Of a stretch of 64,000 nt of DNA, positions 1-64,000 are shown piece after piece. Position 1 is the first letter of the stretch. Every line of letters begins with the position of its first letter. This DNA is from Synechococcus sp. WH 8016 (GTDB taxonomy: Bacteria; Cyanobacteriota; Cyanobacteriia; PCC-6307; Cyanobiaceae), in NCBI RefSeq assembly GCF_000230675.1, contig NZ_AGIK01000001.1, forward strand, positions 310,001 to 374,000, written 5' to 3'. The translations under genes and the position numbers were made by a program. The notes beneath the pieces are model-generated. The model saw only the letters and a list, made by a program, of their open reading frames with translations. It made no database searches and was not told the origin of the DNA.

Positions 1-542
1 TGATGCACGTGAGCGTGATCATGGTGAGTTATGCAGCCCTTTTGGTGGGCTCACTGTTGTCAGTGGCTGTTTTGGTGACCGACCGTGGTCATGCTTTAGA
101 ACTGCGCAGCAGCTCGATCGGCAGTGGTGGTTATCGGCGTGCTGCGCTCGCGACTCCCCTCGGCAGTGTGGGTGACCCTGAAGGAACAATGTCTTCCGTT
201 GAGCTCTCTTCGGTTCAGTTCACTCGGAACGAACGCTTGGACAGCCTCAGCTACCGCACGATTACGGTTGGCTTTTTATTGCTCACCGTTGGCATCATTA
301 GCGGGGCTGTGTGGGCTAATGAGGCCTGGGGCAGCTACTGGAGCTGGGATCCCAAGGAAACCTGGGCACTGATTTGCTGGCTTGTGTATGCCGCCTATTT
401 GCATACGCGCTTAAGCAGAGGCTGGCAGGGAAGGCGTCCGGCATTGGTGGCGAGTGCAGGCTTGGTTGTGATTGGCGTTTGTTATATCGGCGTGAATCTT
501 CTGGGTATTGGTCTGCATAGCTATGGCTGGTTTTTTGGATAG
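1..542 (+). CDS. ccsA: Cytochrome c biogenesis protein CcsA, C-terminal part
   Basis: This is the C-terminal part of the membrane protein that, with CcsB, delivers haem across the thylakoid membrane and attaches it to apocytochromes c (system II maturation). The tryptophan-rich haem-handling motif [19 protein letters not shown] is plain near residue 110 of the visible part. It is followed by conserved histidines in the HTRLSRGW and GLHSYGWFF stretches between hydrophobic helices. The reading frame is open to the left edge, so the true start lies outside the window; the methionine near position 3 is internal. The gene ends in TAG at 540-542. Its last bases resemble DNA about 3.2 kb downstream (see the repeat entries). 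The family call is firm. Confidence 0.93.
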
Positions 543-667
543 ACAGATGTTCGTTGGGTATTGAGTTGTTATCGCTTAGAAGACCATTTGGCAAATGTCA
601 GGCACGCTGATAAAGGCAAATTTTCTCTCCTCTTTCAATCATCTCCCCAATCGACTGAGAGCGATTA
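530..667. repeat. Diverged direct repeat, copy 1 (ccsA 3' end and flank)
   Basis: Starting at the last bases of ccsA, this stretch matches 3738-3887 in the same orientation. Shared landmarks in order are TTTGGAT, GGTATTGAGTTGT, CATTTGG/TATTTGG, GGCAA..TTT, AATCATCTC, CCAAT and TGAGAG. The match is imperfect, with small gaps, so the copies are old. About 360 bases from the ccsA stop to the next terminator contain no convincing gene: a 75-codon open frame at 561-788 has no family signature and overlaps the repeat. Aligned by eye. Confidence 0.55.
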
Positions 668-861
668 CCCCATAGGTGGGATCTTCTCTGCTGACCGATC
701 CCTCAAACGGACTAGAGGCTTCCGCGGGCAAACCAAGCCTTGTAGCCAACAGCATCCCTTAGTCCTTACTGCCATCATCAGCTCCTGATATAGAGCGAGT
801 GTCATCTGGGTGTCGAGGGTCATTGGTTAGGGGCAAGCGCCTCAAATATTCCCAGTTGCAA

Positions 862-887
862 TAAAAAAACCCCCGCCGTAGCAGGGG
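862..887 (-). terminator. Rho-independent terminator of the 905-1477 gene
   Basis: On the minus strand CCCCTGC and GCGGGGG form a 7-bp stem (one G-U pair) around a TACG loop, followed by about seven U residues. It lies 18 bases past the stop codon of the gene at 905-1477. Confidence 0.8.
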
Positions 888-904
888 CCGTTGATTGTTC
901 TGCC

Positions 905-1477
905 TCAGAACAACTCATTAGCTGGTTGAAGTCCAATGATTGCACCTCTTTCGGAGCCTCGGTCGAAGCAGTAACCAGTGCAAAAGTTTTCGCCAGGAAC
1001 ACCGCTACCCATGCCGACTTGCATCTCGTAGCCGATGCTGCCGTTGACCTGTTGCACCAAAGCATCGTCGGCAAATCCAGTGTCACATGTGGGTGTGCAA
1101 GTCTCGCCAATGAAACAGGCAGGTGTTGGCGACCAAGCATCGGATGCCAGCTTGAAAGGGCCTGTGTGAGAACCCTCTGGGCCAACGTTAGTTAGAACAT
1201 CGTAGACATTGGCATTTGCGTTGGAGTCTCGATCGTAATTGGCTGGTCGATACATGTCCCCAGGAATGTACATGTCCCCAGGGATGTACATATCGCCAGG
1301 GATAGCGCGGCTGTTGGTTAAAGCATCCTGTTGAATGCCTCGAAAATCGGCGCCATCAACTGTCCACCAGCCAACTTCTTTATCAGCTCCTTCTGGGTTG
1401 TAGTCGGTGTGGAGAGCATTCTTGATCTGGGCGTTGCCGACGTGAGAGTAGGCATCGAAGGTAACCATGTGAGGCAT
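905..1477 (-). CDS. Hypothetical protein with IPGDMY tandem repeats
   Basis: I do not recognise this family. From the ATG at 1477 it encodes about 190 residues without a clear signal peptide or membrane helix. Visible features are three tandem copies of IPGDMY (last copy ending in Y-R), an Asn/Asp-rich stretch, and a C-terminal part with five cysteines, including CFIGETC and FCTGYC, which could pair or bind metal. The frame stays open upstream through a conserved leader block, so an N-terminal extension with the residues DGVFI is possible; a second candidate start is the ATG at 1468. A terminator follows the gene and another precedes it, so it is a single-gene unit. An extracellular role is only a guess from its neighbours. 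Confidence 0.6.
   Translation of the reverse strand: MPHMVTFDAYSHVGNAQIKNALHTDYNPEGADKEVGWWTVDGADFRGIQQDALTNSRAIPGDMYIPGDMYIPGDMYRPANYDRDSNANANVYDVLTNVGPEGSHTGPFKLASDAWSPTPACFIGETCTPTCDTGFADDALVQQVNGSIGYEMQVGMGSGVPGENFCTGYCFDRGSERGAIIGLQPANELF
1251..1304. repeat. Three tandem 18-bp units
   Basis: The units at 1251-1268, 1269-1286 and 1287-1304 read TACATGTCCCCAGGAATG with one to three changes. They keep the reading frame and encode the IPGDMY repeats of the minus-strand gene. Copy number could vary by slippage. Confidence 0.9.
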
Positions 1478-1500
1478 TGATTTAGGTGCGGTGGAGGGTT

Positions 1501-1600
1501 GTCCCCTCTCGATGAACACACCATCTTGGGAATCAAAGGAACAGCTGATGATCTGCCTCAAGCAGTGCTGTGAGGTTGCTCACAGGTGCAGTGAGGCAAT
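1501..1600 (-). promoter_or_regulatory. Conserved leader module, copy A
   Basis: On the minus strand, directly after a terminator, comes CTGTGAG-CAAC-CTCACAG (a perfect 7-bp hairpin). Next is CACTGCTTGAGGCAGATCAT and then the box AGATGGTGTGTTCATCG, in which GATG and CATC can pair. The same order recurs at 1965-2060, 47018-47114 and, shortened, 55222-55272. It ends about 25 bases before the ATG of the repeat protein. This copy is the most diverged in the stretch before the box (TTCCTTTGATTCCCA). Whether it acts as RNA, as DNA or as coding sequence is not known. Confidence 0.65.
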
Positions 1601-1622
1601 AAAAAAACCCGCTCGTGGCGGG
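1601..1622 (-). terminator. Terminator of the double-glycine peptide gene
   Basis: On the minus strand CCCGC-CACGA-GCGGG is followed by seven U residues. It sits between the peptide gene (1654-1929) and leader copy A, so the leader must be transcribed from its own promoter or by read-through. Confidence 0.85.
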
Positions 1623-1653
1623 CCAACCAGAAACTTGTGAATAGAGGGACTCT

Positions 1654-1929
1654 TCACTTTTTCCCGTTAGGATTAATCGTTGGATGATACTTATCCCCCA
1701 CAGTTGCTTTTTCCATCAGATTTAGCCAAGTGGTTGATGATCTTGTATTTGTTGATTGAGTTCCGGAAGTTGAACTTGAGGTAGTTGATGTTGTTTGAGA
1801 TGAGCTCACCTCATCATCATCTCCGCAACCTGATAGCAGTAAGATTCCTAGGAAACCACCATTCATGTCTTGAAGATCAACGAGTTGCAGCTCTTGATCG
1901 GTAATTTCGTTGATGAAAGAAGTCGTCAT
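1654..1929 (-). CDS. Small peptide with double-glycine leader, RiPP/bacteriocin type
   Basis: About 91 residues from the ATG at 1929. The N-terminus contains ITDQELQLVDLQDMNGG, which has the form of a double-glycine leader: acidic/amphipathic helix, Leu and Val at fixed spacing, cleavage after GG. Such leaders are removed by C39-peptidase ABC exporters. The segment after GG begins with a short hydrophobic run and Cys (FLGILLLSGCGDDD), which also looks like a lipobox, followed by a Ser/Thr-rich linker and a lysine-rich end. A lipoprotein reading is therefore the main alternative. Another start is the ATG at 1950, and the frame continues upstream through leader copy B. No modification enzyme or exporter is encoded nearby, so any processing would be in trans. 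Confidence 0.6.
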   Translation of the reverse strand: MTTSFINEITDQELQLVDLQDMNGGFLGILLLSGCGDDDEVSSSQTTSTTSSSTSGTQSTNTRSSTTWLNLMEKATVGDKYHPTINPNGKK

Positions 1930-1964
1930 TGTTTTAAGTGTGTTGTGCATATACCGAAGGTTTC

Positions 1965-2060
1965 TTCCCCCGATGAACACACCATCTCCCGACTCAATGG
2001 CTGTGGTGATGACCTGCATCAAGCAGTGCTGTGAGGTTGCTCACAAGGGTAGATAGGGAA
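1965..2060 (-). promoter_or_regulatory. Conserved leader module, copy B
   Basis: On the minus strand it reads CTTGTGAGCAACCTCACAG, then CACTGCTTGATGCAGGTCAT and CACCACAGCC, and then GGAGATGGTGTGTTCATCGG. The first 45 bases are nearly identical to copy A; the last 40 are closer to copy C. Read in frame it would give VITTAIESGDGVFIGG, continuous with the peptide gene, so part of it may be translated. Confidence 0.7.
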
Positions 2061-2061
2061 T

Positions 2062-2084
2062 AAAAAACCCCGCTATCAGCGGAG
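2062..2084 (-). terminator. Terminator of the DUF1254-like gene 2137-3231
   Basis: On the minus strand CTCCGC-TGATA-GCGGGG (6 bp, one G-U) is followed by six U residues, 53 bases after the stop codon. Confidence 0.85.
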
Positions 2085-2136
2085 CTTGCTAAAACACTCA
2101 ACAAATGAGTGAAGATCTAATGAAACTGGCGCATTA

Positions 2137-3231
2137 TTAATTTACTTTTTTAATATTTTCTGTTGGATTGTATCCATCTTCTTTGTTTTTCACCATTCTG
2201 CTGGGGCCGTAATGCCTCATGACAACATTGAATTTACCTGTTTTATTTCCTTCTCGGATTGGGATATTATTGGGTTGACCGTCGCATCCATATCTAACTG
2301 TATAGGTTCCATCAGTATTTTTTTCTGGTGCCATTTCGCTTGAAATATTTGCTACCTCATTAAAGAGATAACCATCACCATTGTAAACCGTAGCAGACCA
2401 AAAGTCCCTTGCTTGCGGATCTACAAATGTCATCTCGTAGCAGCCATTAGAGCTCATGTATTTGCTCGTCTGATAGATATTGTCCTGAACCATTGCACCT
2501 CCCCATCCTCCTGCGGCACCTACAAAATTCATATATGGCGTTTGGCCACTTTCCTTATTGCTATATGCCTTGGATTGATCATATCCATTGGAGAAAATTT
2601 TATTTCCTGCTTCTGCTATTTTGCTAAATGAATCGGTATCCCAATCTTTTACATTGAATGCCTTGGCGCTATTGGCTTCTGCAACAAGATTTCGACGCGC
2701 TTGATCGTCTAAACTTCTCACGATTACAAAAGCATGCGTTGTTTTGGCAGTGAGTTTATGCCTGCCTGGTCCATAAATCATCGGTTGAGTTTCATGGTTT
2801 TCATCTACCACTTGAATAGAAACGTATTTATCCGTTTCAGGTATGGTGAGGTAGATACCACCAGTCATATCAAAAATAGATGTAGCGTAGTGAGTATCTC
2901 TGTTCATGCGAACAACGAATTGTTTAGAAGGATCGCTTGGGGCAATAGGCATTTCTAAAAACTTGTTGATCCCACCAGCTTGTTTAATGATTGCATCAAA
3001 CCTCAAATTACTGTATGCCTGTGGAAAATTATCTTCCGTAACAATGATTCCAGATGATCCTTCAGCGATTTGTATCCCCTCGATGCTTGCTAATGTTTTT
3101 CCTTGTTCATAAGCATTGGATCTTCCTAGTCCATTTCCTTCAATTCCGGTATGGTAATGATGAGGTTGAGCGTATGCATTCATGCAAAGGGCACTCAATG
3201 GTGTGAGGAGTGCCAGGCTTAGGAAGCGCAT
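2137..3231 (-). CDS. Exported DUF1254/DUF1214-like protein, short form
   Basis: About 364 residues with a signal peptide (MRFLSLALLTPLSALCMNAYA, cleavage near AYA-Q). The body matches the DUF1254/DUF1214 superfamily. It has the GGIYLTIPETDKYVSIQVVDEN region and, near the C-terminus, the strands around FWSATVYNGDGYL and VVMRHYGPSRM, as in DUF1214 (FWS.tvYd... and lR.YGP). It is 140-150 residues shorter than the next two genes and may lack part of the usual N-terminal domain. The function of the family is not established. I chose the second Met (3231) as start because the signal peptide then begins normally; 3240 is possible. It is the last of three paralogues on the same strand, but 1.2 kb separates it from the others. 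Confidence 0.8.
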   Translation of the reverse strand: MRFLSLALLTPLSALCMNAYAQPHHYHTGIEGNGLGRSNAYEQGKTLASIEGIQIAEGSSGIIVTEDNFPQAYSNLRFDAIIKQAGGINKFLEMPIAPSDPSKQFVVRMNRDTHYATSIFDMTGGIYLTIPETDKYVSIQVVDENHETQPMIYGPGRHKLTAKTTHAFVIVRSLDDQARRNLVAEANSAKAFNVKDWDTDSFSKIAEAGNKIFSNGYDQSKAYSNKESGQTPYMNFVGAAGGWGGAMVQDNIYQTSKYMSSNGCYEMTFVDPQARDFWSATVYNGDGYLFNEVANISSEMAPEKNTDGTYTVRYGCDGQPNNIPIREGNKTGKFNVVMRHYGPSRMVKNKEDGYNPTENIKKVN

Positions 3232-3240
3232 CACAATCAA

Positions 3241-4033
3241 GATTGACTACCTACAAATTAGGAATAGGTTTCACAAGGGGCATCTAGATCTGGTCCCATT
3301 TAGGCAGATTCTTGCGATGGTTTAGAGACCATCCATAAGGAAGACACCATCATCGACTGTGAAGATCTGGACTATGGAGTTTACCCTGGGGTTTGCTCAC
3401 TTGCTTCTAGAAGATCATTTGATCCATGCACGAGTCACTCTCCTCCTGTTGGGGCACTGGTAAGTGACCCAGTGATGACGTGCTTTTCTCTGTGCTCTTA
3501 TCTGAATCCGTGTGAAATTGATAAGAGGCTTATTTTGACTTGCTTTTCTATGCATTGTCAGTGACTATCCACACAAATGCCTCGGCCTGACCACAATTCA
3601 GATCGAAGTATTTTATGTCCAACAACTACTATTACGCTTGAATTTGCTACAGGCTAAGTTGCAAGTTGAGGCTTGGCAAGATGTGGTAAAAGCTGAAAGT
3701 GACCTTCTTGTGAGACGTGACAGCAAATGTTGCTTGTTCTTTGGATGACCAGCTTTTTGTTAGGTATTGAGTTGTGATTCCTTACAAGTCTATTTAGACT
3801 ATTTGGTAATCGTCACGCACTGCGATCATGGCAAGTTTGCTTTCTGCCTTTTAATCATCTCTCCAATGGAATGAGAGTAAATCTCTTACACGGGCAATTC
3901 ACAAGTTTCCTCGTTTACCCATTTAAGGGAACGCATGGCAGGTGCTAGATGAATCAGTGAATGCATCTTTGTGGTAGTTGACCACGGTTTGGAAGTGAAT
4001 GGACTATTATGAATAACCTCTCATTGACATAAT
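3241..4033. other. Gene-poor 0.8-kb stretch with repeat copy 2
   Basis: No coding region with a recognisable product is visible. The longest plus-strand open reading here is about 29 codons, from an ATG near 3374. Part of the stretch (3738-3887) is a diverged copy of the DNA after ccsA. The rest is AT-richer than the flanking genes and includes two similar pieces reading GACGTGCTTTTCT and GACTTGCTTTTCT. Confidence 0.6.
3738..3887. repeat. Diverged direct repeat, copy 2
   Basis: Counterpart of 530-667 in the same orientation. The best part is TTAGGTATTGAGTTGTGAT (3760 onward), followed after small gaps by ACTATTTGGTAAT, GGCAAGTTTGC, TAATCATCTCTCCAATG and GAGAGTAA. The DNA between the copies (about 3.1 kb) carries the repeat protein, the double-glycine peptide and the first DUF1254-like gene. 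Confidence 0.5.
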
Positions 4034-4135
4034 GGAACAACAGAGATACGATCCTTTTGACATCGATAAAGGTGCTGACAAAGTATTTCTGATTGGAAGT
4101 TCATTTATTGTTCTTTTTCTGTTTCTCCTGTGATC
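4034..4135 (+). CDS. Possible 33-residue single-helix membrane peptide
   Basis: From an ATG at 4034 the frame encodes 33 residues: a charged N-terminal half (YDPFDIDKGADK) and a hydrophobic C-terminal half long enough for one membrane helix (VFLIGSSFIVLFLFLL). It looks like a small cyanobacterial membrane peptide, but I do not recognise it and see no good ribosome-binding site. A weak hairpin (CCTCT/AGAGG then GTTT) follows at about 4142-4173. Its isolation in gene-poor DNA is the main argument against it. Confidence 0.35.
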
Positions 4136-4364
4136 TGAATTCCTCTATGTTGTAACAATTCAGAGGGTTTGACGAGTTATTCAGTTAGTTGGAGTAGATA
4201 TTGATATCAATCAATTTGCTTGATGAAGCTGAAAGATTAATATCAAATTTAGGATCATTTTTTAATTGCCGAAAAGGAGACTGTAGCAGTAGAAAGCAGT
4301 ATTACTTGTTGCTTGTGAGAGAGATTATTGATTAAGAGCAACTGCTTAAAGCATTACCCCTACG

Positions 4365-4387
4365 AAATAACCCCGCTCTTGGCAGGG
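4365..4387 (-). terminator. Terminator of the DUF1254 gene 4478-5995
   Basis: On the minus strand CCCTGC-CAAGA-GCGGGG (one G-U pair) is followed by UUAUUU. It has the same loop style as the other terminators of this accessory region. Confidence 0.7.
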
Positions 4388-4477
4388 CTATGGCGATGCT
4401 GCTCTTCTCTTCGTTGGTTACAACGCAGCGAGTGGAACGGTCCGTCTGCATGCGTTTGTTAGCTGATTGATGACCAG

Positions 4478-5995
4478 CTAGTTCACCGGTTCGAAGTCGC
4501 CTGGCATCCAGCCTTTTGCGAACCATGGTTCAAGTGGGCCGTAAAGACGAAGAATCGCGTTGTATCCCTTGCTTGGCATGGTCTGCACCCAATTACCTCC
4601 TTCTCCTTCCGGTGGCTTGGGACCGAAGTAAACGGTCGCAGACCCATCATCATTCAGTTTCACGCCTTTTGAGTTGCTATCCAAACCACCGGTGACCTGA
4701 TCGGTCTCGAGGATCGAACGAGTCTGATTGTCGTAGACCATGAAGGACCAGAAGTCTTTGGCCGGGATCGGCGCTGGCAAAGTCACCTTGTAAGTCTTCG
4801 CTCCATTCAGAGGCACGCCATTGATGTCAGTGGTTGTCATCGCATAGACCGATCCCTTACCAACCATCGGCTTGACCATCATCGGGGTGCTGCCCGTGGC
4901 GTAGTAGTAAAAGATCAGGCGATCATCTAACACTCGCTCGCCATTGTTGAGAAACTCATGGCTCCCTCCAGCGAGAGGTGAATACCACTGACGCTTCCCC
5001 GGATAGAAGTAAACCTCTTGATTGCGAGGACTGAATACGACGGTCCGGGCATAGGCATTGGCGATGGTGGAAGCCTCGGTGAGGATCTTCTTCATCCGAT
5101 CGTCTGGCTCGAACTTCTGCCCTTTTTTGATGCCAATCGCTCCAGCTTGCCCTACGAGCTCAGGATCCCAAGCGGTCGCGGGCTCATACTGAATCACTTC
5201 ATTGAGCTCGTCATAGAAGCTCGCGTCATTGGCATGAATGGTGTTGTATTGGTTGTTTGACAGATTGATAAACCCAGTCGGTTTGGGATTGTTGGCGTCG
5301 GCAAGTGGGTAAATCTTGAAGGTTTTCTTGAAGGCCTCAATGGCCTCCTTGGTTTCACCGGGCTTGGCGGCGATACGCATCAACGCCCAATGACGGTAGG
5401 CCGATGTCTTGGAGACGAAATATCCTTCGGGGATCTCTCCTTCATAGTCAGGGCCCACCAAGAGGTATTTGCCTCCTCTGCCCTTGTCGGCACCGACCAC
5501 CCCCAGGTCCGTCACATAACGGAAGAAGGCATCATTCACAAAACCGAGCACCGGTGTGCCGATCTCGAGCACCACGGGTCCGTCTTTCACATCGATTTCC
5601 GCATGCACGTAAGGCGTGGTCGTCTGTGGCGTGAGCCACAGGGAACGGGCATTCATCAACTCCTCAGTGATCCCCACCGAGTGGTTGGGCTTGAGACCGA
5701 TTTTGACGTGCCCGTTAAGCATTCCATACATCGAAGCGGCTGGCGTTCCATTGATGAATAGTTCGACCGCACGGGAGATGTCTACGAAGTTGCTCACTTT
5801 GGAGGCAGTTTCCTTCGTTGGAAAACCGTCTTGGAATGTCAGTTCACCGAGGTAGCTGCTCTCCATCTTGTCGGGAGTTAGCAATTCCTCGGGAACCTTC
5901 GCTTTATAGGTTGGATTCTCCTGCGCTTGAAGGGGTGAAACGGCAATTGACCCTGCAAGAACCGCAGCGGTGATGATGAGGCACTTGATTTTCAT
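4478..5995 (-). CDS. Exported DUF1254/DUF1214 protein
   Basis: 505 residues with a clear signal peptide (MKIKCLIITAAVLAGSIAV..., cleavage near LQAQ-E), so exported. The N-terminal half carries DUF1254 (around VLEIGTPVLGFVNDAFFRYV and KYLLVGPDYEG), and the C-terminal half DUF1214 (FWSFMVYDNQTRSIL; NAILRLYGPLEPWF). The start is well supported: AAGGAG lies 8 bases before the ATG. The biochemical role of the family is not established; many members are envelope proteins of marine and soil bacteria. The next gene upstream is a paralogue; the 125 bases between them contain a GC hairpin at 6090-6106 but no U tract, so co-transcription is possible. Confidence 0.85.
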   Translation of the reverse strand: MKIKCLIITAAVLAGSIAVSPLQAQENPTYKAKVPEELLTPDKMESSYLGELTFQDGFPTKETASKVSNFVDISRAVELFINGTPAASMYGMLNGHVKIGLKPNHSVGITEELMNARSLWLTPQTTTPYVHAEIDVKDGPVVLEIGTPVLGFVNDAFFRYVTDLGVVGADKGRGGKYLLVGPDYEGEIPEGYFVSKTSAYRHWALMRIAAKPGETKEAIEAFKKTFKIYPLADANNPKPTGFINLSNNQYNTIHANDASFYDELNEVIQYEPATAWDPELVGQAGAIGIKKGQKFEPDDRMKKILTEASTIANAYARTVVFSPRNQEVYFYPGKRQWYSPLAGGSHEFLNNGERVLDDRLIFYYYATGSTPMMVKPMVGKGSVYAMTTTDINGVPLNGAKTYKVTLPAPIPAKDFWSFMVYDNQTRSILETDQVTGGLDSNSKGVKLNDDGSATVYFGPKPPEGEGGNWVQTMPSKGYNAILRLYGPLEPWFAKGWMPGDFEPVN

Positions 5996-6120
5996 TTTCT
6001 AATCTCCTTAATGTTGAGTTGGATTGCCATGAAGACATGGATGAGACAGGAAGGACTGATCTCGCGCCCCGAGTAGAACTTCTGGTAGCAGCCCCTCAGT
6101 GGGGCTTTCTCCTGCAATCG

Positions 6121-7680
6121 TTAGTTCACAGGCATGATGTCCTGCAGGGGATAGGTCTGATCGAAATAGGCCTGAGTCGGTCCGTAAAAGCGCAGATAGG
6201 AGAACCAGCTCTCATTGGGATTGGTCTGAATCCAATTGGCTTTTTCAACGCCAACCGGCAATTCAGGGCTGAAGTGCAACGTCACTGAACCATCGTCGTT
6301 CTCAATCAGACCCGTTCTGGAGCTCAGTGCAGGCCTGCCTTCATTGTTGAGAATCAACGTGCGCGAATTGACGTCATAAACCACAATCGACCAAAACACT
6401 TCCGCAGGCGCGTTGGGTGGCATCGTCAGCTTGTAGTGCTTGTCGCCTTCCAAAAAGTTGCCATTGCCATCCTTGTAAGCCGTCCGGTATTGCTGTCCTA
6501 TGCCTGCCTTCTCGATGTAATAAGCCTTGCCCCTTGAAACAGCCTCCCAGGTAAAGGCAGCCCTGCGATAGAGCTGATCCATATCACCATCTCGGTCATC
6601 CACCGTGACCACCATCAGCTGATCCCATTGCGTGCCCTTGTAGAGATCATTGTTCGAGAAGGGCTTGTCAAAGGTGATCGATTTGAGCATCGCCTCACCA
6701 ATGACGGCCGCTTCTTTCAAGACCTCAGCCTGAGCCGCCGTGGGCTGAAAGGGTTGGCCCTTCTTCAGACCAAGCGAGGCGAGCATGCTTAGAAAGAAGC
6801 GATCGCGATCTTCAAAAACTTCGCGATCCATGATTTTTTTCAATGCCTGCCAGTAGGCCATCCCATGGGGCTGCCATTGCCCCCACTCCGTGCTTTCATC
6901 CACATCAATGATTGGAAGCCGCGTGGGATTGGCCCGTTTTGCGTAAGGGAAGATGCGAAAACTTGATAACAGCTGATCCGCCTCAGCAGGATCAGGCATC
7001 AGAGCCCTGATCCCTAGAAACGCAATGTTCGAGCCATTGCGAATGACGGTGTACTCATTGGTATCCAAACCATCGGGGATGGCCATCTTCGGCGCAAGGA
7101 TGAGCAGCTTCGCGCCATTGCCCTTATCCGGACCAGACATCCCGAAATCATGAATGCCACGCTGCCAGATGTCATTGACAACCCCGGCTGACATTCCTTT
7201 TGGAATGTCAAAAACTAATGGCCCTGTTCTTGAAAGATCGGCAAAGGCAACTGCATAGGGAGTCGTGGCATTTGCCGTCAGAATTCCCTGCTTCGCCTTG
7301 GGTGAGGTCAGCCGCACGATCTGGCCATCTTTGGCACCGAACAGCTCTTCATTGGACTCAAGCCATCGGGCATAACTGACTATGGGAACGGCCCAGATGT
7401 ACGCCTGCGTTGCTTTGTGAAAATCGAGCTCGTTCTTAAGCGCATCGATGGTCTTAAGACTGGGGTAACCGCCAGCAAAACCGCCCTTTGTGAATGTGAG
7501 ATCACCAAGGCGAGATCTCAGTGTCTTGGGTGAGCTCTCTCCATAGGCCCTGAATTCAGAGGGGCTGAGTTCATCTTTGATGTCTGTGATATCAACGGAT
7601 TGAGCATGGGCGATTGGCCCCCGCTCAGTCAATCCGCCAAAAACCAGACCCAAGGACAAAGCAATCGGGAGAGCACGCAT
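6121..7680 (-). CDS. Exported DUF1254/DUF1214 protein
   Basis: 519 residues; signal peptide MRALPIALSLGLVFGG... with probable cleavage near AHAQ-S. DUF1254 spans roughly residues 80-210 (TTPYAVAFADLSRTGPLVFDIP; LLILAPKM). DUF1214 is in the last third (FWSIVVYDVNSRTLIL; NWIQTNPNESWFSYLRFYGP). Overall layout matches the 505-residue neighbour, so the two probably arose by an old tandem duplication, though they are clearly diverged. An AGGGG motif lies 11 bases before the ATG. Bases 7681-7979 upstream hold only a possible promoter region. Function unknown; an outer-envelope role is inferred from the signal peptide. Confidence 0.85.
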   Translation of the reverse strand: MRALPIALSLGLVFGGLTERGPIAHAQSVDITDIKDELSPSEFRAYGESSPKTLRSRLGDLTFTKGGFAGGYPSLKTIDALKNELDFHKATQAYIWAVPIVSYARWLESNEELFGAKDGQIVRLTSPKAKQGILTANATTPYAVAFADLSRTGPLVFDIPKGMSAGVVNDIWQRGIHDFGMSGPDKGNGAKLLILAPKMAIPDGLDTNEYTVIRNGSNIAFLGIRALMPDPAEADQLLSSFRIFPYAKRANPTRLPIIDVDESTEWGQWQPHGMAYWQALKKIMDREVFEDRDRFFLSMLASLGLKKGQPFQPTAAQAEVLKEAAVIGEAMLKSITFDKPFSNNDLYKGTQWDQLMVVTVDDRDGDMDQLYRRAAFTWEAVSRGKAYYIEKAGIGQQYRTAYKDGNGNFLEGDKHYKLTMPPNAPAEVFWSIVVYDVNSRTLILNNEGRPALSSRTGLIENDDGSVTLHFSPELPVGVEKANWIQTNPNESWFSYLRFYGPTQAYFDQTYPLQDIMPVN

Positions 7681-7979
7681 GAAAATGAAAACCCCTAATT
7701 TGAGTCAATTGTTTTAAGGATTATATTTGAGCTGTAAAAAAAATTTGGTCCTAATAGTGCATTCTTTCTCTTATGGAGGCGTGCAGTGTTTGTCACCGAT
7801 CTTTTGCGGGTTAATTCAGGTTTCGATATCTAGGGGCCTGAGCTTCTGTCTGATTACGGTTTGACCACCAGCCTGAAGCAAGCTGGGCTCGAAGAAGACC
7901 TGTTCCGTCCATAGTTCCGACGATAAGACATGAATTGCATTTGCTTTTAGCACTTTATGGTTACAGTATTGATTGAACA

Positions 7980-8075
7980 ATGCTCAGAAAAGCTTTCTTT
8001 GCATTAGTTGCACTGCTGTCAACTTCATTAGCCAGTATTGATCAACCTTTTGCTGATAATTTCAGTATTTTTTAG
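7980..8075 (+). CDS. Possible 31-residue orphan signal peptide ORF
   Basis: The ATG at 7980 opens 31 codons: two basic residues, a hydrophobic core (AFFALVALLSTSLAS) and then only about a dozen more residues before TAG. This is the shape of a secretory signal with almost no mature protein. It could be the stump of a decayed secreted protein or a true small peptide. It overlaps the convergent gene at 8062 by 14 bases. A comparable signal-peptide-only ORF lies at 47147-47233. Confidence 0.35.
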   Translation: MLRKAFFALVALLSTSLASIDQPFADNFSIF

Positions 8076-8454
8076 GCTTGATATTGATGATATCGTATTC
8101 GTATTGATCGCTACAAAGAAAGGCTAGCTGTGCTTCCCAGCCTGAACTCTCATCCGGAACTTTCCATTCTTTTTTGCCTATTGGTCTGTGCAACTTTCTT
8201 TTGCAATCAACTTCATAGTCGTAAACCGGAGAATATTCTTCTTCTCTTGATGTTGGATGTATAGATGTTCCACTGTACTGAATGATGCCATTATCGATCG
8301 TATTTAGTTTGATCCAGCTGCAAAACCAATGGCATTCGATTAGGCACCACCCTTCCCAGCATGTTTTTTCAGTATCAGCAAAATGTACATCTTTAGATAG
8401 TGCAGGAGCCACAAATTAGCTCGACAGAGCTAAGCCGATTATCGTTGTTTTCAA
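8062..8454 (-). pseudogene. Secreted protein gene with a stop codon inside its signal peptide
   Basis: From the GTG at 8412 the frame gives 116 residues with several Cys and Trp (CWEGWCLIECHWFC) and no known family. Reading further upstream in the same frame, a TTG at 8454 preceded by AGGGGA begins LLKTTIIGLALSS, then TAA (8416-8418), then FVAPALSKDV. Together these form a near-perfect signal peptide with one nonsense codon. Either this is a recent pseudogene or the protein is made from the GTG without a signal, which is unlikely for such a Cys-rich sequence. The alternative is a sequencing error at that base. The product is unknown. Confidence 0.55.
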
Positions 8455-8580
8455 TAGTCCCCTGCTTCTAGCCACAATTCTATATTGCGCATCCACTAGT
8501 CAAGATCATCTAGTACACGAGCCGAGTTCCCCAGGATCTGGGTGAGTTTTGATTCGTTATGACTTTTTAGATTTTTTAAA

Positions 8581-8787
8581 TCAACCACGCCATGTTGGAT
8601 GTCCATCACTTACAAGAACTCCCCGATTACGCCATAGAGCTTCAGGTGATACCTGAATACCATGTTGAGAGGCTAATTGTGCTGCAGAGGAACTGGTAGG
8701 AGTCAAACGCATTTGAGCAGCAAAGCTCTCATCCTCCTTGAGCAATGCTTTAAGGGCCACAAGTGAGTCACTGGTTTGCGAAGTCAT
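8581..8787 (-). CDS. Nif11-like small peptide
   Basis: 68 residues. The pattern SLVALKALLKEDESFAAQMR followed by a small-residue loop, SSAAQLASQHGIQVSPEAL, matches the Nif11 leader fold: helix, 'x-A-x-x-A-x-x-x-G-(F/I)-x-(F/V)-(S/T)' and helix start. Nif11-type peptides in marine Synechococcus can be leaders of ribosomal peptide natural products. This one has only about 18 residues after the leader region (WRNRGVLVSDGHPTWRG), with no Cys, so it is not a lanthipeptide substrate. AAGGGA lies 6 bases before the ATG. There is no modification enzyme nearby. A decayed relative lies at 56055-56220. Confidence 0.65.
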   Translation of the reverse strand: MTSQTSDSLVALKALLKEDESFAAQMRLTPTSSSAAQLASQHGIQVSPEALWRNRGVLVSDGHPTWRG

Positions 8788-9211
8788 GATTATTCCCTTT
8801 CATATGCCTGAATTTTAGTTTTGTTAATCAATTATGGCATGAGTGCAATTACTGATCTTGCTTTTAACAATGGCTTGGTATGACTAGGTTTATCTGCTCA
8901 GTGATTCAATCTTTCAATATTCTAAGCCTGACTGCATAATTTTCGTGGCCTTGAGTCTTTTCAGAAGAATTAATGATTCAATCTTTATCACCTAATCGGA
9001 GAGTATGACCTGAATGAATCTTTTGATTGACTGCCTAATAGTTTTTATTTTTTCTGGTTGAAATCTAGTTTTTAGGCTACTTGCTGTTTGTCTTTTGCAT
9101 CTATGATGCGTGAGATGGTGATCGGCTTGTTGACTGATTGTCGATAATCCCATTGAAGCTGCTGTGCATATTTCGATCACTTCCCCCATTTTATTATGTT
9201 GTTGTTCTGTT
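8788..9211. other. Gene-poor intergenic stretch
   Basis: No supportable gene. A 65-codon minus-strand frame at 8992-9189 lacks any family signature. The stretch is AT-rich and presumably holds the promoter of the Nif11-like gene. Confidence 0.5.
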
Positions 9212-9988
9212 TCAGCTTTTGTGTTGAATCATGAAACCGCCATCAACGAGCAACATCGATCCAGTCACAAAGCTTGCCTGATCAGACAGTAACCAGACCA
9301 CGGCATTGGCGACATCGGTTGGTTCGGCCATTCGCCCCAGGGCGTGGAGTTGTTTGGCCTGATCACGTAGTTGATCAGGATGATCACTGATGGCCAGAGC
9401 TTGATGGGTGAAACCACCATTCACCCATCCAGGCGCGACGTTATTAACCCGAATGCCACGACTGGCTAGTTCCCCTGCTGCTGCGTAGGTGAAACTCAAC
9501 ACAGCTCCTTTGGAGGTGGTGTACGCACCTCCATCATTGGAGCCAATGAACGCAGAAACGCTCCCAAGGGTGACGATGGCACCTTTGCTGTTTTCTAGGT
9601 AAGGAATAGCAGCGCGTACCGCATGCATGGTGCCGTCCACATTCACCGCCATCACGGAACTCCAGTCTTCTTCACCCTGGGTCGTGATACCCCCCGTTCT
9701 TAAGACTCCTGCTGCTGTGACGAGCCCATGCAACGGTCCGAGCTGTTCAACAGCCTGGGCGGTGACGGCATCAACATCGTTTCGGTCGCGTACATCGATT
9801 CTGAATGCCGTGGCTTTTCCCCCCTTGCGTTGGATGGCATCAGCAACCTTTTTGGCAGCGCATTCATTGATGTCACAAACAGCTACCGCGGCACCTGCTT
9901 GTGCCGATTCCATGGCTATGGCACTTCCGATCGCTCCCCCTCCACCGGTCACCATCACAAGGCCACCGTTGAGGTCAATATGTTTCAT
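9212..9988 (-). CDS. Short-chain dehydrogenase/reductase
   Basis: 258 residues, a typical classical SDR. The cofactor motif TGGGGAIGSAIA is at residues 14-25, and DIN follows beta-2 (Asp there usually favours NAD over NADP). AAG (about 93) matches the NAG position. Catalytic Ser is in GSVSAF (about 142), and YTTSK (about 156-160) supplies Tyr and Lys. The C-terminus WLLSDQASFVTGSMLLVDGG is the usual family ending. The substrate cannot be read from sequence; the FabG-like or sugar/alcohol dehydrogenase branch is likely. It stands alone on the minus strand with no operon partner. Confidence 0.9.
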   Translation of the reverse strand: MKHIDLNGGLVMVTGGGGAIGSAIAMESAQAGAAVAVCDINECAAKKVADAIQRKGGKATAFRIDVRDRNDVDAVTAQAVEQLGPLHGLVTAAGVLRTGGITTQGEEDWSSVMAVNVDGTMHAVRAAIPYLENSKGAIVTLGSVSAFIGSNDGGAYTTSKGAVLSFTYAAAGELASRGIRVNNVAPGWVNGGFTHQALAISDHPDQLRDQAKQLHALGRMAEPTDVANAVVWLLSDQASFVTGSMLLVDGGFMIQHKS

Positions 9989-10222
9989 TGATTAATTGTG
10001 CATCGTTGCCATGGTTGTGGCAGAGGCTCCTTTTCCCCTTTTTGCAGCTGTCTACAGAGACCCTGGCAAGGGATGTCAAGGTCACAGTATGAAATGCACA
10101 CATTTGTTGCCTCGGGTGCAAATCAACTGTGAGTTTTGATACCAGGACAATTAATCGTCATATTCATTTAATCCGTTCGATGGAATGTACAGTTAATATC
10201 TAATTGTTCTTGTTGACTCATC

Positions 10223-10417
10223 ATGACGGACATCACCGATAAGTACGAAAAGTTCAAAGTTCCCTACAGCACGAACGAAAAGCATTCTGCTGACGAGTTT
10301 GATCCCAAGGAAAATGGTGGCTTAGACAATCCAGCTAATCGTCACAAAGACAAAGTGTTGGATGATATCTGTGATACCCACCCCGGTTCACCCATGTGCA
10401 AAGTGTTCGATTGCTGA
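10223..10417 (+). CDS. CP12-like small protein (C-terminal half only)
   Basis: 64 residues. The charged N-terminal two thirds are unremarkable and predicted disordered. The C-terminus KVLDDICDTHPGSPMCKVFD closely follows the C-terminal loop of CP12 (L-[DE]-x-x-C-D-x-x-P-x(4)-C-[RK]-V-[YF]-D). That loop, via its redox-controlled disulphide, enters the active site of GAPDH in Calvin-cycle regulation. The central AWD_VEEL helix and the N-terminal Cys pair that bind phosphoribulokinase are absent. An extra final Cys ends the chain. A GAPDH-binding or redox-sensing role is an inference from this motif. A strong terminator follows at 10453. Confidence 0.6.
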   Translation: MTDITDKYEKFKVPYSTNEKHSADEFDPKENGGLDNPANRHKDKVLDDICDTHPGSPMCKVFDC

Positions 10418-10452
10418 TCAACTTCAGCTGATTCATCGAGTTTAAACAAGGC

Positions 10453-10493
10453 GCTGCGAGGCAAGAGATGATCTTTAGCTTCGCAGCTTTTTT
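10453..10493 (+). terminator. Terminator after the CP12-like gene
   Basis: GCTGCGA (10453-10459) pairs with TCGCAGC (10481-10487), followed by six T residues. The 21-base loop can fold further. The 295 bases from here to the next gene contain no supportable coding region. Confidence 0.85.
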
Positions 10494-10788
10494 ATGGCCA
10501 AAACGTTGTTTTATTCACCTGATTTGATGATTTGTTGATCGTGCACGATTGCTGCGTTGTCATAGGTCCGTCTTGGTTGATCCTGGTTTCCTTTTCTGGC
10601 ATCGAGGAAAGCATGCCGGCGCTGGCTCCTACAGCCGTTTGCCTTTGAGCTCTCTCGACTTTGAGCTCTTGATGTTGAGATCAGCGCCCTGATGAGCCTT
10701 GGCTCTTTAGGTTTTCTTTACATTTCGCTATCCAGGGTGGCATTTATTTTTTGTTTGGGTTAGAGCTGTAGAAGATAGGGCTGAAATC

Positions 10789-11085
10789 ATGAGTTATGAA
10801 GCTAAGGAGCGCACGCCATTTCCCTATGGCCAGGTTGCTTATCCAGCTTTTCTTGGTGTAAAGCCCGGTGACTACATCATTGTTAAAGGGGAAAACCAAG
10901 TACAACTCAAGAAGGATCACAGCTGGTGGATGGGACAGGTTGTTTCTTGTAAAGCTGAAGCTAGAGATCCCAGTGGAGAGCGTGTGATTCAAGTTGTGGA
11001 TGTTGATGACGAGAAAATCAGCTGGGTCAATGTGGATGAAATATCACATGTGTTGTATGGGCTAGATGGTTTGTCAAATGATTAA
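10789..11085 (+). CDS. DUF3104 family protein
   Basis: 98 residues. The pattern KPGDYIIVKG, SWWMGQVVSCKAEARDPSGERVIQVVDVDDEKISWVNVDEISHVL matches DUF3104, a small beta-rich family largely confined to marine picocyanobacteria. Members occur in several copies per genome; function is unknown. The KPGDYI..WMGQV..VDVD segment looks SH3/Tudor-like, but that is only a shape impression. No signal peptide, so cytoplasmic. It stands alone. Confidence 0.8.
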   Translation: MSYEAKERTPFPYGQVAYPAFLGVKPGDYIIVKGENQVQLKKDHSWWMGQVVSCKAEARDPSGERVIQVVDVDDEKISWVNVDEISHVLYGLDGLSND

Positions 11086-11166
11086 ATAGCCTGCTGCTTC
11101 GAAGCTTGATGTTCAACGTTCCCCTTATCTATAACCATATTTTTTAAAAGTAGGAGTGCTCTCTAT

Positions 11167-11400
11167 TTACACATAGCGAGTCATGAATTCTGATAGTGTG
11201 ATGCCTTCTTTCTTTGATGAATTACAGCAATCTCTGAAAAGCTCGTCATCAGTTTCTGTGCGGGCAAGGTCTCGAAATTGTTCTAAGCTCAGCTGATTGT
11301 GATCAGGGCTACTCTCCCGCATTGAATTCCATTTGGCGCAGAGTGAATCGACCATCTCTTTTCTTGAATAGGGAAGGTTGATCTTCTTCTGTTTTGCCAA
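11167..11400 (-). CDS. Hypothetical small protein
   Basis: 77 residues from a TTG codon; charged, with Cys at the C-terminal third (RDCCNSS) and an overall helical look (SRKEMVDSLCAKWNSM, SLEQFRDLARTETDDELF). I do not recognise it. Codon use and amphipathic pattern look protein-like, but the non-ATG start and lack of a strong ribosome-binding site lower confidence. Confidence 0.45.
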   Translation of the reverse strand: MAKQKKINLPYSRKEMVDSLCAKWNSMRESSPDHNQLSLEQFRDLARTETDDELFRDCCNSSKKEGITLSEFMTRYV

Positions 11401-11512
11401 ATGGATGCGACTCCAGTTCTTGTCTAAACTATAGTGACCAGAAGGATTTTTGACAATAGTCTCTGGCGGAGAGGCTTTTTCGCTTTTGATATTTTATTGT
11501 GTTGCATAATTG

Positions 11513-11550
11513 CATTGAAAGCAAGTAATCAGTACTGCTTGCTTTCAATG
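11513..11550. repeat. Perfect 13-bp inverted repeat
   Basis: CATTGAAAGCAAG (11513-11525) and CTTGCTTTCAATG (11538-11550) are exact inverted copies around a 12-base loop. It lies between two minus-strand genes in AT-rich DNA. Only a poor T tract (TCCTTTATTATTTT) follows on the plus strand, so it is not a classical terminator. Confidence 0.8.
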
Positions 11551-11677
11551 TCCTTTATTATTTTAGGCTGAAAATGGTTTAAATCGAAGTCTATTCAACG
11601 CCATGTATCTATTAAAAGTTGTCTTTGCAAGTTCACTTGGCGACTGATTGCCGCGCCAATCGCCAAGATGGCATTGG

Positions 11678-11881
11678 CTAACTGGCCAGTGTTTGGCAAG
11701 ACTGGACATCGCCGTTCATCCGTGATCGCCATCTGCGTAGTTCATGGTGATCAAGCATGGCTCGACGAGATTTCTCTGCATGAGCTAAGCGTTGAATCAA
11801 TGCATGGGTGTCATGGGTAGAAAGCTCACCGTCTGAATCCCACTTCATGCAGAAAACGCCTTTTTTGGAAGTGTTGCCCAT
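11678..11881 (-). CDS. Hypothetical small protein
   Basis: From the ATG at 11881 (AGAGG 8 bases upstream) it encodes 67 residues: MGNTSKKGVFCMKWDSDGEL followed by a helical, His/Arg-rich part (HDTHALIQRLAHAEKSRRAM, DHHELRRWRSRM). No family recognised. Upstream in-frame codons add an implausible N-terminus, so the shorter start is preferred. Located between accessory DNA and the dnaK core block. Confidence 0.5.
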   Translation of the reverse strand: MGNTSKKGVFCMKWDSDGELSTHDTHALIQRLAHAEKSRRAMLDHHELRRWRSRMNGDVQSCQTLAS

Positions 11882-12038
11882 TGCGTTTGCCTCTTTCGTT
11901 CTGTCACGGTATGCGCACATAAAGCCTTTGCTATGGAGCAAACCTTAAGAAGTCTCGATTGCGACGCCTGCGACCGGCAGGTCTCTGCGCCGTTCTTGGG
12001 AGTGGTGTTTTGCTTCTTGCTCTTCTCGTCGATGCGAC

Positions 12039-12065
12039 GCAGGGAGGCCTTTTGGGCCTCCCTGC
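12039..12065 (-). terminator. Strong hairpin downstream of dnaK
   Basis: An exact 11-bp stem (GCAGGGAGGCC / GGCCTCCCTGC) with a 5-base loop lies 32 bases past the dnaK stop. No U tract follows, so it may protect the transcript end rather than terminate by itself. Confidence 0.55.
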
Positions 12066-12096
12066 AGCACGATGTTCCCGATCAAACGATCGATCT

Positions 12097-13977
12097 TTAC
12101 CGAGGTGACTCGACAAATTCAGCATCGATCACATCATCGTTCTCACTGTTTGGTTGTGAGGTTTCAGGCGCTTCTTCCTGCTGCGAGTACAGGGAGGCCC
12201 CCATTTCCATCAGCGCAGTTTTCACTCCATCAAGGCGTTCCTTGATGAGCGCTGTGTTCTCTGTTTTAAGGGTTTCTTTGAGTTCCGAGAGCACCAACTC
12301 CACTTTGGTTTTGGCCTCGGCTGAGATCTTGCCTTCTAATTCCAGCAGTTGCTTTTCTGCCTTGTAAATCACGGATTCCGCTTCGTTCTTGGTGTCGATC
12401 GCTTCTCGCTTTTGCTGATCCGAGTCAGCGTGTGCTTCTGCATCCTTCACCATCCGATCCACTTCGTCCTCGCTGAGGGTTGAGGCACCACTGATGGTGA
12501 TCGATTGTTCTTTCCCTGAGCCTTTGTCTTTTGCTGTGACACTCAAGATTCCATTGGCATCAATGTCAAAAGCCACCTCCACTTGAGGAACACCACGAGG
12601 CGCAGCAGGGATCCCATCTAATCGGAAGGTTCCAAGGCTCTTGTTATCAGACACCATCTGTCGCTCTCCTTGGAGAATGTGAATCTCCACGGAGGTTTGG
12701 CCATCCATGGCGGTGGAATAGATCTCGGTTTTGTTTGTTGGAATGGTTGTGTTCCTCGGAACCATCACATTCACCACACTGCCCATGGTTTCCACTCCCA
12801 AGGAAAGAGGTGTGACATCCAATAAAAGGATGTCTTTCACTTCACCTGAGAGAACACCCCCCTGCACAGCAGCACCGATGGCAACCACCTCATCAGGATT
12901 CACGGTTTGATTGGGATCTTGACCCGTTGCCGCTTTGACCAGCTCCAACACGGCAGGAATGCGTGAACTGCCGCCCACCATCACCACTTCACTGAGGTCA
13001 TGAGCTGAGAGTTTGGCGTCCTTGATCGCCTGTTGAACTGGTTTCTTACAACGATCAATCAAGTCAGAAGATAACTCCTCAAATTTGGCTCGGGTCACTG
13101 TCAGCGTCAGATGCTTGGGACCATCAGCCGTTGCCGTGATGAAGGGGAGATTCACTTCGCTCTGTGTGGAGGCGGAGAGTTCAATCTTTGTTTTTTCTGC
13201 CGCTTCCGTGAGGCGTTGCAGGGCTTGCGAATCCTTCCTTAAATCAATCCCTTCCTCCTTTTGGAAGGTTTCAGCCATGTAATCAACAAGCACTTTGTCG
13301 AAGTTGTCACCTCCAAGATGGGCATCACCACAGGTGCTGATCACTTCGAAAACACCATCTCCTACCTCCAGGATGGAGACATCAAACGTTCCACCTCCCA
13401 AGTCAAAGACCAGGATCTTTTCTGCATCCTTCTTATCCAAACCGTAAGCCAGCGCTGCTGCTGTGGGTTCGTTGATAATCCTCAGGACTTCTAGGCCAGC
13501 AATTTTGCCAGCATCTTTAGTGGCTTGTCGCTGGGAGTCATTGAAGTAGGCGGGAACAGTCACCACCGCTTGAGTCACGGTTTGACCCAAATATTTCGAG
13601 GCATCATCGGCCAGCTTCCTAAGCACACTGGCGCTGATTTCCTCTGGTGAGAAGGATTTCTCCATCCATGATGATCGGATTTTGATCTTGCTTCCTACCG
13701 ATTCAACGGTGTATGGAACGTCTTTGGTTTCATCTGTCACCTCATCCGTGCGCCTGCCAAGGAAGCGTTTGACAGATCCAAATGTGTTGTCTGCATTCAT
13801 CACCGCTTGGCGTTTGGCGATCTGTCCAACGAGCTGGTCCTTGCCCTTGGTGTAGGCAACCACAGAGGGGGTGGTCCGAAACCCTTCTGCATTTGCGATC
13901 ACGGTGGGGTTTCCCCCTTCCATTACGGCGACACAGCTGTTGGTTGTGCCTAAGTCAATGCCAATTACTTTAGCCAT
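12097..13977 (-). CDS. dnaK: Hsp70 chaperone DnaK
   Basis: 626 residues. The ATPase domain spans about 1-380, with signature motifs [42 protein letters not shown] and [15 protein letters not shown]. The substrate-binding domain begins near 390 ([16 protein letters not shown], then RNTTIPTNK). The helical lid ends in [14 protein letters not shown]. It refolds proteins in an ATP cycle with J-proteins and GrpE; neither partner gene is adjacent. Cyanobacteria carry several DnaK paralogues. The end resembles the canonical cytosolic/thylakoid forms, but I cannot tell DnaK1 from DnaK2. No CIRCE element was seen upstream. Confidence 0.97.
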
Positions 13978-14187
13978 TTGTTTTTATTGATTGAATCTAT
14001 TTTTGTGGATAACTCTTCCAAACAAGGAGCGAGTAAACCCAACCAATGAGGTGGGTTTCCCCCCAAATTCATCCTTTTGGTTCGGTTGAAGTACGGTTTA
14101 TACGACTTCTTTATTCTGTCTCTTTGATTCGCATGTCCAAGGGAAAGTGTGTGCCTTGTTTCTCTCGAATTCAGGTTCGAAACGTGT

Positions 14188-14955
14188 CTAGTTTTCTTGT
14201 GGTATCGCGGTTATCAGTTGCTCTTCTAACAACATGTTGAACTCAAATAATTGTTCGTCACTGAGTTGTTGCCTTGATGAGGCCCCTAGTTTTGACTGCA
14301 GGAACGTCTTTGCACGTTCTTGATCCCATTTCAATGTCGTGAGCATTTCGTCGCCTTGCGCGATTAAGTCGCTTCTGCGTAACGGAGTTGGTGATGAACT
14401 GGCATCCGCACCGGTTTCAATGCTTTTAAGCTTATTGAGAAAGGAAACGAGATCGCTATATCTCGTTAATTTGTGCCTGCTTCCATGGCCATAGGCTCGC
14501 TCCAAATAAATCTTTTCCTGATCCCGGGTCCAGCCAATTCGTTTTAGTTGTAGATCGATGGCTGTTAGTTCTTCGCTCCAATCCTCTGGGTCCGTGGGAG
14601 CTTCGCTTGGTTCAGGAGTGGAGACGGCCTGAGCCTCATTGTTTTGAAAGGGGATTGGAGACGCTGTGTTGGCTGGATTGGTCTCACGACTGCCTGGATC
14701 TTTGGCTGGTTTTGCTGGTTGAACCTGGGGGTCACCCTGCTGTTTGATGGCTGGCTGCGGGTTTCGCTTCGGCTCAGAGCTCACCCTCCCTTTCAGATTG
14801 CGTTCCTCTAATCGCTGTCGAGCTCTGTCCTCTGCCTCCTCAGCATCGGCTCCCTCTCCTAGCGCGCTACCGAGATCTCGTTCTCCATCGAAGCCGCTGA
14901 CACGCACCACACATCGATTGCTATCGATGTGGCAAATCTCCACCTTTGTTTTCAT
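14188..14955 (-). CDS. Conserved cyanobacterial protein with two copies of a helical module
   Basis: 255 residues. The N-terminal 55 residues form a small beta/alpha unit (VEICHIDSNRCVVRVSGF, then an Ala/Glu-rich helix). Residues about 56-120 are a Pro/Gln/Lys-rich, probably disordered linker. The C-terminal half contains the same module twice: W-x-x-D-Q-E-x(4)-Y/F-L-x(4)-G-x-x-S-R-x-x-L-x(4)-L-x-x-F-x-x-L (near 142-178 and 211-250). I know of no function; the fold suggests a protein-protein adaptor. It is read toward dnaK with 210 bases between, and divergently from the TerC gene. Confidence 0.75.
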   Translation of the reverse strand: MKTKVEICHIDSNRCVVRVSGFDGERDLGSALGEGADAEEAEDRARQRLEERNLKGRVSSEPKRNPQPAIKQQGDPQVQPAKPAKDPGSRETNPANTASPIPFQNNEAQAVSTPEPSEAPTDPEDWSEELTAIDLQLKRIGWTRDQEKIYLERAYGHGSRHKLTRYSDLVSFLNKLKSIETGADASSSPTPLRRSDLIAQGDEMLTTLKWDQERAKTFLQSKLGASSRQQLSDEQLFEFNMLLEEQLITAIPQEN

Positions 14956-14992
14956 GCCTCTGGAGGGGGTTAACCATTTCTAAGCTGTTGGG

Positions 14993-15715
14993 ATGGATTC
15001 AGCTGCCTTAACGTCCCTCACGCCTGTTCTCGACGGTGTAGATCGATGGGCTGAGCTCTTGCCTCTTCTTCCAGTGCTTGTGGCCTTGGAACTGGTGCTC
15101 TCCGCTGACAATGCGATCGCTTTAGCTGCTGTCGCTCGCAAGCAACATGACCCAATCAAGGAAAAGAAGGCCCTTGACCTTGGTATATCCATTGCTTTTT
15201 TCCTCAGGGTTGGCCTGATTTTGTTGGCTCAGTGGGTGTTGGCATTCAAGCCATTGCAACTCCTTGCGGGTGTTTATCTTCTCTGGCTTTTCCTATCCCA
15301 TCTTTGGTTCAAGCCATCAGACACCGAGAGTTCTTCTGGATCCTCAGGGCAAGCACCCTCGATCTCTTTTGCGCGAACGATTGTTGCCCTAGCTTTAACG
15401 GATCTCGCCTTTTCTGTTGATAGTGTTGCTGCCGCTGTCGCGATTAGCGATCAACTGATTCTTGTGATTACTGGGGCCTTTATCGGAGTTGTGGCACTGA
15501 GATTTACCTCGGGTTTGTTTATTCGCTGGCTCGATATCTATACCCGTCTAGAGACGGCTGGTTATCTTGCGGTTGGTTTAGTGGGAGTCAAACTGATTGG
15601 AACGCTGGTCGTTTCGGACTTGCATCCACCTGCATGGTGGACCCTACTCACTGTTGCCTTGCTAATGATTTGGGGCTTTTCTGAGCGCAAAGAGCCCCTA
15701 GGTGGAGAGGCTTGA
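14993..15715 (+). CDS. TerC family membrane protein
   Basis: 240 residues with about seven membrane helices. Two acidic membrane motifs define the family: ELVLSADNAIALAAV (about residue 31) and LTDLAFSVDSVAAA (about 135). TerC-type proteins are linked to metal homeostasis (manganese export during metalation of secreted proteins in Bacillus) and, in plastids, to thylakoid assembly. The cyanobacterial protein is probably a cation transporter of this kind; the substrate is inferred. The next gene starts 5 bases downstream and is probably co-transcribed. Confidence 0.85.
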   Translation: MDSAALTSLTPVLDGVDRWAELLPLLPVLVALELVLSADNAIALAAVARKQHDPIKEKKALDLGISIAFFLRVGLILLAQWVLAFKPLQLLAGVYLLWLFLSHLWFKPSDTESSSGSSGQAPSISFARTIVALALTDLAFSVDSVAAAVAISDQLILVITGAFIGVVALRFTSGLFIRWLDIYTRLETAGYLAVGLVGVKLIGTLVVSDLHPPAWWTLLTVALLMIWGFSERKEPLGGEA

Positions 15716-15719
15716 TCCA

Positions 15720-16058
15720 ATGCTTGTTGAATTACGTCAGGCTGCTACGCAGGTTTTGCTCGATCGCATGGAGTTGACTGATCCTCCAATGCCGGGGCAA
15801 TGGTTTACTCATGATCAGCACAGCTATCTCGTGATTCAACGCAGACATCGCTATAAATTGTATTCAGGTCGTTATGAACTGTCTTCGATTGTTCTCCTTG
15901 TTAAATGTCAAAAGCAGCCCGCTGATGCACGGTTTGTTGGTCATGGTTGGGTGATTGGAGATGCTGAGTGCCGCTTCAATGCTTTGAGCCCTTTGCTTCG
16001 CTGTGCAGTATTGCCCGATGGACCTTGTGATCGTTGTGTTCACCGGGAAGTTCGCTGA
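15720..16058 (+). CDS. DUF6464-like conserved protein
   Basis: About 112 residues from the ATG at 15720, chosen because GGAGAGG lies just upstream; an in-frame GTG at 15702 would overlap the terC end. The C-terminus CRFNALSPLLRCAVLPDGPCDRCVHRE has the N-x-x-S-P-x-x-R-C-A-x-x-P-x-G-P-C-x-x-C pattern of a cyanobacterial family I recall as DUF6464. Its Cys residues may bind metal. Function unknown. The stop overlaps the start of the next gene (ATGA), so the two are translationally coupled. Confidence 0.7.
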   Translation: MLVELRQAATQVLLDRMELTDPPMPGQWFTHDQHSYLVIQRRHRYKLYSGRYELSSIVLLVKCQKQPADARFVGHGWVIGDAECRFNALSPLLRCAVLPDGPCDRCVHREVR

Positions 16059-16552
16059 TGACATCCCTCCGTTGGCATTCAGCTGTTCTGCTCGCTGGGC
16101 ATGGAGTGGCCTCAGGCCAAGCTTTGGATCGCGCTGAACCACGCCTGTCTCCTTACCCGAAAGGCACGATTGCGATGCAAACTCCGTTTTTTGCGGCGTT
16201 AGGTCTTGATCTATCTCCTTATTGGCCTGGAACACTCAACCTTTCGTTTTCTCCTGCTGAGCTACAGCTCACCAATGCAGATTATTTGTTTCCTGATCTG
16301 GAATGGACCGATTTGCATCCGCCTGAAACCTTTTCCTTTTGGAAGGTTCGACTGCGTTCTGTAGGACTTTTAGATTTTGATGTTCCAGGGTTGGTTTACC
16401 GGCCTCATCCAGAAACAAAGATAAGGCATTGGCAAAACACGTCCGTTCTTGAGATTCTTGCTCCTTATCTTGATGGTGTTTGTTTGGGTCAACGCCTTGA
16501 GATTGGTGTAAATCCTGACGCAATAAAAGTATTGGACTCTTCGTTGTCGTGA
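16058..16552 (+). CDS. Conserved protein resembling the CTP-dependent riboflavin kinase fold
   Basis: 164 residues from the ATG that overlaps the preceding stop. The pattern GHGVASGQAL...YPKGTIAMQTPFFAALGLDLSPYWPGTLNLSF recalls the small beta-barrel domain of archaeal CTP-dependent riboflavin kinases (G-x-G-x-A-S-G ... G-T-L-N-L). I cannot confirm the nucleotide-binding residues, and cyanobacteria already have a standard RibF, so the enzymatic assignment is tentative. No signal peptide or membrane helix. Confidence 0.6.
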   Translation: MTSLRWHSAVLLAGHGVASGQALDRAEPRLSPYPKGTIAMQTPFFAALGLDLSPYWPGTLNLSFSPAELQLTNADYLFPDLEWTDLHPPETFSFWKVRLRSVGLLDFDVPGLVYRPHPETKIRHWQNTSVLEILAPYLDGVCLGQRLEIGVNPDAIKVLDSSLS

Positions 16553-16689
16553 TTGGTTGTCTGTTTTTTGAGGGTTGGTTGTTGGTCGCCTTTTCTTTTA
16601 TCTTTCGGTTAGTTGTGCTTGCTGCCCGTTTGTTGAATCTCCCCCTTTGTTTAAATTTGGCAGATCCTCAAGCTTGCGGGTAAAACTTG

Positions 16690-16902
16690 ATGACGGATGC
16701 TGAACGGATAAAAACTCGCTCAGTGCTGCTTGAATTTTTGAAATTCAGGGTGTTAGCCGCAGGCCAGCAGTTTTTTGATGGCACGGCCTCGGATCATCGG
16801 CGGCAGTGGTTGGCTTTGGTGCACCCGCAAGCGCTTGCCCTCTCAGATGAGGATCTGGAGCAGATCTGGAATCAGGCTCGTTCGCTCTATACGGAGGGTT
16901 GA
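16690..16902 (+). CDS. Conserved small hypothetical protein
   Basis: 70 residues, mostly helical: SVLLEFLKFRVLAAGQQFFDG, HRRQWLALVHPQALALSDEDLEQIWNQAR. No named family known to me; similar short ORFs occur in marine cyanobacteria. It ends shortly before the helicase gene and may share its transcript. Confidence 0.6.
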   Translation: MTDAERIKTRSVLLEFLKFRVLAAGQQFFDGTASDHRRQWLALVHPQALALSDEDLEQIWNQARSLYTEG

Positions 16903-16997
16903 AGGTGTGGATCTAGGCTGAATCTTTCGCTCTGCTGGCCATTTCCGCTTCTCCTGTTGCATCTGAGTCCACAGCCTCTGGTTTTGATTCCCTTGGT

Positions 16998-18215
16998 TTG
17001 AGTCAGCCGTTGCTGAAGGCTTTGCAGGAGAAGGGATACACCGCTCCGTCGCCGATTCAATTGCAGGCCATTCCCGCTGTGATCTCTGGTCGGGATGTGA
17101 TGGCGGCAGCGCAAACAGGAACGGGTAAAACCGCAGGCTTCACGCTGCCAATGTTGGAGCGCCTGAACCATGGAGCGCGTCCTGGACGCGCACAAATACG
17201 CGCCTTGGTGCTGACCCCTACGCGTGAGCTTGCTGCGCAGGTGTTGGCGAGTGTTCGTGATTACAGCAAGCATCTTCCGCTGACCAGCGACGTGGTGTTT
17301 GGTGGTGTCAAGATCAACCCTCAAATTCAACGGTTGCAGAAGGGCGTTGATGTGTTGGTTGCGACCCCAGGCCGCTTGTTAGATCTGCTCCAGCAGGGGG
17401 CTGTTCGTTTCGACCGCGTGGAATTTTTGGTGCTTGATGAAGCCGACCGAATGTTGGATATGGGGTTTATTCATGACATTCGGCGTGTGATTTCTCGCCT
17501 TCCTGATCGTCGTCAAACCCTGATGTTTTCGGCCACTTTTAGTGCGCCAATTCGGAAACTAGCAACAGGCCTGCTTGATCATCCTGTTCAAATTCAGGTG
17601 GCCCCTGCCAACCAAACCGTGCGCTCTGTGGAGCAGGTTGTTCATCCTTGCGACATGGTCCGCAAGATTGATCTGCTCAGCCATCTCATTCGCAGTGGAG
17701 AATGGCTCCAGGTGTTGGTCTTTTCCCGCACGAAGCATGGTGCCAACCGTGTTGTGGAACGTCTCAGTCAGCAGGGTCTCCTAGCGGCTGCCATCCATGG
17801 CAACAAGAGCCAGGGTGCGCGCACTCGCGCTTTGCAGGGATTTAAGGACGGTTCGGTGCGCGTTCTTGTCGCCACCGATATCGCAGCCCGAGGAATTGAT
17901 ATTCAGCAGCTGCCTCATGTGGTGAATCTCGATCTCCCGAATGTTGCTGAGGACTATGTGCATCGCATTGGCCGTACAGGTCGGGCTGGAGAAACTGGAC
18001 ACGCCATTTCTCTCGTTGCTGCTGAAGAGGCACTGCTCTTGAAGGCAATTGAACGCTTAACGGGTGAGTCCCTTCGTCGAGAAAACGTGCCGGGATTTGA
18101 GCCCACCGTTCTCAAGGCCGCCCCCCTGGATCTGAGCGGAGGACGGGGACGGCGCTCAGGAGGTTCATCGCGCCGTCGGCAAGACACGCGTAGCACGAGA
18201 ACGTACCGCCGATAA
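16998..18215 (+). CDS. DEAD-box RNA helicase, RhlE type
   Basis: Motifs in order: Q motif (GYTAPSPIQ), AAQTGTGKT (I), PTRELAAQV (Ia), TPGRLLD (Ib), [12 protein letters not shown] (II), SAT (III), [14 protein letters not shown] (V) and [10 protein letters not shown] (VI). A basic Arg-rich tail suits RNA binding. It unwinds RNA, typically in ribosome assembly or cold adaptation. The listed start is the TTG at 16998, but the conserved aromatic residue of the Q motif (GFDSLGLS) lies upstream in frame. The frame is open back to 16917 without any ATG, GTG or other TTG; CTG (16932/16935) or ATT (16941) may be the true start. Confidence 0.9.
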
Positions 18216-18225
18216 CGCTATTTCG

Positions 18226-19254
18226 TTACGTAAACGTGCCAAACCGTTGTTTGGGTGCCGCGTTTAGTTGTTGGATCAGGGAGTCGCCATGGCTCCGCCC
18301 TTTCCCTTCCAGCTGCGCAGCGCGAATCAGGATTGGGCAGCCATTCGTGCTGACCACGACGCCCATTCCCTTTACAGATTCCAGCACTGTGCCTGGTGGA
18401 TGCCCTCCTGTGGGCCAGCGGCCGATGAGGGGGTGCACCTCTGCCGGCAGCTCTTTTCTCAAGCGATCGATGAGCGGTTCGCAATGCAGAAGTTTGAGGC
18501 GTTTGTCGTTCCAAAGCGTGACGGCATTCGGATAGAGCGCCATCACCTTGCGATGAATGTTGAGTGCCGATGCGGACCAGTCGATTTGGTGGTCTTGTTT
18601 GGTGAGCATGCGTGCGTAACTGGCTTCTCCAGGACGATCGGCCTGGTCGACCAGCTTCAGCCTTGCTCTGCGTTCGGGTTCGGACCCGTGTCCTGCCGAT
18701 TCGATCAATGGCAAAGCTTCCACCATCAGATCAGCTGTCAGAGCACTCATCCGCTCGGCCAGGGTGTGGCCGTTATCGAGTAGCCCAATCGACAGGTTCC
18801 TTTCGATCAGAACGGGTCCAGTGTCGAGGCCTTCTTCCATGGCCATCACCCCCACACCTGTTTCGGAGTCACCTTCCAGCAGGGACCACTGAATCGGTCC
18901 TGCACCTCGCCAGCGGGGAAGCAGAGATCCATGGCCGTTCCAGCATCCCAGCGGCGGTTGATCCAGCACACTTTTGGGCAAAATTTGCCCGAAAGCCACC
19001 ACCACGGACAGATCGGCGTGGAGCTCAGCGAGTTGCTGTTGACAGGTTTTGTCCTGTTTGATGCGTTCGGGGGTGAAAACCGTTAACCCCAGCTCAAGAG
19101 CTTTGGCTTTCACCGCTGAAGGAATCAACGTCTTGCCGCGTCCCCGGCGTCGATCCGGCTGGGTGACCACTCCCACAAGCGCATGGCCAGCTTGATGGAG
19201 AGCCACCAGTGTTGGCACGGCATAGTCGGGCGTTCCCCAGAACAAAATGTTCAT
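18226..19254 (-). CDS. fmt: Methionyl-tRNA formyltransferase
   Basis: 342 residues. Formylates initiator Met-tRNA with 10-formyl-tetrahydrofolate. The N-terminal Rossmann domain starts ILFWGTPDYAVPTL. The catalytic region NGHGSLLPRWRGAGPIQW supplies Asn and His, and GDSETGVGVMAMEEGLDTGPVL supplies the Asp. The C-terminal OB-like domain binds tRNA. Normal length (typical 310-340). It is convergent with the helicase and follows pmbA by 10 bases, so it probably ends the tldD-pmbA-fmt run. Confidence 0.96.
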   Translation of the reverse strand: MNILFWGTPDYAVPTLVALHQAGHALVGVVTQPDRRRGRGKTLIPSAVKAKALELGLTVFTPERIKQDKTCQQQLAELHADLSVVVAFGQILPKSVLDQPPLGCWNGHGSLLPRWRGAGPIQWSLLEGDSETGVGVMAMEEGLDTGPVLIERNLSIGLLDNGHTLAERMSALTADLMVEALPLIESAGHGSEPERRARLKLVDQADRPGEASYARMLTKQDHQIDWSASALNIHRKVMALYPNAVTLWNDKRLKLLHCEPLIDRLRKELPAEVHPLIGRWPTGGHPPGTVLESVKGMGVVVSTNGCPILIRAAQLEGKGRSHGDSLIQQLNAAPKQRFGTFT

Positions 19255-19264
19255 CGAGCGAAGC

Positions 19265-20632
19265 TCAGGCCTCTCCCGTGATCGCTAAACCATCCACCCA
19301 GACATGGGGTGAAACGCCTTGATGGGTCACCACCTCATGGGGTTCTAGGTGAACGATTCCTTTCAAAACCTCGCGGATGTCGCCAGCGATCGTGGCTGCT
19401 TCCACAGAGATGCGCTCACCATCCTTCACGAGCCAGCCATCAAACGGCAGCGAAAAGGCTCCTTGGCTGGCTTTTACGCCTGCATGGAGTGCGCTCAAGC
19501 TTTCAATCAACACGAAGGGCTCTTGGGTGCTGCGATGGTCGAGATGGGGAGAGGGACTGATCAATCCTTGACTGGAACTCACTTCAAACCAATCCGGTCC
19601 AACGGAGACCTTGGCTCCGAGTCCGGCGTGACCGGTGGGAGACACTCCAAATTGACGTGCTGTGGCTTCGGAATGGAGAAGATTCTCCAATGTGCCGTTG
19701 CCGATGAGGCAGAGCCGTTTGGTAGGTGTGCCTTCTCCATCAAAGGCCGCTGCCCCCACGTGATCGGGATGTAACCCGTTGTCGTGCAAATTAAAAAATG
19801 GCACGGCGAGCTGTTGGCCAAGCGACTCTTTGCTGCTCAGGCTGACGCCATCGAGAATCGATCTGGCATTGAGCATGCTGCTGAAGGCACCAATCAGATC
19901 AAGGAATGCCTCCGGTGTGAAACAGACCAAATAACGACCGGTATCAATCGGTTTGTAGTTGAGATGACTGATGGTGCGCTCGGCTGCTTCCTTGATACAG
20001 CCGGCAAGGTCAAGATCGGCACTGCCAAGCGCAACGCGAACGGCCCCACCGCTGCGTGGTTTTCTGCCGCTTTCTTCGGCACGGGCATACAGGTAGAGGC
20101 TTGCCTGAGTGCGTTGCATGTGGCGAAGTGCCCCCTCGCTATTGAGGTAGATCCGCTCGCTATTGCCTTCGGTTAAGCCGTTGTAGGGGACGGTTTCGAT
20201 CGCAGGATGTTTGGAAAGCAGCTCCCCTTCCACCTCTTTCAGGGTGCTGAGCAATTTTTGAATGCTCTGAGAGGGTTTTAGCGGCCGATCAAGCTCCGGA
20301 ATCGGTGCCGTTGCCAGGGGTGAAAAGCCTGGGATGTCTTCTGTGTTGCCAAAGGAACTGGCCTGATAAGCGCCATGCAGGGCTTTTTCGAGGCCTCCTG
20401 GAGAAAGGTCAGACGTGCTGGTTACACCAACCAGTCCTTGCTCATTCCAAACGCGAACGGTGATCGAGCTGCGTTGAGCCGCTTTCATTTGCTTGGCTTC
20501 ACCCCGATCCACTTGCACCGAGGCATTCATTCCTCGGCTGGCTCCAAGGTCCCATCGACGGATTCCGTCCCTGGTGGCGAGGGTGTGGAGCTGATCGCGG
20601 AGCTCTTTCACATTGAGAGGTGTATGGGTCAT
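19265..20632 (-). CDS. pmbA: TldE/PmbA metalloprotease subunit
   Basis: 455 residues of the TldD/PmbA family. PmbA/TldE is the subunit without the zinc motif that pairs with TldD. In other bacteria the heterodimer trims peptides such as microcin B17 and the antitoxin CcdA. Visible family features are the N-terminal ASRGMNASVQVDRGEAKQMK segment, the central GNGTLENLLHSEATARQFG region and the C-terminal GIVHLEPHEVVTHQGVSPHVWVDGLAI. It starts 2 bases after the tldD stop. Given the small peptides elsewhere in the window, a role in peptide maturation is imaginable, but the pair is widely conserved in cyanobacteria and needs no such link. Confidence 0.9.
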   Translation of the reverse strand: MTHTPLNVKELRDQLHTLATRDGIRRWDLGASRGMNASVQVDRGEAKQMKAAQRSSITVRVWNEQGLVGVTSTSDLSPGGLEKALHGAYQASSFGNTEDIPGFSPLATAPIPELDRPLKPSQSIQKLLSTLKEVEGELLSKHPAIETVPYNGLTEGNSERIYLNSEGALRHMQRTQASLYLYARAEESGRKPRSGGAVRVALGSADLDLAGCIKEAAERTISHLNYKPIDTGRYLVCFTPEAFLDLIGAFSSMLNARSILDGVSLSSKESLGQQLAVPFFNLHDNGLHPDHVGAAAFDGEGTPTKRLCLIGNGTLENLLHSEATARQFGVSPTGHAGLGAKVSVGPDWFEVSSSQGLISPSPHLDHRSTQEPFVLIESLSALHAGVKASQGAFSLPFDGWLVKDGERISVEAATIAGDIREVLKGIVHLEPHEVVTHQGVSPHVWVDGLAITGEA

Positions 20633-20634
20633 GC

Positions 20635-22098
20635 TCAGCGGCCTCCCACCGTGATCGAATCAACCTTGATGTGGGGTTGCCCCACCGTGACAAAAATGCT
20701 GCCGCTTACCGAGCCGCAGTATCCAGCGGCTAAGTCGAGATCATTGGCGCACATGGAAATCCTTGGCATGACTTCCTTGGCTTCACCGATCAAGGTGGCC
20801 CCTTTGACCGGACGGCCTAATTGGCCATTTTCAATGATGTAGCCCTCTTCCACAGAGAAATTGAATTGACCGGTGGGTCCCACACTTCCGCCGCCCATGG
20901 ACTTGCAGTACAAGCCACGATCAACGGATTGGATCAGTTCATCGGTGCTGTGGGGGCCTGCAGCGATGTAGGTGTTGCGCATGCGGCTGGCAGCTGCAAA
21001 TCCATGGTTTTGCCGTCGACCACTTCCCGTTCGCGGATGTCCGGTGCGGAGTTCACCGGCGCGATCGCTCAAAAATCCTTTTAGGACGCCATTTTCAATG
21101 AGGACGGTTTTCTGCGATTCCATTCCTTCATCGTCCATCGATAAAGAACCGAAGGCACCGGTACTCAGCCCTTCATCAATCGCGGTCACAGCCGGATTGG
21201 CAATCGTTTTTCCGACTTGATCGGCAAACGGGGTTGTCCCCCGTTCCACTTGGGTGGTTTCGAGCAGATGGCCGCAGGCCTCATGGAAAATCACGCCTCC
21301 AAAACGATTGGCGAGGACCACAGGCATTTGTCCTCCATCCACGTAATCGGCATGAAGCATGGTGGCGGCACTGCTGCACACTTCGTTGGCGGCTGCATCC
21401 ACATCCCACTCCCGCAAATCATCCGGGCGGTCGCTCGATCCAAAGCGGCGAGCGATGCTTGCACGATGCTCACCATCGGCGGCTAAGACACTGAGGCCGC
21501 TGGACTGATGCAGGCGGATGTCGCGGGCATAGGTTCCATCACTCGCAGCCACAAGCACCTCCTGCCAGTCGCGTGAAAAGCTGCCGCGACGCACGTCAAG
21601 ATGCTGTCCGAGCTGATCCAGTCGCGCTGTTCCTTCCAGCAAACGTTGGGTGATTTCAGCGAGCTCAGGTGACTGAGCGAGCCAGGCATCTTTCTTCGCA
21701 CCAAAATCTTTGAGCTGATGGAGACCTTGAAAGCCTCCTTCGCGCTGGAGACCGTTGTGTTCCAGTTCGAGCATGGCCAACGCTTGGTCCAGTGCTTGGA
21801 CAAGGCCTGATTCACTGAGGTCGTTGGTGCTAACGAACCCATCTCGGTGTCCAAGGAAGACCCGAATCCCCGCTCCCATCCCGAAGGATGGAGACACGCT
21901 GGTGATGCGCTCCTGTTCGGCGAGAACGCCGAGGTGATCTGTGCGTTCTAAGAACACTTCCACAAGATCAGCGCCTGCACGCATCCCTGTATGGAGAAGC
22001 GTTTCCAGGCGATCTTTCCAGGGTGTGTGGCTCGGATCCAGATTGAATGTCTGGTTAAGACCGGGATGGGTGACGACCAAGCCCCTCGTCTGCGTCAA
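20635..22098 (-). CDS. tldD: TldD zinc metalloprotease subunit
   Basis: 487 residues. The HExxxH zinc motif is visible in GGVIFHEACGHLLETTQVE (about residue 270), followed by GLSTGAFGSLSMDDEGME and the conserved end ISMCANDLDLAAGYCGSVSGSIFV. It forms a heterodimeric peptidase with the adjacent pmbA product. Length is typical. The N-terminal part (MRAGADLVEVFLERTDHLGVLAEQERI) is the usual TldD fold. Confidence 0.93.
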   Translation of the reverse strand: MTQTRGLVVTHPGLNQTFNLDPSHTPWKDRLETLLHTGMRAGADLVEVFLERTDHLGVLAEQERITSVSPSFGMGAGIRVFLGHRDGFVSTNDLSESGLVQALDQALAMLELEHNGLQREGGFQGLHQLKDFGAKKDAWLAQSPELAEITQRLLEGTARLDQLGQHLDVRRGSFSRDWQEVLVAASDGTYARDIRLHQSSGLSVLAADGEHRASIARRFGSSDRPDDLREWDVDAAANEVCSSAATMLHADYVDGGQMPVVLANRFGGVIFHEACGHLLETTQVERGTTPFADQVGKTIANPAVTAIDEGLSTGAFGSLSMDDEGMESQKTVLIENGVLKGFLSDRAGELRTGHPRTGSGRRQNHGFAAASRMRNTYIAAGPHSTDELIQSVDRGLYCKSMGGGSVGPTGQFNFSVEEGYIIENGQLGRPVKGATLIGEAKEVMPRISMCANDLDLAAGYCGSVSGSIFVTVGQPHIKVDSITVGGR

Positions 22099-22160
22099 CC
22101 TTGATTATGGAGAATCGCGGAAGGAATCGGAGATAGGGGCTCTGGTTGCTTTGGCAGCCC

Positions 22161-23255
22161 TCAACGAACGCGGGGGTGGTACTGATCGCTGCGGATCGGT
22201 GCCATGAAGAACAGGGACGCCATTTGAACGCCGTTGGCCACCCAATGGGGAAGTTTGCGCAGCACTTTGATGGGTGCAGGGGAGTGCGTTGCATCCACAG
22301 CGCTGAGCGCTGCGTTGTTGTTCACCAGGCGCTCGAGACCATCGAAAAAGCGGGGATTTTTCACGTCGAGGACCACGGGGAACACCCGTGCCGTGTTTTC
22401 GTTCGTCTTGTCGATGACCAAGCGGTCGTATTCGCGCGCATCCAAACCGAGGGATTCGTAAAACTCTTTGCGTGCCACATCACGGACATACATGGTGGCG
22501 AAGACCGCAAGAAGGAAAAAACGGCACCAGAGCCTTGCGCGCAATCCCCTAACCGTGTCCGGCTGAGCTTTCATTAAAGCGTCGAAGAAATCACCGTGGC
22601 GATTTTCGTCCTGGCACCAATTTTCGAAGAAGTTGAAGATCGGGAAAATCTTGCAATCTGGATTTTGCTCAAGATGGCGGAAAATGGTGATGTAACGCCA
22701 GTAACCAATTTTTTCAGACAGATATGTGGCGTAAAAGATAAATTTCGGTTTGAAGAATGTATAGCTTTTGCTGGCCGTTAAGAAGCCAAGATCCAGCTGT
22801 AGACCAAAATCGCTCATCGACTTATTGAGGAAGCCGGCATGCCGAGCCTCATCACGGGCCATGTGCGAGAAGCATTCGGCAAGGAGGGGGTTCTTGGTTT
22901 TAATCCGACGGCTGAGCTCTTTGTAAAGCAAAAATCCGGAAAACTCAGACGTGCAACTTTGCTCTAAAAATTCAACGAATACTTTGCGAGTCTCGGGGTC
23001 GAGTTGATCGGCAGCTCCCTCAAATTCGCCATTGCGGACGAAGTGATGACGGTTGTAATCCTTGCGAAATTCTTCGCAGATAGCCTCTAATTCCGCCTCA
23101 TTCGGCCGCAGATCCATCGCGGCCATCGCCTCGAAATCTGTCGTGTAAAAACGAGGGGTCAGGATCGTGTCCTTCTCCGGGTCTTTCGCCGTTACGTTGG
23201 ATCCTGGTGCTGCTGTGGCTTCCGTCACGGCTGTTGGAGGCACCATCGGTTGCAT
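22161..23255 (-). CDS. acsF: Mg-protoporphyrin IX monomethyl ester oxidative cyclase
   Basis: 364 residues. The aerobic diiron cyclase forms the fifth ring of chlorophyll. The ferritin-like carboxylate bridge shows in [34 protein letters not shown] and [13 protein letters not shown] (two E/D-x-x-R-H motifs). The sequence ends in a short basic tail. The start at 23255 gives a 40-residue Pro/Ala-rich leader that is common in the family; ATG at 23246 is equally possible. It acts at the thylakoid membrane and needs oxygen. Confidence 0.95.
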
Positions 23256-23321
23256 CAGTCACTACAGCCCATCGTAGGTCGCCCTCTGGTAACCCCGCAG
23301 CCCACTGTTACGAGCTCTCAG

Positions 23322-23771
23322 TTAATTCCCACCTAGCCATTTCTGGCCATTCAGACGCTGCAGCAAACGGGACTGGAGCAGGGCCAGATTGATGCGCTTT
23401 TCGTCGATTAAAAAAGACTCCAGCAGGCTTGGCTCTGTACCGGACTCTGCAAGCGCAATCGTTTTACCGGATGTGATCGAATCCGATTCAAAGCAAACCC
23501 AGAAGCGCCGATCGCCAGGGAGGGCACCGGTGAGCATCCAGCATTGGCCTCCCACCACGGGACGATCGCCTTCAACTAAATCGATCGAAGCGGTGATTTG
23601 GTGATTGGTGCTCAGCGCTTTGCTGAGAGATGGGATCAGGTCGTCCTTCATGAACGCCTGAAAGGGCTTGTCCTCCAGCTTGGGCTTTGGAGCAGGCTTG
23701 GCTGCAGGCTTCGCTGCGGGCTTTGCCGCTGATTTAGCTTCAGCTTTGGGTGTTGCGGGAGTTTCGCTCAC
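23322..23771 (-). CDS. DUF2996 family protein
   Basis: 149 residues. The first 40 residues are a low-complexity Ala/Lys/Pro run (AKPAAKPAAKPAPKPK) like a flexible basic tether. The conserved part PFQAFMKDDLIPSLSKAL, VVGGQCWMLTGALPGDRRFWVCF and SFLIDEKRINLALLQSRLLQRL is the cyanobacterial DUF2996 pattern. Plant relatives in chloroplasts are reported in light-acclimation contexts; the exact function here is unknown. The Lys/Ala/Pro repeats differ from neighbouring codon use and may vary in length. Confidence 0.8.
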   Translation of the reverse strand: MSETPATPKAEAKSAAKPAAKPAAKPAPKPKLEDKPFQAFMKDDLIPSLSKALSTNHQITASIDLVEGDRPVVGGQCWMLTGALPGDRRFWVCFESDSITSGKTIALAESGTEPSLLESFLIDEKRINLALLQSRLLQRLNGQKWLGGN

Positions 23772-23816
23772 CGGACTTTGGTTGCTGGGCGAACTGTAGA
23801 CAGCCCAGTGCGCTCT

Positions 23817-24353
23817 CTACCAATCATCGCCAATCTGTTGATTCCAATCGTCGGCCTCAGCGCCTTCTCCTCTCCCGGCATCAGCCGCCGATGGATTGGC
23901 CTGTTGTTCCCTTGGCTTGATGGGGTTGGTGTCGGCGGCCTGGGTTGCTGAGGTCGTGGCTTGATTGCCTCGATGCACCACCCTGAACGGCACCGAGACG
24001 GTTGGGGCTGGATCGCGCACGTCCCGTTCTGGCCAGGGCGTGGGTTGAGCCGGTCTGGCCTGGGATGGTTGCTCGCGAGGCATCGGCTCGTGAACATCGG
24101 GCCCTGTGGCTGGACGCCGAACCTCTCGGCGCAGCACAGGTCTTGAGGTCACCATCGCTAATCCCCCCACTGCGCTGACGCTCGATCCCAACACGGTTGC
24201 GACGGCGATCCAGGCCCCAATCGGCAATGGTGGCAATCTCCAGGTGAGCACCCGCAACGATGAGGCTTGTCCGAGATTGAGGGTTGCGATCAACAGCATC
24301 ACCACCACCGGACTCAGACAGGGAATCAGCAGCAAGCGTTGAAAAGGCGTCAT
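23817..24353 (-). CDS. Conserved two-helix membrane protein with Pro-rich tail
   Basis: 178 residues from the ATG overlapping the ubiX stop (ATGA). Two hydrophobic helices (LLLIPCLSPVVVMLLIATLNL and IGAWIAVATVLGSSVSAVGGLAM) are followed by a long Pro/Arg/Gln-rich, probably cytoplasmic tail ending in EADDWNQQIGDDW. No domain recognised. The tight coupling to ubiX suggests co-expression only. Confidence 0.65.
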   Translation of the reverse strand: MTPFQRLLLIPCLSPVVVMLLIATLNLGQASSLRVLTWRLPPLPIGAWIAVATVLGSSVSAVGGLAMVTSRPVLRREVRRPATGPDVHEPMPREQPSQARPAQPTPWPERDVRDPAPTVSVPFRVVHRGNQATTSATQAADTNPIKPREQQANPSAADAGRGEGAEADDWNQQIGDDW

Positions 24354-24994
24354 GGCTGGCGCCCCTGCCAACGGTTCAAAGGACTTAATTCCTCACCGAG
24401 GGAGTCGAAGAGGCGTACGACGAGGAAATCAACCATCTCGCTGAGATTTTGAGGTTGGCTGTACCAGGCAGGAATGGGGGGGGCAATTCTTGCTCCCGCT
24501 TCCGCGAGCGTTGTGAGATTGCGGAGATGGATCAGGCTCCATGGCATTTCTCTTGGAGCAAGCACCAGGGGTCGGCCTTCCTTGAGATGAACATCCGCAC
24601 AACGTTCGAGAAGATCACTGGCGACACCGGCGGCAATGCGTCCCACGGTGCCCATCGAGCAAGGAACAATCACCATGCCCCGAGTGGCCACACTGCCACT
24701 GGCAATGGTGGCGGCTTGATCTCCCCAGCGATGGCAAATTAGAGATCCGGTCTGAACATTCAGCCGCGTTCTCCAAAAGCGTTCCTGAAGCTCAGGATCG
24801 ACGGGCACTTGGATGGATTGTTCCGCGAGCCAAACCTCATGGGCACCACGACTCATGATCAGGTGAACGCTGCGTTCCCGCTGAAGCAGCAGTTGCAGGG
24901 CCCGCTCGGCAAGCGGTTGGGCTGAGGCACCGCTCACTCCTAGGACGTAAGGACGATCTCGTTGCTCCGAGAGGGACACGGCCTTAACCCTCAC
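24350..24994 (-). CDS. ubiX: Flavin prenyltransferase UbiX-like
   Basis: 214 residues of the flavoprotein UbiX/Pad1 family, which makes prenylated FMN for UbiD decarboxylases. Motifs: GVSGASAQPLAERAL (FMN site), the conserved P-C-S-M-x-T region VIVPCSMGTVGRIAAGVASDLL, ERCADVHLKEGRPLVLAPREMPWSLIHL and PPIPAWYSQPQ. The GTG at 24994 overlaps the end of the upstream RNB-like gene by 11 bases; a second GTG at 24979 avoids the overlap. In cyanobacteria it would support UbiD-type decarboxylation in plastoquinone synthesis. Confidence 0.88.
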   Translation of the reverse strand: MRVKAVSLSEQRDRPYVLGVSGASAQPLAERALQLLLQRERSVHLIMSRGAHEVWLAEQSIQVPVDPELQERFWRTRLNVQTGSLICHRWGDQAATIASGSVATRGMVIVPCSMGTVGRIAAGVASDLLERCADVHLKEGRPLVLAPREMPWSLIHLRNLTTLAEAGARIAPPIPAWYSQPQNLSEMVDFLVVRLFDSLGEELSPLNRWQGRQP

Positions 24995-27341
24995 TCACGG
25001 CCACCGGCAGTGGCGACGCATCCTCAGCTTCTGCCGATGCCATCACGATGTCCAGGTCGATTTGATTGCGCAGGACATCCACCTTGGTCACACGCACCGT
25101 CACGGGATCTCCAAGTTTGTAAACGCGGCGGTTGCGTCGACCGACTAAGCGATTTTGGCGTGATCGGTATTCGTACCAATCGTCGTTCAAGGAGCTGACA
25201 TGCACGAGTCCCTCCACCATCGAGGGGGCAATTTCCACGAAGAATCCATAACTTTGAACGCCGCTGATGACGCCTTGTTGCTCCTGATCGAGCATGGGTT
25301 CGGCACTTCGTGCCTGAGCCATCGCAATCACATCTCGGCAAAGCTCTGCCTGCTGACGACGCCGAGAATTGAGCCGTTGTAGGTGGCGTTCTTGGAGCAG
25401 CTCCTCCAATCGTTGTTGCAGAGACCCACTAAACAGGGGCCAGGTCAGCGTTGAAGCAGCCCCTTTGCTGCCCAGGTTGACCGTTTCTTTTTGGCGAACG
25501 CTGGGACGATCTTTGCCGTCGTTGAGCAGTTGACACAGCACCTGCTGGTTCAACAAATCGGCGTAATGCAGGGTGGGACAACACCAAGGAGCCAAGAGGG
25601 GAGTCGATCCGTCCTGAGCGGGCAGAGACGTGTCTTCTGTCTCGGTCGCTGATGCATCGTCTTCCCCTGCAATGTCCTCGCTGCCGTGCGTGATGTGCTT
25701 TGCTTTCGCCTGCATCAAACGGAACTGGGGATCGGGAAGGGTCTGTTTCAGCTGAAGGTTGAGCACCCGTCTGGATGGGCTTGCGATCAAGGCTTGAGCA
25801 AGTTCGGATGCCGAGGTGGTGCCCTCCTCATCCAGGGAGAGGGGTAGCTCTAAGGCAATGGCTGCTTTGGCAACATCATTCAGAGCTCCACTTTCGGGCT
25901 CGTTGGCTTGAAGCACCAAAGCGGGAAGATTGAAATCCTGGCAATGCTGAGTCCAGGTTGCATGCGCTGCTCGCAGGAAAACCGCCAAGAGTGAGAAGGG
26001 ATCCTCTTCCCTTAGGGGCTCCATCCACTGACGATTGCCCCCATCAGGTTCGCTGGCTCGGAGGTCTCCCAGAGAGTCCAAATCGGGTGTTGGGAGATCC
26101 AATTCGATCTGACCCTGCTTCAACTCGGCGGCGTGAAGAGCTTTGGCACAAAAAATCAGGGTCTCGAGTTGTCCGATCTGATCTTTGATGGATTTGAGGG
26201 CTGCTGGAATGGCACGAGATCGGGGTTTTCGCCCCGCCAAAGCTGTCAAAGCCCCAGATGTCACCTCAGCGACAGGGCGAATCTGCGTTAAACAAAACTC
26301 CCAATCGCGTGCCTCACCTTCAGAGTCGAAATCAACGCGAAGACTCACCGCGGCTTGGGACTCACCAACGTTGAAGGCTGCCGCTTTGGCCAGGTTGGGA
26401 CTCAGCAGCGGGATCCACTTATTGCCGAGACAAAGAGCTTCGCTTTGTTCGCACAGCCATTGATCAAGGCTGTTTCCGGGGTTAACGCGTTCAGCCACTG
26501 CAGGAGCATGAATCCATAGCTGGGTCCCACCTTCATGGGGGCTGACATGGACTGCAGGTAGGTGGGGAGCACCATCCATCACCCAGTTGTTCAGGAGCAA
26601 ACAGGGCTGATCGGTGAGGTCCTTGCGACGTTTATCTGCTGGTGCCTTAATCGTGGTTCTGGGCGCACTTGCCCTGGTATGCAGATGGGCCTTGGTGAGT
26701 AAGAGATCGCGATCAGCATCCACTCCGCCGTTGAGTGGCAACGATCGGGCCACATGACCGCGCGCTGGGTGTTGAGCGATCGGATAGCGATCGAGCTGCA
26801 CTTCAACCACCGATGTGGCTGGTCCCTCAAGGCGATAGTTGCTATCGCCTTCGGGTAATTCGATTGAGGCGAGCACTCGATCATCGAGCGGGACGGCGAG
26901 CAGGCGCTCATCCTGTTGTTCCACCTGGGCCAGAAGGCTCGTCGTGGCTCTCTGCAAAATGCATTGCACCCCTCCTTCTGGAGATCGGCGTCGGCCTGCA
27001 TCACGGATGATGCGCACCAACACACGGTCGCCATTCCAAGCGTGATTCAGCTGATGGTCACGGATGTAAATGTCTTCACCGCCGTCATCACGAATGGCAA
27101 AACAGAACCCTTTGCTGCTGCAGCGCAAACGGGCTTCGATTAACCCGATTTCATCGCCTCTGGAGACGGAACTCTCCTCTTCAAGGCTCAGCACTCCAAG
27201 CCGATCAAGGCCCTTAAGCGCAATGCTGAGTGAGTGTTTGTCGGCTCGATTCGTTAATCGGAGAATTTTCTCGAGCTTGCTGACCTCAAGGGAACCGTCG
27301 TGGGGGACCTGGTCGAGAAGGTCGGCGACCGTGAATTTCAT
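24984..27341 (-). CDS. RNB-fold protein lacking catalytic motifs (Zam/RNase II-like)
   Basis: 785 residues from the ATG at 27341. The layout is that of RNase II/R: N-terminal cold-shock-like domains (SKGFCFAIRDDGGEDIYIRD), a central RNB-like region, then a C-terminal S1 domain (GVISGVQSYGFFVEIAPSMVEGLVHVSSL). In the RNB region the catalytic D-x-x-x-x-x-D-x-D-D stretch is replaced by VMDGAPHLPAVHVSP. The usual TSPIRRYaDL is replaced by CCPTLHYADLLNQQ. Hydrolytic residues are thus lost while the S1 domain is intact. The Synechocystis protein Zam (acetazolamide resistance) is a related RNB member and may be the orthologue. A non-catalytic RNA-binding role is inferred. Confidence 0.75.
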   Translation of the reverse strand: MKFTVADLLDQVPHDGSLEVSKLEKILRLTNRADKHSLSIALKGLDRLGVLSLEEESSVSRGDEIGLIEARLRCSSKGFCFAIRDDGGEDIYIRDHQLNHAWNGDRVLVRIIRDAGRRRSPEGGVQCILQRATTSLLAQVEQQDERLLAVPLDDRVLASIELPEGDSNYRLEGPATSVVEVQLDRYPIAQHPARGHVARSLPLNGGVDADRDLLLTKAHLHTRASAPRTTIKAPADKRRKDLTDQPCLLLNNWVMDGAPHLPAVHVSPHEGGTQLWIHAPAVAERVNPGNSLDQWLCEQSEALCLGNKWIPLLSPNLAKAAAFNVGESQAAVSLRVDFDSEGEARDWEFCLTQIRPVAEVTSGALTALAGRKPRSRAIPAALKSIKDQIGQLETLIFCAKALHAAELKQGQIELDLPTPDLDSLGDLRASEPDGGNRQWMEPLREEDPFSLLAVFLRAAHATWTQHCQDFNLPALVLQANEPESGALNDVAKAAIALELPLSLDEEGTTSASELAQALIASPSRRVLNLQLKQTLPDPQFRLMQAKAKHITHGSEDIAGEDDASATETEDTSLPAQDGSTPLLAPWCCPTLHYADLLNQQVLCQLLNDGKDRPSVRQKETVNLGSKGAASTLTWPLFSGSLQQRLEELLQERHLQRLNSRRRQQAELCRDVIAMAQARSAEPMLDQEQQGVISGVQSYGFFVEIAPSMVEGLVHVSSLNDDWYEYRSRQNRLVGRRNRRVYKLGDPVTVRVTKVDVLRNQIDLDIVMASAEAEDASPLPVAVSEG

Positions 27342-27467
27342 CGGAGCGTGAAAGAAACCGGCCTTCAGGACCGGGAGTTGAATCAAAACCGTTGCACTCG
27401 AAGAGTTGGTAATGCAACGGCTGAATGACCAACCGACTCTAATCGCCCGACTTGCGCAATCCCCTTC

Positions 27468-27773
27468 TTATTCCTCCGTCTGGGTGGATCCCAGCCCGGC
27501 TTGGAGCATGGGCAGGAGCAAGCGGCCTCCGATCACCAGGAATCCTGTGGAGGCCACCAGTTGCAGCCACTCGGCGGGAATCACAGCCGACAAGGACCCT
27601 CCAGCAACAGCACCAATCAAGCTGGCGAGCACTAAAGCGCTGGACGATCCCAGAAACACCGCCAACGGTCGATCGGATGTGCCGCTGATGGCCACTGTTG
27701 CCAGTTGGGTTTTGTCACCGAGCTCTGCCAGAAACACGGTCACAAAAGTGGAAATGAGGAGGGCGAAGTCCAT
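27468..27773 (-). CDS. Half-size UPF0016/Gdt1 cation exchanger subunit
   Basis: 101 residues, three membrane helices. The family signature E-L-G-D-K-T-Q occurs in VFLAELGDKTQLATVAI (about residue 16). Full-length Gdt1/Mnx proteins contain two such halves; this gene and its neighbour each encode one, so a heterodimer is expected. Cyanobacterial members export manganese from the cytoplasm to thylakoid lumen or periplasm. It starts 7 bases after its partner's stop. Confidence 0.85.
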   Translation of the reverse strand: MDFALLISTFVTVFLAELGDKTQLATVAISGTSDRPLAVFLGSSSALVLASLIGAVAGGSLSAVIPAEWLQLVASTGFLVIGGRLLLPMLQAGLGSTQTEE

Positions 27774-27780
27774 AACAATT

Positions 27781-28110
27781 TCAGAGTGATTGGGTCTCTA
27801 TCAATGACTTCAAGGCCTGACTTCCCAGCCACAAGCCCAGTCCCACCATCAACAAACCTGCCATTTGTTCCAGGCGTTCTGGGGGAAGGATGGTGGAGAG
27901 CCAACGTCCCACCAAGACCCCCACCAGGCTTGAACAGATCAAGGCCAGCGCGGCCCCGATAAACACCAACCATGGCTCGCCGGATTGGGCTGACAGAAGA
28001 AGGGTTGCCAATTGGGTTTTGTCACCCAATTCAGCGAGGAAGACGGTGGTAAAGGTGCTCAGCAGAACGGCATTAAAACCAAGCTTGCTGTCGCTACCTG
28101 CTTCAGTCAT
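27781..28110 (-). CDS. Half-size UPF0016/Gdt1 cation exchanger subunit
   Basis: 109 residues, three membrane helices with the motif VFLAELGDKTQLATLLLSA (about residue 25). It resembles the adjacent gene over its whole length and is probably its partner. Its ATG overlaps the stop of the YkgJ gene upstream by 8 bases, so the three genes form one unit. Confidence 0.85.
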   Translation of the reverse strand: MTEAGSDSKLGFNAVLLSTFTTVFLAELGDKTQLATLLLSAQSGEPWLVFIGAALALICSSLVGVLVGRWLSTILPPERLEQMAGLLMVGLGLWLGSQALKSLIETQSL

Positions 28111-28477
28111 CGGAATCCTGACGTGAGCGAATCAACCGCTCGAACTTACGCAGTTCCAGGCTTCTTCCGCCATGAACCGATCGAATTTGCTGTCGACAGC
28201 AATCAATGGCAAAGCCATTGACCTCCTCCGCTGGTACCGCAAATAAATCGGCTAAGCCGCTCACCCGGCAAAAGTCGGGTCGGTCCTCATAAATCCTGCA
28301 GCGCCGGCCTCCCTGGTCGAAATGCTTGCACCATCCGTCTTCTCCCACCATCTCCAAATAAATCGTTTGCTGGTCGTCCGATAACGCTTCAAGAGCTTCC
28401 GGTCGTTCGGCCGGCGCAAGCCTGCAACATGCTCCGCATTGACTCAGGCATGACCAGTGAAGAGAAGGGCGGCTCAT
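28103..28477 (-). CDS. YkgJ-family cysteine cluster protein
   Basis: 124 residues. Cys pattern C-x(3)-C-x-x-C-C near the N-terminus (CLSQCGACC), then WCKHFD...GRRCRIYEDRPDFCR, the standard YkgJ (UPF0153) zinc/iron-sulphur cluster arrangement. Length matches the family. The role is unknown; the family is often called a putative Fe-S oxidoreductase. It leads the UPF0016 pair. Confidence 0.85.
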   Translation of the reverse strand: MSRPSLHWSCLSQCGACCRLAPAERPEALEALSDDQQTIYLEMVGEDGWCKHFDQGGRRCRIYEDRPDFCRVSGLADLFAVPAEEVNGFAIDCCRQQIRSVHGGRSLELRKFERLIRSRQDSDD

Positions 28478-28595
28478 GGCTCAATTCAAAGGCTGCTGTG
28501 ACAAGGCATCACATTGATACCTCTCGATCAGGGCAATGCGGAGGAAAGCCCCGTACCCTTTTTGAGGCATCATGCTGATCAACTGCTTTCCTTCC

Positions 28596-28703
28596 ATGGG
28601 ATTTGATATCCACCTGATTGCAAATTTTGGGGCCCTTGCTCTCATCACGCTTGCTGGCCCAGCAGTGATCTTCATTCTCTTCTACAGGCGCGGAGCTCTC
28701 TGA
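28596..28703 (+). CDS. psb30: Photosystem II protein Psb30 (Ycf12)
   Basis: 35 residues: [20 protein letters not shown], then [15 protein letters not shown]. One membrane helix with the conserved A-G-P-x-V-I-F-x-L motif and a short basic end identifies Psb30/Ycf12, a low-mass subunit at the edge of photosystem II near cytochrome b559. It lies between the ykgJ and ClC genes. Its last 22 bases overlap the 3' end of the convergent ClC gene. The ATG is the only plausible start. Confidence 0.85.
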
Positions 28704-30046
28704 AGCTTGGCGAGTGCGTGATACACCGGTGTTCGGGAGACCAGCCGGCCGGTGTAAGCGGCGATGACAGCCGTGAGACAAGCTCCTGCAAATAATTGTT
28801 GATCGCCCACCAGTCGCCAGGAAAAAATCAGGGAGACCAGTGGCAATTGGGTGGCTCCAGCGAGTCCGGCTGCTAACCCAAGGCCAACGCCAACTTGGGT
28901 GCTGAATCCGATCACAGCACAGACCGTGTAGCCGAGAACGGCACCAAACGTCAGGGATGGATCGATCAATCCGCCTGGGACTCCAGGTGCGAGGGCCAGC
29001 ATCGGTCCGATCACTCTGACCACCGTGATCCAAACGCTCATCAGACCCGAGCGGACATCACTGTGCTCGGAGCCAAGTTCGGGCATTCCTTGACTGAGCA
29101 GTTGCCTCACGAGTGCCTCACCATCCGCCGTGCTCGTTCCCCAGCTCAACAGGGCAAGCAAACTGAGCGCCCCGCCAAGGCAGAGACCGGTGCGCAGGGG
29201 TCGCTGCCGGACCATGGGAGCCAAACGCGCTGTGGTCCAAACCAGACCACGGTTGAAGAATCCACCCACAAGACCAGCGGAGATCCCGATGGGAATGGCC
29301 AGCAACAACTGCTCTGTTTCTGGCGCGAACACATTGATCAGACCCAATCCAAAGATCGGCTCTCCCCCAAGGTTTGAAAACCCAGCAGCAGCGACGCACA
29401 CCAGCAAAGCTGGCCAAATCGTGACGATGGAATATTCAGCGGTGAGCTCTTCAAGCATGAACACAACGCCAAGCAGAGGCGTGTTGAAACCACCGGCTAG
29501 GCCCGCACCTCCACCAATGGCAACCATCTGCCGTTCGGTGAGAGCTGGCAACCAATTGGGCCAGCGTTTCTGAGTGGCGCGTGCCACGGCAGAGCCAAAT
29601 TGCACCACCGGCCCTTCCCGGCCCAGAGGAAACATGGCTGCTGTGGCCACTGACCAAAGGATTCCTCTGTGCAGTGTGCTGCCTGCTTCCATCGCGGCTG
29701 GCATCAACGAAGGATCCTCCAGAGCGTTCATCGTTGAAGGAATGCCCGATCCAGCGCCTCCCCGCCACGGTCCCCGTTGAAGAATCAACAGGATTGGCAT
29801 CACCACTAACGGGGCAAGGGCAATCAGGAGACCAATCGAGCTCCAGCCGGTTTGGCCGGTTGTTGGCAGGAAATGGAAGAGCCACTCCTGAATTCGATCA
29901 ACGAGATTCAAGGGGAGGCAAGCCAGGCCGATTAAGACACCAACAACGAGCAAGCCAATGAAATGGCGCCCAAGTCGACGGATCTCGTTGAAGACCGCTG
30001 CTGTGCCACTGAAACGTGAGCTGGTGGTTTTGCGTTCAGAGGTCAT
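28682..30046 (-). CDS. ClC family chloride channel/transporter
   Basis: About 454 residues, roughly ten to twelve membrane helices. Ion-path motifs: [20 protein letters not shown], and the C-terminal [17 protein letters not shown]. In GREGP the glutamate is the gating Glu, so gating or proton coupling is likely retained. No CBS domains follow. The preferred ATG at 30046 overlaps the recJ stop (ATGA). Role: chloride or other anion transport across plasma or thylakoid membrane. Confidence 0.9.
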
Positions 30047-31953
30047 GGAAGAAGGCCAAGGCCGATGCAAGCGTCTCGGATGAGGTCAGCAACGTAAGGG
30101 TGTCCTGCTCTGCTGTCTTCAGTTTCAAATACACCGTTGCGGTTGATTAGCCCAGACAGTCGCTCTCCAGAAGGGTTCTCAATCTCTACGGTTGCGTCGT
30201 CGGGGCTCGTGCAGCGATAAACCCCCAGGCCGCGGTGGAGATCCAAGCAGGCGTGATGTTCTCGTAGAGCCTGGATTTCGAGTTGCAGTTTTGCTTCTCC
30301 TTGCCAACGGTTGAGGCTGATCCGATAGGCAACATCCACGATCGCTGGCAGGGGTTGGGTTTGCTGCCAGCGCCAAGCGATGGCTTCCCTTTCACAATCT
30401 CCCTGCCCCAGGGTGAGTTTCAGGTGTCCGCCGCGCAGCAACCGTTGGGAGATCACCTTGCAGCCTCTCGACCAAAACAATGGCGCTGGATGGCCGATTC
30501 CAAAGGGTTCAAGAGAAAGCAACGCCGACCACAGGTCGTGATTGATCGCTGAGAGCGAGAGGAGGGCTTCTGGTGCCACAAGAATTCCCTCCCCACGCGT
30601 TTGGATCCAGGACTGAGCCAAGCCATTGAGCTCCTCATGGAGGCGATGCACGTGCTCGGCTTTCACCGTGAATCCACCTGCGGCGGGGTGGCCACCATGG
30701 CGTTCCAATAGAGCGGTGCAGTGGTCGAGGGCTTTGTCGACAGCGAACCCTTCGGGTGCACGAACCGAGGCCCGCATCAGGCCGTCGCCATCCGCAGCTA
30801 GCAAGGCGGTTGGGCGTTGAAATCGTTCCATCAATCGTGCCGCAACGATGCCAATCACGCCGTGATGCCAGTGGCCTTGGGCGAGCAGAAGAAACGGTGG
30901 TAAGGGATCACGGTCAGACTCCAATAAGGCCAGGGCCTCGGCCTCAATGGCATCGCAGAGCTCTCGTCGCTGTCGGTTGAGACTGTCGCATTGGCGGCCC
31001 AGCTCAATGGCGCTGTTTTGGTCGTCTGCGGTGAGCAAATCCACCACCAACTGGGGATCGCCAATCCGTCCCACCGCGTTGATTCTGGGGGCCAGTTGAA
31101 AACCGATGTCATCAGCGCGCAGGGGGCGATCGCCGAGTCCTGCAAGTTGCTGTAGGGCGCGCACTCCTGGGCAGTTGCTTCGATGGAGATGAAGCAATCC
31201 TTCTCTGAGAAGGGTTCTGTTGGCGCCTGTCAGCGGTGCCATGTCGGCCACCGTTCCAATGCAAAACAAATCACGAGCACTGGCGATGGCCGCTGGCTGG
31301 CGCATGCGTTCTGCGAGTTCGCGCGCTACGACGTAGGCGAGACCAACGCCGGCTAATCCGCGATAGGGAGAGTGTTCCGGGGTGGTAGCCGGATGAATCA
31401 AGGCGAGAGCTTTGGGGCGTGTCTTTGGGAGCGTGTGGTGATCGGTTAGCACCACCTCGATGCCCAGATCCTCTGCCCTGCTCAGGGCCTCATGGGCTGC
31501 CACTCCGTTATCGACAGTGACAATGAGCCGGACTCCATCGGCGTGGAGCTCATTCACCATCGAGCAGTTCAAGCCGTAGCCATCAGCCATGCGGCTTGGG
31601 ATCGCGGCTTGGGGTTCCGCGCCCAAGGTGCGCAAGGTGCGAAGCAACAGCGCAGTGCTTGTCATGCCATCGGCGTCGTAGTCGCCACAGATCGCAACGC
31701 TCTCTGCCGTTAAACAGGCCTGATGCAAGCGTTGGACGGCCTTGTCCAATTCGGGGAAGTGGCCATCAGGTTTTGGGAGGGGTGAATCACTCAGAAGTGC
31801 ATGGACCTGATCTGGTTCTGTCAGACCACGGCGGAACAGCAAGGCCTTGAGGGGAAGAGGCAGTGGAACCGCATCCAAAGCCCCGGGGTCAATGCCCCTC
31901 GGTAGTTGCCATTGCTGAACGGACACGGCAGACGGCAACGGGCAGGTGCTCAA
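30043..31953 (-). CDS. recJ: Single-strand DNA exonuclease RecJ
   Basis: 636 residues. DHH-family motifs: CGDYDADGMTSTALLL (I), VTVDNGVAAHEAL (II), LTDHHTLPKTRPKAL (III) and the DHHA1 motif RHGGHPAAGGFTV (about 410-422). It degrades 5'-to-3' single-stranded DNA in recombination and mismatch repair. Length is within the usual 550-700. It is divergent from the HAD gene and overlaps the ClC gene by 4 bases. Confidence 0.95.
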   Translation of the reverse strand: MSTCPLPSAVSVQQWQLPRGIDPGALDAVPLPLPLKALLFRRGLTEPDQVHALLSDSPLPKPDGHFPELDKAVQRLHQACLTAESVAICGDYDADGMTSTALLLRTLRTLGAEPQAAIPSRMADGYGLNCSMVNELHADGVRLIVTVDNGVAAHEALSRAEDLGIEVVLTDHHTLPKTRPKALALIHPATTPEHSPYRGLAGVGLAYVVARELAERMRQPAAIASARDLFCIGTVADMAPLTGANRTLLREGLLHLHRSNCPGVRALQQLAGLGDRPLRADDIGFQLAPRINAVGRIGDPQLVVDLLTADDQNSAIELGRQCDSLNRQRRELCDAIEAEALALLESDRDPLPPFLLLAQGHWHHGVIGIVAARLMERFQRPTALLAADGDGLMRASVRAPEGFAVDKALDHCTALLERHGGHPAAGGFTVKAEHVHRLHEELNGLAQSWIQTRGEGILVAPEALLSLSAINHDLWSALLSLEPFGIGHPAPLFWSRGCKVISQRLLRGGHLKLTLGQGDCEREAIAWRWQQTQPLPAIVDVAYRISLNRWQGEAKLQLEIQALREHHACLDLHRGLGVYRCTSPDDATVEIENPSGERLSGLINRNGVFETEDSRAGHPYVADLIRDACIGLGLLP

Positions 31954-31990
31954 GCAGCCTGCATTGTGCTTCGTCCTTCAAGCTGTTGCC

Positions 31991-32764
31991 ATGAATTGCA
32001 TGACCGTCATGCCTGTCTTGAAGACCGTGTTCTGGGATGTGGATGGCACCCTTGCGGACACGGAAATGGATGGGCATCGACCTGCCTTCAATCGAGCTTT
32101 TGCAGAACAGGGTTTGGATTGGACCTGGGATCCAGAGACCTACAGAGCCTTGCTGAGCATTCCTGGTGGAAGCCTTCGGATGAAAACGTATGCCCAGCAG
32201 CAGGGAGAGGTCTTGACTGACGCGCAGTTTGCTCAGCTGCGCGTTTCAAAACAGCGTCACTATCTCGATGCAGTGCGTTCCGGCGCGGTGTCTCTTCGCC
32301 CAGGGGTCGCAAGACTGCTTCGTGAGCTTCAGGCTCGGGCGATTGATCAATGGATCGTGACCAGCAGTGGCGGTCCGTCCGTATCGGCATTGTTGGACAC
32401 CCTGTTTCCCGGCGGCGACCATCCCTTCGCTGGGGTGATTAGTGCCGATGATGTATCGAGGCATAAACCCAGTCCTGATCCTTATTTAAAAGCGCTGGAA
32501 CGCAGCAAAACCGAGCCGAATGCGGCTTTGGCACTGGAGGATTCAACCCCGGGTCTTCTTTCGGCCAGAACGGCTGGACTGCGTTGTCTGCTCATGCCTT
32601 CTCCCTGGGATCAGGAGCTCCATCGGTATCAAGATCAGGCCGAGGCGGTGCTGGATCATCTAGGGAGTGCCCAGTGTCCATGCACTGTTTCGAGCGGCCC
32701 CCCTTGTGTGGATGGCCTTGTCACGCTGGAGTACCTGCAGATGCTTCTCGTCTTACCGGATTGA
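31991..32764 (+). CDS. HAD superfamily hydrolase, CbbY-like
   Basis: About 257 residues. HAD motifs: FWDVDGTLADTE (nucleophile Asp, I), VTSSGG (II), KPSPDPYLKAL (III, Lys) and ALEDSTPGLLSA (IV). The cap and the order are those of CbbY/Gph-type phosphatases. CbbY removes xylulose-1,5-bisphosphate, an inhibitor of Rubisco, which fits this organism, but substrate is not provable here. Several Met codons lie close together (31991, 32000, 32009), so the start is uncertain by a few residues. The stop overlaps the next ATG. Confidence 0.85.
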   Translation: MNCMTVMPVLKTVFWDVDGTLADTEMDGHRPAFNRAFAEQGLDWTWDPETYRALLSIPGGSLRMKTYAQQQGEVLTDAQFAQLRVSKQRHYLDAVRSGAVSLRPGVARLLRELQARAIDQWIVTSSGGPSVSALLDTLFPGGDHPFAGVISADDVSRHKPSPDPYLKALERSKTEPNAALALEDSTPGLLSARTAGLRCLLMPSPWDQELHRYQDQAEAVLDHLGSAQCPCTVSSGPPCVDGLVTLEYLQMLLVLPD

Positions 32765-33099
32765 TGACGACCCATCTCACCCGCTATGAACAGTTTCAGA
32801 GACGGATTGGTGTTCAACTCACCCAAGCGCTAACGGGATCTTGGCGTCGCCGGAGCCTGGGTGTTCTCTCCCTGCTGCTGGGGTTCCTTTTGGGCAGCAA
32901 CTTCACCATGTATTGGTTTCAACGCGTCGGTCAACGTCCGTTTGTGGTGCTCACCATGGTGATCGTCATTGAGCTGTTGGTGCGAGCAAGGACCTATGTG
33001 AAACGGGAACCCTGGCCGATTGGTTGGCTCGCGATCGACAACATCCGGATTGGAGCTGTCTTTTCAGTTGTGTTTGAGGCCTTCAAGCTTGGTTCTTGA
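32764..33099 (+). CDS. ycf20: Ycf20 (DUF565) family protein
   Basis: 111 residues starting at an ATG that shares a base with the HAD stop codon. Pattern: SWRRRSLGVLSLLLGFLLGSNF (helix 1), VVLTMVIVIELLVR (helix 2), then IGAVFSVVFEAFKLGS at the end. This is the Ycf20 signature. In algae a Ycf20 relative affects non-photochemical quenching; the molecular role is unknown. Thylakoid location is inferred from two to three membrane helices. Confidence 0.85.
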   Translation: MTTHLTRYEQFQRRIGVQLTQALTGSWRRRSLGVLSLLLGFLLGSNFTMYWFQRVGQRPFVVLTMVIVIELLVRARTYVKREPWPIGWLAIDNIRIGAVFSVVFEAFKLGS

Positions 33100-33109
33100 C
33101 CCGTTGCAA

Positions 33110-34030
33110 ATGGCTCCCAAGGGTTGGCCTTTGCTCCTTGAATCCTTGGGCTGGTCAGATCCCGAACTCTGGTGGAGCCATTGGCAGCAACGCGGTGGTT
33201 TCGAGCTTGCGCGTCGCGTCTGGCCCGCGGACGTAAAAGATCAATGGCTGCTGGGAGTGGCCTTGCCATTGCTTTCACAGGCCGAGTCTCTCTTGCAGAT
33301 GGGTGGCCGTCCTTTGCTCGGATTGAGTGCGCTCCCTGGATGCGGAAAAACCACGCTTTGCGATTGGCTTGTGCACGCCAGCTCGGAGTTGGGATGGTCG
33401 ATCGCGTTCCTTTCGATCGATGATTTTTATTGGCCTGGTCCAGAGCTTGATCGACGGATGGCAGGAAATCCCTGGGGAGTGCCCAGGGCCATACCGGGGA
33501 GTCACGATCTGGAGTTGATGGCCACAGCGCTCGATCAATGGCGAGAGACGGGGGAGTTATTGGCCCCTCGCTTTGATAAATCCCTTCGCGACGGTCGCGG
33601 GGATCGCAGTGAATGGGTCCGCTCCACCCCTGATTTAGTGGTTTTGGAGGGATGGTTCGTTGGCGTTCTCGTTTCCGATCAGGCTTCTGAGGCAGAAAAC
33701 ATCCATTCACTCGCGCTGACGACGGAAGAGCTTGTGTATCGCCAACAGCTCTTTCGTCTCGTACCTGACTATGCACCGATTTGGAATCGGATCGATAAGC
33801 TCTGGCACCTCAAAGCGCAGAGCGGCACTTCAAGTCGGCTCTGGAAGCGCCAGCAGGTCGAGACCCAAGCCAAAACAACGGGAGTTCACGTGTCTGAATC
33901 CGCTGTTCAAGATTTTGTTCGGATGATTGAAACGGCATTTCCAGCAGCTTGGTTGCAGGATCTGCATCAATCTGATGTTGTGATCGATCTCACGAACCAA
34001 CGCGCTGTTCGTGAGATCACCTTGAAATGA
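33110..34030 (+). CDS. glyK: D-glycerate 3-kinase-like P-loop kinase
   Basis: About 306 residues from the ATG at 33110. Walker A is GLSALPGCGKTTLCDWL (about residue 74). LSIDDFYWPGPELD, followed by GNPWGVPRAIPGSHDLELM and PRFDKSLRDGRGDR, matches the GLYK/uridine-kinase-like pattern. LVVLEGWFVG is the Walker B-like element. In cyanobacteria GLYK completes photorespiration by returning glycerate to 3-phosphoglycerate. It begins 10 bases after ycf20 and ends 2 bases before the convergent rpmF. Confidence 0.85.
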   Translation: MAPKGWPLLLESLGWSDPELWWSHWQQRGGFELARRVWPADVKDQWLLGVALPLLSQAESLLQMGGRPLLGLSALPGCGKTTLCDWLVHASSELGWSIAFLSIDDFYWPGPELDRRMAGNPWGVPRAIPGSHDLELMATALDQWRETGELLAPRFDKSLRDGRGDRSEWVRSTPDLVVLEGWFVGVLVSDQASEAENIHSLALTTEELVYRQQLFRLVPDYAPIWNRIDKLWHLKAQSGTSSRLWKRQQVETQAKTTGVHVSESAVQDFVRMIETAFPAAWLQDLHQSDVVIDLTNQRAVREITLK

Positions 34031-34032
34031 AT

Positions 34033-34209
34033 TCAGTCCTCGCTGTCATCAGCATCAGCAACCGGATACACAAAACCCTGTGCGCGACCACTCAACACTG
34101 ATTTGCCGATTGACATGGCACGTTGTGCAGCAGTGGCTGCTTTTGCCTTCCAAACAGCATGCCGTTGATTGCGCTTGCTCTTAGAGGTTTTCTTCTTCGG
34201 TACAGCCAT
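34033..34209 (-). CDS. rpmF: 50S ribosomal protein L32
   Basis: 58 residues: [20 protein letters not shown], then a basic stretch ending [12 protein letters not shown]. The N-terminal [12 protein letters not shown]...RHAVWK is diagnostic for bL32. Cyanobacterial and plastid L32 lack the zinc-binding cysteines, as here. Divergent from ftsH, with 87 bases between the starts. Confidence 0.95.
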
Positions 34210-34296
34210 TGCAGCCGGAACTCTTCCAAACGCCCATAATCTCCTTTCGAGAGTCCGCTCGTCAAATCGCTACTCTTAATACATCGCAGGAACGGT

Positions 34297-36192
34297 GTGA
34301 GTTCAGGTCCGGAAGATCGTGAAATCATTGTCTCCCAGGCATCTGGGAGCGATGCCAAGGAAAAGCCCACCAATCCTTTTGCTCGCTTTAAATCGGATCC
34401 ACCGCCGAGTTACAGCGAGTTATTGACGCAAATTTCAGCGGGAAAAGTCAAAGATCTGCAATTGGTTCCTGCGCGTCGGGAAGTAATTGTGGAATACGAC
34501 GATGGTCGCAACGCCACGGTTCCCACCCTGGCGAACGATCAAATGATTTTGCGCACAGCCGAAGCCGCTGGCGTTCCCCTGACGGTGAAGGATGTTCGTC
34601 AGGAACAGGCCTTGGCTGGGTTGGCTGGAAATTTGGCCCTGATCGTTCTGATTGTGGTGGGCCTTTCCTTTCTTCTCCGGCGCTCAGCGCAGGCCGCCAA
34701 TAAGGCCATGGGCTTTGGGCGCAGCCAAGCGCGGATCCGCCCTCAAGATGAAATCACCGTTCGATTTGAGGACGTTGCCGGAATTAGCGAAGCCAAGGAA
34801 GAACTCCAAGAGGTTGTGACCTTCTTGAAGCAACCGGAGAGTTTTATTCGTTTGGGTGCGCGCATCCCTCGGGGGGTGTTGCTGGTGGGACCGCCAGGGA
34901 CGGGAAAAACATTGCTTGCCAAGGCCATCGCTGGGGAGGCAGGGGTGCCGTTTTTCTCCATCGCGGCCTCTGAATTTGTTGAGCTGTTTGTGGGTGTGGG
35001 TGCCAGTCGTGTGCGCGATCTGTTTCGCAAAGCCAAGGAAAAATCGCCTTGCATCATTTTTATTGATGAAATTGATGCCGTTGGTCGTCAACGCGGTGCA
35101 GGAATTGGTGGAGGAAATGATGAGCGCGAGCAAACCCTCAATCAGCTGTTAACTGAAATGGATGGTTTTGCGGATAATTCAGGCGTCATCCTGCTTGCTG
35201 CCACCAACAGGGCTGATGTGCTCGATACGGCATTGATGCGTCCCGGCCGGTTTGATCGTCGTATTTACGTTGATCTGCCCGACCGCAAGGGGCGTGAGGC
35301 GATTCTTGCCGTTCATGCCCGCAGTCGGCCGCTTTCAGACGACGTGTCTCTGGCGGATTGGGCCTTAAGAACCCCAGGCTTTTCCGGTGCTGACCTCGCC
35401 AATCTCATCAATGAGGCTGCGATCCTGACGGCGCGAAATGAAAGCTCTTTTGTGGGGAGCTCTGAATTAGAAGCAGCGCTCGAACGCATCACGATGGGGT
35501 TGTCTGCCTCTCCTTTGCAAGACAGTGCCAAGAAACGGCTGATTGCTTATCACGAAATTGGCCATGCCCTGGTGGCAGCCCATACGCCTCACGCCGATCC
35601 CGTCGACAAAGTGACGTTGCTTCCCCGCAGTGGCGGTGTGGGCGGATTCACCCGATTTTTCCCTGATGAGGAGGTGATTGACTCCGGCTTGGTCAGCAAG
35701 GCTTATTTGCGGGCCCGTCTTGTGATGGCTCTGGGTGGTCGTGCTGCTGAGATGGTGGTGTTTGGACCAGGTGAGATCACCCAGGGAGCGAGTGGAGACC
35801 TGCAAATGGTGTCTCATCTCGCCAGAGAAATGGTGACTCGCTTTGGATTTTCTTCTTTGGGGCCCGTTGCTCTTGAAGGTGGAGATCAGGAGGTGTTCCT
35901 TGGCAGAGATCTCATTCATACGCGTCCCTCTTATGCGGAAAGCACAGGGAAAGCGATTGATGCCTGCGTCCGCCAGCTGGCAATCCAGGCTCTCGATGCG
36001 GCGATCACCCTGTTGGAACCTCGTCGCGAGGTGATGGATCGTCTTGTTGAGGCGTTGATTGCGGAAGAAACACTATCGAGTTCTCGCTTCTATGAATTAG
36101 CTGGCCTGGATCATCCTCAAAACGGAGAGAATCGATTGATAGAAAATAATTCTCATCAACCTGTTCTGGCTCAGAAGCCAGCTGCAACTTGA
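34297..36192 (+). CDS. ftsH: FtsH membrane AAA protease with one transmembrane helix
   Basis: 631 residues. Walker [14 protein letters not shown], Walker [16 protein letters not shown], second region of homology [10 protein letters not shown], zinc site [12 protein letters not shown] with the third ligand in GASGDLQMV. It degrades membrane proteins such as damaged photosystem II subunits. Only one hydrophobic segment is visible ([18 protein letters not shown], about 115); the N-terminal helix normal for FtsH is absent and the N-terminus is a soluble Ser/Glu-rich stretch. The GTG start is forced because an in-frame TAA lies upstream (34237) without an ATG between. The stop overlaps the next start. 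Confidence 0.92.
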
Positions 36193-39035
36193 TTCGCTCC
36201 ACTGCAGTGGCAAATTCAGTGGTCAATCCAGTGGCAAAAATCTTCCGGATGATCGGGCGTTTTGGGATCTTGTTGATCCCATTGATTGTAATTTTTTCAA
36301 GACTGCAGGTTGAGTGGTACTGGTTCGATCAATTTGAACTTGGGTCTGTTTACGGCAAACGCTTATTCCTTCAATTAGCAGGCGCATTCATTGCCTTTGT
36401 GTTCGTGGGCAGTTGTGCGTTTTGGCGTCAGTCTTGGTTGCGACCACCTCAAGCAGAAAAGGACGAGAGAAGACCTGTCCTAACGGGGTATCGCTACGGG
36501 CTCTGCCTCTTGGCATGTCTTCTGGTGATGCTCACCGTTTTAGCCATTGATACCCGTTTGGCTTGGCTGGCCTGGAGTGACCCCTTTTCACTGTCGTATT
36601 GGTGGAGTCTTCCCTTTTCGACAGGTTGGCCGCTGCTCAGCTTGTCCATTCTGGTGCTGACGTTGATCATGTTCGGCTTGACCCGCAGCCGTCGTCTAGG
36701 TCTTGCCCAGGTTTATGGAAGTGTGTGTATCTGTTTGATCGTTGCGCGGAGTTGGGGACTTTGGAGTCTTGCTCTTTCAATTCCTGACCTCGGCCGCGTG
36801 GAACCGATGCTGGGGTCTGATGTGAGCTTTGGTTTAGGTCGTTTTTCTGCGATCGCGCTGGGGCTTGAATTAGTACTTTTGCAGCTTTTACTCACCCTTA
36901 GTACTGCTTTATGGAGTCAATTAACACGTTCAACATGTCTCAGTGATTGGGCGTTCTCAGGATTAACGAAGCGTCAACGACATGGTTTGAGGCCTGGTTG
37001 TGCACTTTTGTTGGTGACTTGTTCTGGCTTGATGTGGCTTTCAAGGCACCAGTTGCTTTGGACTCAGGATGGAATCGTTGCAGGTGCAGGTTGGCTCGAT
37101 GTTCATCTGCTGCTTCCTTTGCGATCGGCGGGAGCTGTTGCGCTGCTTGTGTTGGCGATTGTTGTTTTGCCGTCACCCTTTTCCAGTTTTCGTCGTCGTC
37201 AGCTTCGGCTGATTTTGTCCTGTATCGCGGTGGCCTCCTTTGGCTTGGAAATGGTGTTGTTTCCGCTGATGCACTGGCTTGTCGTGCGCCCGCGGGAATT
37301 ACAGCTGGAGACCCCCTATATCAGTCGTGCGATTGAGGCCACACGACAGGCCTATCAATTGGACCGTATTACCACCCAACAGTTTGATCCTTCTCCTCGC
37401 TTGAGCCCTAAGGATCGCGAGCAAGGTGCCAGTACTTTGCGCAATATTCGTTTGTGGGATAGCCAACCTCTACTCGCAACAAACCGACAGCTGCAGCAGC
37501 TCAGGGTTTATTACCGCTTTACGAATGCAGCCGTTGATCGCTATCAATTGCGTCCTGATTTACTTGAACGCCAGCAAGTGATGCTCGCTGCGCGTGAACT
37601 CGACCAGGCAGCTCTCCCCAAGCGGTCACGCACTTGGCAGAATCGTCACTTCGTGTTTACGCATGGCTATGGATTCACATTGAGTCCAGTGAACTCCAGA
37701 GGAGCCGATGGGCTCCCTGATTATTTCATCAGTGACATCGGTCGTTCAGCGAGTATTAGTGGTAATAAATTCCTTGATATTAGTCGCGAAGATGTCAAGA
37801 ATAATGTGCCAATTGGTCGGGCTGCGCTCTATTTCGGAATGCTTCCATCTCCCTATGCCGTTGCTCCAACGCAAATCGAAGAGTTCAATCATCCAGAAGG
37901 CGATGAAAACACATATAACCATTATTCAGGTAGAGCTGGTGTGCCACTGGCGTCTTTAGGGCAGCGGATTGCGGCATCGATTTACATCCGTGACCCAAGG
38001 TTGCTGAATACGGGCGTCTTGCAATCGGATTCACGTTTGTTGTTGCGACGTGACGTTAAAAAGCGTGTGAAGGCTTTAGCACCTTTTTTGCAGTTGAAAG
38101 GTGATCCCTATTTAGTTTCCGTTCCCATGGAGTCTGGTCTTGATCAGTATCAGGAAGATCAACATCAGTATTGGATTGTTGATGGATACACCAGCTCTAA
38201 CACCTATCCCTATGCCTCAATCCTTCCTGACGGACAAGAGATGCGCTATGTACGCAACTCAGTAAAAGCCATTGTTGATGCCTACAACGGAACAGTGCAT
38301 CTCTATGTGAGTGAACCAGACGATCCAATGATTCGTGGTTGGCAGAAGGTGTTTCCCGAATTGTTCCAGCCCTTGGCTGCTATGCCACCGTCTTTGCGTC
38401 AGCATCTGATGGTTCCTAGTGCCTTGTTTGAATTACAGGTTCAACAATTGCTCCGATACCATGTAACGAATCCACGTATTTTTTACAGTGGAGATGATGT
38501 TTGGCAGGTTCCAAAAGAGCTGTATGGAAAAACACAGATTCCTGTGGCTCCTTATCACATTACGGCGCAAGTGAAGCCGAGTGTTGATTCCGAATTTTTA
38601 CTTTTACAACCCCTTACGCCACTTGCCCGTCCCAATCTCTCCGGTTGGTTGGCGGCAAGAAGCGATGCTGAGCATTACGGAGAGCTGATCCTGTTGCGCT
38701 TTCCTAGTGATGTTCCGATTTTTGGTCCTGAGCAGATCCAGGCTCTGATCAATCAGAATCCCATCATCAGCCAGCAGTTTGGCCTATGGGACCGTGCGGG
38801 CTCTCAAGTTGTTCAAGGCAATCTTTTGGTCGTGCCACTCGGAAATGCCCTTCTCTATGTTGAGCCGATTTATCTCAGAGCCCGTCGTGGTGGGTTGCCA
38901 ACCTTAGTGCGTGTGGTTGTTAGTGATGGCAGTCGCGTGGCAATGGCCAAGGATTTACGCGGGGGCCTTGATGCCCTATTGCAGGGAACTGGTTCGAAAG
39001 ATGTTGTCGTGCAGGATCTTGATAAGGCATTGTGA
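36189..39035 (+). CDS. UPF0182 large membrane protein
   Basis: 948 residues from a TTG that overlaps the ftsH stop; ATG at 36249 is the alternative. Seven or so N-terminal membrane helices (FGILLIPLIVIFSRLQVEWYWF; AFIAFVFVGSCAFW and others) precede a large exported domain with the UPF0182 landmarks NIRLWDSQPLL, VFTHGYGFTLSPVN, YNGTVHLYVSEPDDPM and the C-terminal PLGNALLYVEPIYLRA. Function of this widespread family is unknown. The coupling to ftsH is notable. Confidence 0.88.
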   Translation: MIRSTAVANSVVNPVAKIFRMIGRFGILLIPLIVIFSRLQVEWYWFDQFELGSVYGKRLFLQLAGAFIAFVFVGSCAFWRQSWLRPPQAEKDERRPVLTGYRYGLCLLACLLVMLTVLAIDTRLAWLAWSDPFSLSYWWSLPFSTGWPLLSLSILVLTLIMFGLTRSRRLGLAQVYGSVCICLIVARSWGLWSLALSIPDLGRVEPMLGSDVSFGLGRFSAIALGLELVLLQLLLTLSTALWSQLTRSTCLSDWAFSGLTKRQRHGLRPGCALLLVTCSGLMWLSRHQLLWTQDGIVAGAGWLDVHLLLPLRSAGAVALLVLAIVVLPSPFSSFRRRQLRLILSCIAVASFGLEMVLFPLMHWLVVRPRELQLETPYISRAIEATRQAYQLDRITTQQFDPSPRLSPKDREQGASTLRNIRLWDSQPLLATNRQLQQLRVYYRFTNAAVDRYQLRPDLLERQQVMLAARELDQAALPKRSRTWQNRHFVFTHGYGFTLSPVNSRGADGLPDYFISDIGRSASISGNKFLDISREDVKNNVPIGRAALYFGMLPSPYAVAPTQIEEFNHPEGDENTYNHYSGRAGVPLASLGQRIAASIYIRDPRLLNTGVLQSDSRLLLRRDVKKRVKALAPFLQLKGDPYLVSVPMESGLDQYQEDQHQYWIVDGYTSSNTYPYASILPDGQEMRYVRNSVKAIVDAYNGTVHLYVSEPDDPMIRGWQKVFPELFQPLAAMPPSLRQHLMVPSALFELQVQQLLRYHVTNPRIFYSGDDVWQVPKELYGKTQIPVAPYHITAQVKPSVDSEFLLLQPLTPLARPNLSGWLAARSDAEHYGELILLRFPSDVPIFGPEQIQALINQNPIISQQFGLWDRAGSQVVQGNLLVVPLGNALLYVEPIYLRARRGGLPTLVRVVVSDGSRVAMAKDLRGGLDALLQGTGSKDVVVQDLDKAL

Positions 39036-39055
39036 AGCCAACCTTCACGATCAAA

Positions 39056-39475
39056 TCATCCTTTCTGGCGACGATATTCTTTTAATGCTTTGCCTGGTTT
39101 AAATAGAATAAATAGGCCCCATAGCAGCAATGGCACTGCTACGAGAAAGGTATAGGCTCCAACCTGTGGTGATCCATCAAGTGGCTGTGGAATTTGACTG
39201 AGAATCCAGACTGGTACTAACCACCAAGGACTGATTCCTATGTCGTTGAGTCTTCGAATATCAACTGGAACCATGATCAACAATGCTGAAATTGTGGTTA
39301 GGGAGAGGTTGTTATCCCAGGTTTCCGGAGTAATTTCCAATCCTACTAACATGCACAGGCCAATATTGACAGCAAGGATGAGTGAGAGGATGAGCAGTCG
39401 CTTAATGACCTCGCCTAAATAGTCAAGCCTTCCAAGCTCTCCTTTCCAGCTGAAGAATTGAAGTAGACCTTTCAT
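39056..39475 (-). CDS. DUF805 membrane protein
   Basis: 139 residues, four membrane helices. The opening FFSWKGELGRLDY and the central VDIRRLNDIGISPWWLV are the DUF805 signature (F-x-G-R-x-R-x-x-x-W ... R-R-L-H-D-x-x-x-S-G-W). Function unknown; inner membrane. Convergent with UPF0182, 20 bases apart. Confidence 0.85.
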   Translation of the reverse strand: MKGLLQFFSWKGELGRLDYLGEVIKRLLILSLILAVNIGLCMLVGLEITPETWDNNLSLTTISALLIMVPVDIRRLNDIGISPWWLVPVWILSQIPQPLDGSPQVGAYTFLVAVPLLLWGLFILFKPGKALKEYRRQKG

Positions 39476-39581
39476 CAGTGCCCTTGATCGATCCTTTCAG
39501 ACTGGCTGAAAAAGCACTGATTGGCAACGAGCATTTCTGGATCACAGGGATGGCTAATCACCGCTGATGACCTTCTGTGAG

Positions 39582-39653
39582 TCATGCGTTCATTAACTTC
39601 AAACACACGGTGGCTGCTACCACGAGACAGCTAGCAACAACAATGAATCCCAT
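39582..39653 (-). CDS. Possible 23-residue membrane peptide
   Basis: A minus-strand ATG opens 23 codons, MGFIVVASCLVVAATVCLKL plus MNA, a single hydrophobic helix with a Lys near its end. Size and shape fit small photosynthetic membrane peptides, but I cannot match it to a named one, and the ribosome-binding site is weak. It lies in a 430-base gap between DUF805 and the peroxiredoxin terminator that otherwise holds nothing I can support. Confidence 0.3.
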   Translation of the reverse strand: MGFIVVASCLVVAATVCLKLMNA

Positions 39654-39843
39654 TGGATTGAGTCGAAGATAGTTTCATCATTTGTCTTTCAGGCACCCCA
39701 TGCCTGTCTCCGATGAGACTAAATCGCAAATTCAACGTATGCCCGTTCTCAAGCCTCTGCGGTCTTTTCAAGTGGCTTCTCTAGGGAGTTGCTGCTTACG
39801 CTCAAAACGACTCAATCGGAGTTTGATGAAATGGCGCACCATT

Positions 39844-39875
39844 AAAAAACGGGACAGATCGTTGACCTGTCCCGT
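39844..39875 (-). terminator. Terminator of the peroxiredoxin gene
   Basis: On the minus strand ACGGGACAG and CTGTCCCGT form an exact 9-bp stem around a 9-base loop, followed by UUUUUAAU. Confidence 0.9.
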
Positions 39876-39907
39876 GTGTCATCATGCGGCCCTTTGGCCT
39901 TGAGTCC

Positions 39908-40510
39908 CTAACCGATCGCAGCAAAAAACTCTTTGCTGCCCTTGGGATCAGGCTTCATGGTCTTCTCGCCTGGTGTCCAGTTAGCTGGGCAGACTTCATC
40001 TGGATTGGACTGCACATACTGGAATGCCTGCAAGACACGCAGGGTTTCATCGACATTCCGGCCAACGGGGAGGTTGTTGATCGTGGCGTGCATGATCACA
40101 CCCTCAGGGTCGATGATGAACAGGCCACGCAGGGCCACGCCTTCAGCGTCATCGAGAACGTTGTAAGCAGTGGAAATTTCCTTCTTCAGGTCTGAAACGA
40201 GCGGATAGTTGATATCGCCGATGCCGCCCTGATTGCGTGCCGTTTGGATCCAAGCCAGGTGACTGAATTGGCTGTCAACGGAGATGCCCAGCACTTCGGT
40301 GTTTTTGCTGGAGAAATCTGAGTAGCGATCGCTAAACGCCGTGATTTCTGTTGGGCAAACGAAGGTGAAGTCCAGTGGGTAGAAAAAGAGCACCACGTAC
40401 TTGCCGCGGTACTGAGACAGGCTGATTTCTTTGAACTCCTGATCAACTACAGCGGTAGCGGTGAAATCAGGGGCCTGTTGGCCCACGCGCAGGCAACCGT
40501 TGTCGGTCAT
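39908..40510 (-). CDS. Typical 2-Cys peroxiredoxin
   Basis: 200 residues. The peroxidatic Cys is in [16 protein letters not shown] (about residue 55), the resolving Cys in [19 protein letters not shown] (about 175). The end KEFFAAIG resembles the C-terminal YF-containing tail of sensitive 2-Cys Prx, with FF rather than YF. It reduces hydrogen peroxide and alkyl peroxides with electrons from thioredoxin or NTRC. Single gene with its own strong terminator. Confidence 0.95.
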
Positions 40511-40675
40511 GATGAAAGGTCGATGGGGATGTGACGGAAGCAGCAGACCAGACTCAATCCAAAGTCGGTCCGACTTCTAGTTACATCCCTTAATTTATCA
40601 CGCCCTCGTCTCGGTTGCCGTGCGATGAATCGTGAATAAGCTTCCCTGCTGATGATGGGGTTCTAAAATCATTCG

Positions 40676-40969
40676 ATGATTGATCAACCCATGTCTTGGG
40701 ATCAGGCCTTATTGCGGAAATTCAGCAGTACAGGGCATTTCCGACTTTTAAATCAAGTGCGTAGTGAGCTTAAAAGCCAGCCACTCAACCGTGACTCCCA
40801 GACCAGAAAGCTCACACTTCAGGCAAGGCCCCACCATGGACAATCGGTGAGGCAACAGCGGCGTCCAAATCCAGTTCCTGAGGATCAACCGATCTTGATC
40901 ATGGAAGAAACCACGAAAGACAGCCCAACATCATTCAGAGAACGACTTAATGCAATTGAAATGCGCTGA
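40676..40969 (+). CDS. Conserved small cyanobacterial protein
   Basis: 97 residues, hydrophilic and basic in the middle (RKLTLQARPHHGQSVRQQRR). The start MSWDQALLRKFSSTGHFRLLNQVRSELKSQPL looks like a conserved helical head that I recall from other cyanobacteria, but without any function. ATG at 40676 or, five codons later, 40691. The gene is convergent with the tRNA. Confidence 0.6.
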   Translation: MIDQPMSWDQALLRKFSSTGHFRLLNQVRSELKSQPLNRDSQTRKLTLQARPHHGQSVRQQRRPNPVPEDQPILIMEETTKDSPTSFRERLNAIEMR

Positions 40970-41006
40970 GATTTGGTCGCGTTAGCGATTTAATCAAAGC
41001 AAAAAA

Positions 41007-41080
41007 TGGCTCGGGGGAGACTTGAACTCCCGACCTTGGGGTTATGAATCCCACGCTCTAACCAGCTGAGCTACCGAGCC
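41007..41080 (-). tRNA. tRNA-Met (CAU), elongator type
   Basis: On the minus strand the acceptor GGCTCGG pairs with CCGAGCC. The D-arm (AGCTCAGCTGGTTAGAGC), variable AGGTC and T-arm (GGGAGTTCAAGTCTCCC) are normal. The anticodon loop is TTCATAA (CAU). Elongator Met rather than initiator is indicated by the paired first base pair and the D-arm; a lysidine tRNA-Ile is less likely. The anticodon stem TGGGA/CCCCA has an A-C mismatch next to the loop. The 3' CCA is not encoded. Confidence 0.93.
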
Positions 41081-41115
41081 GTTACCCCAATATTTTAAAC
41101 GATCGCCCGGGTGGT

Positions 41116-42117
41116 TTATGCGCGGCGACGTGCTGGGAGCTTGGCCATTGGGTCGAGTGCTGAACCACCACGTTGGCGAATTTCAAAATGTAGATGAGGT
41201 CCAGTGCTTCTTCCCGTGCTGCCCATGAGGGAAATTTTTACTCCCTGGGGAATCATTTGTCCTTTGCGAACTAAGAGGCGGCTGTTGTGGGCGTAACGGG
41301 TGGAAGATCCATCGGGGTGAGCTAACTCCACTAAATAACCGTAACCACTGCTCCAACCAGAAAATTTCACAACGCCGTCTTTGGCGGCAACGATGGGAGT
41401 GCCAACGTTGTTGGCAATGTCGATGCCCTTATGCATGCGGCCCCAACGCCATCCGAAACCAGAGGTGAAAACACCTTTTGTGGGCCATATGAAGGATTGA
41501 TTTCCAACAGACTCACCCTCAGCTCCAGGCAATGCAGGTAGAGCTGGAAAGCTGGCACCGCCTGAAACCGTTGGACGAATCGCAAGAAGCGCTCTGGGAG
41601 AAGCCTTGGCAACACGCACTTCGCTACCGATCGCCAAACGGGCTAGATCGAGACCAGGATTCAATGAGCGCAACTCACTCAAGCTGACTCCCTGATCTCT
41701 AGAAAACGTTGACAGAGACTCGTTGGCTTTGATGCGTACAACGGATTGTGGAGCTGGAGGAGTTTGAAGCGGTGCTTTGCGGAGGACCGTTGTTCCGTCA
41801 AGACGGGTCGCGCTAGCGAGGCTTTCCTCAGCGTCAGCAGGGATCACGATCCAAGCACCAGGCTTGATCGTGTCTTGGGAAGCCTGGTCGTTAAGAGCGG
41901 TTAAATCTGAGTTGGAAAGTCCGAGATCAGCAGCTATATCTTGAAGAGTGCTCCTTGTCGAGACCTTGACCCAAAGCCTGCTTTGGGTTGCTGGTGCCGA
42001 TGCCAGGAGAAATGGTGCCTGCACATGGCCAGCATCCGCAAACCCAGGATGCTGTGACAAGACAGATAAAGACGTTCCTGATGCGATTGCCGTAACGAGA
42101 ACGAGAAGGGGCTTCAT
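41116..42117 (-). CDS. LysM/M23 peptidoglycan endopeptidase
   Basis: 333 residues from the ATG at 42117, which begins a signal peptide (MKPLLVLVTAIASGTSLSVL). Two LysM-like repeats (VSTRSTLQDIAADLGLSNSDL, and IKANESLSTFSRDQGVSLSELRSLNPG) precede an M23 domain. Zinc ligands are H-x(3)-D in MHKGIDIANNVGTPIVAA and the HLHFE near the end; RYAHNSRLLVRKGQ is also typical. It trims peptidoglycan or activates amidases during division. The frame stays open upstream into trmL, but that part has no domain sense. Confidence 0.9.
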   Translation of the reverse strand: MKPLLVLVTAIASGTSLSVLSQHPGFADAGHVQAPFLLASAPATQSRLWVKVSTRSTLQDIAADLGLSNSDLTALNDQASQDTIKPGAWIVIPADAEESLASATRLDGTTVLRKAPLQTPPAPQSVVRIKANESLSTFSRDQGVSLSELRSLNPGLDLARLAIGSEVRVAKASPRALLAIRPTVSGGASFPALPALPGAEGESVGNQSFIWPTKGVFTSGFGWRWGRMHKGIDIANNVGTPIVAAKDGVVKFSGWSSGYGYLVELAHPDGSSTRYAHNSRLLVRKGQMIPQGVKISLMGSTGRSTGPHLHFEIRQRGGSALDPMAKLPARRRA

Positions 42118-42226
42118 CTGAATCAGCGATGGGTAACGATCCTGGAGAAGCCGCCACAGCTCAGGAACGGCCTGAAAGTAGCGGCTGCAGGACATCGGCG
42201 CAAGGGCTGAAGTGTCAGCTTGCCAA

Positions 42227-42757
42227 TTACCACAGTTGAAGCTGCAAGCCTGCGTGGTGGCTGACGATGGCGCAAGCCACGGAAAGATTGAGGCTCCGCA
42301 CGCCCCCTTGGCCATCTTCTCCGGCGCTGCAGGGCATCGAAATGGTTGTGATTTGGGTGCAGCGACTGCGTGTTGCTTCCGATAAGCCGGTGTCTTCTCG
42401 ACCGAATAACAAGACATCTCCGCGTTCGAACTGCATTTCTTGAAGAGCCACGCCGCCTCGACGGCTGCAGCCAATCACCCTGGAGTCTTTCCCAAGCGAC
42501 TTAAAAAACGAATCGGTGTCCTTGTGGATGGTGAGATCAACGTGGGGCCAGTAATCAAGACCAGCTCTTTTTAAATACCGATCTTCAAGACTGAACCCAA
42601 GGGGCTCAATCAAATCCAGGGGTAAACCAAAAGCTGCGCAAGTACGGGCAATGTTTCCCGTATTGGGGGGAATTTGTGGTTCCCACAGTGCCACCCTCAA
42701 AGGCTTTTGAATCACAGGCCGTTCATTACATGCTTGATCATTTGAGATTTGTTTCAC
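42227..42757 (-). CDS. trmL: tRNA (cytidine/uridine-34 2'-O)-methyltransferase
   Basis: 176 residues, SPOUT fold. Motif 1 PQIPPNTGNIARTCAAFGLPLDLIEPLGF, motif 2 DVLLFGREDTGLSE, motif 3 ISMPCSAGEDGQGGVRSLNLSVACAI. It methylates the wobble base of Leu tRNAs. In motif 3 the usual I-P-M..VRSLNL is present with an insertion (SAGEDGQGG). The ATG overlaps the cobU stop. Confidence 0.92.
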   Translation of the reverse strand: MKQISNDQACNERPVIQKPLRVALWEPQIPPNTGNIARTCAAFGLPLDLIEPLGFSLEDRYLKRAGLDYWPHVDLTIHKDTDSFFKSLGKDSRVIGCSRRGGVALQEMQFERGDVLLFGREDTGLSEATRSRCTQITTISMPCSAGEDGQGGVRSLNLSVACAIVSHHAGLQLQLW

Positions 42758-43320
42758 GGAACGAGAATGCCTAATTGAGAAAGATTCAATGCTCTTCCCT
42801 GTACAACGAGCCAGCTATCGGCAGCGTGTTGTTCTAGTTGTTGGGCCAGCCAACCTTGGCGGTCCCTAAACAATCCGCCAATCACTGTGGCGGGGACGAC
42901 GCCCCAGCCTGTTTCTTCGATCACGATCACGGTGGGGCATGTTCGTGTGAGAAGACTTTGGATGAGTTCTTCTGCCTCCTGAGTCCAGGCATGATCGTTG
43001 AGGTCGAGATGCGCTGCCGTATATCCGCCAAGCGCATCGATCAACAACGGTTGATGGGGCTCTTCTTTGCGAATGCATTCGGCAAGCTTGCGTCCTGGTT
43101 CGCGCAGCTGCCAGTGCAAGGGTCGTCTTTCGCGATGCAGCCGCATCCGCTCGTCCCAGCTTGGATCATTCGAACGATGCGCTGAGGTTGCGACGTAGGT
43201 GACTGTCTGTTGAGAGCTGAGTAAATGTTCAGCCCAGCGGCTTTTCCCTCCTCGGCTTGGCCCGCTTACCAGAACGAGCCCGTTCGGAAGCTTGGGTCTT
43301 TGCTTGTTTGGGCTAGCCAA
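42754..43320 (-). CDS. cobU: Adenosylcobinamide kinase/guanylyltransferase CobU
   Basis: 188 residues. P-loop SGPSRGGKSRWAEHL, then TYVATS, DERMRLHRERRPLHWQ and VIGGLFRDRQGWLAQQLEQHAADSWLVVQGRALNL match CobU/CobP, which activates cobinamide for cobalamin lower-ligand attachment. The usual D-C-x-T-x-W-x-x-N segment reads DALGGYTAAHL, a divergent form. Marine Synechococcus makes pseudocobalamin, so the pathway is expected. Confidence 0.88.
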   Translation of the reverse strand: MASPNKQRPKLPNGLVLVSGPSRGGKSRWAEHLLSSQQTVTYVATSAHRSNDPSWDERMRLHRERRPLHWQLREPGRKLAECIRKEEPHQPLLIDALGGYTAAHLDLNDHAWTQEAEELIQSLLTRTCPTVIVIEETGWGVVPATVIGGLFRDRQGWLAQQLEQHAADSWLVVQGRALNLSQLGILVP

Positions 43321-43324
43321 CGGT

Positions 43325-44473
43325 TTATCCGCCTCCGTTCATGCCTCGCAGTGTGGCAACGGAGGATGGACTGACACGATTGAGGTACCGGAAGATCCAA
43401 TATTTGAAAATTGTCGCCAAAATCACCGGGAATGTAGCGATGAATAGGAGAATAAAGTTTTCTCGGGCAGGGAATCCAAAGTGATTTGCAATGCCATCAA
43501 GCAGCACAGTCCAGCCTTCTGGACTATGAAATCCAACGAAGATATCGGTGAAGAGAATAATCGCAAATGCCTTGGCAGAGTCGCTTAATCCATAAACAGC
43601 CTCATCAAAAAATCCGCGAAGAACTCTCAGCTCTTCGCGACTGAATAAGCAGACCATCACGAAAGCAAGCGTGGCTGAAATGTCAGCTAAAACATTTTTT
43701 ACAGCATGGGTGCTTTCGGCGTCCGCTTCTTCTTTGAGTTCAGAAGCTTTTTCCCCAAGTTTTTGTTGGAGCTCTTCTTGGCTTGGGATGGAGTCCCCAC
43801 GAAGAAGGGCATCGAATTCAATTTCCGCCTTATACACGCGCAACTTTTCTACGGCCTGTTCTTCAAGCTGTGGCTTCGGATAACTCAAGAAGGGCAGGTC
43901 TGGAGCAAAGCGGTCAACAGCAGGACTAATGATGTATGTGCGGCTGACCTGTTGGACCAACAGTGGCACCAGAATCAGTAGTAGAAGAACCTTCAATGAG
44001 ATCAGGGTTGAATCCCTGCGTCTCCGAAAGCCTGCAACTAAGGTCGCTTCACCCGCTGGATTGAGCTGCCTCCGTACCTTGTCGAACACCCCGAGTAGGG
44101 AGCGCGGCAGCGGATCAGGATCCCGTGTCATGGTCGGAGCGGTCGAAGCCCGTTTAGGGCTGTACCGATTCACAACACTTTCAATCAGCTGAAGTTGTCG
44201 CAGTTCCTGAGGATCCAGCTGGGAGCGCTGATACTCCAGCTGATCGAGCGACGTACGACAAACATTGATCGCAACGCGAAACTTGCGCAGAACGGTTGCC
44301 TGAACAGATTTCGGAACAGAGAGCTCTAGATCGGGCCTGATGGGACGGTCGCCGTAGTACTCCAGCTCCAAGCTCTGGATCAAGAGGGCCGCTTCATAGC
44401 CGCGGTCGAGATCAGAGTTGACATCAAGGGAGTTGGCCTTGCCGAAGGCTCCGATCCAATTGCGAAATGCCAT
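43325..44473 (-). CDS. pcxA: Proton extrusion protein PcxA (CemA family)
   Basis: 382 residues. The soluble N-terminal third is helical; membrane helices begin with LISLKVLLLLILVPLLVQQV (about 155). The long acidic coiled segment (QEELQQKLGEKASELKEEAD) is followed by conserved CemA parts DISATLAFVMVCLFSREELRVLRGFFDEAVYGLSDSAKAFAIILFTDIFVGFHSPEGW. It supports light-dependent proton extrusion at the plasma membrane, affecting inorganic carbon uptake. The gene order with the TPM gene (7 bases) suggests one operon. Confidence 0.92.
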   Translation of the reverse strand: MAFRNWIGAFGKANSLDVNSDLDRGYEAALLIQSLELEYYGDRPIRPDLELSVPKSVQATVLRKFRVAINVCRTSLDQLEYQRSQLDPQELRQLQLIESVVNRYSPKRASTAPTMTRDPDPLPRSLLGVFDKVRRQLNPAGEATLVAGFRRRRDSTLISLKVLLLLILVPLLVQQVSRTYIISPAVDRFAPDLPFLSYPKPQLEEQAVEKLRVYKAEIEFDALLRGDSIPSQEELQQKLGEKASELKEEADAESTHAVKNVLADISATLAFVMVCLFSREELRVLRGFFDEAVYGLSDSAKAFAIILFTDIFVGFHSPEGWTVLLDGIANHFGFPARENFILLFIATFPVILATIFKYWIFRYLNRVSPSSVATLRGMNGGG

Positions 44474-44479
44474 AGCTGT

Positions 44480-45160
44480 TTAGCGGGAAAAGACCCACCA
44501 GGTGGCCATTGGAACAATGGTTCCAACGACTAGAAGCACAATCACCCAGGTGAAAGCGTTGCTTTCGCTCGTTTCCTCGACCGTGGGAATGTTTGTGGGA
44601 AGGGTGGTGCGTTCAATTTGAACCGGAGGGCCGGGATCTTCACCGCCATTGAGAACCACCGCAATGCGTTCAATTCCATCCATGGACGCCTGGCGGAATC
44701 GCTCTCCATCTCGCATCGGCTGACTCATGGTGGTCCGCGCGGTACTGCGGAGCAAGGCGTCTGGCAGTTGATCACTCAGCTCTGCTGAGACAACAATTGC
44801 AGCTTGTTTGTTCTGGGTCTCCTCAAGGAAAAGGATGAGTGGACGCTCACTGCTGTTGTCGTTATTGGACCAACGTTCCACCAATTCCTCTCCGAATCCC
44901 GTGAGGCTCAGCCCGTAGTCCAGTTTCCGCAAAGTGATGACTCTGGCGTCCACCTTTGAGGATTCCAGTTGATTCAGCCGAGCTTCAATTTCATTTTTTC
45001 CAGCTCGACTCAACACATCAGCTGAATCAAGGACGGCTTTCTCCGGCGGCTGAGCTGGTAGGTCTTGAGGCGATAAGGCAAAACCCGCTGGTACTGCCAA
45101 GAAAAAACAGAGACTTGCGGCGATGAACAGCTGAAGAGACTTAAAAAGGCTAGGCATCAT
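44480..45160 (-). CDS. TPM-domain protein, Psb32-like
   Basis: 226 residues; signal peptide (LQLFIAASLCFFLAVPAGFA), a TPM domain from about 45 to 165 (VLDSADVLSRAGKNEIEARLNQLE, DARVITLRKLDYGLS) and a C-terminal membrane helix (AFTWVIVLLVVGTIVPMATWWVF). Such lumenal proteins are implicated in photosystem II repair (TLP18.3/Psb32). Start at 45160 or the second Met at 45157. Confidence 0.85.
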   Translation of the reverse strand: MMPSLFKSLQLFIAASLCFFLAVPAGFALSPQDLPAQPPEKAVLDSADVLSRAGKNEIEARLNQLESSKVDARVITLRKLDYGLSLTGFGEELVERWSNNDNSSERPLILFLEETQNKQAAIVVSAELSDQLPDALLRSTARTTMSQPMRDGERFRQASMDGIERIAVVLNGGEDPGPPVQIERTTLPTNIPTVEETSESNAFTWVIVLLVVGTIVPMATWWVFSR

Positions 45161-45187
45161 GAGGCGTTCGATTGGTGGAGTCTGTCG

Positions 45188-45595
45188 TCAGCTGGAAAGG
45201 CTGTCGTGATTCAAGGCCATGATCGCGTCCATCACGGCTTGTGCTTTGCCTTGAGGGAGATCAACGCTTTGAGCGAGCTCGTTGAGAAACGTTTGCTCTT
45301 CAGTCGTTACCGTCCTATCAGCGTGAACCAGCTGTACGGCCACAGCGAGAGCCGTTTCCTTTTGGGACGCTTTGAGTTGGGGGAGAGCATCGTTGATCAA
45401 TTGTCTTGATCCTTGCTCGCGAAGGCGTTTGAGCAGTTGGTCAAACAACATTGCCATCTCACTTTCGCTTCGATCCTTATAAGGGGTTCGATATTCCAGT
45501 TGACGCCTCAATGCGTGCGCTTCATCCTTGCCCAGTACTCCATCGCAAGCGACTGTGGCCAGTGCAATCGCGGCAAAGGCTTCGGATTCCGTCAT
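45188..45595 (-). CDS. TerB-like tellurite-resistance/DjlA-type helical domain protein
   Basis: 135 residues, all helical. ALATVACDGVLGKDEAHALRRQL and VAVQLVHADRTVTTEEQTFLNELAQSVDL match the TerB fold, with an acidic pair at each half (V-A-C-D-G; H-A-D-R-T) suggestive of a metal site. Function in cyanobacteria unknown. It could share a transcript with the TPM and pcxA genes downstream (27-base gap). Confidence 0.8.
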   Translation of the reverse strand: MTESEAFAAIALATVACDGVLGKDEAHALRRQLEYRTPYKDRSESEMAMLFDQLLKRLREQGSRQLINDALPQLKASQKETALAVAVQLVHADRTVTTEEQTFLNELAQSVDLPQGKAQAVMDAIMALNHDSLSS

Positions 45596-45663
45596 CAGCG
45601 TTGGAGCGTTGACTTCTATTTCAGCAAGAGTGCATCGATCTGACTGCTCATGAGTTGCAAAAC

Positions 45664-46332
45664 ATGTTGAGATCCGCCCAATGGTGTTTGCTTGCAGGCG
45701 TGCTTGTTTTGGGGCTTTCCATCCTTAACGCCAGCACAGCAGAAACGGTCACTCCCAGCTTGGAGCGTGCCGATGTTCTCGCCGGGATGGCAGGCGTTGG
45801 CTTGATGCTCGTTTCCATCCTCTGGACAAGGGCTTCTCCACGCAGTCCGGAAGCTGTTGAACTGGAGGGTGAACAGGGTTTTGTGCTCTCCTCAGATTTA
45901 GTGGATACGGTCCGGTCTGAACTGGCGTGGGGCAGCCATCAGTTTCTAACCGCAACCTCTGCAGCCACCATTCTTGTGTTTTGGAAGGGTTCGGTTCTAC
46001 TTCGTCGGGGCCTTTTAGGTTCTGGTGATTTTGCACCTGGTGAGATCTGTCGACGATCCCTGCAAAAACAAGAACTGGTATCTCTGGTAAAAACAGCCCT
46101 CTACCCGGGTAAAGCCGAATTTGATCCGGTCTTGCCAGGCTTGCCCTCCGTGATGGTGCAACCCTTAGGTCAAAACGGGTGGGTTGTGATTGGTGGTTGG
46201 TCGGAACGATGTTTTAGTCGTTCCGATGAACGTTGGCTCACTGGTTGGGCAGAGAGGCTTAAAACAACGCTGACCGTTGCCGAATCAGAACCAGAATCAG
46301 TTTTAGAAGCAGAAGAAGAATCGTTGATCTAG
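45664..46332 (+). CDS. Cofactor assembly of complex C subunit (CCB2/CCB4 type)
   Basis: 222 residues from the ATG at 45664; an in-frame TTG at 45655 is an alternative. Two N-terminal helices (CLLAGVLVLGLSIL and VLAGMAGVGLMLVSILW) are followed by a conserved soluble part (ELAWGSHQFLTATSAATILVFW, PSVMVQPLGQNGWVVIGGWSERCFSRSDERWL). This is the CCB2/CCB4 (DUF2930) pattern: attachment of haem c(n) to cytochrome b6 of the b6f complex. Ends in a Glu-rich tail. Confidence 0.82.
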   Translation: MLRSAQWCLLAGVLVLGLSILNASTAETVTPSLERADVLAGMAGVGLMLVSILWTRASPRSPEAVELEGEQGFVLSSDLVDTVRSELAWGSHQFLTATSAATILVFWKGSVLLRRGLLGSGDFAPGEICRRSLQKQELVSLVKTALYPGKAEFDPVLPGLPSVMVQPLGQNGWVVIGGWSERCFSRSDERWLTGWAERLKTTLTVAESEPESVLEAEEESLI

Positions 46333-46472
46333 TACTACTTTTTTGCTTTCCGTTTGCGAGATGCCGCTGCTGTTGAAACAGGTTGAAATTAGATAAAACC
46401 AGCGCGCTTTGCTGGATGGGGCTTAGAACCAATTGCCGTCACTTAAACTGAGATTTTTCAGATCAACAACCT

Positions 46473-46799
46473 TTGAGCGAATCCACCGGTAGTGCTGACA
46501 AAGCACAGTTCTTCCCTTATCTAGTCACTCTTGTTTACGGCAAAAAAGACACACCAACGCTTGCTCAGGTCGTTTTCCTGAGTGACAAAGCGGGTGAAGA
46601 TACGAGGTCTATTGCGAAGTCTCTACTGGAAAATGCCAAAAACGTCGCTCCCCAAACTCCGAGGTTCGACTGGTCCACTCTTAAGGTGCAAGGAAGCCAA
46701 ACCTTGGACGACAAAGAGCTATCGAAGTTGGTGGAAGCGGCATCCCAGGGTCAGGTTGGTGTTGGACGAGTTTCTCGGTTGAAACTCAACCAAGATTGA
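46473..46799 (+). CDS. Conserved hypothetical protein
   Basis: 108 residues from a TTG. Soluble; core FFPYLVTLVYGKKDTPTLAQVVFLSDKAGEDTRSIAKSLLENAKNV looks like a small alpha/beta fold, and the end VGVGRVSRLKLNQD is basic. I do not recognise a family. It precedes a terminator by 190 bases. Confidence 0.6.
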   Translation: MSESTGSADKAQFFPYLVTLVYGKKDTPTLAQVVFLSDKAGEDTRSIAKSLLENAKNVAPQTPRFDWSTLKVQGSQTLDDKELSKLVEAASQGQVGVGRVSRLKLNQD

Positions 46800-46991
46800 C
46801 GACGAAAGGTCTGCTGCAAAGCTCAGGTTTATCGTCCGGAGTCAACCCATCAGATGTCGCAGGAAAAAGTTTTTGTAGGGTTACTAAGGGTGCTCACAGG
46901 GTTGGCTTCTTATTTGCCTTCTCTGCACGGCTCCTGGCTTCGAATCCGCCAGGGATCAATGATTTACATCAAGCATTTTCATTCATCAATG

Positions 46992-47016
46992 GCCCCGCCA
47001 ATCGGTGGGGCTTTTT
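46992..47016 (+). terminator. Terminator preceding leader copy C
   Basis: GCCCCGCC-AATC-GGTGGGGC (8 bp, one G-U) followed by TTTTT. The same CCCCGCCAATCGGTGGG core recurs at 55199. Confidence 0.9.
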
Positions 47017-47017
47017 A

Positions 47018-47114
47018 TTGCTTTTAAGCACTTGTGAGCAAGATCACAGAGCCTCTTGTCGGTGGTCATCACCTCAGCCATTGATTCCGGAGATGGTGTG
47101 TTCATCGGGGGAAA
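47018..47114 (+). promoter_or_regulatory. Conserved leader module, copy C
   Basis: Directly after the terminator: AAGCACTTGTGAGCAAGATCACAG (TGTGA/TCACA hairpin with a changed loop), then GGTCATCACCTCAGCCATTGA and GGAGATGGTGTGTTCATCGGGG. The reading frame equivalent to copy B gives VITSAIDSGDGVFIGG and stops at a TAA 4 bases before the next ATG, so here the block would be a separate upstream ORF. Confidence 0.7.
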
Positions 47115-47146
47115 CACCACCCCAACCACCCATACCTTTTAAACCG

Positions 47147-47233
47147 ATGACTTCCATCAAAACCATCGCTGCTGCTTCACTCGCCGCTGGACTCTCCCTT
47201 CTCTCTGTCTCAGGCAACGCCTCCCTGGCCTGA
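47147..47233 (+). CDS. 28-residue signal-peptide-like ORF
   Basis: MTSIKTIAAASLAAGLSLLS followed by VSGNASLA and TGA: a Lys, a hydrophobic Ala/Leu core and A-x-A-type ends, i.e. a complete signal peptide with nothing after it. It starts 33 bases past leader copy C. It may be a released hydrophobic peptide or what is left after deletion of a secreted protein. Compare 7980-8075. Confidence 0.5.
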   Translation: MTSIKTIAAASLAAGLSLLSVSGNASLA

Positions 47234-47375
47234 TTTAGCACGAGTGATTCGTGGCTAGAGCCGATGAAAAGCCCCTTAGCCAATAGCGAACCCAGGGGGC
47301 TGTGGGGGCAATCATCGTTATCATTTGCCGCATTCGGTGATTATGACCAAAATGCTGTAAGACGTTTGCGAAGCC

Positions 47376-47855
47376 ATGGCCTCGGATCAGGATCAGACGT
47401 TGATGCGTGAAGCGATCCGCCTAATGCGGGACGCCGGTGTTGTGAACAAAACAGGAGGGCCTTTCGGTGCTGTGATCGCCAAGGACGGGCAGGTGGTTGC
47501 CGCGGCAGGAAACAGCGTGGTGAAGGATCTTGACCCCAGTGCCCATGCTGAGGTCAACGCCATCCGCGCGGCTTGCAAAAAGCTGGGAACCTGGGACCTC
47601 AGCGGTTGTGTGATGTACACCAGCTGTGAATGCTGTCCGATGTGTTACGCGACGGCGTACTGGGCTGGGATCCGCACTGTTTTTTATGCCGCGGCTTGGT
47701 CGGATTACAGCGATTTGTTCTCCGATCAGGAGATCAATGAGGACATGCAACATGCCAAAGACAAACGTGAAATCAAGCTCACGCAAATTCTCCAGGGTGA
47801 GGCGTGTGAAGTCTGGAAGGAATTTCGTTTGCTTCCTGATGGTGCGCGCTACTGA
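47376..47855 (+). CDS. Nucleoside/guanine deaminase
   Basis: 159 residues of the cytidine-deaminase fold. Zinc motif HAEVNAI (about residue 57) with catalytic Glu, and SCECCPMCYATAYWAGI supplying the two Cys ligands. GGPFGAVIAKDG and FYAAAWSDYSDLFSDQEINEDM are close to Bacillus-type guanine deaminase (GuaD). The Pro normally before the first ligand Cys (E-P-C-P-M-C) is Cys here. Probable role: purine salvage for nitrogen. It is 5 bases upstream of the next gene. Confidence 0.85.
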   Translation: MASDQDQTLMREAIRLMRDAGVVNKTGGPFGAVIAKDGQVVAAAGNSVVKDLDPSAHAEVNAIRAACKKLGTWDLSGCVMYTSCECCPMCYATAYWAGIRTVFYAAAWSDYSDLFSDQEINEDMQHAKDKREIKLTQILQGEACEVWKEFRLLPDGARY

Positions 47856-47860
47856 AGGCT

Positions 47861-48574
47861 ATGGCTTCTTCGAATGATTCGGAATTGCTTGATTCGGGTC
47901 ATTTTGTGTACACCATTCACAGTGTGATTTCTCTTGAGAAAAAGCAATCCTTTGAGGACTTCCAGCATCAAATGAATGAGGCGGCCCAGCATTTTGATGG
48001 ATACCGCGGGCAGTCGATTTCATTTCAGGAAAAGGACGATGGCCAGCATTTGCTGGCCACAACACGCATTGTGTTCGAAGCTCTGGATCAATGTTTGCAT
48101 TGGCTAGATAGTTCAGAGCGGCGGAATTTGCTGCATCGGGCTGAATCCTTAATGAATTATCGCTATCGAGGAACGCTTGAGGCGAATTCCTTTGATCAGT
48201 GGATCCGGATGAAGCAGCCTGAAAAGGTGCCGATTTGGAAGGTGAATTTTCTGGTCTGGCTGGCACTGTATCCGTCGGTCATGCTATTGACATTTTTGGG
48301 AAGCTCTAGCCTTGGTCGGCTGCCCTTGCCCTTCAATATGTTGATTAGTAATCTAATTACAGTTCTTCTGACGGGGCATTTCTTCGTGCCGTGGCTTAGT
48401 CGACTTTATGAAAATTGGCTGCAAAATTCATCCCTACGGATCACTTGCTATGGAATTATTTCGGTACTTTTGATGCAGTTGGTTCTTCTTGCTCTTTTTT
48501 CATTCTTGCCTGGAATGCCATGGGATGTCTCAGACCTCAGACCGCATGAGTTTGTGCTGAGTGTTGTTCGATGA
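47861..48574 (+). CDS. ABM-domain and membrane-helix fusion protein
   Basis: 237 residues. Residues about 15-115 look like an antibiotic-biosynthesis-monooxygenase-type ferredoxin fold (TIHSVISLEKKQSFEDFQHQMNEAAQHFDGYRGQSISF). The C-terminal half has three membrane helices (VNFLVWLALYPSVMLLTFL; LPFNMLISNLITVLLTGHFFVPWL; ITCYGIISVLLMQLVLLALFSFL). This ABM-plus-membrane architecture is known from several bacteria but has no assigned reaction. It overlaps the next gene (ATGA). Confidence 0.7.
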   Translation: MASSNDSELLDSGHFVYTIHSVISLEKKQSFEDFQHQMNEAAQHFDGYRGQSISFQEKDDGQHLLATTRIVFEALDQCLHWLDSSERRNLLHRAESLMNYRYRGTLEANSFDQWIRMKQPEKVPIWKVNFLVWLALYPSVMLLTFLGSSSLGRLPLPFNMLISNLITVLLTGHFFVPWLSRLYENWLQNSSLRITCYGIISVLLMQLVLLALFSFLPGMPWDVSDLRPHEFVLSVVR

Positions 48575-49866
48575 ATGAGTTCACGGAATCTCTGAGGATC
48601 ACCGCCTCCTCGGATTATGGAGAGGGTTCGTTGCGCTGGGCCCTTGAGATCGCTGCGAAGCGGGAGTCCTCAGTTCTGGAGATCGATTCCTCGGTGTCTC
48701 GCATCGAGCTAGATCAGCCTCTTCCAGTGATCGTGTCAAATCTGAAGTTGATGGGGAATGGTGTCATCATCAGTGGCGCTCATTCCTGCCGCATTCTTCG
48801 CATTGATGCCGGAAACGTTGCGTTGTCGGATCTGAGCTTGATCGATGGTCTGGCTCGTGGGGAGGACGGGACTGATAGTGCTGGTGGTGACGCCGGAATG
48901 GGGGGTGCGCTGTTCATCGCGGCCGGTGAGGTCAGTCTCCGCAACATTGACTTTGTGGGCAACAGCGCTCTTGGCGGTGAGGGTGGGGCGCTGTCTGCGG
49001 GGTTGCCCGCTTCGTCAGAGCCGATTCAGACCTCAGCCTCGCGCTCGAATCAAGTCCCCAGTTCTCGTCAAGTTGACCGTGGAAGTGTGTCCTCCGTTTC
49101 GGGGCTTGCAAGACGATTGCGGCGTGTCTTGAGCTTCAGGCCCCGTTCTGCCAGCGTCAATCGCGGATCGGCCAGTGGCATTCACGGCGAATGTGGCACG
49201 GGTTTCGGGGCCATTGTCTTTGCTGGTGGTGGAGGCTTTGGCGGATTTGCCAATGGCGGCAATGGGGGCAACGGCGGAAATGGCTCACCTGAAGGTGGTC
49301 ACGGCGGCAATGGCGGTCATGGCGGCAACGGCGGCGTTGGCACGTTCTCTTCGGAGGGGCCTCGATCGGAAGGGCTTGAGGTCGGATCGATCGCGTTTTC
49401 TGGTGGCGGGGGCTTTGGTGGATTTGCGAATGGCGCCAATGGCGGCAATGGGGGACAGGGTGGTTTTGGTGGCGGCGGTGGTGCTGGTGGACGAGGAGGC
49501 TTGCTTGGTGCCGCAGGTGTGCCGGGTTTGGGAGGATTTGCTGGTGCTGATGGCAGTGATCGTTGTGGTGGCAGCGGGGCTGGTCTGGGTGGCGCAATTT
49601 TTCTGAAGTCCGGCCGGCTGCGTCTGGATGGCTGCAGGTTTCAGCTGAATCGAGCGATCGGTGGTCTCGGTGTGCTCAGAGGTCAGGGGAAAGGAGGTGC
49701 AGTGTTTGTTTTGAGTCGATACGTTGATGATCAAGATATCAGTTTTAGCTCTGAAATAGAGTCTACTGATTGTTCTTGGGTTGATAACTTTGCTTCATCT
49801 GCAACTGGTCTTCGCTTCGATAATCATCATTGCTGTATTGATCAAAGTTGTGCCAATTTGCGTTGA
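48571..49866 (+). CDS. Glycine-rich beta-helix protein
   Basis: 431 residues, no signal peptide. The first 150 residues have right-handed beta-helix features (SLRWALEIAAKRESSVLEIDSS, NLKLMGNGVIISGAHSCRILRI, VSLRNIDFVGNSALGGEGGAL), like polymorphic outer-membrane proteins. An Arg/Ser-rich linker follows, then about 130 residues extremely rich in Gly and Asn containing two related blocks (GGGGFGGFANGGNGGNGGNG and GGGGFGGFANGANGGNGGQG). The end returns to a beta-helix turn and has Cys pairs (HHCCIDQSCANLR). Exported surface or adhesion protein by analogy. Translationally coupled to the membrane protein before it. Confidence 0.7.
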   Translation: MNEFTESLRITASSDYGEGSLRWALEIAAKRESSVLEIDSSVSRIELDQPLPVIVSNLKLMGNGVIISGAHSCRILRIDAGNVALSDLSLIDGLARGEDGTDSAGGDAGMGGALFIAAGEVSLRNIDFVGNSALGGEGGALSAGLPASSEPIQTSASRSNQVPSSRQVDRGSVSSVSGLARRLRRVLSFRPRSASVNRGSASGIHGECGTGFGAIVFAGGGGFGGFANGGNGGNGGNGSPEGGHGGNGGHGGNGGVGTFSSEGPRSEGLEVGSIAFSGGGGFGGFANGANGGNGGQGGFGGGGGAGGRGGLLGAAGVPGLGGFAGADGSDRCGGSGAGLGGAIFLKSGRLRLDGCRFQLNRAIGGLGVLRGQGKGGAVFVLSRYVDDQDISFSSEIESTDCSWVDNFASSATGLRFDNHHCCIDQSCANLR

Positions 49867-49957
49867 AGCATGCCATGACTGCTGTTGATGGCTAGTGTTC
49901 AACCAGCCTTGTCCATGCACTGGTATGGGACGAACGGGTTTCTTGTAATGGATTGTT

Positions 49958-51139
49958 GTGCAAACCTTCTTTTGCATGAATTTGGTTTGTGTGGTTGGTT
50001 ATACAATCGCGGCTGGTGGATTGGCTTTAGAGCTGAGGTTGAATGACGCCCAGATTGGTTTGGCGGGTGGTGTGTATTTCTTTGCATATTCGTACTCTCA
50101 ATTGTTTCTGGGAATTCTGTCGACACGCGTTCCGATCCGACTGTTGATTGTGGCATCGGCTTGGGCTGCTGCTTCTGGTGCTTGGGTGATGGCAATTGCT
50201 GACTCCTTTCCTCAATTGGTTCTGGCTAGATTTCTCTTTGGTATTGGATTTTGTACAGTTTTTGTAGGTGTTATAGAGGTTGTTTCAATGGTTTATTCGC
50301 GCTGCTTTCCTTTCATTCTGAATTTCAGCCAAAGCTGTGCCAATGGAGTGGGAGCCTTGATCGGAGTCTTCGCTTTTATGCCATGGATTAGCAGGCTAAG
50401 TCAGTTGTTTGGTGTGAGCACAGTTGTTTTAATAGTGATCTCTTTGTTGATGTTTTTGTTGCTGTCTTCCCGGCCTGGTGAGGCGGCATTGAGTTGGCAA
50501 GAGGTTCCTTCTTGGGCTGCAATGGGGCGATCTCTAGTGCTTTGTATAAGTTCGCCTCGGTTCTGGGTTGGGACGTTGTATTTCGTTGGCCTTTTCACCT
50601 GTTTTCTAGCTCTCGAGGATCTCTGGAATATCTGCTTTCAGGTGGACATTTTCAACGCAACCTCAGGACTTGCTGCGTCGATGAACTCCATGCTTGTGTC
50701 TGGTTTGACGCTTGGTGGACTGATTATTCGCCTATGGGCTGCTCGATCCGGTCTGGCGGCTCCGTCTCGAAGTTTTTCAGCGCTTGCCTGACTCACAATG
50801 GTTTTGTTGTTCAGTGTCCCGCTAAGCAGCTCTCAAGCGTTTCTGGCCTCGTTCGTGCTTGGACTTGGGCTGGGTGCGGCGCCACTTGTCTTGTCATTTG
50901 TTCGCCAGGAACTTCCGCAACAAGCGGCAGTCGTGGCATCACCACTGCTGCTCACCTTTGTGTTTGTAGTTGGAGGTCTTCTGATGTCACTGGTTGGTGA
51001 TGATCTCTTCGGCGTATCGCGGTTGACGTTTCAGACCTACCAGCAGTCCATGCGCTTATTCATCATGCCCGTGGCGGTGGCGACGGTCTTGAGCCTGCTG
51101 ATCCATCTTTCCACCCTAAGTCTCAGTTCAGGGGATTGA
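49958..51139 (+). pseudogene. Major facilitator transporter interrupted by an in-frame TGA
   Basis: About 390 codons in one frame with a single TGA at 50789-50791. The first 277 codons give eight or so helices with MFS features (LNDAQIGLAGGVYFFAYSYSQLFLGIL; ARFLFGIGFCTVF; FSQSCANGVGALIG). After the stop the same frame continues LTMVLLFSVPLSSSQAFLASFVLGLGLGAAPLVLSF to the end with three or four more helices. There is no frameshift, so one base change restores a full transporter. It may be a pseudogene, two subunits or a sequencing error. The substrate is unknown. The coding strand and 3' overlap link it to the following oxidase. Confidence 0.75.
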
Positions 51140-51144
51140 GCTTC

Positions 51145-52488
51145 ATGGCACTGCATCCACGACATCGCCTTTATGACCAAGCGCTGGCGAGTCTCTTCAA
51201 CGGTGACGCCGCCGCCACCAATCCATTGATCATCGTCCAGCCTCGTCATGAGCAGGATGTGGTGGCTGCGGTGCAGCAGGCCCGCCAGGACGGTCTTCCA
51301 TTGATGGTGCGTAGCGGTGGCCACAGTCGCTTCTGTGCCGCAGATGGCGCACTCGTGCTCGACCTCTCTGCGCATTTCAGCGCGATCGAGCTCGATGGAG
51401 ATCGGGTGCGCGTCCAGGGCGGTGTGGGGATGGGAACGCTGCTTCGCACGCTGGCTCCCCATCGACGCATGGTTCCGGTGGGAACCCATGCCACGCCAGG
51501 CTTCGGGCTGCTCTTGATGGGGGGCATCGGCCACCTCAGCCGCAGTCTTGGTCTCACCCTCGACAACATCGTGGCTCTGCGGGGTGTGCGTGCCGATGGC
51601 ACGCCGTTCGTCCTGGAAGAGCACGGGCAGGACGCCAAGGCCTGGATGTGGCTGCGTGGGGCGGCGCCGTTTCTTGCGGTGGTGACGGAAGCCACCTTGC
51701 ACACCCATGAACGACGACCGCTGGAGGTGAGTCGTTCCTTGCATGCACTGGATTGGTTGCAAGGCCACCTTCGGGACGCAGAAGCGCTGCCTCGATCGTG
51801 CTCGTGCTCATTCGTGTTGGGCGTTTTGCCCGACAGTGATCAGCCTGCTTTGTTGCGTTACAGCGTCGCTGTTGTTGGGAGCAATGGTGCGACCTCGTCT
51901 GCTGCGGATTCAGCCCAGGTCTGGTGCGAGCAGGTGATGGGTCTGGAGAACCTGCCTGATTTCAACATGCCCCGCCATGACGGAAGTCTGCCGGAGGAGC
52001 CGATGGTCGACCCCGATCGCCGGCGGCGATTGCGTTCCTGGATCCATGCCATCAGTGTGGAAGCGGGTCAGTCAGAAGCTCTTGCGACAATCCTGAGGTC
52101 GGCGATCCAACGCGCTCCCAACCGCCTTTGCCGGATCGACCTGCAACAGCTCGGTGGTGCGGTGTGCGATCGGCCCATGCGCAGTTCCTCTTACAGGGGA
52201 AGAAAGGCCGCATGGTCCATTGTGATTTCAGGGCTCTGGCACCCGGATCAGATCGCCAATGCGGAATCTGTGAGGCAATGGTCAGACGATCTGTTTGATG
52301 CCCTCGCTCCCATCAGTTGCCATGTCTACCTGGCTGAACGCCATCCCGACACAAACCGCTACGGGCGTCAGCTTCAGCTGGCCTATGGGGACGACCTAGA
52401 GCATCTGCGGGAGCTGAAACGACAATGGGATCCGGATCAGATCCTGCCATCGCTTGATGCATCAACGGCTACTGAGATGAGCCAATAA
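51145..52488 (+). CDS. FAD-linked oxidoreductase, BBE-like
   Basis: 447 residues from the ATG at 51145 (AGGGGA 9 bases upstream). The PCMH-type FAD domain shows in PLIIVQPRHEQDVVAAVQQAR, LMVRSGGHSRFCAADGALVLDLS (R-S-G-G-H, the His for covalent FAD), VRVQGGVGMGTLLRTLAPH and PVGTHATPGFGLLLMGGIGHLSRSLGLTLDNI. The C-terminal BBE-like end is YGDDLEHLRELKRQWDPDQILPS. The Cys for the second flavin bond (usually in a G-x-C motif) reads GIGH here, so attachment would be single. The substrate may be an alcohol, sugar or small metabolite. GC-rich codon use differs from the AT-richer genes just before. Confidence 0.88.
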   Translation: MALHPRHRLYDQALASLFNGDAAATNPLIIVQPRHEQDVVAAVQQARQDGLPLMVRSGGHSRFCAADGALVLDLSAHFSAIELDGDRVRVQGGVGMGTLLRTLAPHRRMVPVGTHATPGFGLLLMGGIGHLSRSLGLTLDNIVALRGVRADGTPFVLEEHGQDAKAWMWLRGAAPFLAVVTEATLHTHERRPLEVSRSLHALDWLQGHLRDAEALPRSCSCSFVLGVLPDSDQPALLRYSVAVVGSNGATSSAADSAQVWCEQVMGLENLPDFNMPRHDGSLPEEPMVDPDRRRRLRSWIHAISVEAGQSEALATILRSAIQRAPNRLCRIDLQQLGGAVCDRPMRSSSYRGRKAAWSIVISGLWHPDQIANAESVRQWSDDLFDALAPISCHVYLAERHPDTNRYGRQLQLAYGDDLEHLRELKRQWDPDQILPSLDASTATEMSQ

Positions 52489-52610
52489 GCCCTGCGCAAG
52501 CATCTCGGGTTCAGACAGCATCACATCGTGACCTGCCTCTGAGGATCTGGACGCACCAAATAGTCGATGACGCCAGGATGGCAAGCGTTGGAGATAGCGG
52601 CTACGCCTAC
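52462..52610 (-). pseudogene. Possible C-terminal remnant of an alpha/beta hydrolase
   Basis: Minus-strand frame containing LPSWRHRLFGAS..SEAGHDVMLSEPEMLAQGLLA: the ending AGHDVMLSEPE resembles the catalytic-His C-terminus of alpha/beta hydrolases (x-G-H-x-x-x-x-E-x-P). No upstream hydrolase part is present; the frame instead overlaps the secreted protein gene at 52607. Weak call. Confidence 0.3.
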
Positions 52611-53320
52611 TCAACCCACTGCAGCGCAGCAACAAGCATTGCGGCTGGTTTGAGGATTCCGTTGTCCGCTTCAGCAAGGTCAAGGCAGTTGTTCACGATC
52701 AGGAATGCATCCCCACCTGCAGGACCCAAGGCATATGCAGCTGGAATCCAGATACCTGCGGAGTTGGAAGCTGCCAGGAGAATCCTGCTCACACTGGCAA
52801 CCGCGGTCGGTTGCAGATACACAAGCGCTTCTGCATCACCTTGCGCATTCACACTTCTGTAGAAAGCCTTATTTAGACCCTCCACGGGTTCCAGGGTATT
52901 GAGAAACGAACCGGATCCATAGGCGGAGCAGTCGATGCCTGCATCGGCGCAACTTTGGGTGCTTCCGTCGGTCCGGACGGCAATCTCAGCGCGTTTCCAT
53001 TCCGGTGGTAAGTGCGTTGGCGTTTCGCTCAGTCGCCGTTGCAGGGCGCTGGGGCTTAACCGGTTCAAGGCCAGGCTCTCAGCCTGATCAATCAGAATCG
53101 TCAAAGTTTGCTGGGACGTCAGAAACGCCTGTGGATCCTTGGTGGGATCGGGCACCTTGAAGTGCCCTCTCTGATCGCGAAACGATGGCAGCAATCGCGC
53201 GATTCCTTCCTTGCTGCTGAGTTGAGACTCCAGCTCGCTTGCTGACACTGCCCAAACGGGAAGGACCGGAGTCAAGATGACGGAGACGAAAACCAGTGCG
53301 GCCAATACCAATCGAATCAT
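52607..53320 (-). CDS. Secreted hypothetical protein
   Basis: 237 residues with signal peptide (IRLVLAALVFVSVILTPVLPVWA, cleavage near WAV-S). The mature part is soluble: DQRGHFKVPDPTKDPQAFLTSQQTLTILIDQAESLALNRLSP, a Cys pair (QSCADAGIDCSAYG) and a hydrophobic end (AVASVSRILLAASNSAGIWIPAAYALGPAGG). No family known to me. Divergent from the porin gene, with which it might share regulation. Confidence 0.65.
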   Translation of the reverse strand: MIRLVLAALVFVSVILTPVLPVWAVSASELESQLSSKEGIARLLPSFRDQRGHFKVPDPTKDPQAFLTSQQTLTILIDQAESLALNRLSPSALQRRLSETPTHLPPEWKRAEIAVRTDGSTQSCADAGIDCSAYGSGSFLNTLEPVEGLNKAFYRSVNAQGDAEALVYLQPTAVASVSRILLAASNSAGIWIPAAYALGPAGGDAFLIVNNCLDLAEADNGILKPAAMLVAALQWVE

Positions 53321-53454
53321 CACTTCTGTCTGTCCGTCGAATGAACAATGGGGCTGATTGTCATCGATCGAGCCCTTCTTGACTGCGAGAAGTCATACAA
53401 CCTTGCCGTTTTGAGCTGCAGATGTTGTGCTGTCAATGTCAGTTCTTTGTCGGC

Positions 53455-54804
53455 ATGCTCTGGGTGCAGGTTGGTCAGGTTCTTGGTGCAACGGTGATCC
53501 GCGCCTTGATCACCACCGTTGTGCTCGGTGTGGCGCCAGTGATGGCTCAGTCAAGCCCACCAACGAGCAACCCGGCTGCATCACAAACAGCACCGGGTAC
53601 CGGCAGGTTGGGGCGTTTGTTAGGCCTGCCTGCCGATGGTGCTCTACGCATTGGTGGTGTTTGGGTGGGCAATGGCACATCCCAGTGGTCGGGGGGTGTT
53701 TCGGATCAGAACGCCTCCAATGGTGTTCAAGAACTGCTGCTGGAAGCGAGTCTGGATCTCGGTAAGGCCATCGGTCTTGATCACACCTGGATTTGGATTC
53801 AGGGTCTGCAGGTGAACACCACGAGTGATGCTGGCCTGGTGAGCGGCAGTGTGCAGGGCTCGAACAGCCTGACCACGCCACCGCCGTTGAACCGTATGGA
53901 GCTGTTTGAGTTCGCCATTCGTAAAGATTTCTGGGATGAACGAGTCCGTGTGATTGCTGGCAAGCAGTCGGCCAGTATCACCTTCGCCAACATCAACAGA
54001 CCTGATAAAACGAGTGTTGATCGCTATCAGGTGAACAACCTCACCAGCCTTGCTTTCACTCCCATTTATTCCATGCCGACCTTGTTGGGTCGTTTACCGG
54101 GCTATACCAATTCCGCACTTGGACTGACCATCACCGTTCAGCCAGATGTTTTGGAGGATCGTGCATACTTCAGCGCCGGCATTTACGACGGACGTGGTGG
54201 CCTTCGCGATGCATCTGTCCAGACCGGACTCGATGCGCCTTCGCTACGAGGCCCCCTGTTCAGCATCGCTGAAGTTGGAAGTGGATGGGTTGTTGGCAAG
54301 TCACGCAAACCAGGATCCTTTGGGCTGGGTGGCTGGTCTCAGGGGGGTGAATCGGTGGTCTGTCAAACCGGTAATCCCACGAATTGCGTCACGGAGCTCG
54401 GTGCCTGGGGGGTCTACGCCTTAATGAATCAGCGTTTGTCCAGTTTTCGCCCTGAGCAAGACAGCAGTGGGATTACGAGCTTCCTCAGTACTGGATGGTC
54501 GCCGTCCGTCAGCAATCAGATGAGTGCTTCTGCCACGGCGGGACTCACGGCGATTGGGCTCTTGGAAAGCCGTCCTAACGACAGCATGGGTGTCGGCATT
54601 TCCTGGGCGAAGATCAACCGTAGCCAACCATTTTTGGAAGTTGAGTTCAATCCCAATGAGCTGATGTTGCAGGGTTATGTGCAACTCGCCCTAGCCGATT
54701 GGCTGTATGTCCAACCTACGATCACCGTGCTCCCTCTGGTAGGTGACCGCGATGCTGAAGATGACTCGGTGAGCGGTTTGCTTCAACTCACCATGCTGTT
54801 CTAA
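53455..54804 (+). CDS. OprB-type porin
   Basis: About 449 residues; ATG at 53455 gives a signal peptide (VIRALITTVVLGVAPVMA, cleavage AQ-S). The mature protein is a beta-barrel: alternating hydrophobic strands and aromatic girdles, WIWIQGLQVNTTSDAGLVSGSVQGSN, IRKDFWDERVRVIAGKQSASITFANIN, SYSMP.. and a final strand ending in LLQLTMLF with terminal Phe, as in outer-membrane porins. The pattern fits the carbohydrate-selective OprB family. Unlike the major Som porins of marine Synechococcus, no SLH domain precedes the barrel. A 12-codon longer start (53422) exists. Confidence 0.85.
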   Translation: MLWVQVGQVLGATVIRALITTVVLGVAPVMAQSSPPTSNPAASQTAPGTGRLGRLLGLPADGALRIGGVWVGNGTSQWSGGVSDQNASNGVQELLLEASLDLGKAIGLDHTWIWIQGLQVNTTSDAGLVSGSVQGSNSLTTPPPLNRMELFEFAIRKDFWDERVRVIAGKQSASITFANINRPDKTSVDRYQVNNLTSLAFTPIYSMPTLLGRLPGYTNSALGLTITVQPDVLEDRAYFSAGIYDGRGGLRDASVQTGLDAPSLRGPLFSIAEVGSGWVVGKSRKPGSFGLGGWSQGGESVVCQTGNPTNCVTELGAWGVYALMNQRLSSFRPEQDSSGITSFLSTGWSPSVSNQMSASATAGLTAIGLLESRPNDSMGVGISWAKINRSQPFLEVEFNPNELMLQGYVQLALADWLYVQPTITVLPLVGDRDAEDDSVSGLLQLTMLF

Positions 54805-55161
54805 GAGGGTTGTGTCGTTTGTGTCTATTGTTTCGTCTATGTTTTCAGTTTGCGTGTTTGCTGGACCTACATCCAGGCCACTCAGGAGGATTCTTTGACC
54901 GAAGATGGCCATTCCATGAACATCTAGACCAATGGAAGCGCATCAACGTATTGCACTGGCTACTGTCTTGTGGATTCCTCTTCACTGATGGTTCGATCTA
55001 TATGAGGGAAACTTTCAAACCAGCTGCTGGGATGAAAGCGTTGATGAATTCCTCAACCCTGTTTTTGGAGAAAGATCAAATTGGGGTGAAATTTGTGATT
55101 TAGGGCTATCGCTCAGGCGAGCAGAGTTGATGCCCAGCTTTGCGATTGTCTAAATAACAAT
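54805..55161. other. Gap without recognisable gene
   Basis: No supportable coding region; a 98-codon frame at 54810-55103 has odd Cys-rich composition and no family signal. It probably holds the porin 3' untranslated region. Confidence 0.5.
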
Positions 55162-55190
55162 GGTTGACCTAATTAGGTCAACCGTTTTAA
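55162..55190 (+). terminator. Palindromic hairpin with T-rich flank
   Basis: GGTTGACCT (55162-55170) and AGGTCAACC (55175-55183) are exact inverted copies around AATT; GTTTTAA follows. As DNA it is a 22-bp perfect palindrome, so it could also be a protein-binding site. Confidence 0.6.
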
Positions 55191-55198
55191 TGCAATGC

Positions 55199-55221
55199 CC
55201 CGCCAATCGGTGGGTTTTTTT
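55199..55221 (+). terminator. Terminator preceding leader copy D
   Basis: CCCGCC-AATC-GGTGGG followed by seven T residues, nearly the same stem-loop as at 46992. Confidence 0.8.
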
Positions 55222-55272
55222 CATTGCTTTCAAGCACTTGTGAACTGGGAGATGGTGTGTTCATCCTTGATC
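55222..55272 (+). promoter_or_regulatory. Conserved leader module, copy D (internally deleted)
   Basis: CATTGCTTTCAAGCACTTGTGAA is joined directly to CTGGGAGATGGTGTGTTCATCC; the hairpin's second arm and about 40 bases found in copies A-C are missing. The box itself is intact. In frame it reads GDGVFI and runs into the pilin-like sequence. Confidence 0.65.
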
Positions 55273-55442
55273 AACTCACTGCCATTGTTGGTGGCGCCAC
55301 TGCCATTGAATATGGATTGATTGCAGCTGCACATTCACGACCAAGCAGTGAGCTTAGGTCTAAAACTACAGAAGCAAATCAACTTCCACAAGGATGCATG
55401 AAAACATCTATTGTTAATGATATGCATGTCGGCTATTGCTAA
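55254..55442 (+). pseudogene. Flp-type pilin remnant
   Basis: The frame gives LTAIVGGATAIEYGLIAAAH and then unrelated hydrophilic residues. GATAIEYGLIAA is the N-terminal hallmark of Flp/Tad pilins (G-A-T-A-I-E-Y-G-L-I-A-A, with processing Gly and Glu+5). The hydrophobic stretch that should follow is replaced at AAH, consistent with a frameshift or truncation, and the usual short basic leader before it is replaced by the leader box. No Tad secretion genes are in the window. Probably non-functional. Confidence 0.6.
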
Positions 55443-55481
55443 TCCACCGATACAAGTGGGGTTGTGCTAAAAATGGTATAG

Positions 55482-55808
55482 CTAAGGCCAATTTTCAGGA
55501 TACTCAATGATGATCTCTGGCTCTTTAAGTTTAGATATACATTCCTCATTGATTACCCTATCTACCAACCTGCCAGACCATCTCTCATATTTCCTTGAGT
55601 ATGTAATTTCGCACTCTTCGAGGTAGCCCTTCGTAGAGTCTGAATGCATTACTTCTGATTTAATAATACAGGTATATTGACTCTCTCCTTCCATTGCATC
55701 ATAGACTTCCGGGCCGCATTGCTTTATGGAGCTCTTTAATCCTTGAGCAACGACTGCAACAGGAATAACTAGAGAAACTAGTAATAAATTTGCAGTTTCT
55801 TTAATCAT
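55482..55808 (-). CDS. Small secreted hypothetical protein
   Basis: 108 residues with a signal peptide (LLLVSLVIPVAVVAQ). The mature part has four Cys (IKQCGPEV, YTCIIKSEV, EECEITYS, NEECISKL), suggesting two disulphides, and an acidic end. General look resembles the disrupted protein at 8062 (small, secreted, Cys-bearing, Trp/Tyr-rich), but I see no clear alignment. Function unknown. Confidence 0.6.
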   Translation of the reverse strand: MIKETANLLLVSLVIPVAVVAQGLKSSIKQCGPEVYDAMEGESQYTCIIKSEVMHSDSTKGYLEECEITYSRKYERWSGRLVDRVINEECISKLKEPEIIIEYPENWP

Positions 55809-56054
55809 TGCAGCATTTGATAATCAGAGATTTTGTGGTCGCAAATCAGATCCTAATGCCCTGTAGAGGAGTACAACTCTTTTCTTGCTCATAGGTCAGT
55901 GATTAAAGGCTCCATAGCTTAATCTTGCTCAACATCATCTTGCGACTAGGTCTTGCTTGATCGCGAATACTTTTTAGGACATGATTTACCAATCCCGCCT
56001 TGAGCAGGGTTTTGGCTAAACCATTGCTATGACTACTACATACACTTTGAGTTG

Positions 56055-56220
56055 ATGTCAGAAGAGCCACTCAATGAGTTCTTGAAGAAGGCCAAAGGCG
56101 ATACCAATCTTTAGGGGAAGCTCAATCAGCTGCTGATGCTGATGCTGATGCTGCCGTTTCTAAAAATGTCAATTTGTGATTTCTTCTGATGGCATCTCAT
56201 TGTCTAACCTGTTCCATTAA
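56055..56220 (+). pseudogene. Decayed Nif11-type leader peptide gene
   Basis: Frame 1 from the ATG: MSEEPLNEFLKKAKGDTNL, stop TAG, GKLNQ. Then in a second frame: AADADADAAVSKNVN. Then in a third frame: VISSDGISLSNLFH and TAA. Joined, these pieces give a canonical Nif11 leader (x-x-L-x-x-F-L-x-K-x-x-x-D-x-x-L-x-x-K-L ... A-x-D-A-x-A-A-V ... F-x-I-S-x-x-D-I). One stop and two frameshifts make it a clear pseudogene. A GAT/GCT run (GCTGATGCTGATGCTGATGCT) at the first shift suggests slippage. A degenerate terminator (CCCGCCTTGAGCAGGG-TTTT) lies 40-60 bases upstream. Confidence 0.7.
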
Positions 56221-56342
56221 CTGACTTCTCTGAAGTTAAAAATCACCTGAATGGGGGAAAGCGCCGTGTTTTATACCCCCCGTTAGAGGGATTTGGATTC
56301 AGGTTGTTACATCTACTCTTTGCGCAGGAGTTTCATCAATCG

Positions 56343-57059
56343 ATGTCAGAACAGCAACACTACGTGCGGTCATCATTTTCTAAAAGTGCTACAAAGTTAG
56401 CAGTTTCCATTTTGCAAACAGCAAAGCAGCCTGAAAAAATTTTTCAACACGGCAGATATTTTGCAATCCCAGGACAAACTAAACTGGAGAAAGATTGTAT
56501 TGAAAGAGTTCTAGCCATCCCAAAAGTTCAGGAGCTACTCGCCAACCGGCCTTCACCACTATGGCCAGATCTTGAGCAAATGGCTGCTATGCCTAAAGGG
56601 AGTCTTGGTTGGTGCGTGCATCGCCGCCTGGAGAAACTTGGGCTTTCTTTTTTAGTTGATCAATCGCTGATATCAGAATCCCAAACTGATGAAGAATTCG
56701 CGATAACCAGATTTATACGTTTGCATGAGATTCACCACACGATCCTCGGTCTTCCGATCACAGTCGCAGGTGAAGCTGCTGCGACGGCGTTTTATGCAAG
56801 CACTGGATCAAGCCCCTATCAGATCGGAGTTCTTTCATCATGGATGCTCCGCGGTGCCTACGAACCAAATGAGCACAGGCTGATCTGGGATGCAATCGGT
56901 TTCGGCATTGCAGTTGGCCAGGAGGTTACTGAACTTTTCTCCCCTCGTTGGGAAGATGGCTGGGAACGACCGATTATCGATTGGCAGAATGAACTGGGTA
57001 TCAACAAGCTGCTGATGACATCTCCGTTCCAGGAGGACTTGGAAGACATCTATGCTTAA
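56343..57059 (+). CDS. Coq4-family protein
   Basis: 238 residues from the ATG at 56343. MPKGSLGWCVHRRLEKLGLSFL and FIRLHEIHHTILGLPITVAGEAAATAF match the Coq4 core (H-[DE]-x-x-H zinc-like motif followed by G-x-x-x-x-x-x-G-E-x-A). Coq4 takes part in ubiquinone synthesis in mitochondria and proteobacteria, which this cyanobacterium would not perform; plastoquinone or another lipid role is conceivable. The Asp-to-Glu change in the motif (HEIHH for HDxxH) is noted. Located among peptide-gene remnants, it is probably an accessory gene. Confidence 0.75.
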   Translation: MSEQQHYVRSSFSKSATKLAVSILQTAKQPEKIFQHGRYFAIPGQTKLEKDCIERVLAIPKVQELLANRPSPLWPDLEQMAAMPKGSLGWCVHRRLEKLGLSFLVDQSLISESQTDEEFAITRFIRLHEIHHTILGLPITVAGEAAATAFYASTGSSPYQIGVLSSWMLRGAYEPNEHRLIWDAIGFGIAVGQEVTELFSPRWEDGWERPIIDWQNELGINKLLMTSPFQEDLEDIYA

Positions 57060-57216
57060 ATGTTTCGATTACACCATTTCACTAGGGCTCAAGATGAGAT
57101 TTCAGAGAAAGACTGGAAGGCGTGGCTGGTGGTGGATACAACTGGCTCATTGGAGGTACGCTAGTGACGATGACCTAGTTCAATAAAGGATCTGAGCATT
57201 TCCGATAACATGCGTA

Positions 57217-57417
57217 ATGGGCATATTCACTAATAAGATGGATTGGAAGTCCAGGAAAGGCAAGACGGTTATTTTCTTGCTGTCTCTAAGCGTGATTGTT
57301 CCAATTATTGGCAAGGTCGTTCATCGCTATTCTTCCGCAAAACCTACGTCTTATTCCTCACTTGAGAAAGCAGAGGCTGCATGTACTTGGTGGAGGCAAG
57401 ATGGTTGTTCATCCTGA
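57217..57417 (+). CDS. Small membrane-anchored hypothetical protein
   Basis: 66 residues: short basic head, one membrane helix (TVIFLLSLSVIVPIIGKVV), then a hydrophilic end with two Cys (KAEAACTWWRQDGCSS). No family known. A strong terminator follows at 57493, which supports a real transcript. Confidence 0.45.
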   Translation: MGIFTNKMDWKSRKGKTVIFLLSLSVIVPIIGKVVHRYSSAKPTSYSSLEKAEAACTWWRQDGCSS

Positions 57418-57492
57418 GTTCCAACTCGGCGGTACTTCAGGACCTGGTGGTACGACCTTCTGAGTCAAAGACAAGCAACGAACTACATCACA

Positions 57493-57515
57493 CCCCGCCA
57501 CGAGCGGGGTTTTTT
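57493..57515 (+). terminator. Terminator after the small membrane protein
   Basis: CCCCGC-CACGA-GCGGGG followed by six T residues, same type as the accessory-region terminators at 1601 and 2062. Confidence 0.9.
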
Positions 57516-57600
57516 ATTGCAGCAGAGAGCTTTAAGCAGTTGCGTTCCTGCTTTGCCTCAGCCCAAAATGATCTAGTGCTGGAGAGATAGGTTCTGCTTC

Positions 57601-57630
57601 GGCAACGATCGGCAACGATCGGCGACGAAC
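57601..57630. repeat. Short tandem repeat GGCAACGATC
   Basis: Two exact 10-bp units (57601-57610, 57611-57620) and a third partial one (GGCGACGAAC). Between a terminator and the 3' end of lptC; no coding meaning. Confidence 0.7.
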
Positions 57631-57685
57631 GATGCAAGCTCCTTTCGTGCCCCGGGCGTTGAAGCCAGTCATTTAGCAAGAACGT

Positions 57686-58903
57686 TTAAAACAGCACTGG
57701 AGGTTGAGATGGTTGTGTGTTTGGGTCTCGATCGTTTGTCTCCTCCTCAATCGTGACCTGGGAACGCACTTTGTTTCCCGGTGCCGTGAACGTAAGTGAC
57801 CCCTCATCCCCCACGGATCCGCTCAATGTTTCTGCTTCGGTGATTTGATTGTTGCTTTCACGCTCTACGCGAACTCCACCCGTTGCCAACACTTCGTCGG
57901 TTTCCCAATTCCAGCGGCATTGGCTCGCTTGCAACTGTTCTCCTGGTTGTTGGATGCGACAGCCTTCGGGAATGACCACGGTGGATTGATTGAGTTCAGC
58001 AAGGAAACTCTCGCCATTGATCTGGGTTTGATTAATCAAACCCTCAAATGGATCGTTGCTACTCAGGGTTTGTTTACGGAAATTCCAGCTGGTGTCTTTG
58101 GCGCGTAAGAGACCTTTGTTTTTTGGCATGGTCACAATCACAGGAGATTTCACTGTGATCAGGCCTTTTTGTGTATTGCCTGTTAATTCCCGCCCTTCCA
58201 GCTGCTCTAGAACAACTCCTTCCTGATCTCGGCGTTGGCCCAGAACTGGTCCATTGGCCTTGAGTGAACCGTTCTCGAGGTTCCAGGTGGCATTGCCTGT
58301 GCGTACCGCTGTATCTGGTTTGACAGTGAGCGCAAGCTTGTCTTGCCAGCGATCGAGTTGGACGGGGCCGCTGAGTGTGAGGCTATTGGTATCTTGCAGA
58401 AGGATGGCAAGGGTTGCGGTGATTCTTGAACGATCATCAAATGCCCTTGGCTGTTGTTCCATGATGAGGCGAGAAAGTTCTGGTTCCCAACGCAACCTTT
58501 CGCCTTTGATTAAAATCTTTTGCCCATTTATTTGTTGAAGTTGAACATCGCCTTCAAGCATGATTTGTTCGCCATCGTTGATGACTACGGCAAAATCAGC
58601 CTTGATTTCGAAGGATGGTTTGTTTTTGCTGTATAGAACACCAACCGGTCGCTTAGCCCTCACCAATCTTCGAGTGAGTTCATAGCGCGCCTCAGGACTT
58701 GAGAGTTTCCAGTCGATATCTCCGCTTGATTTTTTCTGTTCGAGCTCTAGTTTGCGAAAGACAAATGGCAGCGGCGCAGCTGTTTTTGAACGGTTCTCTG
58801 TTGAGGAGGCGCAGCCCAGCACGAGAACGCTGAGAATCACTGGTGTGATCCAGGTGCTGCTTTTCAGCAATCTGAAGTGGTTGAATCGCTCGGCAAAGGT
58901 CAC
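57686..58903 (-). CDS. lptC: LPS export protein LptC-like lipoprotein
   Basis: 405 residues from a GTG overlapping the metG stop (GTGA). Signal with lipobox LSVLVLGC-A, so a lipoprotein. The rest is long stretches of beta strands typical of LptC/LptA/LptD beta-jellyroll (FEIKADFAVVINDGEQIMLEGDVQLQQINGQKILIKGERLRW; LTLSGPVQLDRW; EVLATGGVRVER). It bridges LPS from the inner-membrane ABC transporter toward the outer membrane. Cyanobacterial LptC is longer than the 190-residue enterobacterial protein, as here. Confidence 0.82.
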   Translation of the reverse strand: MTFAERFNHFRLLKSSTWITPVILSVLVLGCASSTENRSKTAAPLPFVFRKLELEQKKSSGDIDWKLSSPEARYELTRRLVRAKRPVGVLYSKNKPSFEIKADFAVVINDGEQIMLEGDVQLQQINGQKILIKGERLRWEPELSRLIMEQQPRAFDDRSRITATLAILLQDTNSLTLSGPVQLDRWQDKLALTVKPDTAVRTGNATWNLENGSLKANGPVLGQRRDQEGVVLEQLEGRELTGNTQKGLITVKSPVIVTMPKNKGLLRAKDTSWNFRKQTLSSNDPFEGLINQTQINGESFLAELNQSTVVIPEGCRIQQPGEQLQASQCRWNWETDEVLATGGVRVERESNNQITEAETLSGSVGDEGSLTFTAPGNKVRSQVTIEEETNDRDPNTQPSQPPVLF

Positions 58904-60444
58904 AGTGCTTCTTCAAGTTCCAATCGTTGCATCACCGGTTGTGGCTGGGGGAGCGGGTGGCCCGATTCCAAGCCTCCCCACTGCAGCTGTCCCGTCCAGT
59001 AGGTGGCTGATGAGCTCTGATTGAGCTGGGTCAGAATCCGCTCACTCAAATCGGGAACCAGCGGTTGCAACAGCCATCCCACGAGTCGAGCGCTTTCTAA
59101 AACCCCGTATATGTCGATGGCGACTTGCGCGTCTTGACCACCCTTTTTCATCTTGCTCCAAGGTGCTTGATCATTGAGATATCCGTTCGCTTGAATGGCG
59201 AGCTGAAGAATGGCCTCAGCCGCGTTTTGAAATGCCATGGAGGGCATGGCTGCCCGGACAGAAGCAATCGCTGTTTCGGCAGCCTGGCGTAACGCATGAT
59301 GATCGCTGTCTTCTCCGTCAACGATGGGAGTGCACTCGTTAAACCATTTGCGAGACATCGAAGATGTTCGGTTCAGCAAATTTCCAATGGTGTTGGCAAG
59401 GTCATTATTAACGAGGTCAACAAACCGCTGTTGCTGGAAATCTCCATCGTCTCCAAATTGAATATCACGTAAGAGATACCAGCGAACGGCATCAGTGCCA
59501 CAGCGACTCAGGAGCACTTCTGGGTCAAGAACATTTCCAATCGATTTGCCCATTTTTTGCCCTTCTCTGGTTAAAAAACCATGGCCAAAAACCTTTTTGG
59601 GCAAAGGTAAGCCTGCGGACATCAACATGGCCGGCCAGTACACAGCATGGAAGCGCAAAATGTCTTTGCCAATCACATGCTGATCCGCTGGCCAGCCAAC
59701 AGCGTTTAAGCGCTCTAGGTCAATGCTTCCACCGTCATCTAAGAGAGCCGTGAGGTAGCCGAGTAAGGCATCAAACCACACATAAAAGGTATGGCCTTGA
59801 TGCCCCGGTACGGGCAATCCCCAGTCCACATTCACCCTTGAAATGGAAAAGTCGCGTAAACCTCCAGCTACAAAATTTTGAATCTCTTTGCGTCGACTCG
59901 CTGGCGCAATGAAATCAGGCTGGCTGAGCAGGGCTTCAATCTTTTCTTGGAAATGGGACAAACAAAAGAAGAGGTTTTCTTCATCTCTCCATTCCAATGG
60001 CTTCTGGTGGATGGAACAAGCCGGGTTGGTCGCTTCGGCAGGATCATCTTTGAACTCCTCGCAGCCAACGCAATACCAACCTGTTTGCCGTCCACTGCGA
60101 ATATCTCCAGCTGCTTCACAGCGTTGAAAAAATTGTTGGACCAGCGGCAAGTGGCGAGCGGATGTGGTTCGAACAAATCGATCGTGGCTGATATCCCATT
60201 CTTTCCAGGCCTTTTCGTAGCTGGCTGTGACCCGATTGCAGTGATCGATGGGACTGATTCCCTGAGCAGCGGCTGTGCGTTGGATTTTTTGACCGTGTTC
60301 ATCAACGCCAGTCACAAACACCACGTCGTTGCCTTCCAGTCTCTGAAAGCGAGCCAGTGCATCACAGGCAATGGTGGTGTAAGTGCTTCCTAAATGTGGT
60401 TTGTCGTTGACGTAGTAAAGAGGGGTTGTAAGGGTATAAATCAT
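58900..60444 (-). CDS. metG: Methionyl-tRNA synthetase
   Basis: 514 residues. Class I motifs: TTPLYYVNDKPHLGSTYTTIACDALAR (HIGH-like) and REGQKMGKSIGNVLDP (KMSKS-like). GVDEHGQKIQRTA and the CVGC pair of a partly degenerate zinc knuckle are visible (WYCVGCEEFKDDPAEATNPAC). The anticodon-binding helical domain is C-terminal; no tRNA-binding extension. Charges tRNA-Met. Confidence 0.96.
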   Translation of the reverse strand: MIYTLTTPLYYVNDKPHLGSTYTTIACDALARFQRLEGNDVVFVTGVDEHGQKIQRTAAAQGISPIDHCNRVTASYEKAWKEWDISHDRFVRTTSARHLPLVQQFFQRCEAAGDIRSGRQTGWYCVGCEEFKDDPAEATNPACSIHQKPLEWRDEENLFFCLSHFQEKIEALLSQPDFIAPASRRKEIQNFVAGGLRDFSISRVNVDWGLPVPGHQGHTFYVWFDALLGYLTALLDDGGSIDLERLNAVGWPADQHVIGKDILRFHAVYWPAMLMSAGLPLPKKVFGHGFLTREGQKMGKSIGNVLDPEVLLSRCGTDAVRWYLLRDIQFGDDGDFQQQRFVDLVNNDLANTIGNLLNRTSSMSRKWFNECTPIVDGEDSDHHALRQAAETAIASVRAAMPSMAFQNAAEAILQLAIQANGYLNDQAPWSKMKKGGQDAQVAIDIYGVLESARLVGWLLQPLVPDLSERILTQLNQSSSATYWTGQLQWGGLESGHPLPQPQPVMQRLELEEAL

Positions 60445-60515
60445 GGTCCTCTCGGGGTGTTCCCCTTCCGGCCTTGGATCCTAACGACCCCCCTTCGCCA
60501 CCCCCTTGCTCCTTC

Positions 60516-60650
60516 ATGCCGACTCTCAACGTTGCCTTTGAAGATGAAGCCAGGTCTCCATGGCTTGCAGCGTTGCATCATCTGGCTGATCAGCTCAAGC
60601 ACGCCCCTGCTCTTGATGGCATCAGCTGTCGCGATTCAGCGCAGGCATGA
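60516..60650 (+). CDS. 44-residue small protein coupled to FAD oxidoreductase
   Basis: MPTLNVAFEDEARSPWLAAL followed by HHLADQLKHAPALDGISC and a short end. Its TGA overlaps the ATG of the next gene (ATGA), strong evidence for a real coupled gene. Soluble, helical, with the pattern W-L-x-A-L-x-x-L-x-x-x-L. I do not recognise a family. Confidence 0.55.
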   Translation: MPTLNVAFEDEARSPWLAALHHLADQLKHAPALDGISCRDSAQA

Positions 60651-62473
60651 TCACCCATACCTGCCATAGCCCTGTCGTGGTCTGGGGGGGTGGCACCGGT
60701 GGGGTTGCCGCTGCTGTTCAGGCGGCTCGATCTGGTGCCAACACCCTTCTGCTCACGCCTGGTCACTGGCTAGGAGGCATGGTCAGCACGGCAGGTGTGT
60801 GTTGTCCGGATGGCAATGAACTGGCGCCCTGGCAGACCGGTCTGTGGGGTGCCTTCCTCAGGGCTTTGTATCAAGCCGAGGCTGAGGGCCTCGATCAAAA
60901 CTGGGTGAGCTGCTTTGGCTACCGGCCAACGACAGCGGAGGCCATCCTTCAAAACTGGGTGCACGCCCTTCCGAATCTTCAGTGGTGGGCGGATTGTCGG
61001 CTGCTGGATGTGCAGCGCTCTGGATCATCTGTGCAGGCAGTGCTGATTCAACGCTCCGCTGACGTCCATCGCATTGGCTGCGATGTGCTGATCGATGGCA
61101 GTGATCGCGGAGATTTGCTGCCCTTGGCAGAGGCCCCCTTTCGTTTGGGCTGGGAGCCTCAGGAGCTGTGGGGGGAGCCAAGTGCTCCCAGCGAGCAGCG
61201 CCTCAAGAGCGAAGACTTTTTTTTGCAGCAGTCCGTGCAGTCACCCACCTGGGTGGTGATGGGACAGTTGCAGAGCGATCGACTCGTGGCTGATCCTGCT
61301 TCAGGAGTGGATCCACAGGGCTCACCGTTATTGCCCGAGCCCTTTGAACAGGCCTGCGCAGCCTTTGGCCTGGAGCGCACCATCAGTTATGGGCGCCTGC
61401 CTGGCGGATTGGTGATGCTGAATTGGCCCCTGCACGGCAATGATTGGCATCGGGGTCTCGAGCGTGCCTTCGCCGTCGATTCCAAAGCCGAGCAGGAGCT
61501 GATGGCTGAGATGCAAGCCCATAGCCTGCGTTTTGCCGATCAGCTTGAGCGGTGTACAGCCGGTTGGTTAAGGCGCGGCGAGGCCTTTCCGCGCGGAGCT
61601 GGAAGCCCGGCTGGTTGGCTGGCGGCGATGCCCTACTGGCGTGAGGGGCGGCGAATGATCGGTCTTCAGACCGTGATTGAACAGGAGCTCTTGCCTCAAG
61701 CAACGGGTCAATCGATCGCTGCCCTTCCCTTCAATGACGCTGGAGAGCTGGAATCGATTGCGATTGGTAATTACGCCAATGACCATCACTATCCAGGATC
61801 GGATTGGCCGCTCGCCCCCAAGAGCTGTCGCTGGGGTGGCCGCTGGACAGGAACTCCCTTTTGCATTCCTTATCGAGCGCTCGTGAGTGCTGACGTGGAC
61901 AACCTGCTGGCTGCTGATAAGGGTTTCAGTACAAGCCATATGGCCAATGGGGCGACAAGGCTCCAACCGCTCATTTTCAATGTGGGACAGGCTGCTGGAG
62001 CAGCGGCGGCCCTGTCGATTCGGCTCCGCTGTTCACTCGCTGCTCTGCCCGTTCGCCTGCTTCAAGACCTCTTAATCGAGGAGCCCATGGCCCCCTCTGG
62101 CATCGTTCCGCTCTGGGATACGCCCTGGCATCATCCGCATTGGCAACAAAGACAGCGTGCCTGTCTTGAAAACCCTGAGCTACTGGGATCGAATGGTTGT
62201 TGGCTCGGTCCAGAGGAGCAGGTTTCAATGGCTCTGCCTCCCCAGCCTCAACAGGACGTTTGGTCCGGAACACTCGTGCCTGATGGCAACGCTGGATATG
62301 CGCTGGAACGGTCGGACGGTTGCCGTTGGCCCGTGATCACCCTTGAGCCCGAGCTGAGCGATTGGCTGGCGGATCAGGACCGCCCAAAAGCTGTTGAGTT
62401 ACTCGCCGTCGCGAACCCCTGGGGGCCCTGGTTGCGGGCGATCAGCCTGCTTGGCTCCAAGGATGTTTCCTGA
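60647..62473 (+). CDS. FAD-dependent oxidoreductase (FAD_oxidored family)
   Basis: 608 residues. Dinucleotide-binding motif VVVWGGGTGGVAAAVQAARSGANTLLLTPGHWLGGM, then VSTAGVCCPDGNE. VLIDGSDRGDLLPLAEAPFRLGWEPQELWGEPSA and NLLAADKGFSTSHMANGATRLQPLIFNVGQAAGAAAALS are the FAD_oxidored (PF12831-like) landmarks; members include enzymes acting on lipids or xanthan. Reaction unknown. No signal peptide. Confidence 0.85.
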   Translation: MITHTCHSPVVVWGGGTGGVAAAVQAARSGANTLLLTPGHWLGGMVSTAGVCCPDGNELAPWQTGLWGAFLRALYQAEAEGLDQNWVSCFGYRPTTAEAILQNWVHALPNLQWWADCRLLDVQRSGSSVQAVLIQRSADVHRIGCDVLIDGSDRGDLLPLAEAPFRLGWEPQELWGEPSAPSEQRLKSEDFFLQQSVQSPTWVVMGQLQSDRLVADPASGVDPQGSPLLPEPFEQACAAFGLERTISYGRLPGGLVMLNWPLHGNDWHRGLERAFAVDSKAEQELMAEMQAHSLRFADQLERCTAGWLRRGEAFPRGAGSPAGWLAAMPYWREGRRMIGLQTVIEQELLPQATGQSIAALPFNDAGELESIAIGNYANDHHYPGSDWPLAPKSCRWGGRWTGTPFCIPYRALVSADVDNLLAADKGFSTSHMANGATRLQPLIFNVGQAAGAAAALSIRLRCSLAALPVRLLQDLLIEEPMAPSGIVPLWDTPWHHPHWQQRQRACLENPELLGSNGCWLGPEEQVSMALPPQPQQDVWSGTLVPDGNAGYALERSDGCRWPVITLEPELSDWLADQDRPKAVELLAVANPWGPWLRAISLLGSKDVS

Positions 62474-62484
62474 CCTGAAGATCT

Positions 62485-64000
62485 TTAGTGAGCTGAGGCC
62501 ACAAGTCTGAGCTGATCACGCGCTGAGTCCACATGCTGCACTGTGATGAGCAGACCCTCGCCGGGTTCTGAATCGCGTGGACATTCAGCAGCCACATCCA
62601 TGGCGAGGTCGTCAATACGCACCAGTCCAAGCTGATCCTGAGGACGCAACCAGCGCAAGAACTGAGCAGCCCACTGCTCTTTGCCATGGTGTTCAAACCA
62701 AACCTGCTGCCAATGGCGCTGATCTTCTCGAGAAATGCCAATGCCTTCTCGCACTGCGGCATCGAAATCATTCAAGAGGACTTGTAGATCATCACGGTCA
62801 AGCGGTTCTTCGCCACTCTCCTTGCTGCTCAGTAGGGCATGCAATTGCCTCTGCACAACGAGATCGCCATAGCGGCGAATGGGGGATGTGGCTTGGGCAT
62901 AGGAGGCAAGTCCCAAGCTGAAGTGGGCTGCGGGTTGGGTCCCCATGATTCCGCGACTGAGACAGCGCTTGATGGCGGCGAATCGAACGGCTCCCTCTGG
63001 GAGAGCATCCAATTCGGAGCTGGGGGGGAGGTCAGCAGTCAGTTGGCTGCGGAACGGCAAGGCCAGGTCGTTGATTTCCGCAAATCGGGCCACGACCGCT
63101 CCCGCCAAGATCATGGCTTCAGCCACCATCTGCCTCGATCTGCCAGGTTCACTCACCTCGAGAGATGGCTGACCATCTCGACAACGAATGCGGCCTTCTG
63201 GAAGATCCATGATCAAGGCTCCATGGCGTACTCGGCAGTCACGCCTCCGGCTGAGGAGCGCATCCAATTCCGCCAAATCGGTGTCTTCTGGAGGTGCCAA
63301 TTCGATCAACTCATCGGCATCTTCGTAGCTGAGTCGATAGGTGGGTTGGACCCAGCTGCGTTGGATTCCGTGATCTCCGAGTTCACCGTCGCTGCTGAGT
63401 TCAGCCCAGATGCTCCAGGCAGCGGTGCGCTTCCTTGCACGCAAACTGAAAGGCCCCGTCGACAAGCATTCGGGGAACATTGGCAGATTGCCTTTCGCCA
63501 AATACAGACTGCTACCTCGGCGTCTGGCTTCCAGATCGAGGGCTGAGCCTGCCTCGATCAGTCGCCCCGGGTCAGCGATATGAATCCAGACTCTTTGACT
63601 GCCATCATCACAGCGCTCGAGCGCGATCCCGTCATCAATATCACGGGTGTCTTCATCGTCGATGGTGACGCAGCGCTGATGGCAAAGATCGATGCGCTCG
63701 GAGTCGCCTGGGCGTTCGCACGCGTTGAGCTCCACCAAGCGTTCCGCTTCCTCAAGTAGTGCCGGGCTAAATCCCGATGACCAGGTTGTGCCCGCCATCG
63801 ATGCCAGTTGATGAGGGTCCCAAAGGCCAAGATCCACCAAGAGCAGTCGAAGTTCAGCCCGGTCTTGATCGAGACGCAGACCCACCAGGCTTTGCTGAAC
63901 CGTCTTGTCAAGTTGACCAAATTCGAGGGAACCTGAAATCAGGTCTTTCAGCTGCTCGAATCTGTCACGGAGGAGCTGGGGGAGATTTGGAAGATCAACC
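62485..64000 (-). CDS. rnb: RNase II/R family exoribonuclease, 5' end beyond window
   Basis: The frame is open from 62485 to the right edge; a GTG at 63885 is internal. Catalytic motif CVTIDDEDTRDIDDGIAL with all four Asp, VWIHIADPGRLIEAGSALDLEARRRGSSLYL, and the second conserved motif YAQATSPIRRYGDLVVQRQLHALL. The C-terminal part ends in an S1-like barrel without a long tail. It degrades RNA 3' to 5'. Unlike the RNB-fold gene at 24984, active-site residues are intact. Convergent with the FAD oxidoreductase gene. Confidence 0.92.
   Translation of the reverse strand, partial: VDLPNLPQLLRDRFEQLKDLISGSLEFGQLDKTVQQSLVGLRLDQDRAELRLLLVDLGLWDPHQLASMAGTTWSSGFSPALLEEAERLVELNACERPGDSERIDLCHQRCVTIDDEDTRDIDDGIALERCDDGSQRVWIHIADPGRLIEAGSALDLEARRRGSSLYLAKGNLPMFPECLSTGPFSLRARKRTAAWSIWAELSSDGELGDHGIQRSWVQPTYRLSYEDADELIELAPPEDTDLAELDALLSRRRDCRVRHGALIMDLPEGRIRCRDGQPSLEVSEPGRSRQMVAEAMILAGAVVARFAEINDLALPFRSQLTADLPPSSELDALPEGAVRFAAIKRCLSRGIMGTQPAAHFSLGLASYAQATSPIRRYGDLVVQRQLHALLSSKESGEEPLDRDDLQVLLNDFDAAVREGIGISREDQRHWQQVWFEHHGKEQWAAQFLRWLRPQDQLGLVRIDDLAMDVAAECPRDSEPGEGLLITVQHVDSARDQLRLVASAH

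Follow-up and report, generated by a model that had tools for sequence, protein, structure and literature searches.

The closest described relatives of the gene studied here are the precursors of the prochlorosins and synechococsins (ProcA/SyncA, TIGR03798); the evolution of the prochlorosins was reportedly the subject of work by Cubillos-Ruiz and colleagues in 2017. The whole stretch of 64,000 nucleotides that we analysed, hereafter the window (G000:C1:310001-374000, from the 2.69 Mb genome G000), contains a locus that resembles these precursors in its leader letters, its double-Gly site and its conserved 5' flank, whereas it differs from them in that the gene is split in two, carries one stop and three frameshifts, and ends in a core without Cys. 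We consider it very probable that a prochlorosin-type precursor gene (a Nif11 leader plus a double-Gly site), spanning 56020-57178, was split by a segment carrying a Coq4-like gene and then decayed (Table 1).

Related arrangements have been described in picocyanobacteria. According to the account of the IS-bordered nif11 island of Prochlorococcus MIT9313, nif11-domain genes lie there amid variously degraded IS elements (PMC2784084); in that account the nif11 genes border transposases, whereas here a Coq4-like gene lies inside the leader and the insert holds no transposase. For Synechococcus MITS9509, the legend of a figure places a Coq4 gene in one synechococsin cluster (PMC10783134), and that strain and the window are alike in that leader genes of a marine Synechococcus have a Coq4 gene close by, although Coq4 is presented there as a cluster member and the section concerned does not describe a split leader. 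A passage of the same paper reports recombination-related genes near precursors, and the terms pseudogene, frameshift and truncated are absent from its main text (PMC10783134). Furthermore, titles and abstract openings of the open-licence literature on prochlorosin or Nif11 pseudogenes, or on Coq4 together with Nif11, yielded no report of a split leader. The Nif11-type leader family is already known, and interruption is an uncommon cause of decay, yet an ordinary kind of event.

Table 1. Coordinates of the elements of the split precursor locus in the window.
Feature	Position	Strand	Evidence
Upstream flank, kept with some other leader genes	56020..56054	+	blastn alignment starts
Leader 5' half, profile columns 1-48	56055..56196	+	35.3 bits, 0/1000 shuffles; PF07862 match in own genome
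Putative inserted segment, 884 bp	56197..57080	+	complementary flanks at 48|49 or 46|47; gapless join; column test
TCACCTGAATGGGGGA, upstream motif, resembles DNA upstream of Coq4-like relatives	56243..56258	+	by-eye alignment, pattern searches
Coq4-like gene, open frame	56343..57059	+	PF05019 40.4 bits (cut-off 22.9); relatives 3msq and 6e12
Leader 3' half, profile columns 49-66, up to the double Gly	57081..57133	+	24.7 bits from column 49; 0/1000 shuffles (57050-57190)
Core peptide region and stop	57134..57178	+	GYNWLIGGTLVTMT in the window; window and G021 DNA aligned

The 5' half of the leader

The first-pass annotation had recognised at 56055-56220 a Nif11 leader inactivated by one stop and two frameshifts, and both the type and the decay hold. 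With a leader profile of 66 columns and 90 rows (taken from leader loci, overlapping loci included), a frameshift-aware scan of both strands placed 56055-56196 at the top of the window; the other matches above 20 bits were a gene at 8581 (29.7 bits) and the second half described below (27.3 bits), and the best remaining match, which is not Nif11-like, reached 19.7 bits. None of 1000 dinucleotide shuffles attained the score of this piece, the maximum being 17.8 bits for 56055-56220 and 19.0 bits for 56020-56300, and the reverse complements scored 11.0 bits for each of these regions and 8.4 bits for 57050-57190. In the comparison by which the first-pass annotation had proposed to refute the finding, the joined frames gave 49.3 bits when shift penalties were omitted, against at most 41.7 bits in 2000 three-piece random joins of the same DNA, a weak control because random joins often include true pieces. 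The lesions of this half are a TAG at 56112 and the lack of one base near 56129 and again near 56168-56173; the first shift, which had been placed inside the GCTGAT run, lies just before it according to the scan.

Searching the own genome with PF07862 also detected this piece (G000:C1:366055-366129, that is, window 56055-56129, profile 1-25 of 48), in a single frame with the internal TAG and with 19.9 bits against a cut-off of 23.8. It is one of the 5 sub-cut-off matches among the 17 obtained at E up to 10 (12 are above the cut-off), and no other of the 17 bears a stop; 16 of these 17 Nif11 stretches were inspected. When the three frames were joined with an X at the stop, the 5' half rose above the PF07862 cut-off (27.5 bits) and gave 25.3 bits against TIGR03798, below its cut-off of 32.3.

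Homology at the DNA level delimits the piece. The genus contains dozens of matches to the leader stretch, at ~69-87% identity, and some match to window 55950-56500 was found in 18 of the 31 genomes of the genus, counting G000, those in G004, G006, G010 and G024 falling in the Coq4 part only. Window 56000-56345 gave 89 blastn alignments with leader loci, of which 15 start at 56020 and 42 at 56055, and the latest end is at 56191; in the genus-wide search the latest end among the matches listed is query position 247, equivalent to 56196, where the profile also finds its best scoring end (column 48). Because leader homology stops at ~56196, the letters SLSNLFH, previously taken as the end of the leader, belong to the insert. 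A fortuitous resemblance of a repetitive Ala/Asp-rich stretch might be imagined, as the middle part is a GCTGAT repeat, but the shuffles, the whole-window scan and the relative genomes all oppose it and the scores lie outside the shuffle range, leaving it a negligible probability. The 56055-56196 stretch is a decayed Nif11-type leader of prochlorosin type.

The 3' half and the join

The earlier reading had missed that the gene is split and that its double-Gly site and core stand behind the Coq4-like gene, at 57081-57178, so the insertion would be a further disabling lesion. The second-best match of the leader profile on the plus strand is 57063-57133, with a double Gly at its end, and an ELEGVAGG-type leader end is found at 57081-57133; the corresponding frame is open in the relative G021, where it scores 36.8 bits with the leader profile. 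If matches are made to start at column 49, no other place on either strand of the window exceeds 13.8 bits, and if the start is fixed at 57081, the other columns from 41 to 60 give at most 17.5 bits. In 25 of 34 alignments of this piece with other leaders, the first homologous position falls within 57076-57088, and the remaining 9 begin deeper in the piece. The 3' half is one base short near 57112, and it has the double-Gly site after a conserved leader C-terminus that is typical of prochlorosin-type precursors.

On the other hand, the core (GYNWLIGGTLVTMT in the window, GFNWLIGGTLVRMS in G021) has no Cys in either genome and hence not the combination of Cys and Ser/Thr from which lanthionine rings are made in such precursors; lanthionine formation cannot be argued from the preserved core. 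The window and G021 pieces are 80% identical over 20 residues, leader end included. The best matches elsewhere have the leader end in common, and the six that we inspected carry other cores. The comparison with sister strains turned up no intact copy: none with this core is present among the matches listed for 31 genus and 300 family genomes. Nor did it reveal an empty site with one uninterrupted leader between the OprB-type porin gene and LptC, which enclose the locus; no leader match of at least 20 bits occurs at the 28 other LptC loci of the genus, up to 1.5 kb on each side (among the LptC loci, the G021 stretch begins beyond its leader piece).

That the two pieces are complementary can be read directly from the profile. 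Joining the flanks at columns 48|49 yields 60.0 bits and at columns 46|47, six bases earlier, 60.1 bits, and each of the five best consecutive-column joins leaves out 884 bp; the edges of the insert are uncertain by ~6 to 12 bases, which is the resolution of the column test. The joined DNA also aligns with the intact leaders of G005 (L143) and G000:C2 (L001) gaplessly at the join, with indels elsewhere. It could be argued instead that the Coq4-like gene stands between two separate leaders, of which the first decayed as a whole and has its GG site at 56253-56258 (in the frame LTDFSEVKNHLNGG, which starts at 56217 and terminates in GG) and the second has lost its N-terminal half, as tandem leader arrays are known in the genus (L058). 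However, the 56253-56258 stretch overlaps a motif that by eye is like that upstream of the Coq4-like relatives in G006, G024, G028 and G007, the profile scan stops short of it, and the pieces fit each other in column, phase and DNA alignment, and we regard two leaders as unlikely. We favour a single precursor gene, which would have been interrupted by a segment of ~884 bp comprising the Coq4-like gene and its own upstream region, and would have decayed after the interruption. The event was presumably an insertion and not a more complex rearrangement.

The Coq4-carrying segment

The only family match within the insert is the Coq4-like gene, whose product resembles the solved structures 3msq (E 2.2e-13) and 6e12 (Alr8543; E 6.4e-7). 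The metal motif of Coq4 is HDxxH-x11-E, and an HExxH-x11-E pattern is visible here; this pattern and the family match (PF05019) are what the gene shares with Coq4 proteins. It differs from its G021 counterpart by 6 amino acids (NG86 dN 0.013, dS 0.057), values suggesting that it is probably under purifying selection. Relatives at 70% identity or more are present in 10 of the 31 genus genomes and are close to LptC only in G000 and G021, therefore the Coq4-like gene arrived at this locus. A scan of a genome collection with the protein returned four loci, belonging to Synechococcus sp. RCC307 (79% identity), two uncultured Synechococcus and one MAG labelled Akkermansiaceae. Taken with the leader counts of the genus given below, these loci suggest a marine picocyanobacterium of Synechococcus type as the source of the window.

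The region upstream of the gene was aligned with those of 14 Coq4 loci; judged by eye, the similarity is clear for L052, L055, L056, L057 and L058 and weaker otherwise, and DNA homology to G007, G006 and G028 begins at 56274-56277. Read as protein, TCACCTGAATGGGGGA mimics a double-Gly site; the GG at 56253-56258 was considered as the leader's own end and discarded, similar DNA being found upstream of other Coq4 genes. The same 56243-56258 stretch holds a near-palindromic pattern, TCACCNNNNNGGGGGA, with 9 copies in G000 (two of them in tandem at C1:701872, within G000:C1:701872-701920) against 1 for a reversed-pattern control, and with no such excess across ten relatives as a group; it is possibly an operator.

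The insert shows none of the marks of a transposon, since no transposase, terminal inverted repeats or target-site duplication were found in it. A repeat search of 56150-57130 detected 15 families of direct repeats and 10 of inverted repeats, no one of which is represented at both edges, and by eye the edges have no repeat longer than 2 bases in common. The pair CATCTCA/CATTTCA, which lies near the edges, was dismissed as a target-site duplication, as similar letters follow Coq4 in G006 and G028 and the original gene that it implies would not stay in frame.

Of 16 Coq4 loci, the window counted, 6 have a leader or a piece of one within 2 kb (at two of the others the flanks are short), and these six co-occurrences probably reduce to four events through shared ancestry. 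It is an improbable conjecture that this Coq4-like subfamily travels with prochlorosin-type leaders, as a cassette or as a putative tailoring partner, and that the split left in G021 a translationally coupled mini-precursor directly behind Coq4. In G024, another Coq4-like gene is immediately preceded by an apparently N-terminally truncated leader that keeps its GG site (L056:7474-7704).

Decay in two lineages and peptide machinery

G021 has the same insert as the window, the same TAG and the same first frameshift, and each lineage also has damage of its own. Compared with G021, the window lacks one base near 56168-56173 and another near 57112, and its GCTGAT run is longer; G021 is without the sequence of window 55229-56101, thus without the leader's first 47 bp. 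These common and private lesions, which are seen directly in the alignments, imply that decay began before the two separated and continued apart, and the locus has the interrupted frame and the shared or accumulated lesions of a pseudogene. All three shared lesions, the insertion among them, are accordingly older than the separation and the later damage is lineage-specific, with the insertion presumably preceding the point lesions.

The 3' half in G021 is an open 39-residue frame with an ATG directly after the Coq4 stop, and that genome retains 12 TIGR03798 matches, elsewhere or in all (best E 6.2e-23). One might then suppose that the pieces still function, by programmed frameshifting or stop read-through or by translation of the 3' half as a headless precursor from that ATG. 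This we find very improbable: in the window the 3' half is frameshifted and the 5' half carries a stop and two shifts, and G021 lacks both the start of the leader and a LanM match (PF13575; its C39 matches are weak only). The 39-residue frame alone scores 13.5 bits with TIGR03798 (cut-off 32.3). Neither half of the decayed gene is likely to yield a functional precursor now. Leader genes persist in G021 without a LanM match. Near the locus, G021 has a CCRG-2 family RiPP precursor (L052:12282-12473; 25.3 bits, cut-off 24), pieces of which window 55224-55442 and 57381-57463 resemble by eye, with no NCBIfam match; the intergenic stretch may therefore hold other broken precursors.

The first-pass annotation had also proposed former or ongoing use of such peptides, which is plausible, but for reasons other than the gene at 8581 on which it relied. 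That gene (8581-8787, minus strand) is an intact Nif11-like frame of 68 residues that lacks a GG site, reaches 13.8 bits against Nif11 (cut-off 23.8) and has a single relative (38% identity, in G026) among 30 other genus genomes; it is a distant relative of Nif11 and does not bear on the use of such peptides. The support comes from contig C2, which carries at 20-40 kb an intact GG leader gene whose core contains Cys, a TolC-type and a HlyD-type gene, a pair of NHLM-type ABC transporter genes and a 1088-residue LanM (732.1 bits, cut-off 304). The own genome thus contains both a LanM synthetase and a C39-type ABC transporter, as prochlorosin systems do; the best match of the latter, TIGR03796, gives 658.5 bits, under the equivalog cut-off of 853.3, and both C2 transporter genes fall short of the curated cut-offs for the families they match best. 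Such peptides may still be made by this genome, though not from this locus, and with a LanM-type system and its own precursor elsewhere, peptide production may have outlived the loss of this copy.

A PF13575 match is present in 13 of the 31 genus genomes (in G010 a short stretch only), and TIGR03798 matches range from 4 to at least 135 per genome, with 12 in G000; Nif11-type leader matches thus exceed a hundred in some genomes and are few in others. The loss, comparable in two lineages, illustrates one route of copy death, an apparent interruption by an unrelated gene followed by stepwise decay, and a synthetase can persist while precursor copies die. Ordinary single-frame searches see only fragments of such genes.

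Beside the intact leader of the LanM cluster is a gene like REP-associated tyrosine transposases (L075:5894-6676, minus strand; 61.1 bits, cut-off 80). A 3.9 kb contig (L016, G000:C10:1-1566) starts with a leader fragment followed by C-terminal repeats LTKAQSELSERELEGVVGGTVM in two full copies and one partial copy, which are either an assembly edge or a true internal duplication. Finally, a second leader, MSEEQLKAFLEKVQSD..., at L003 (G000:C1:553715-553852, minus strand) has the tail SELGKNGGRGWWLE in place of the usual leader end and is perhaps also decaying.
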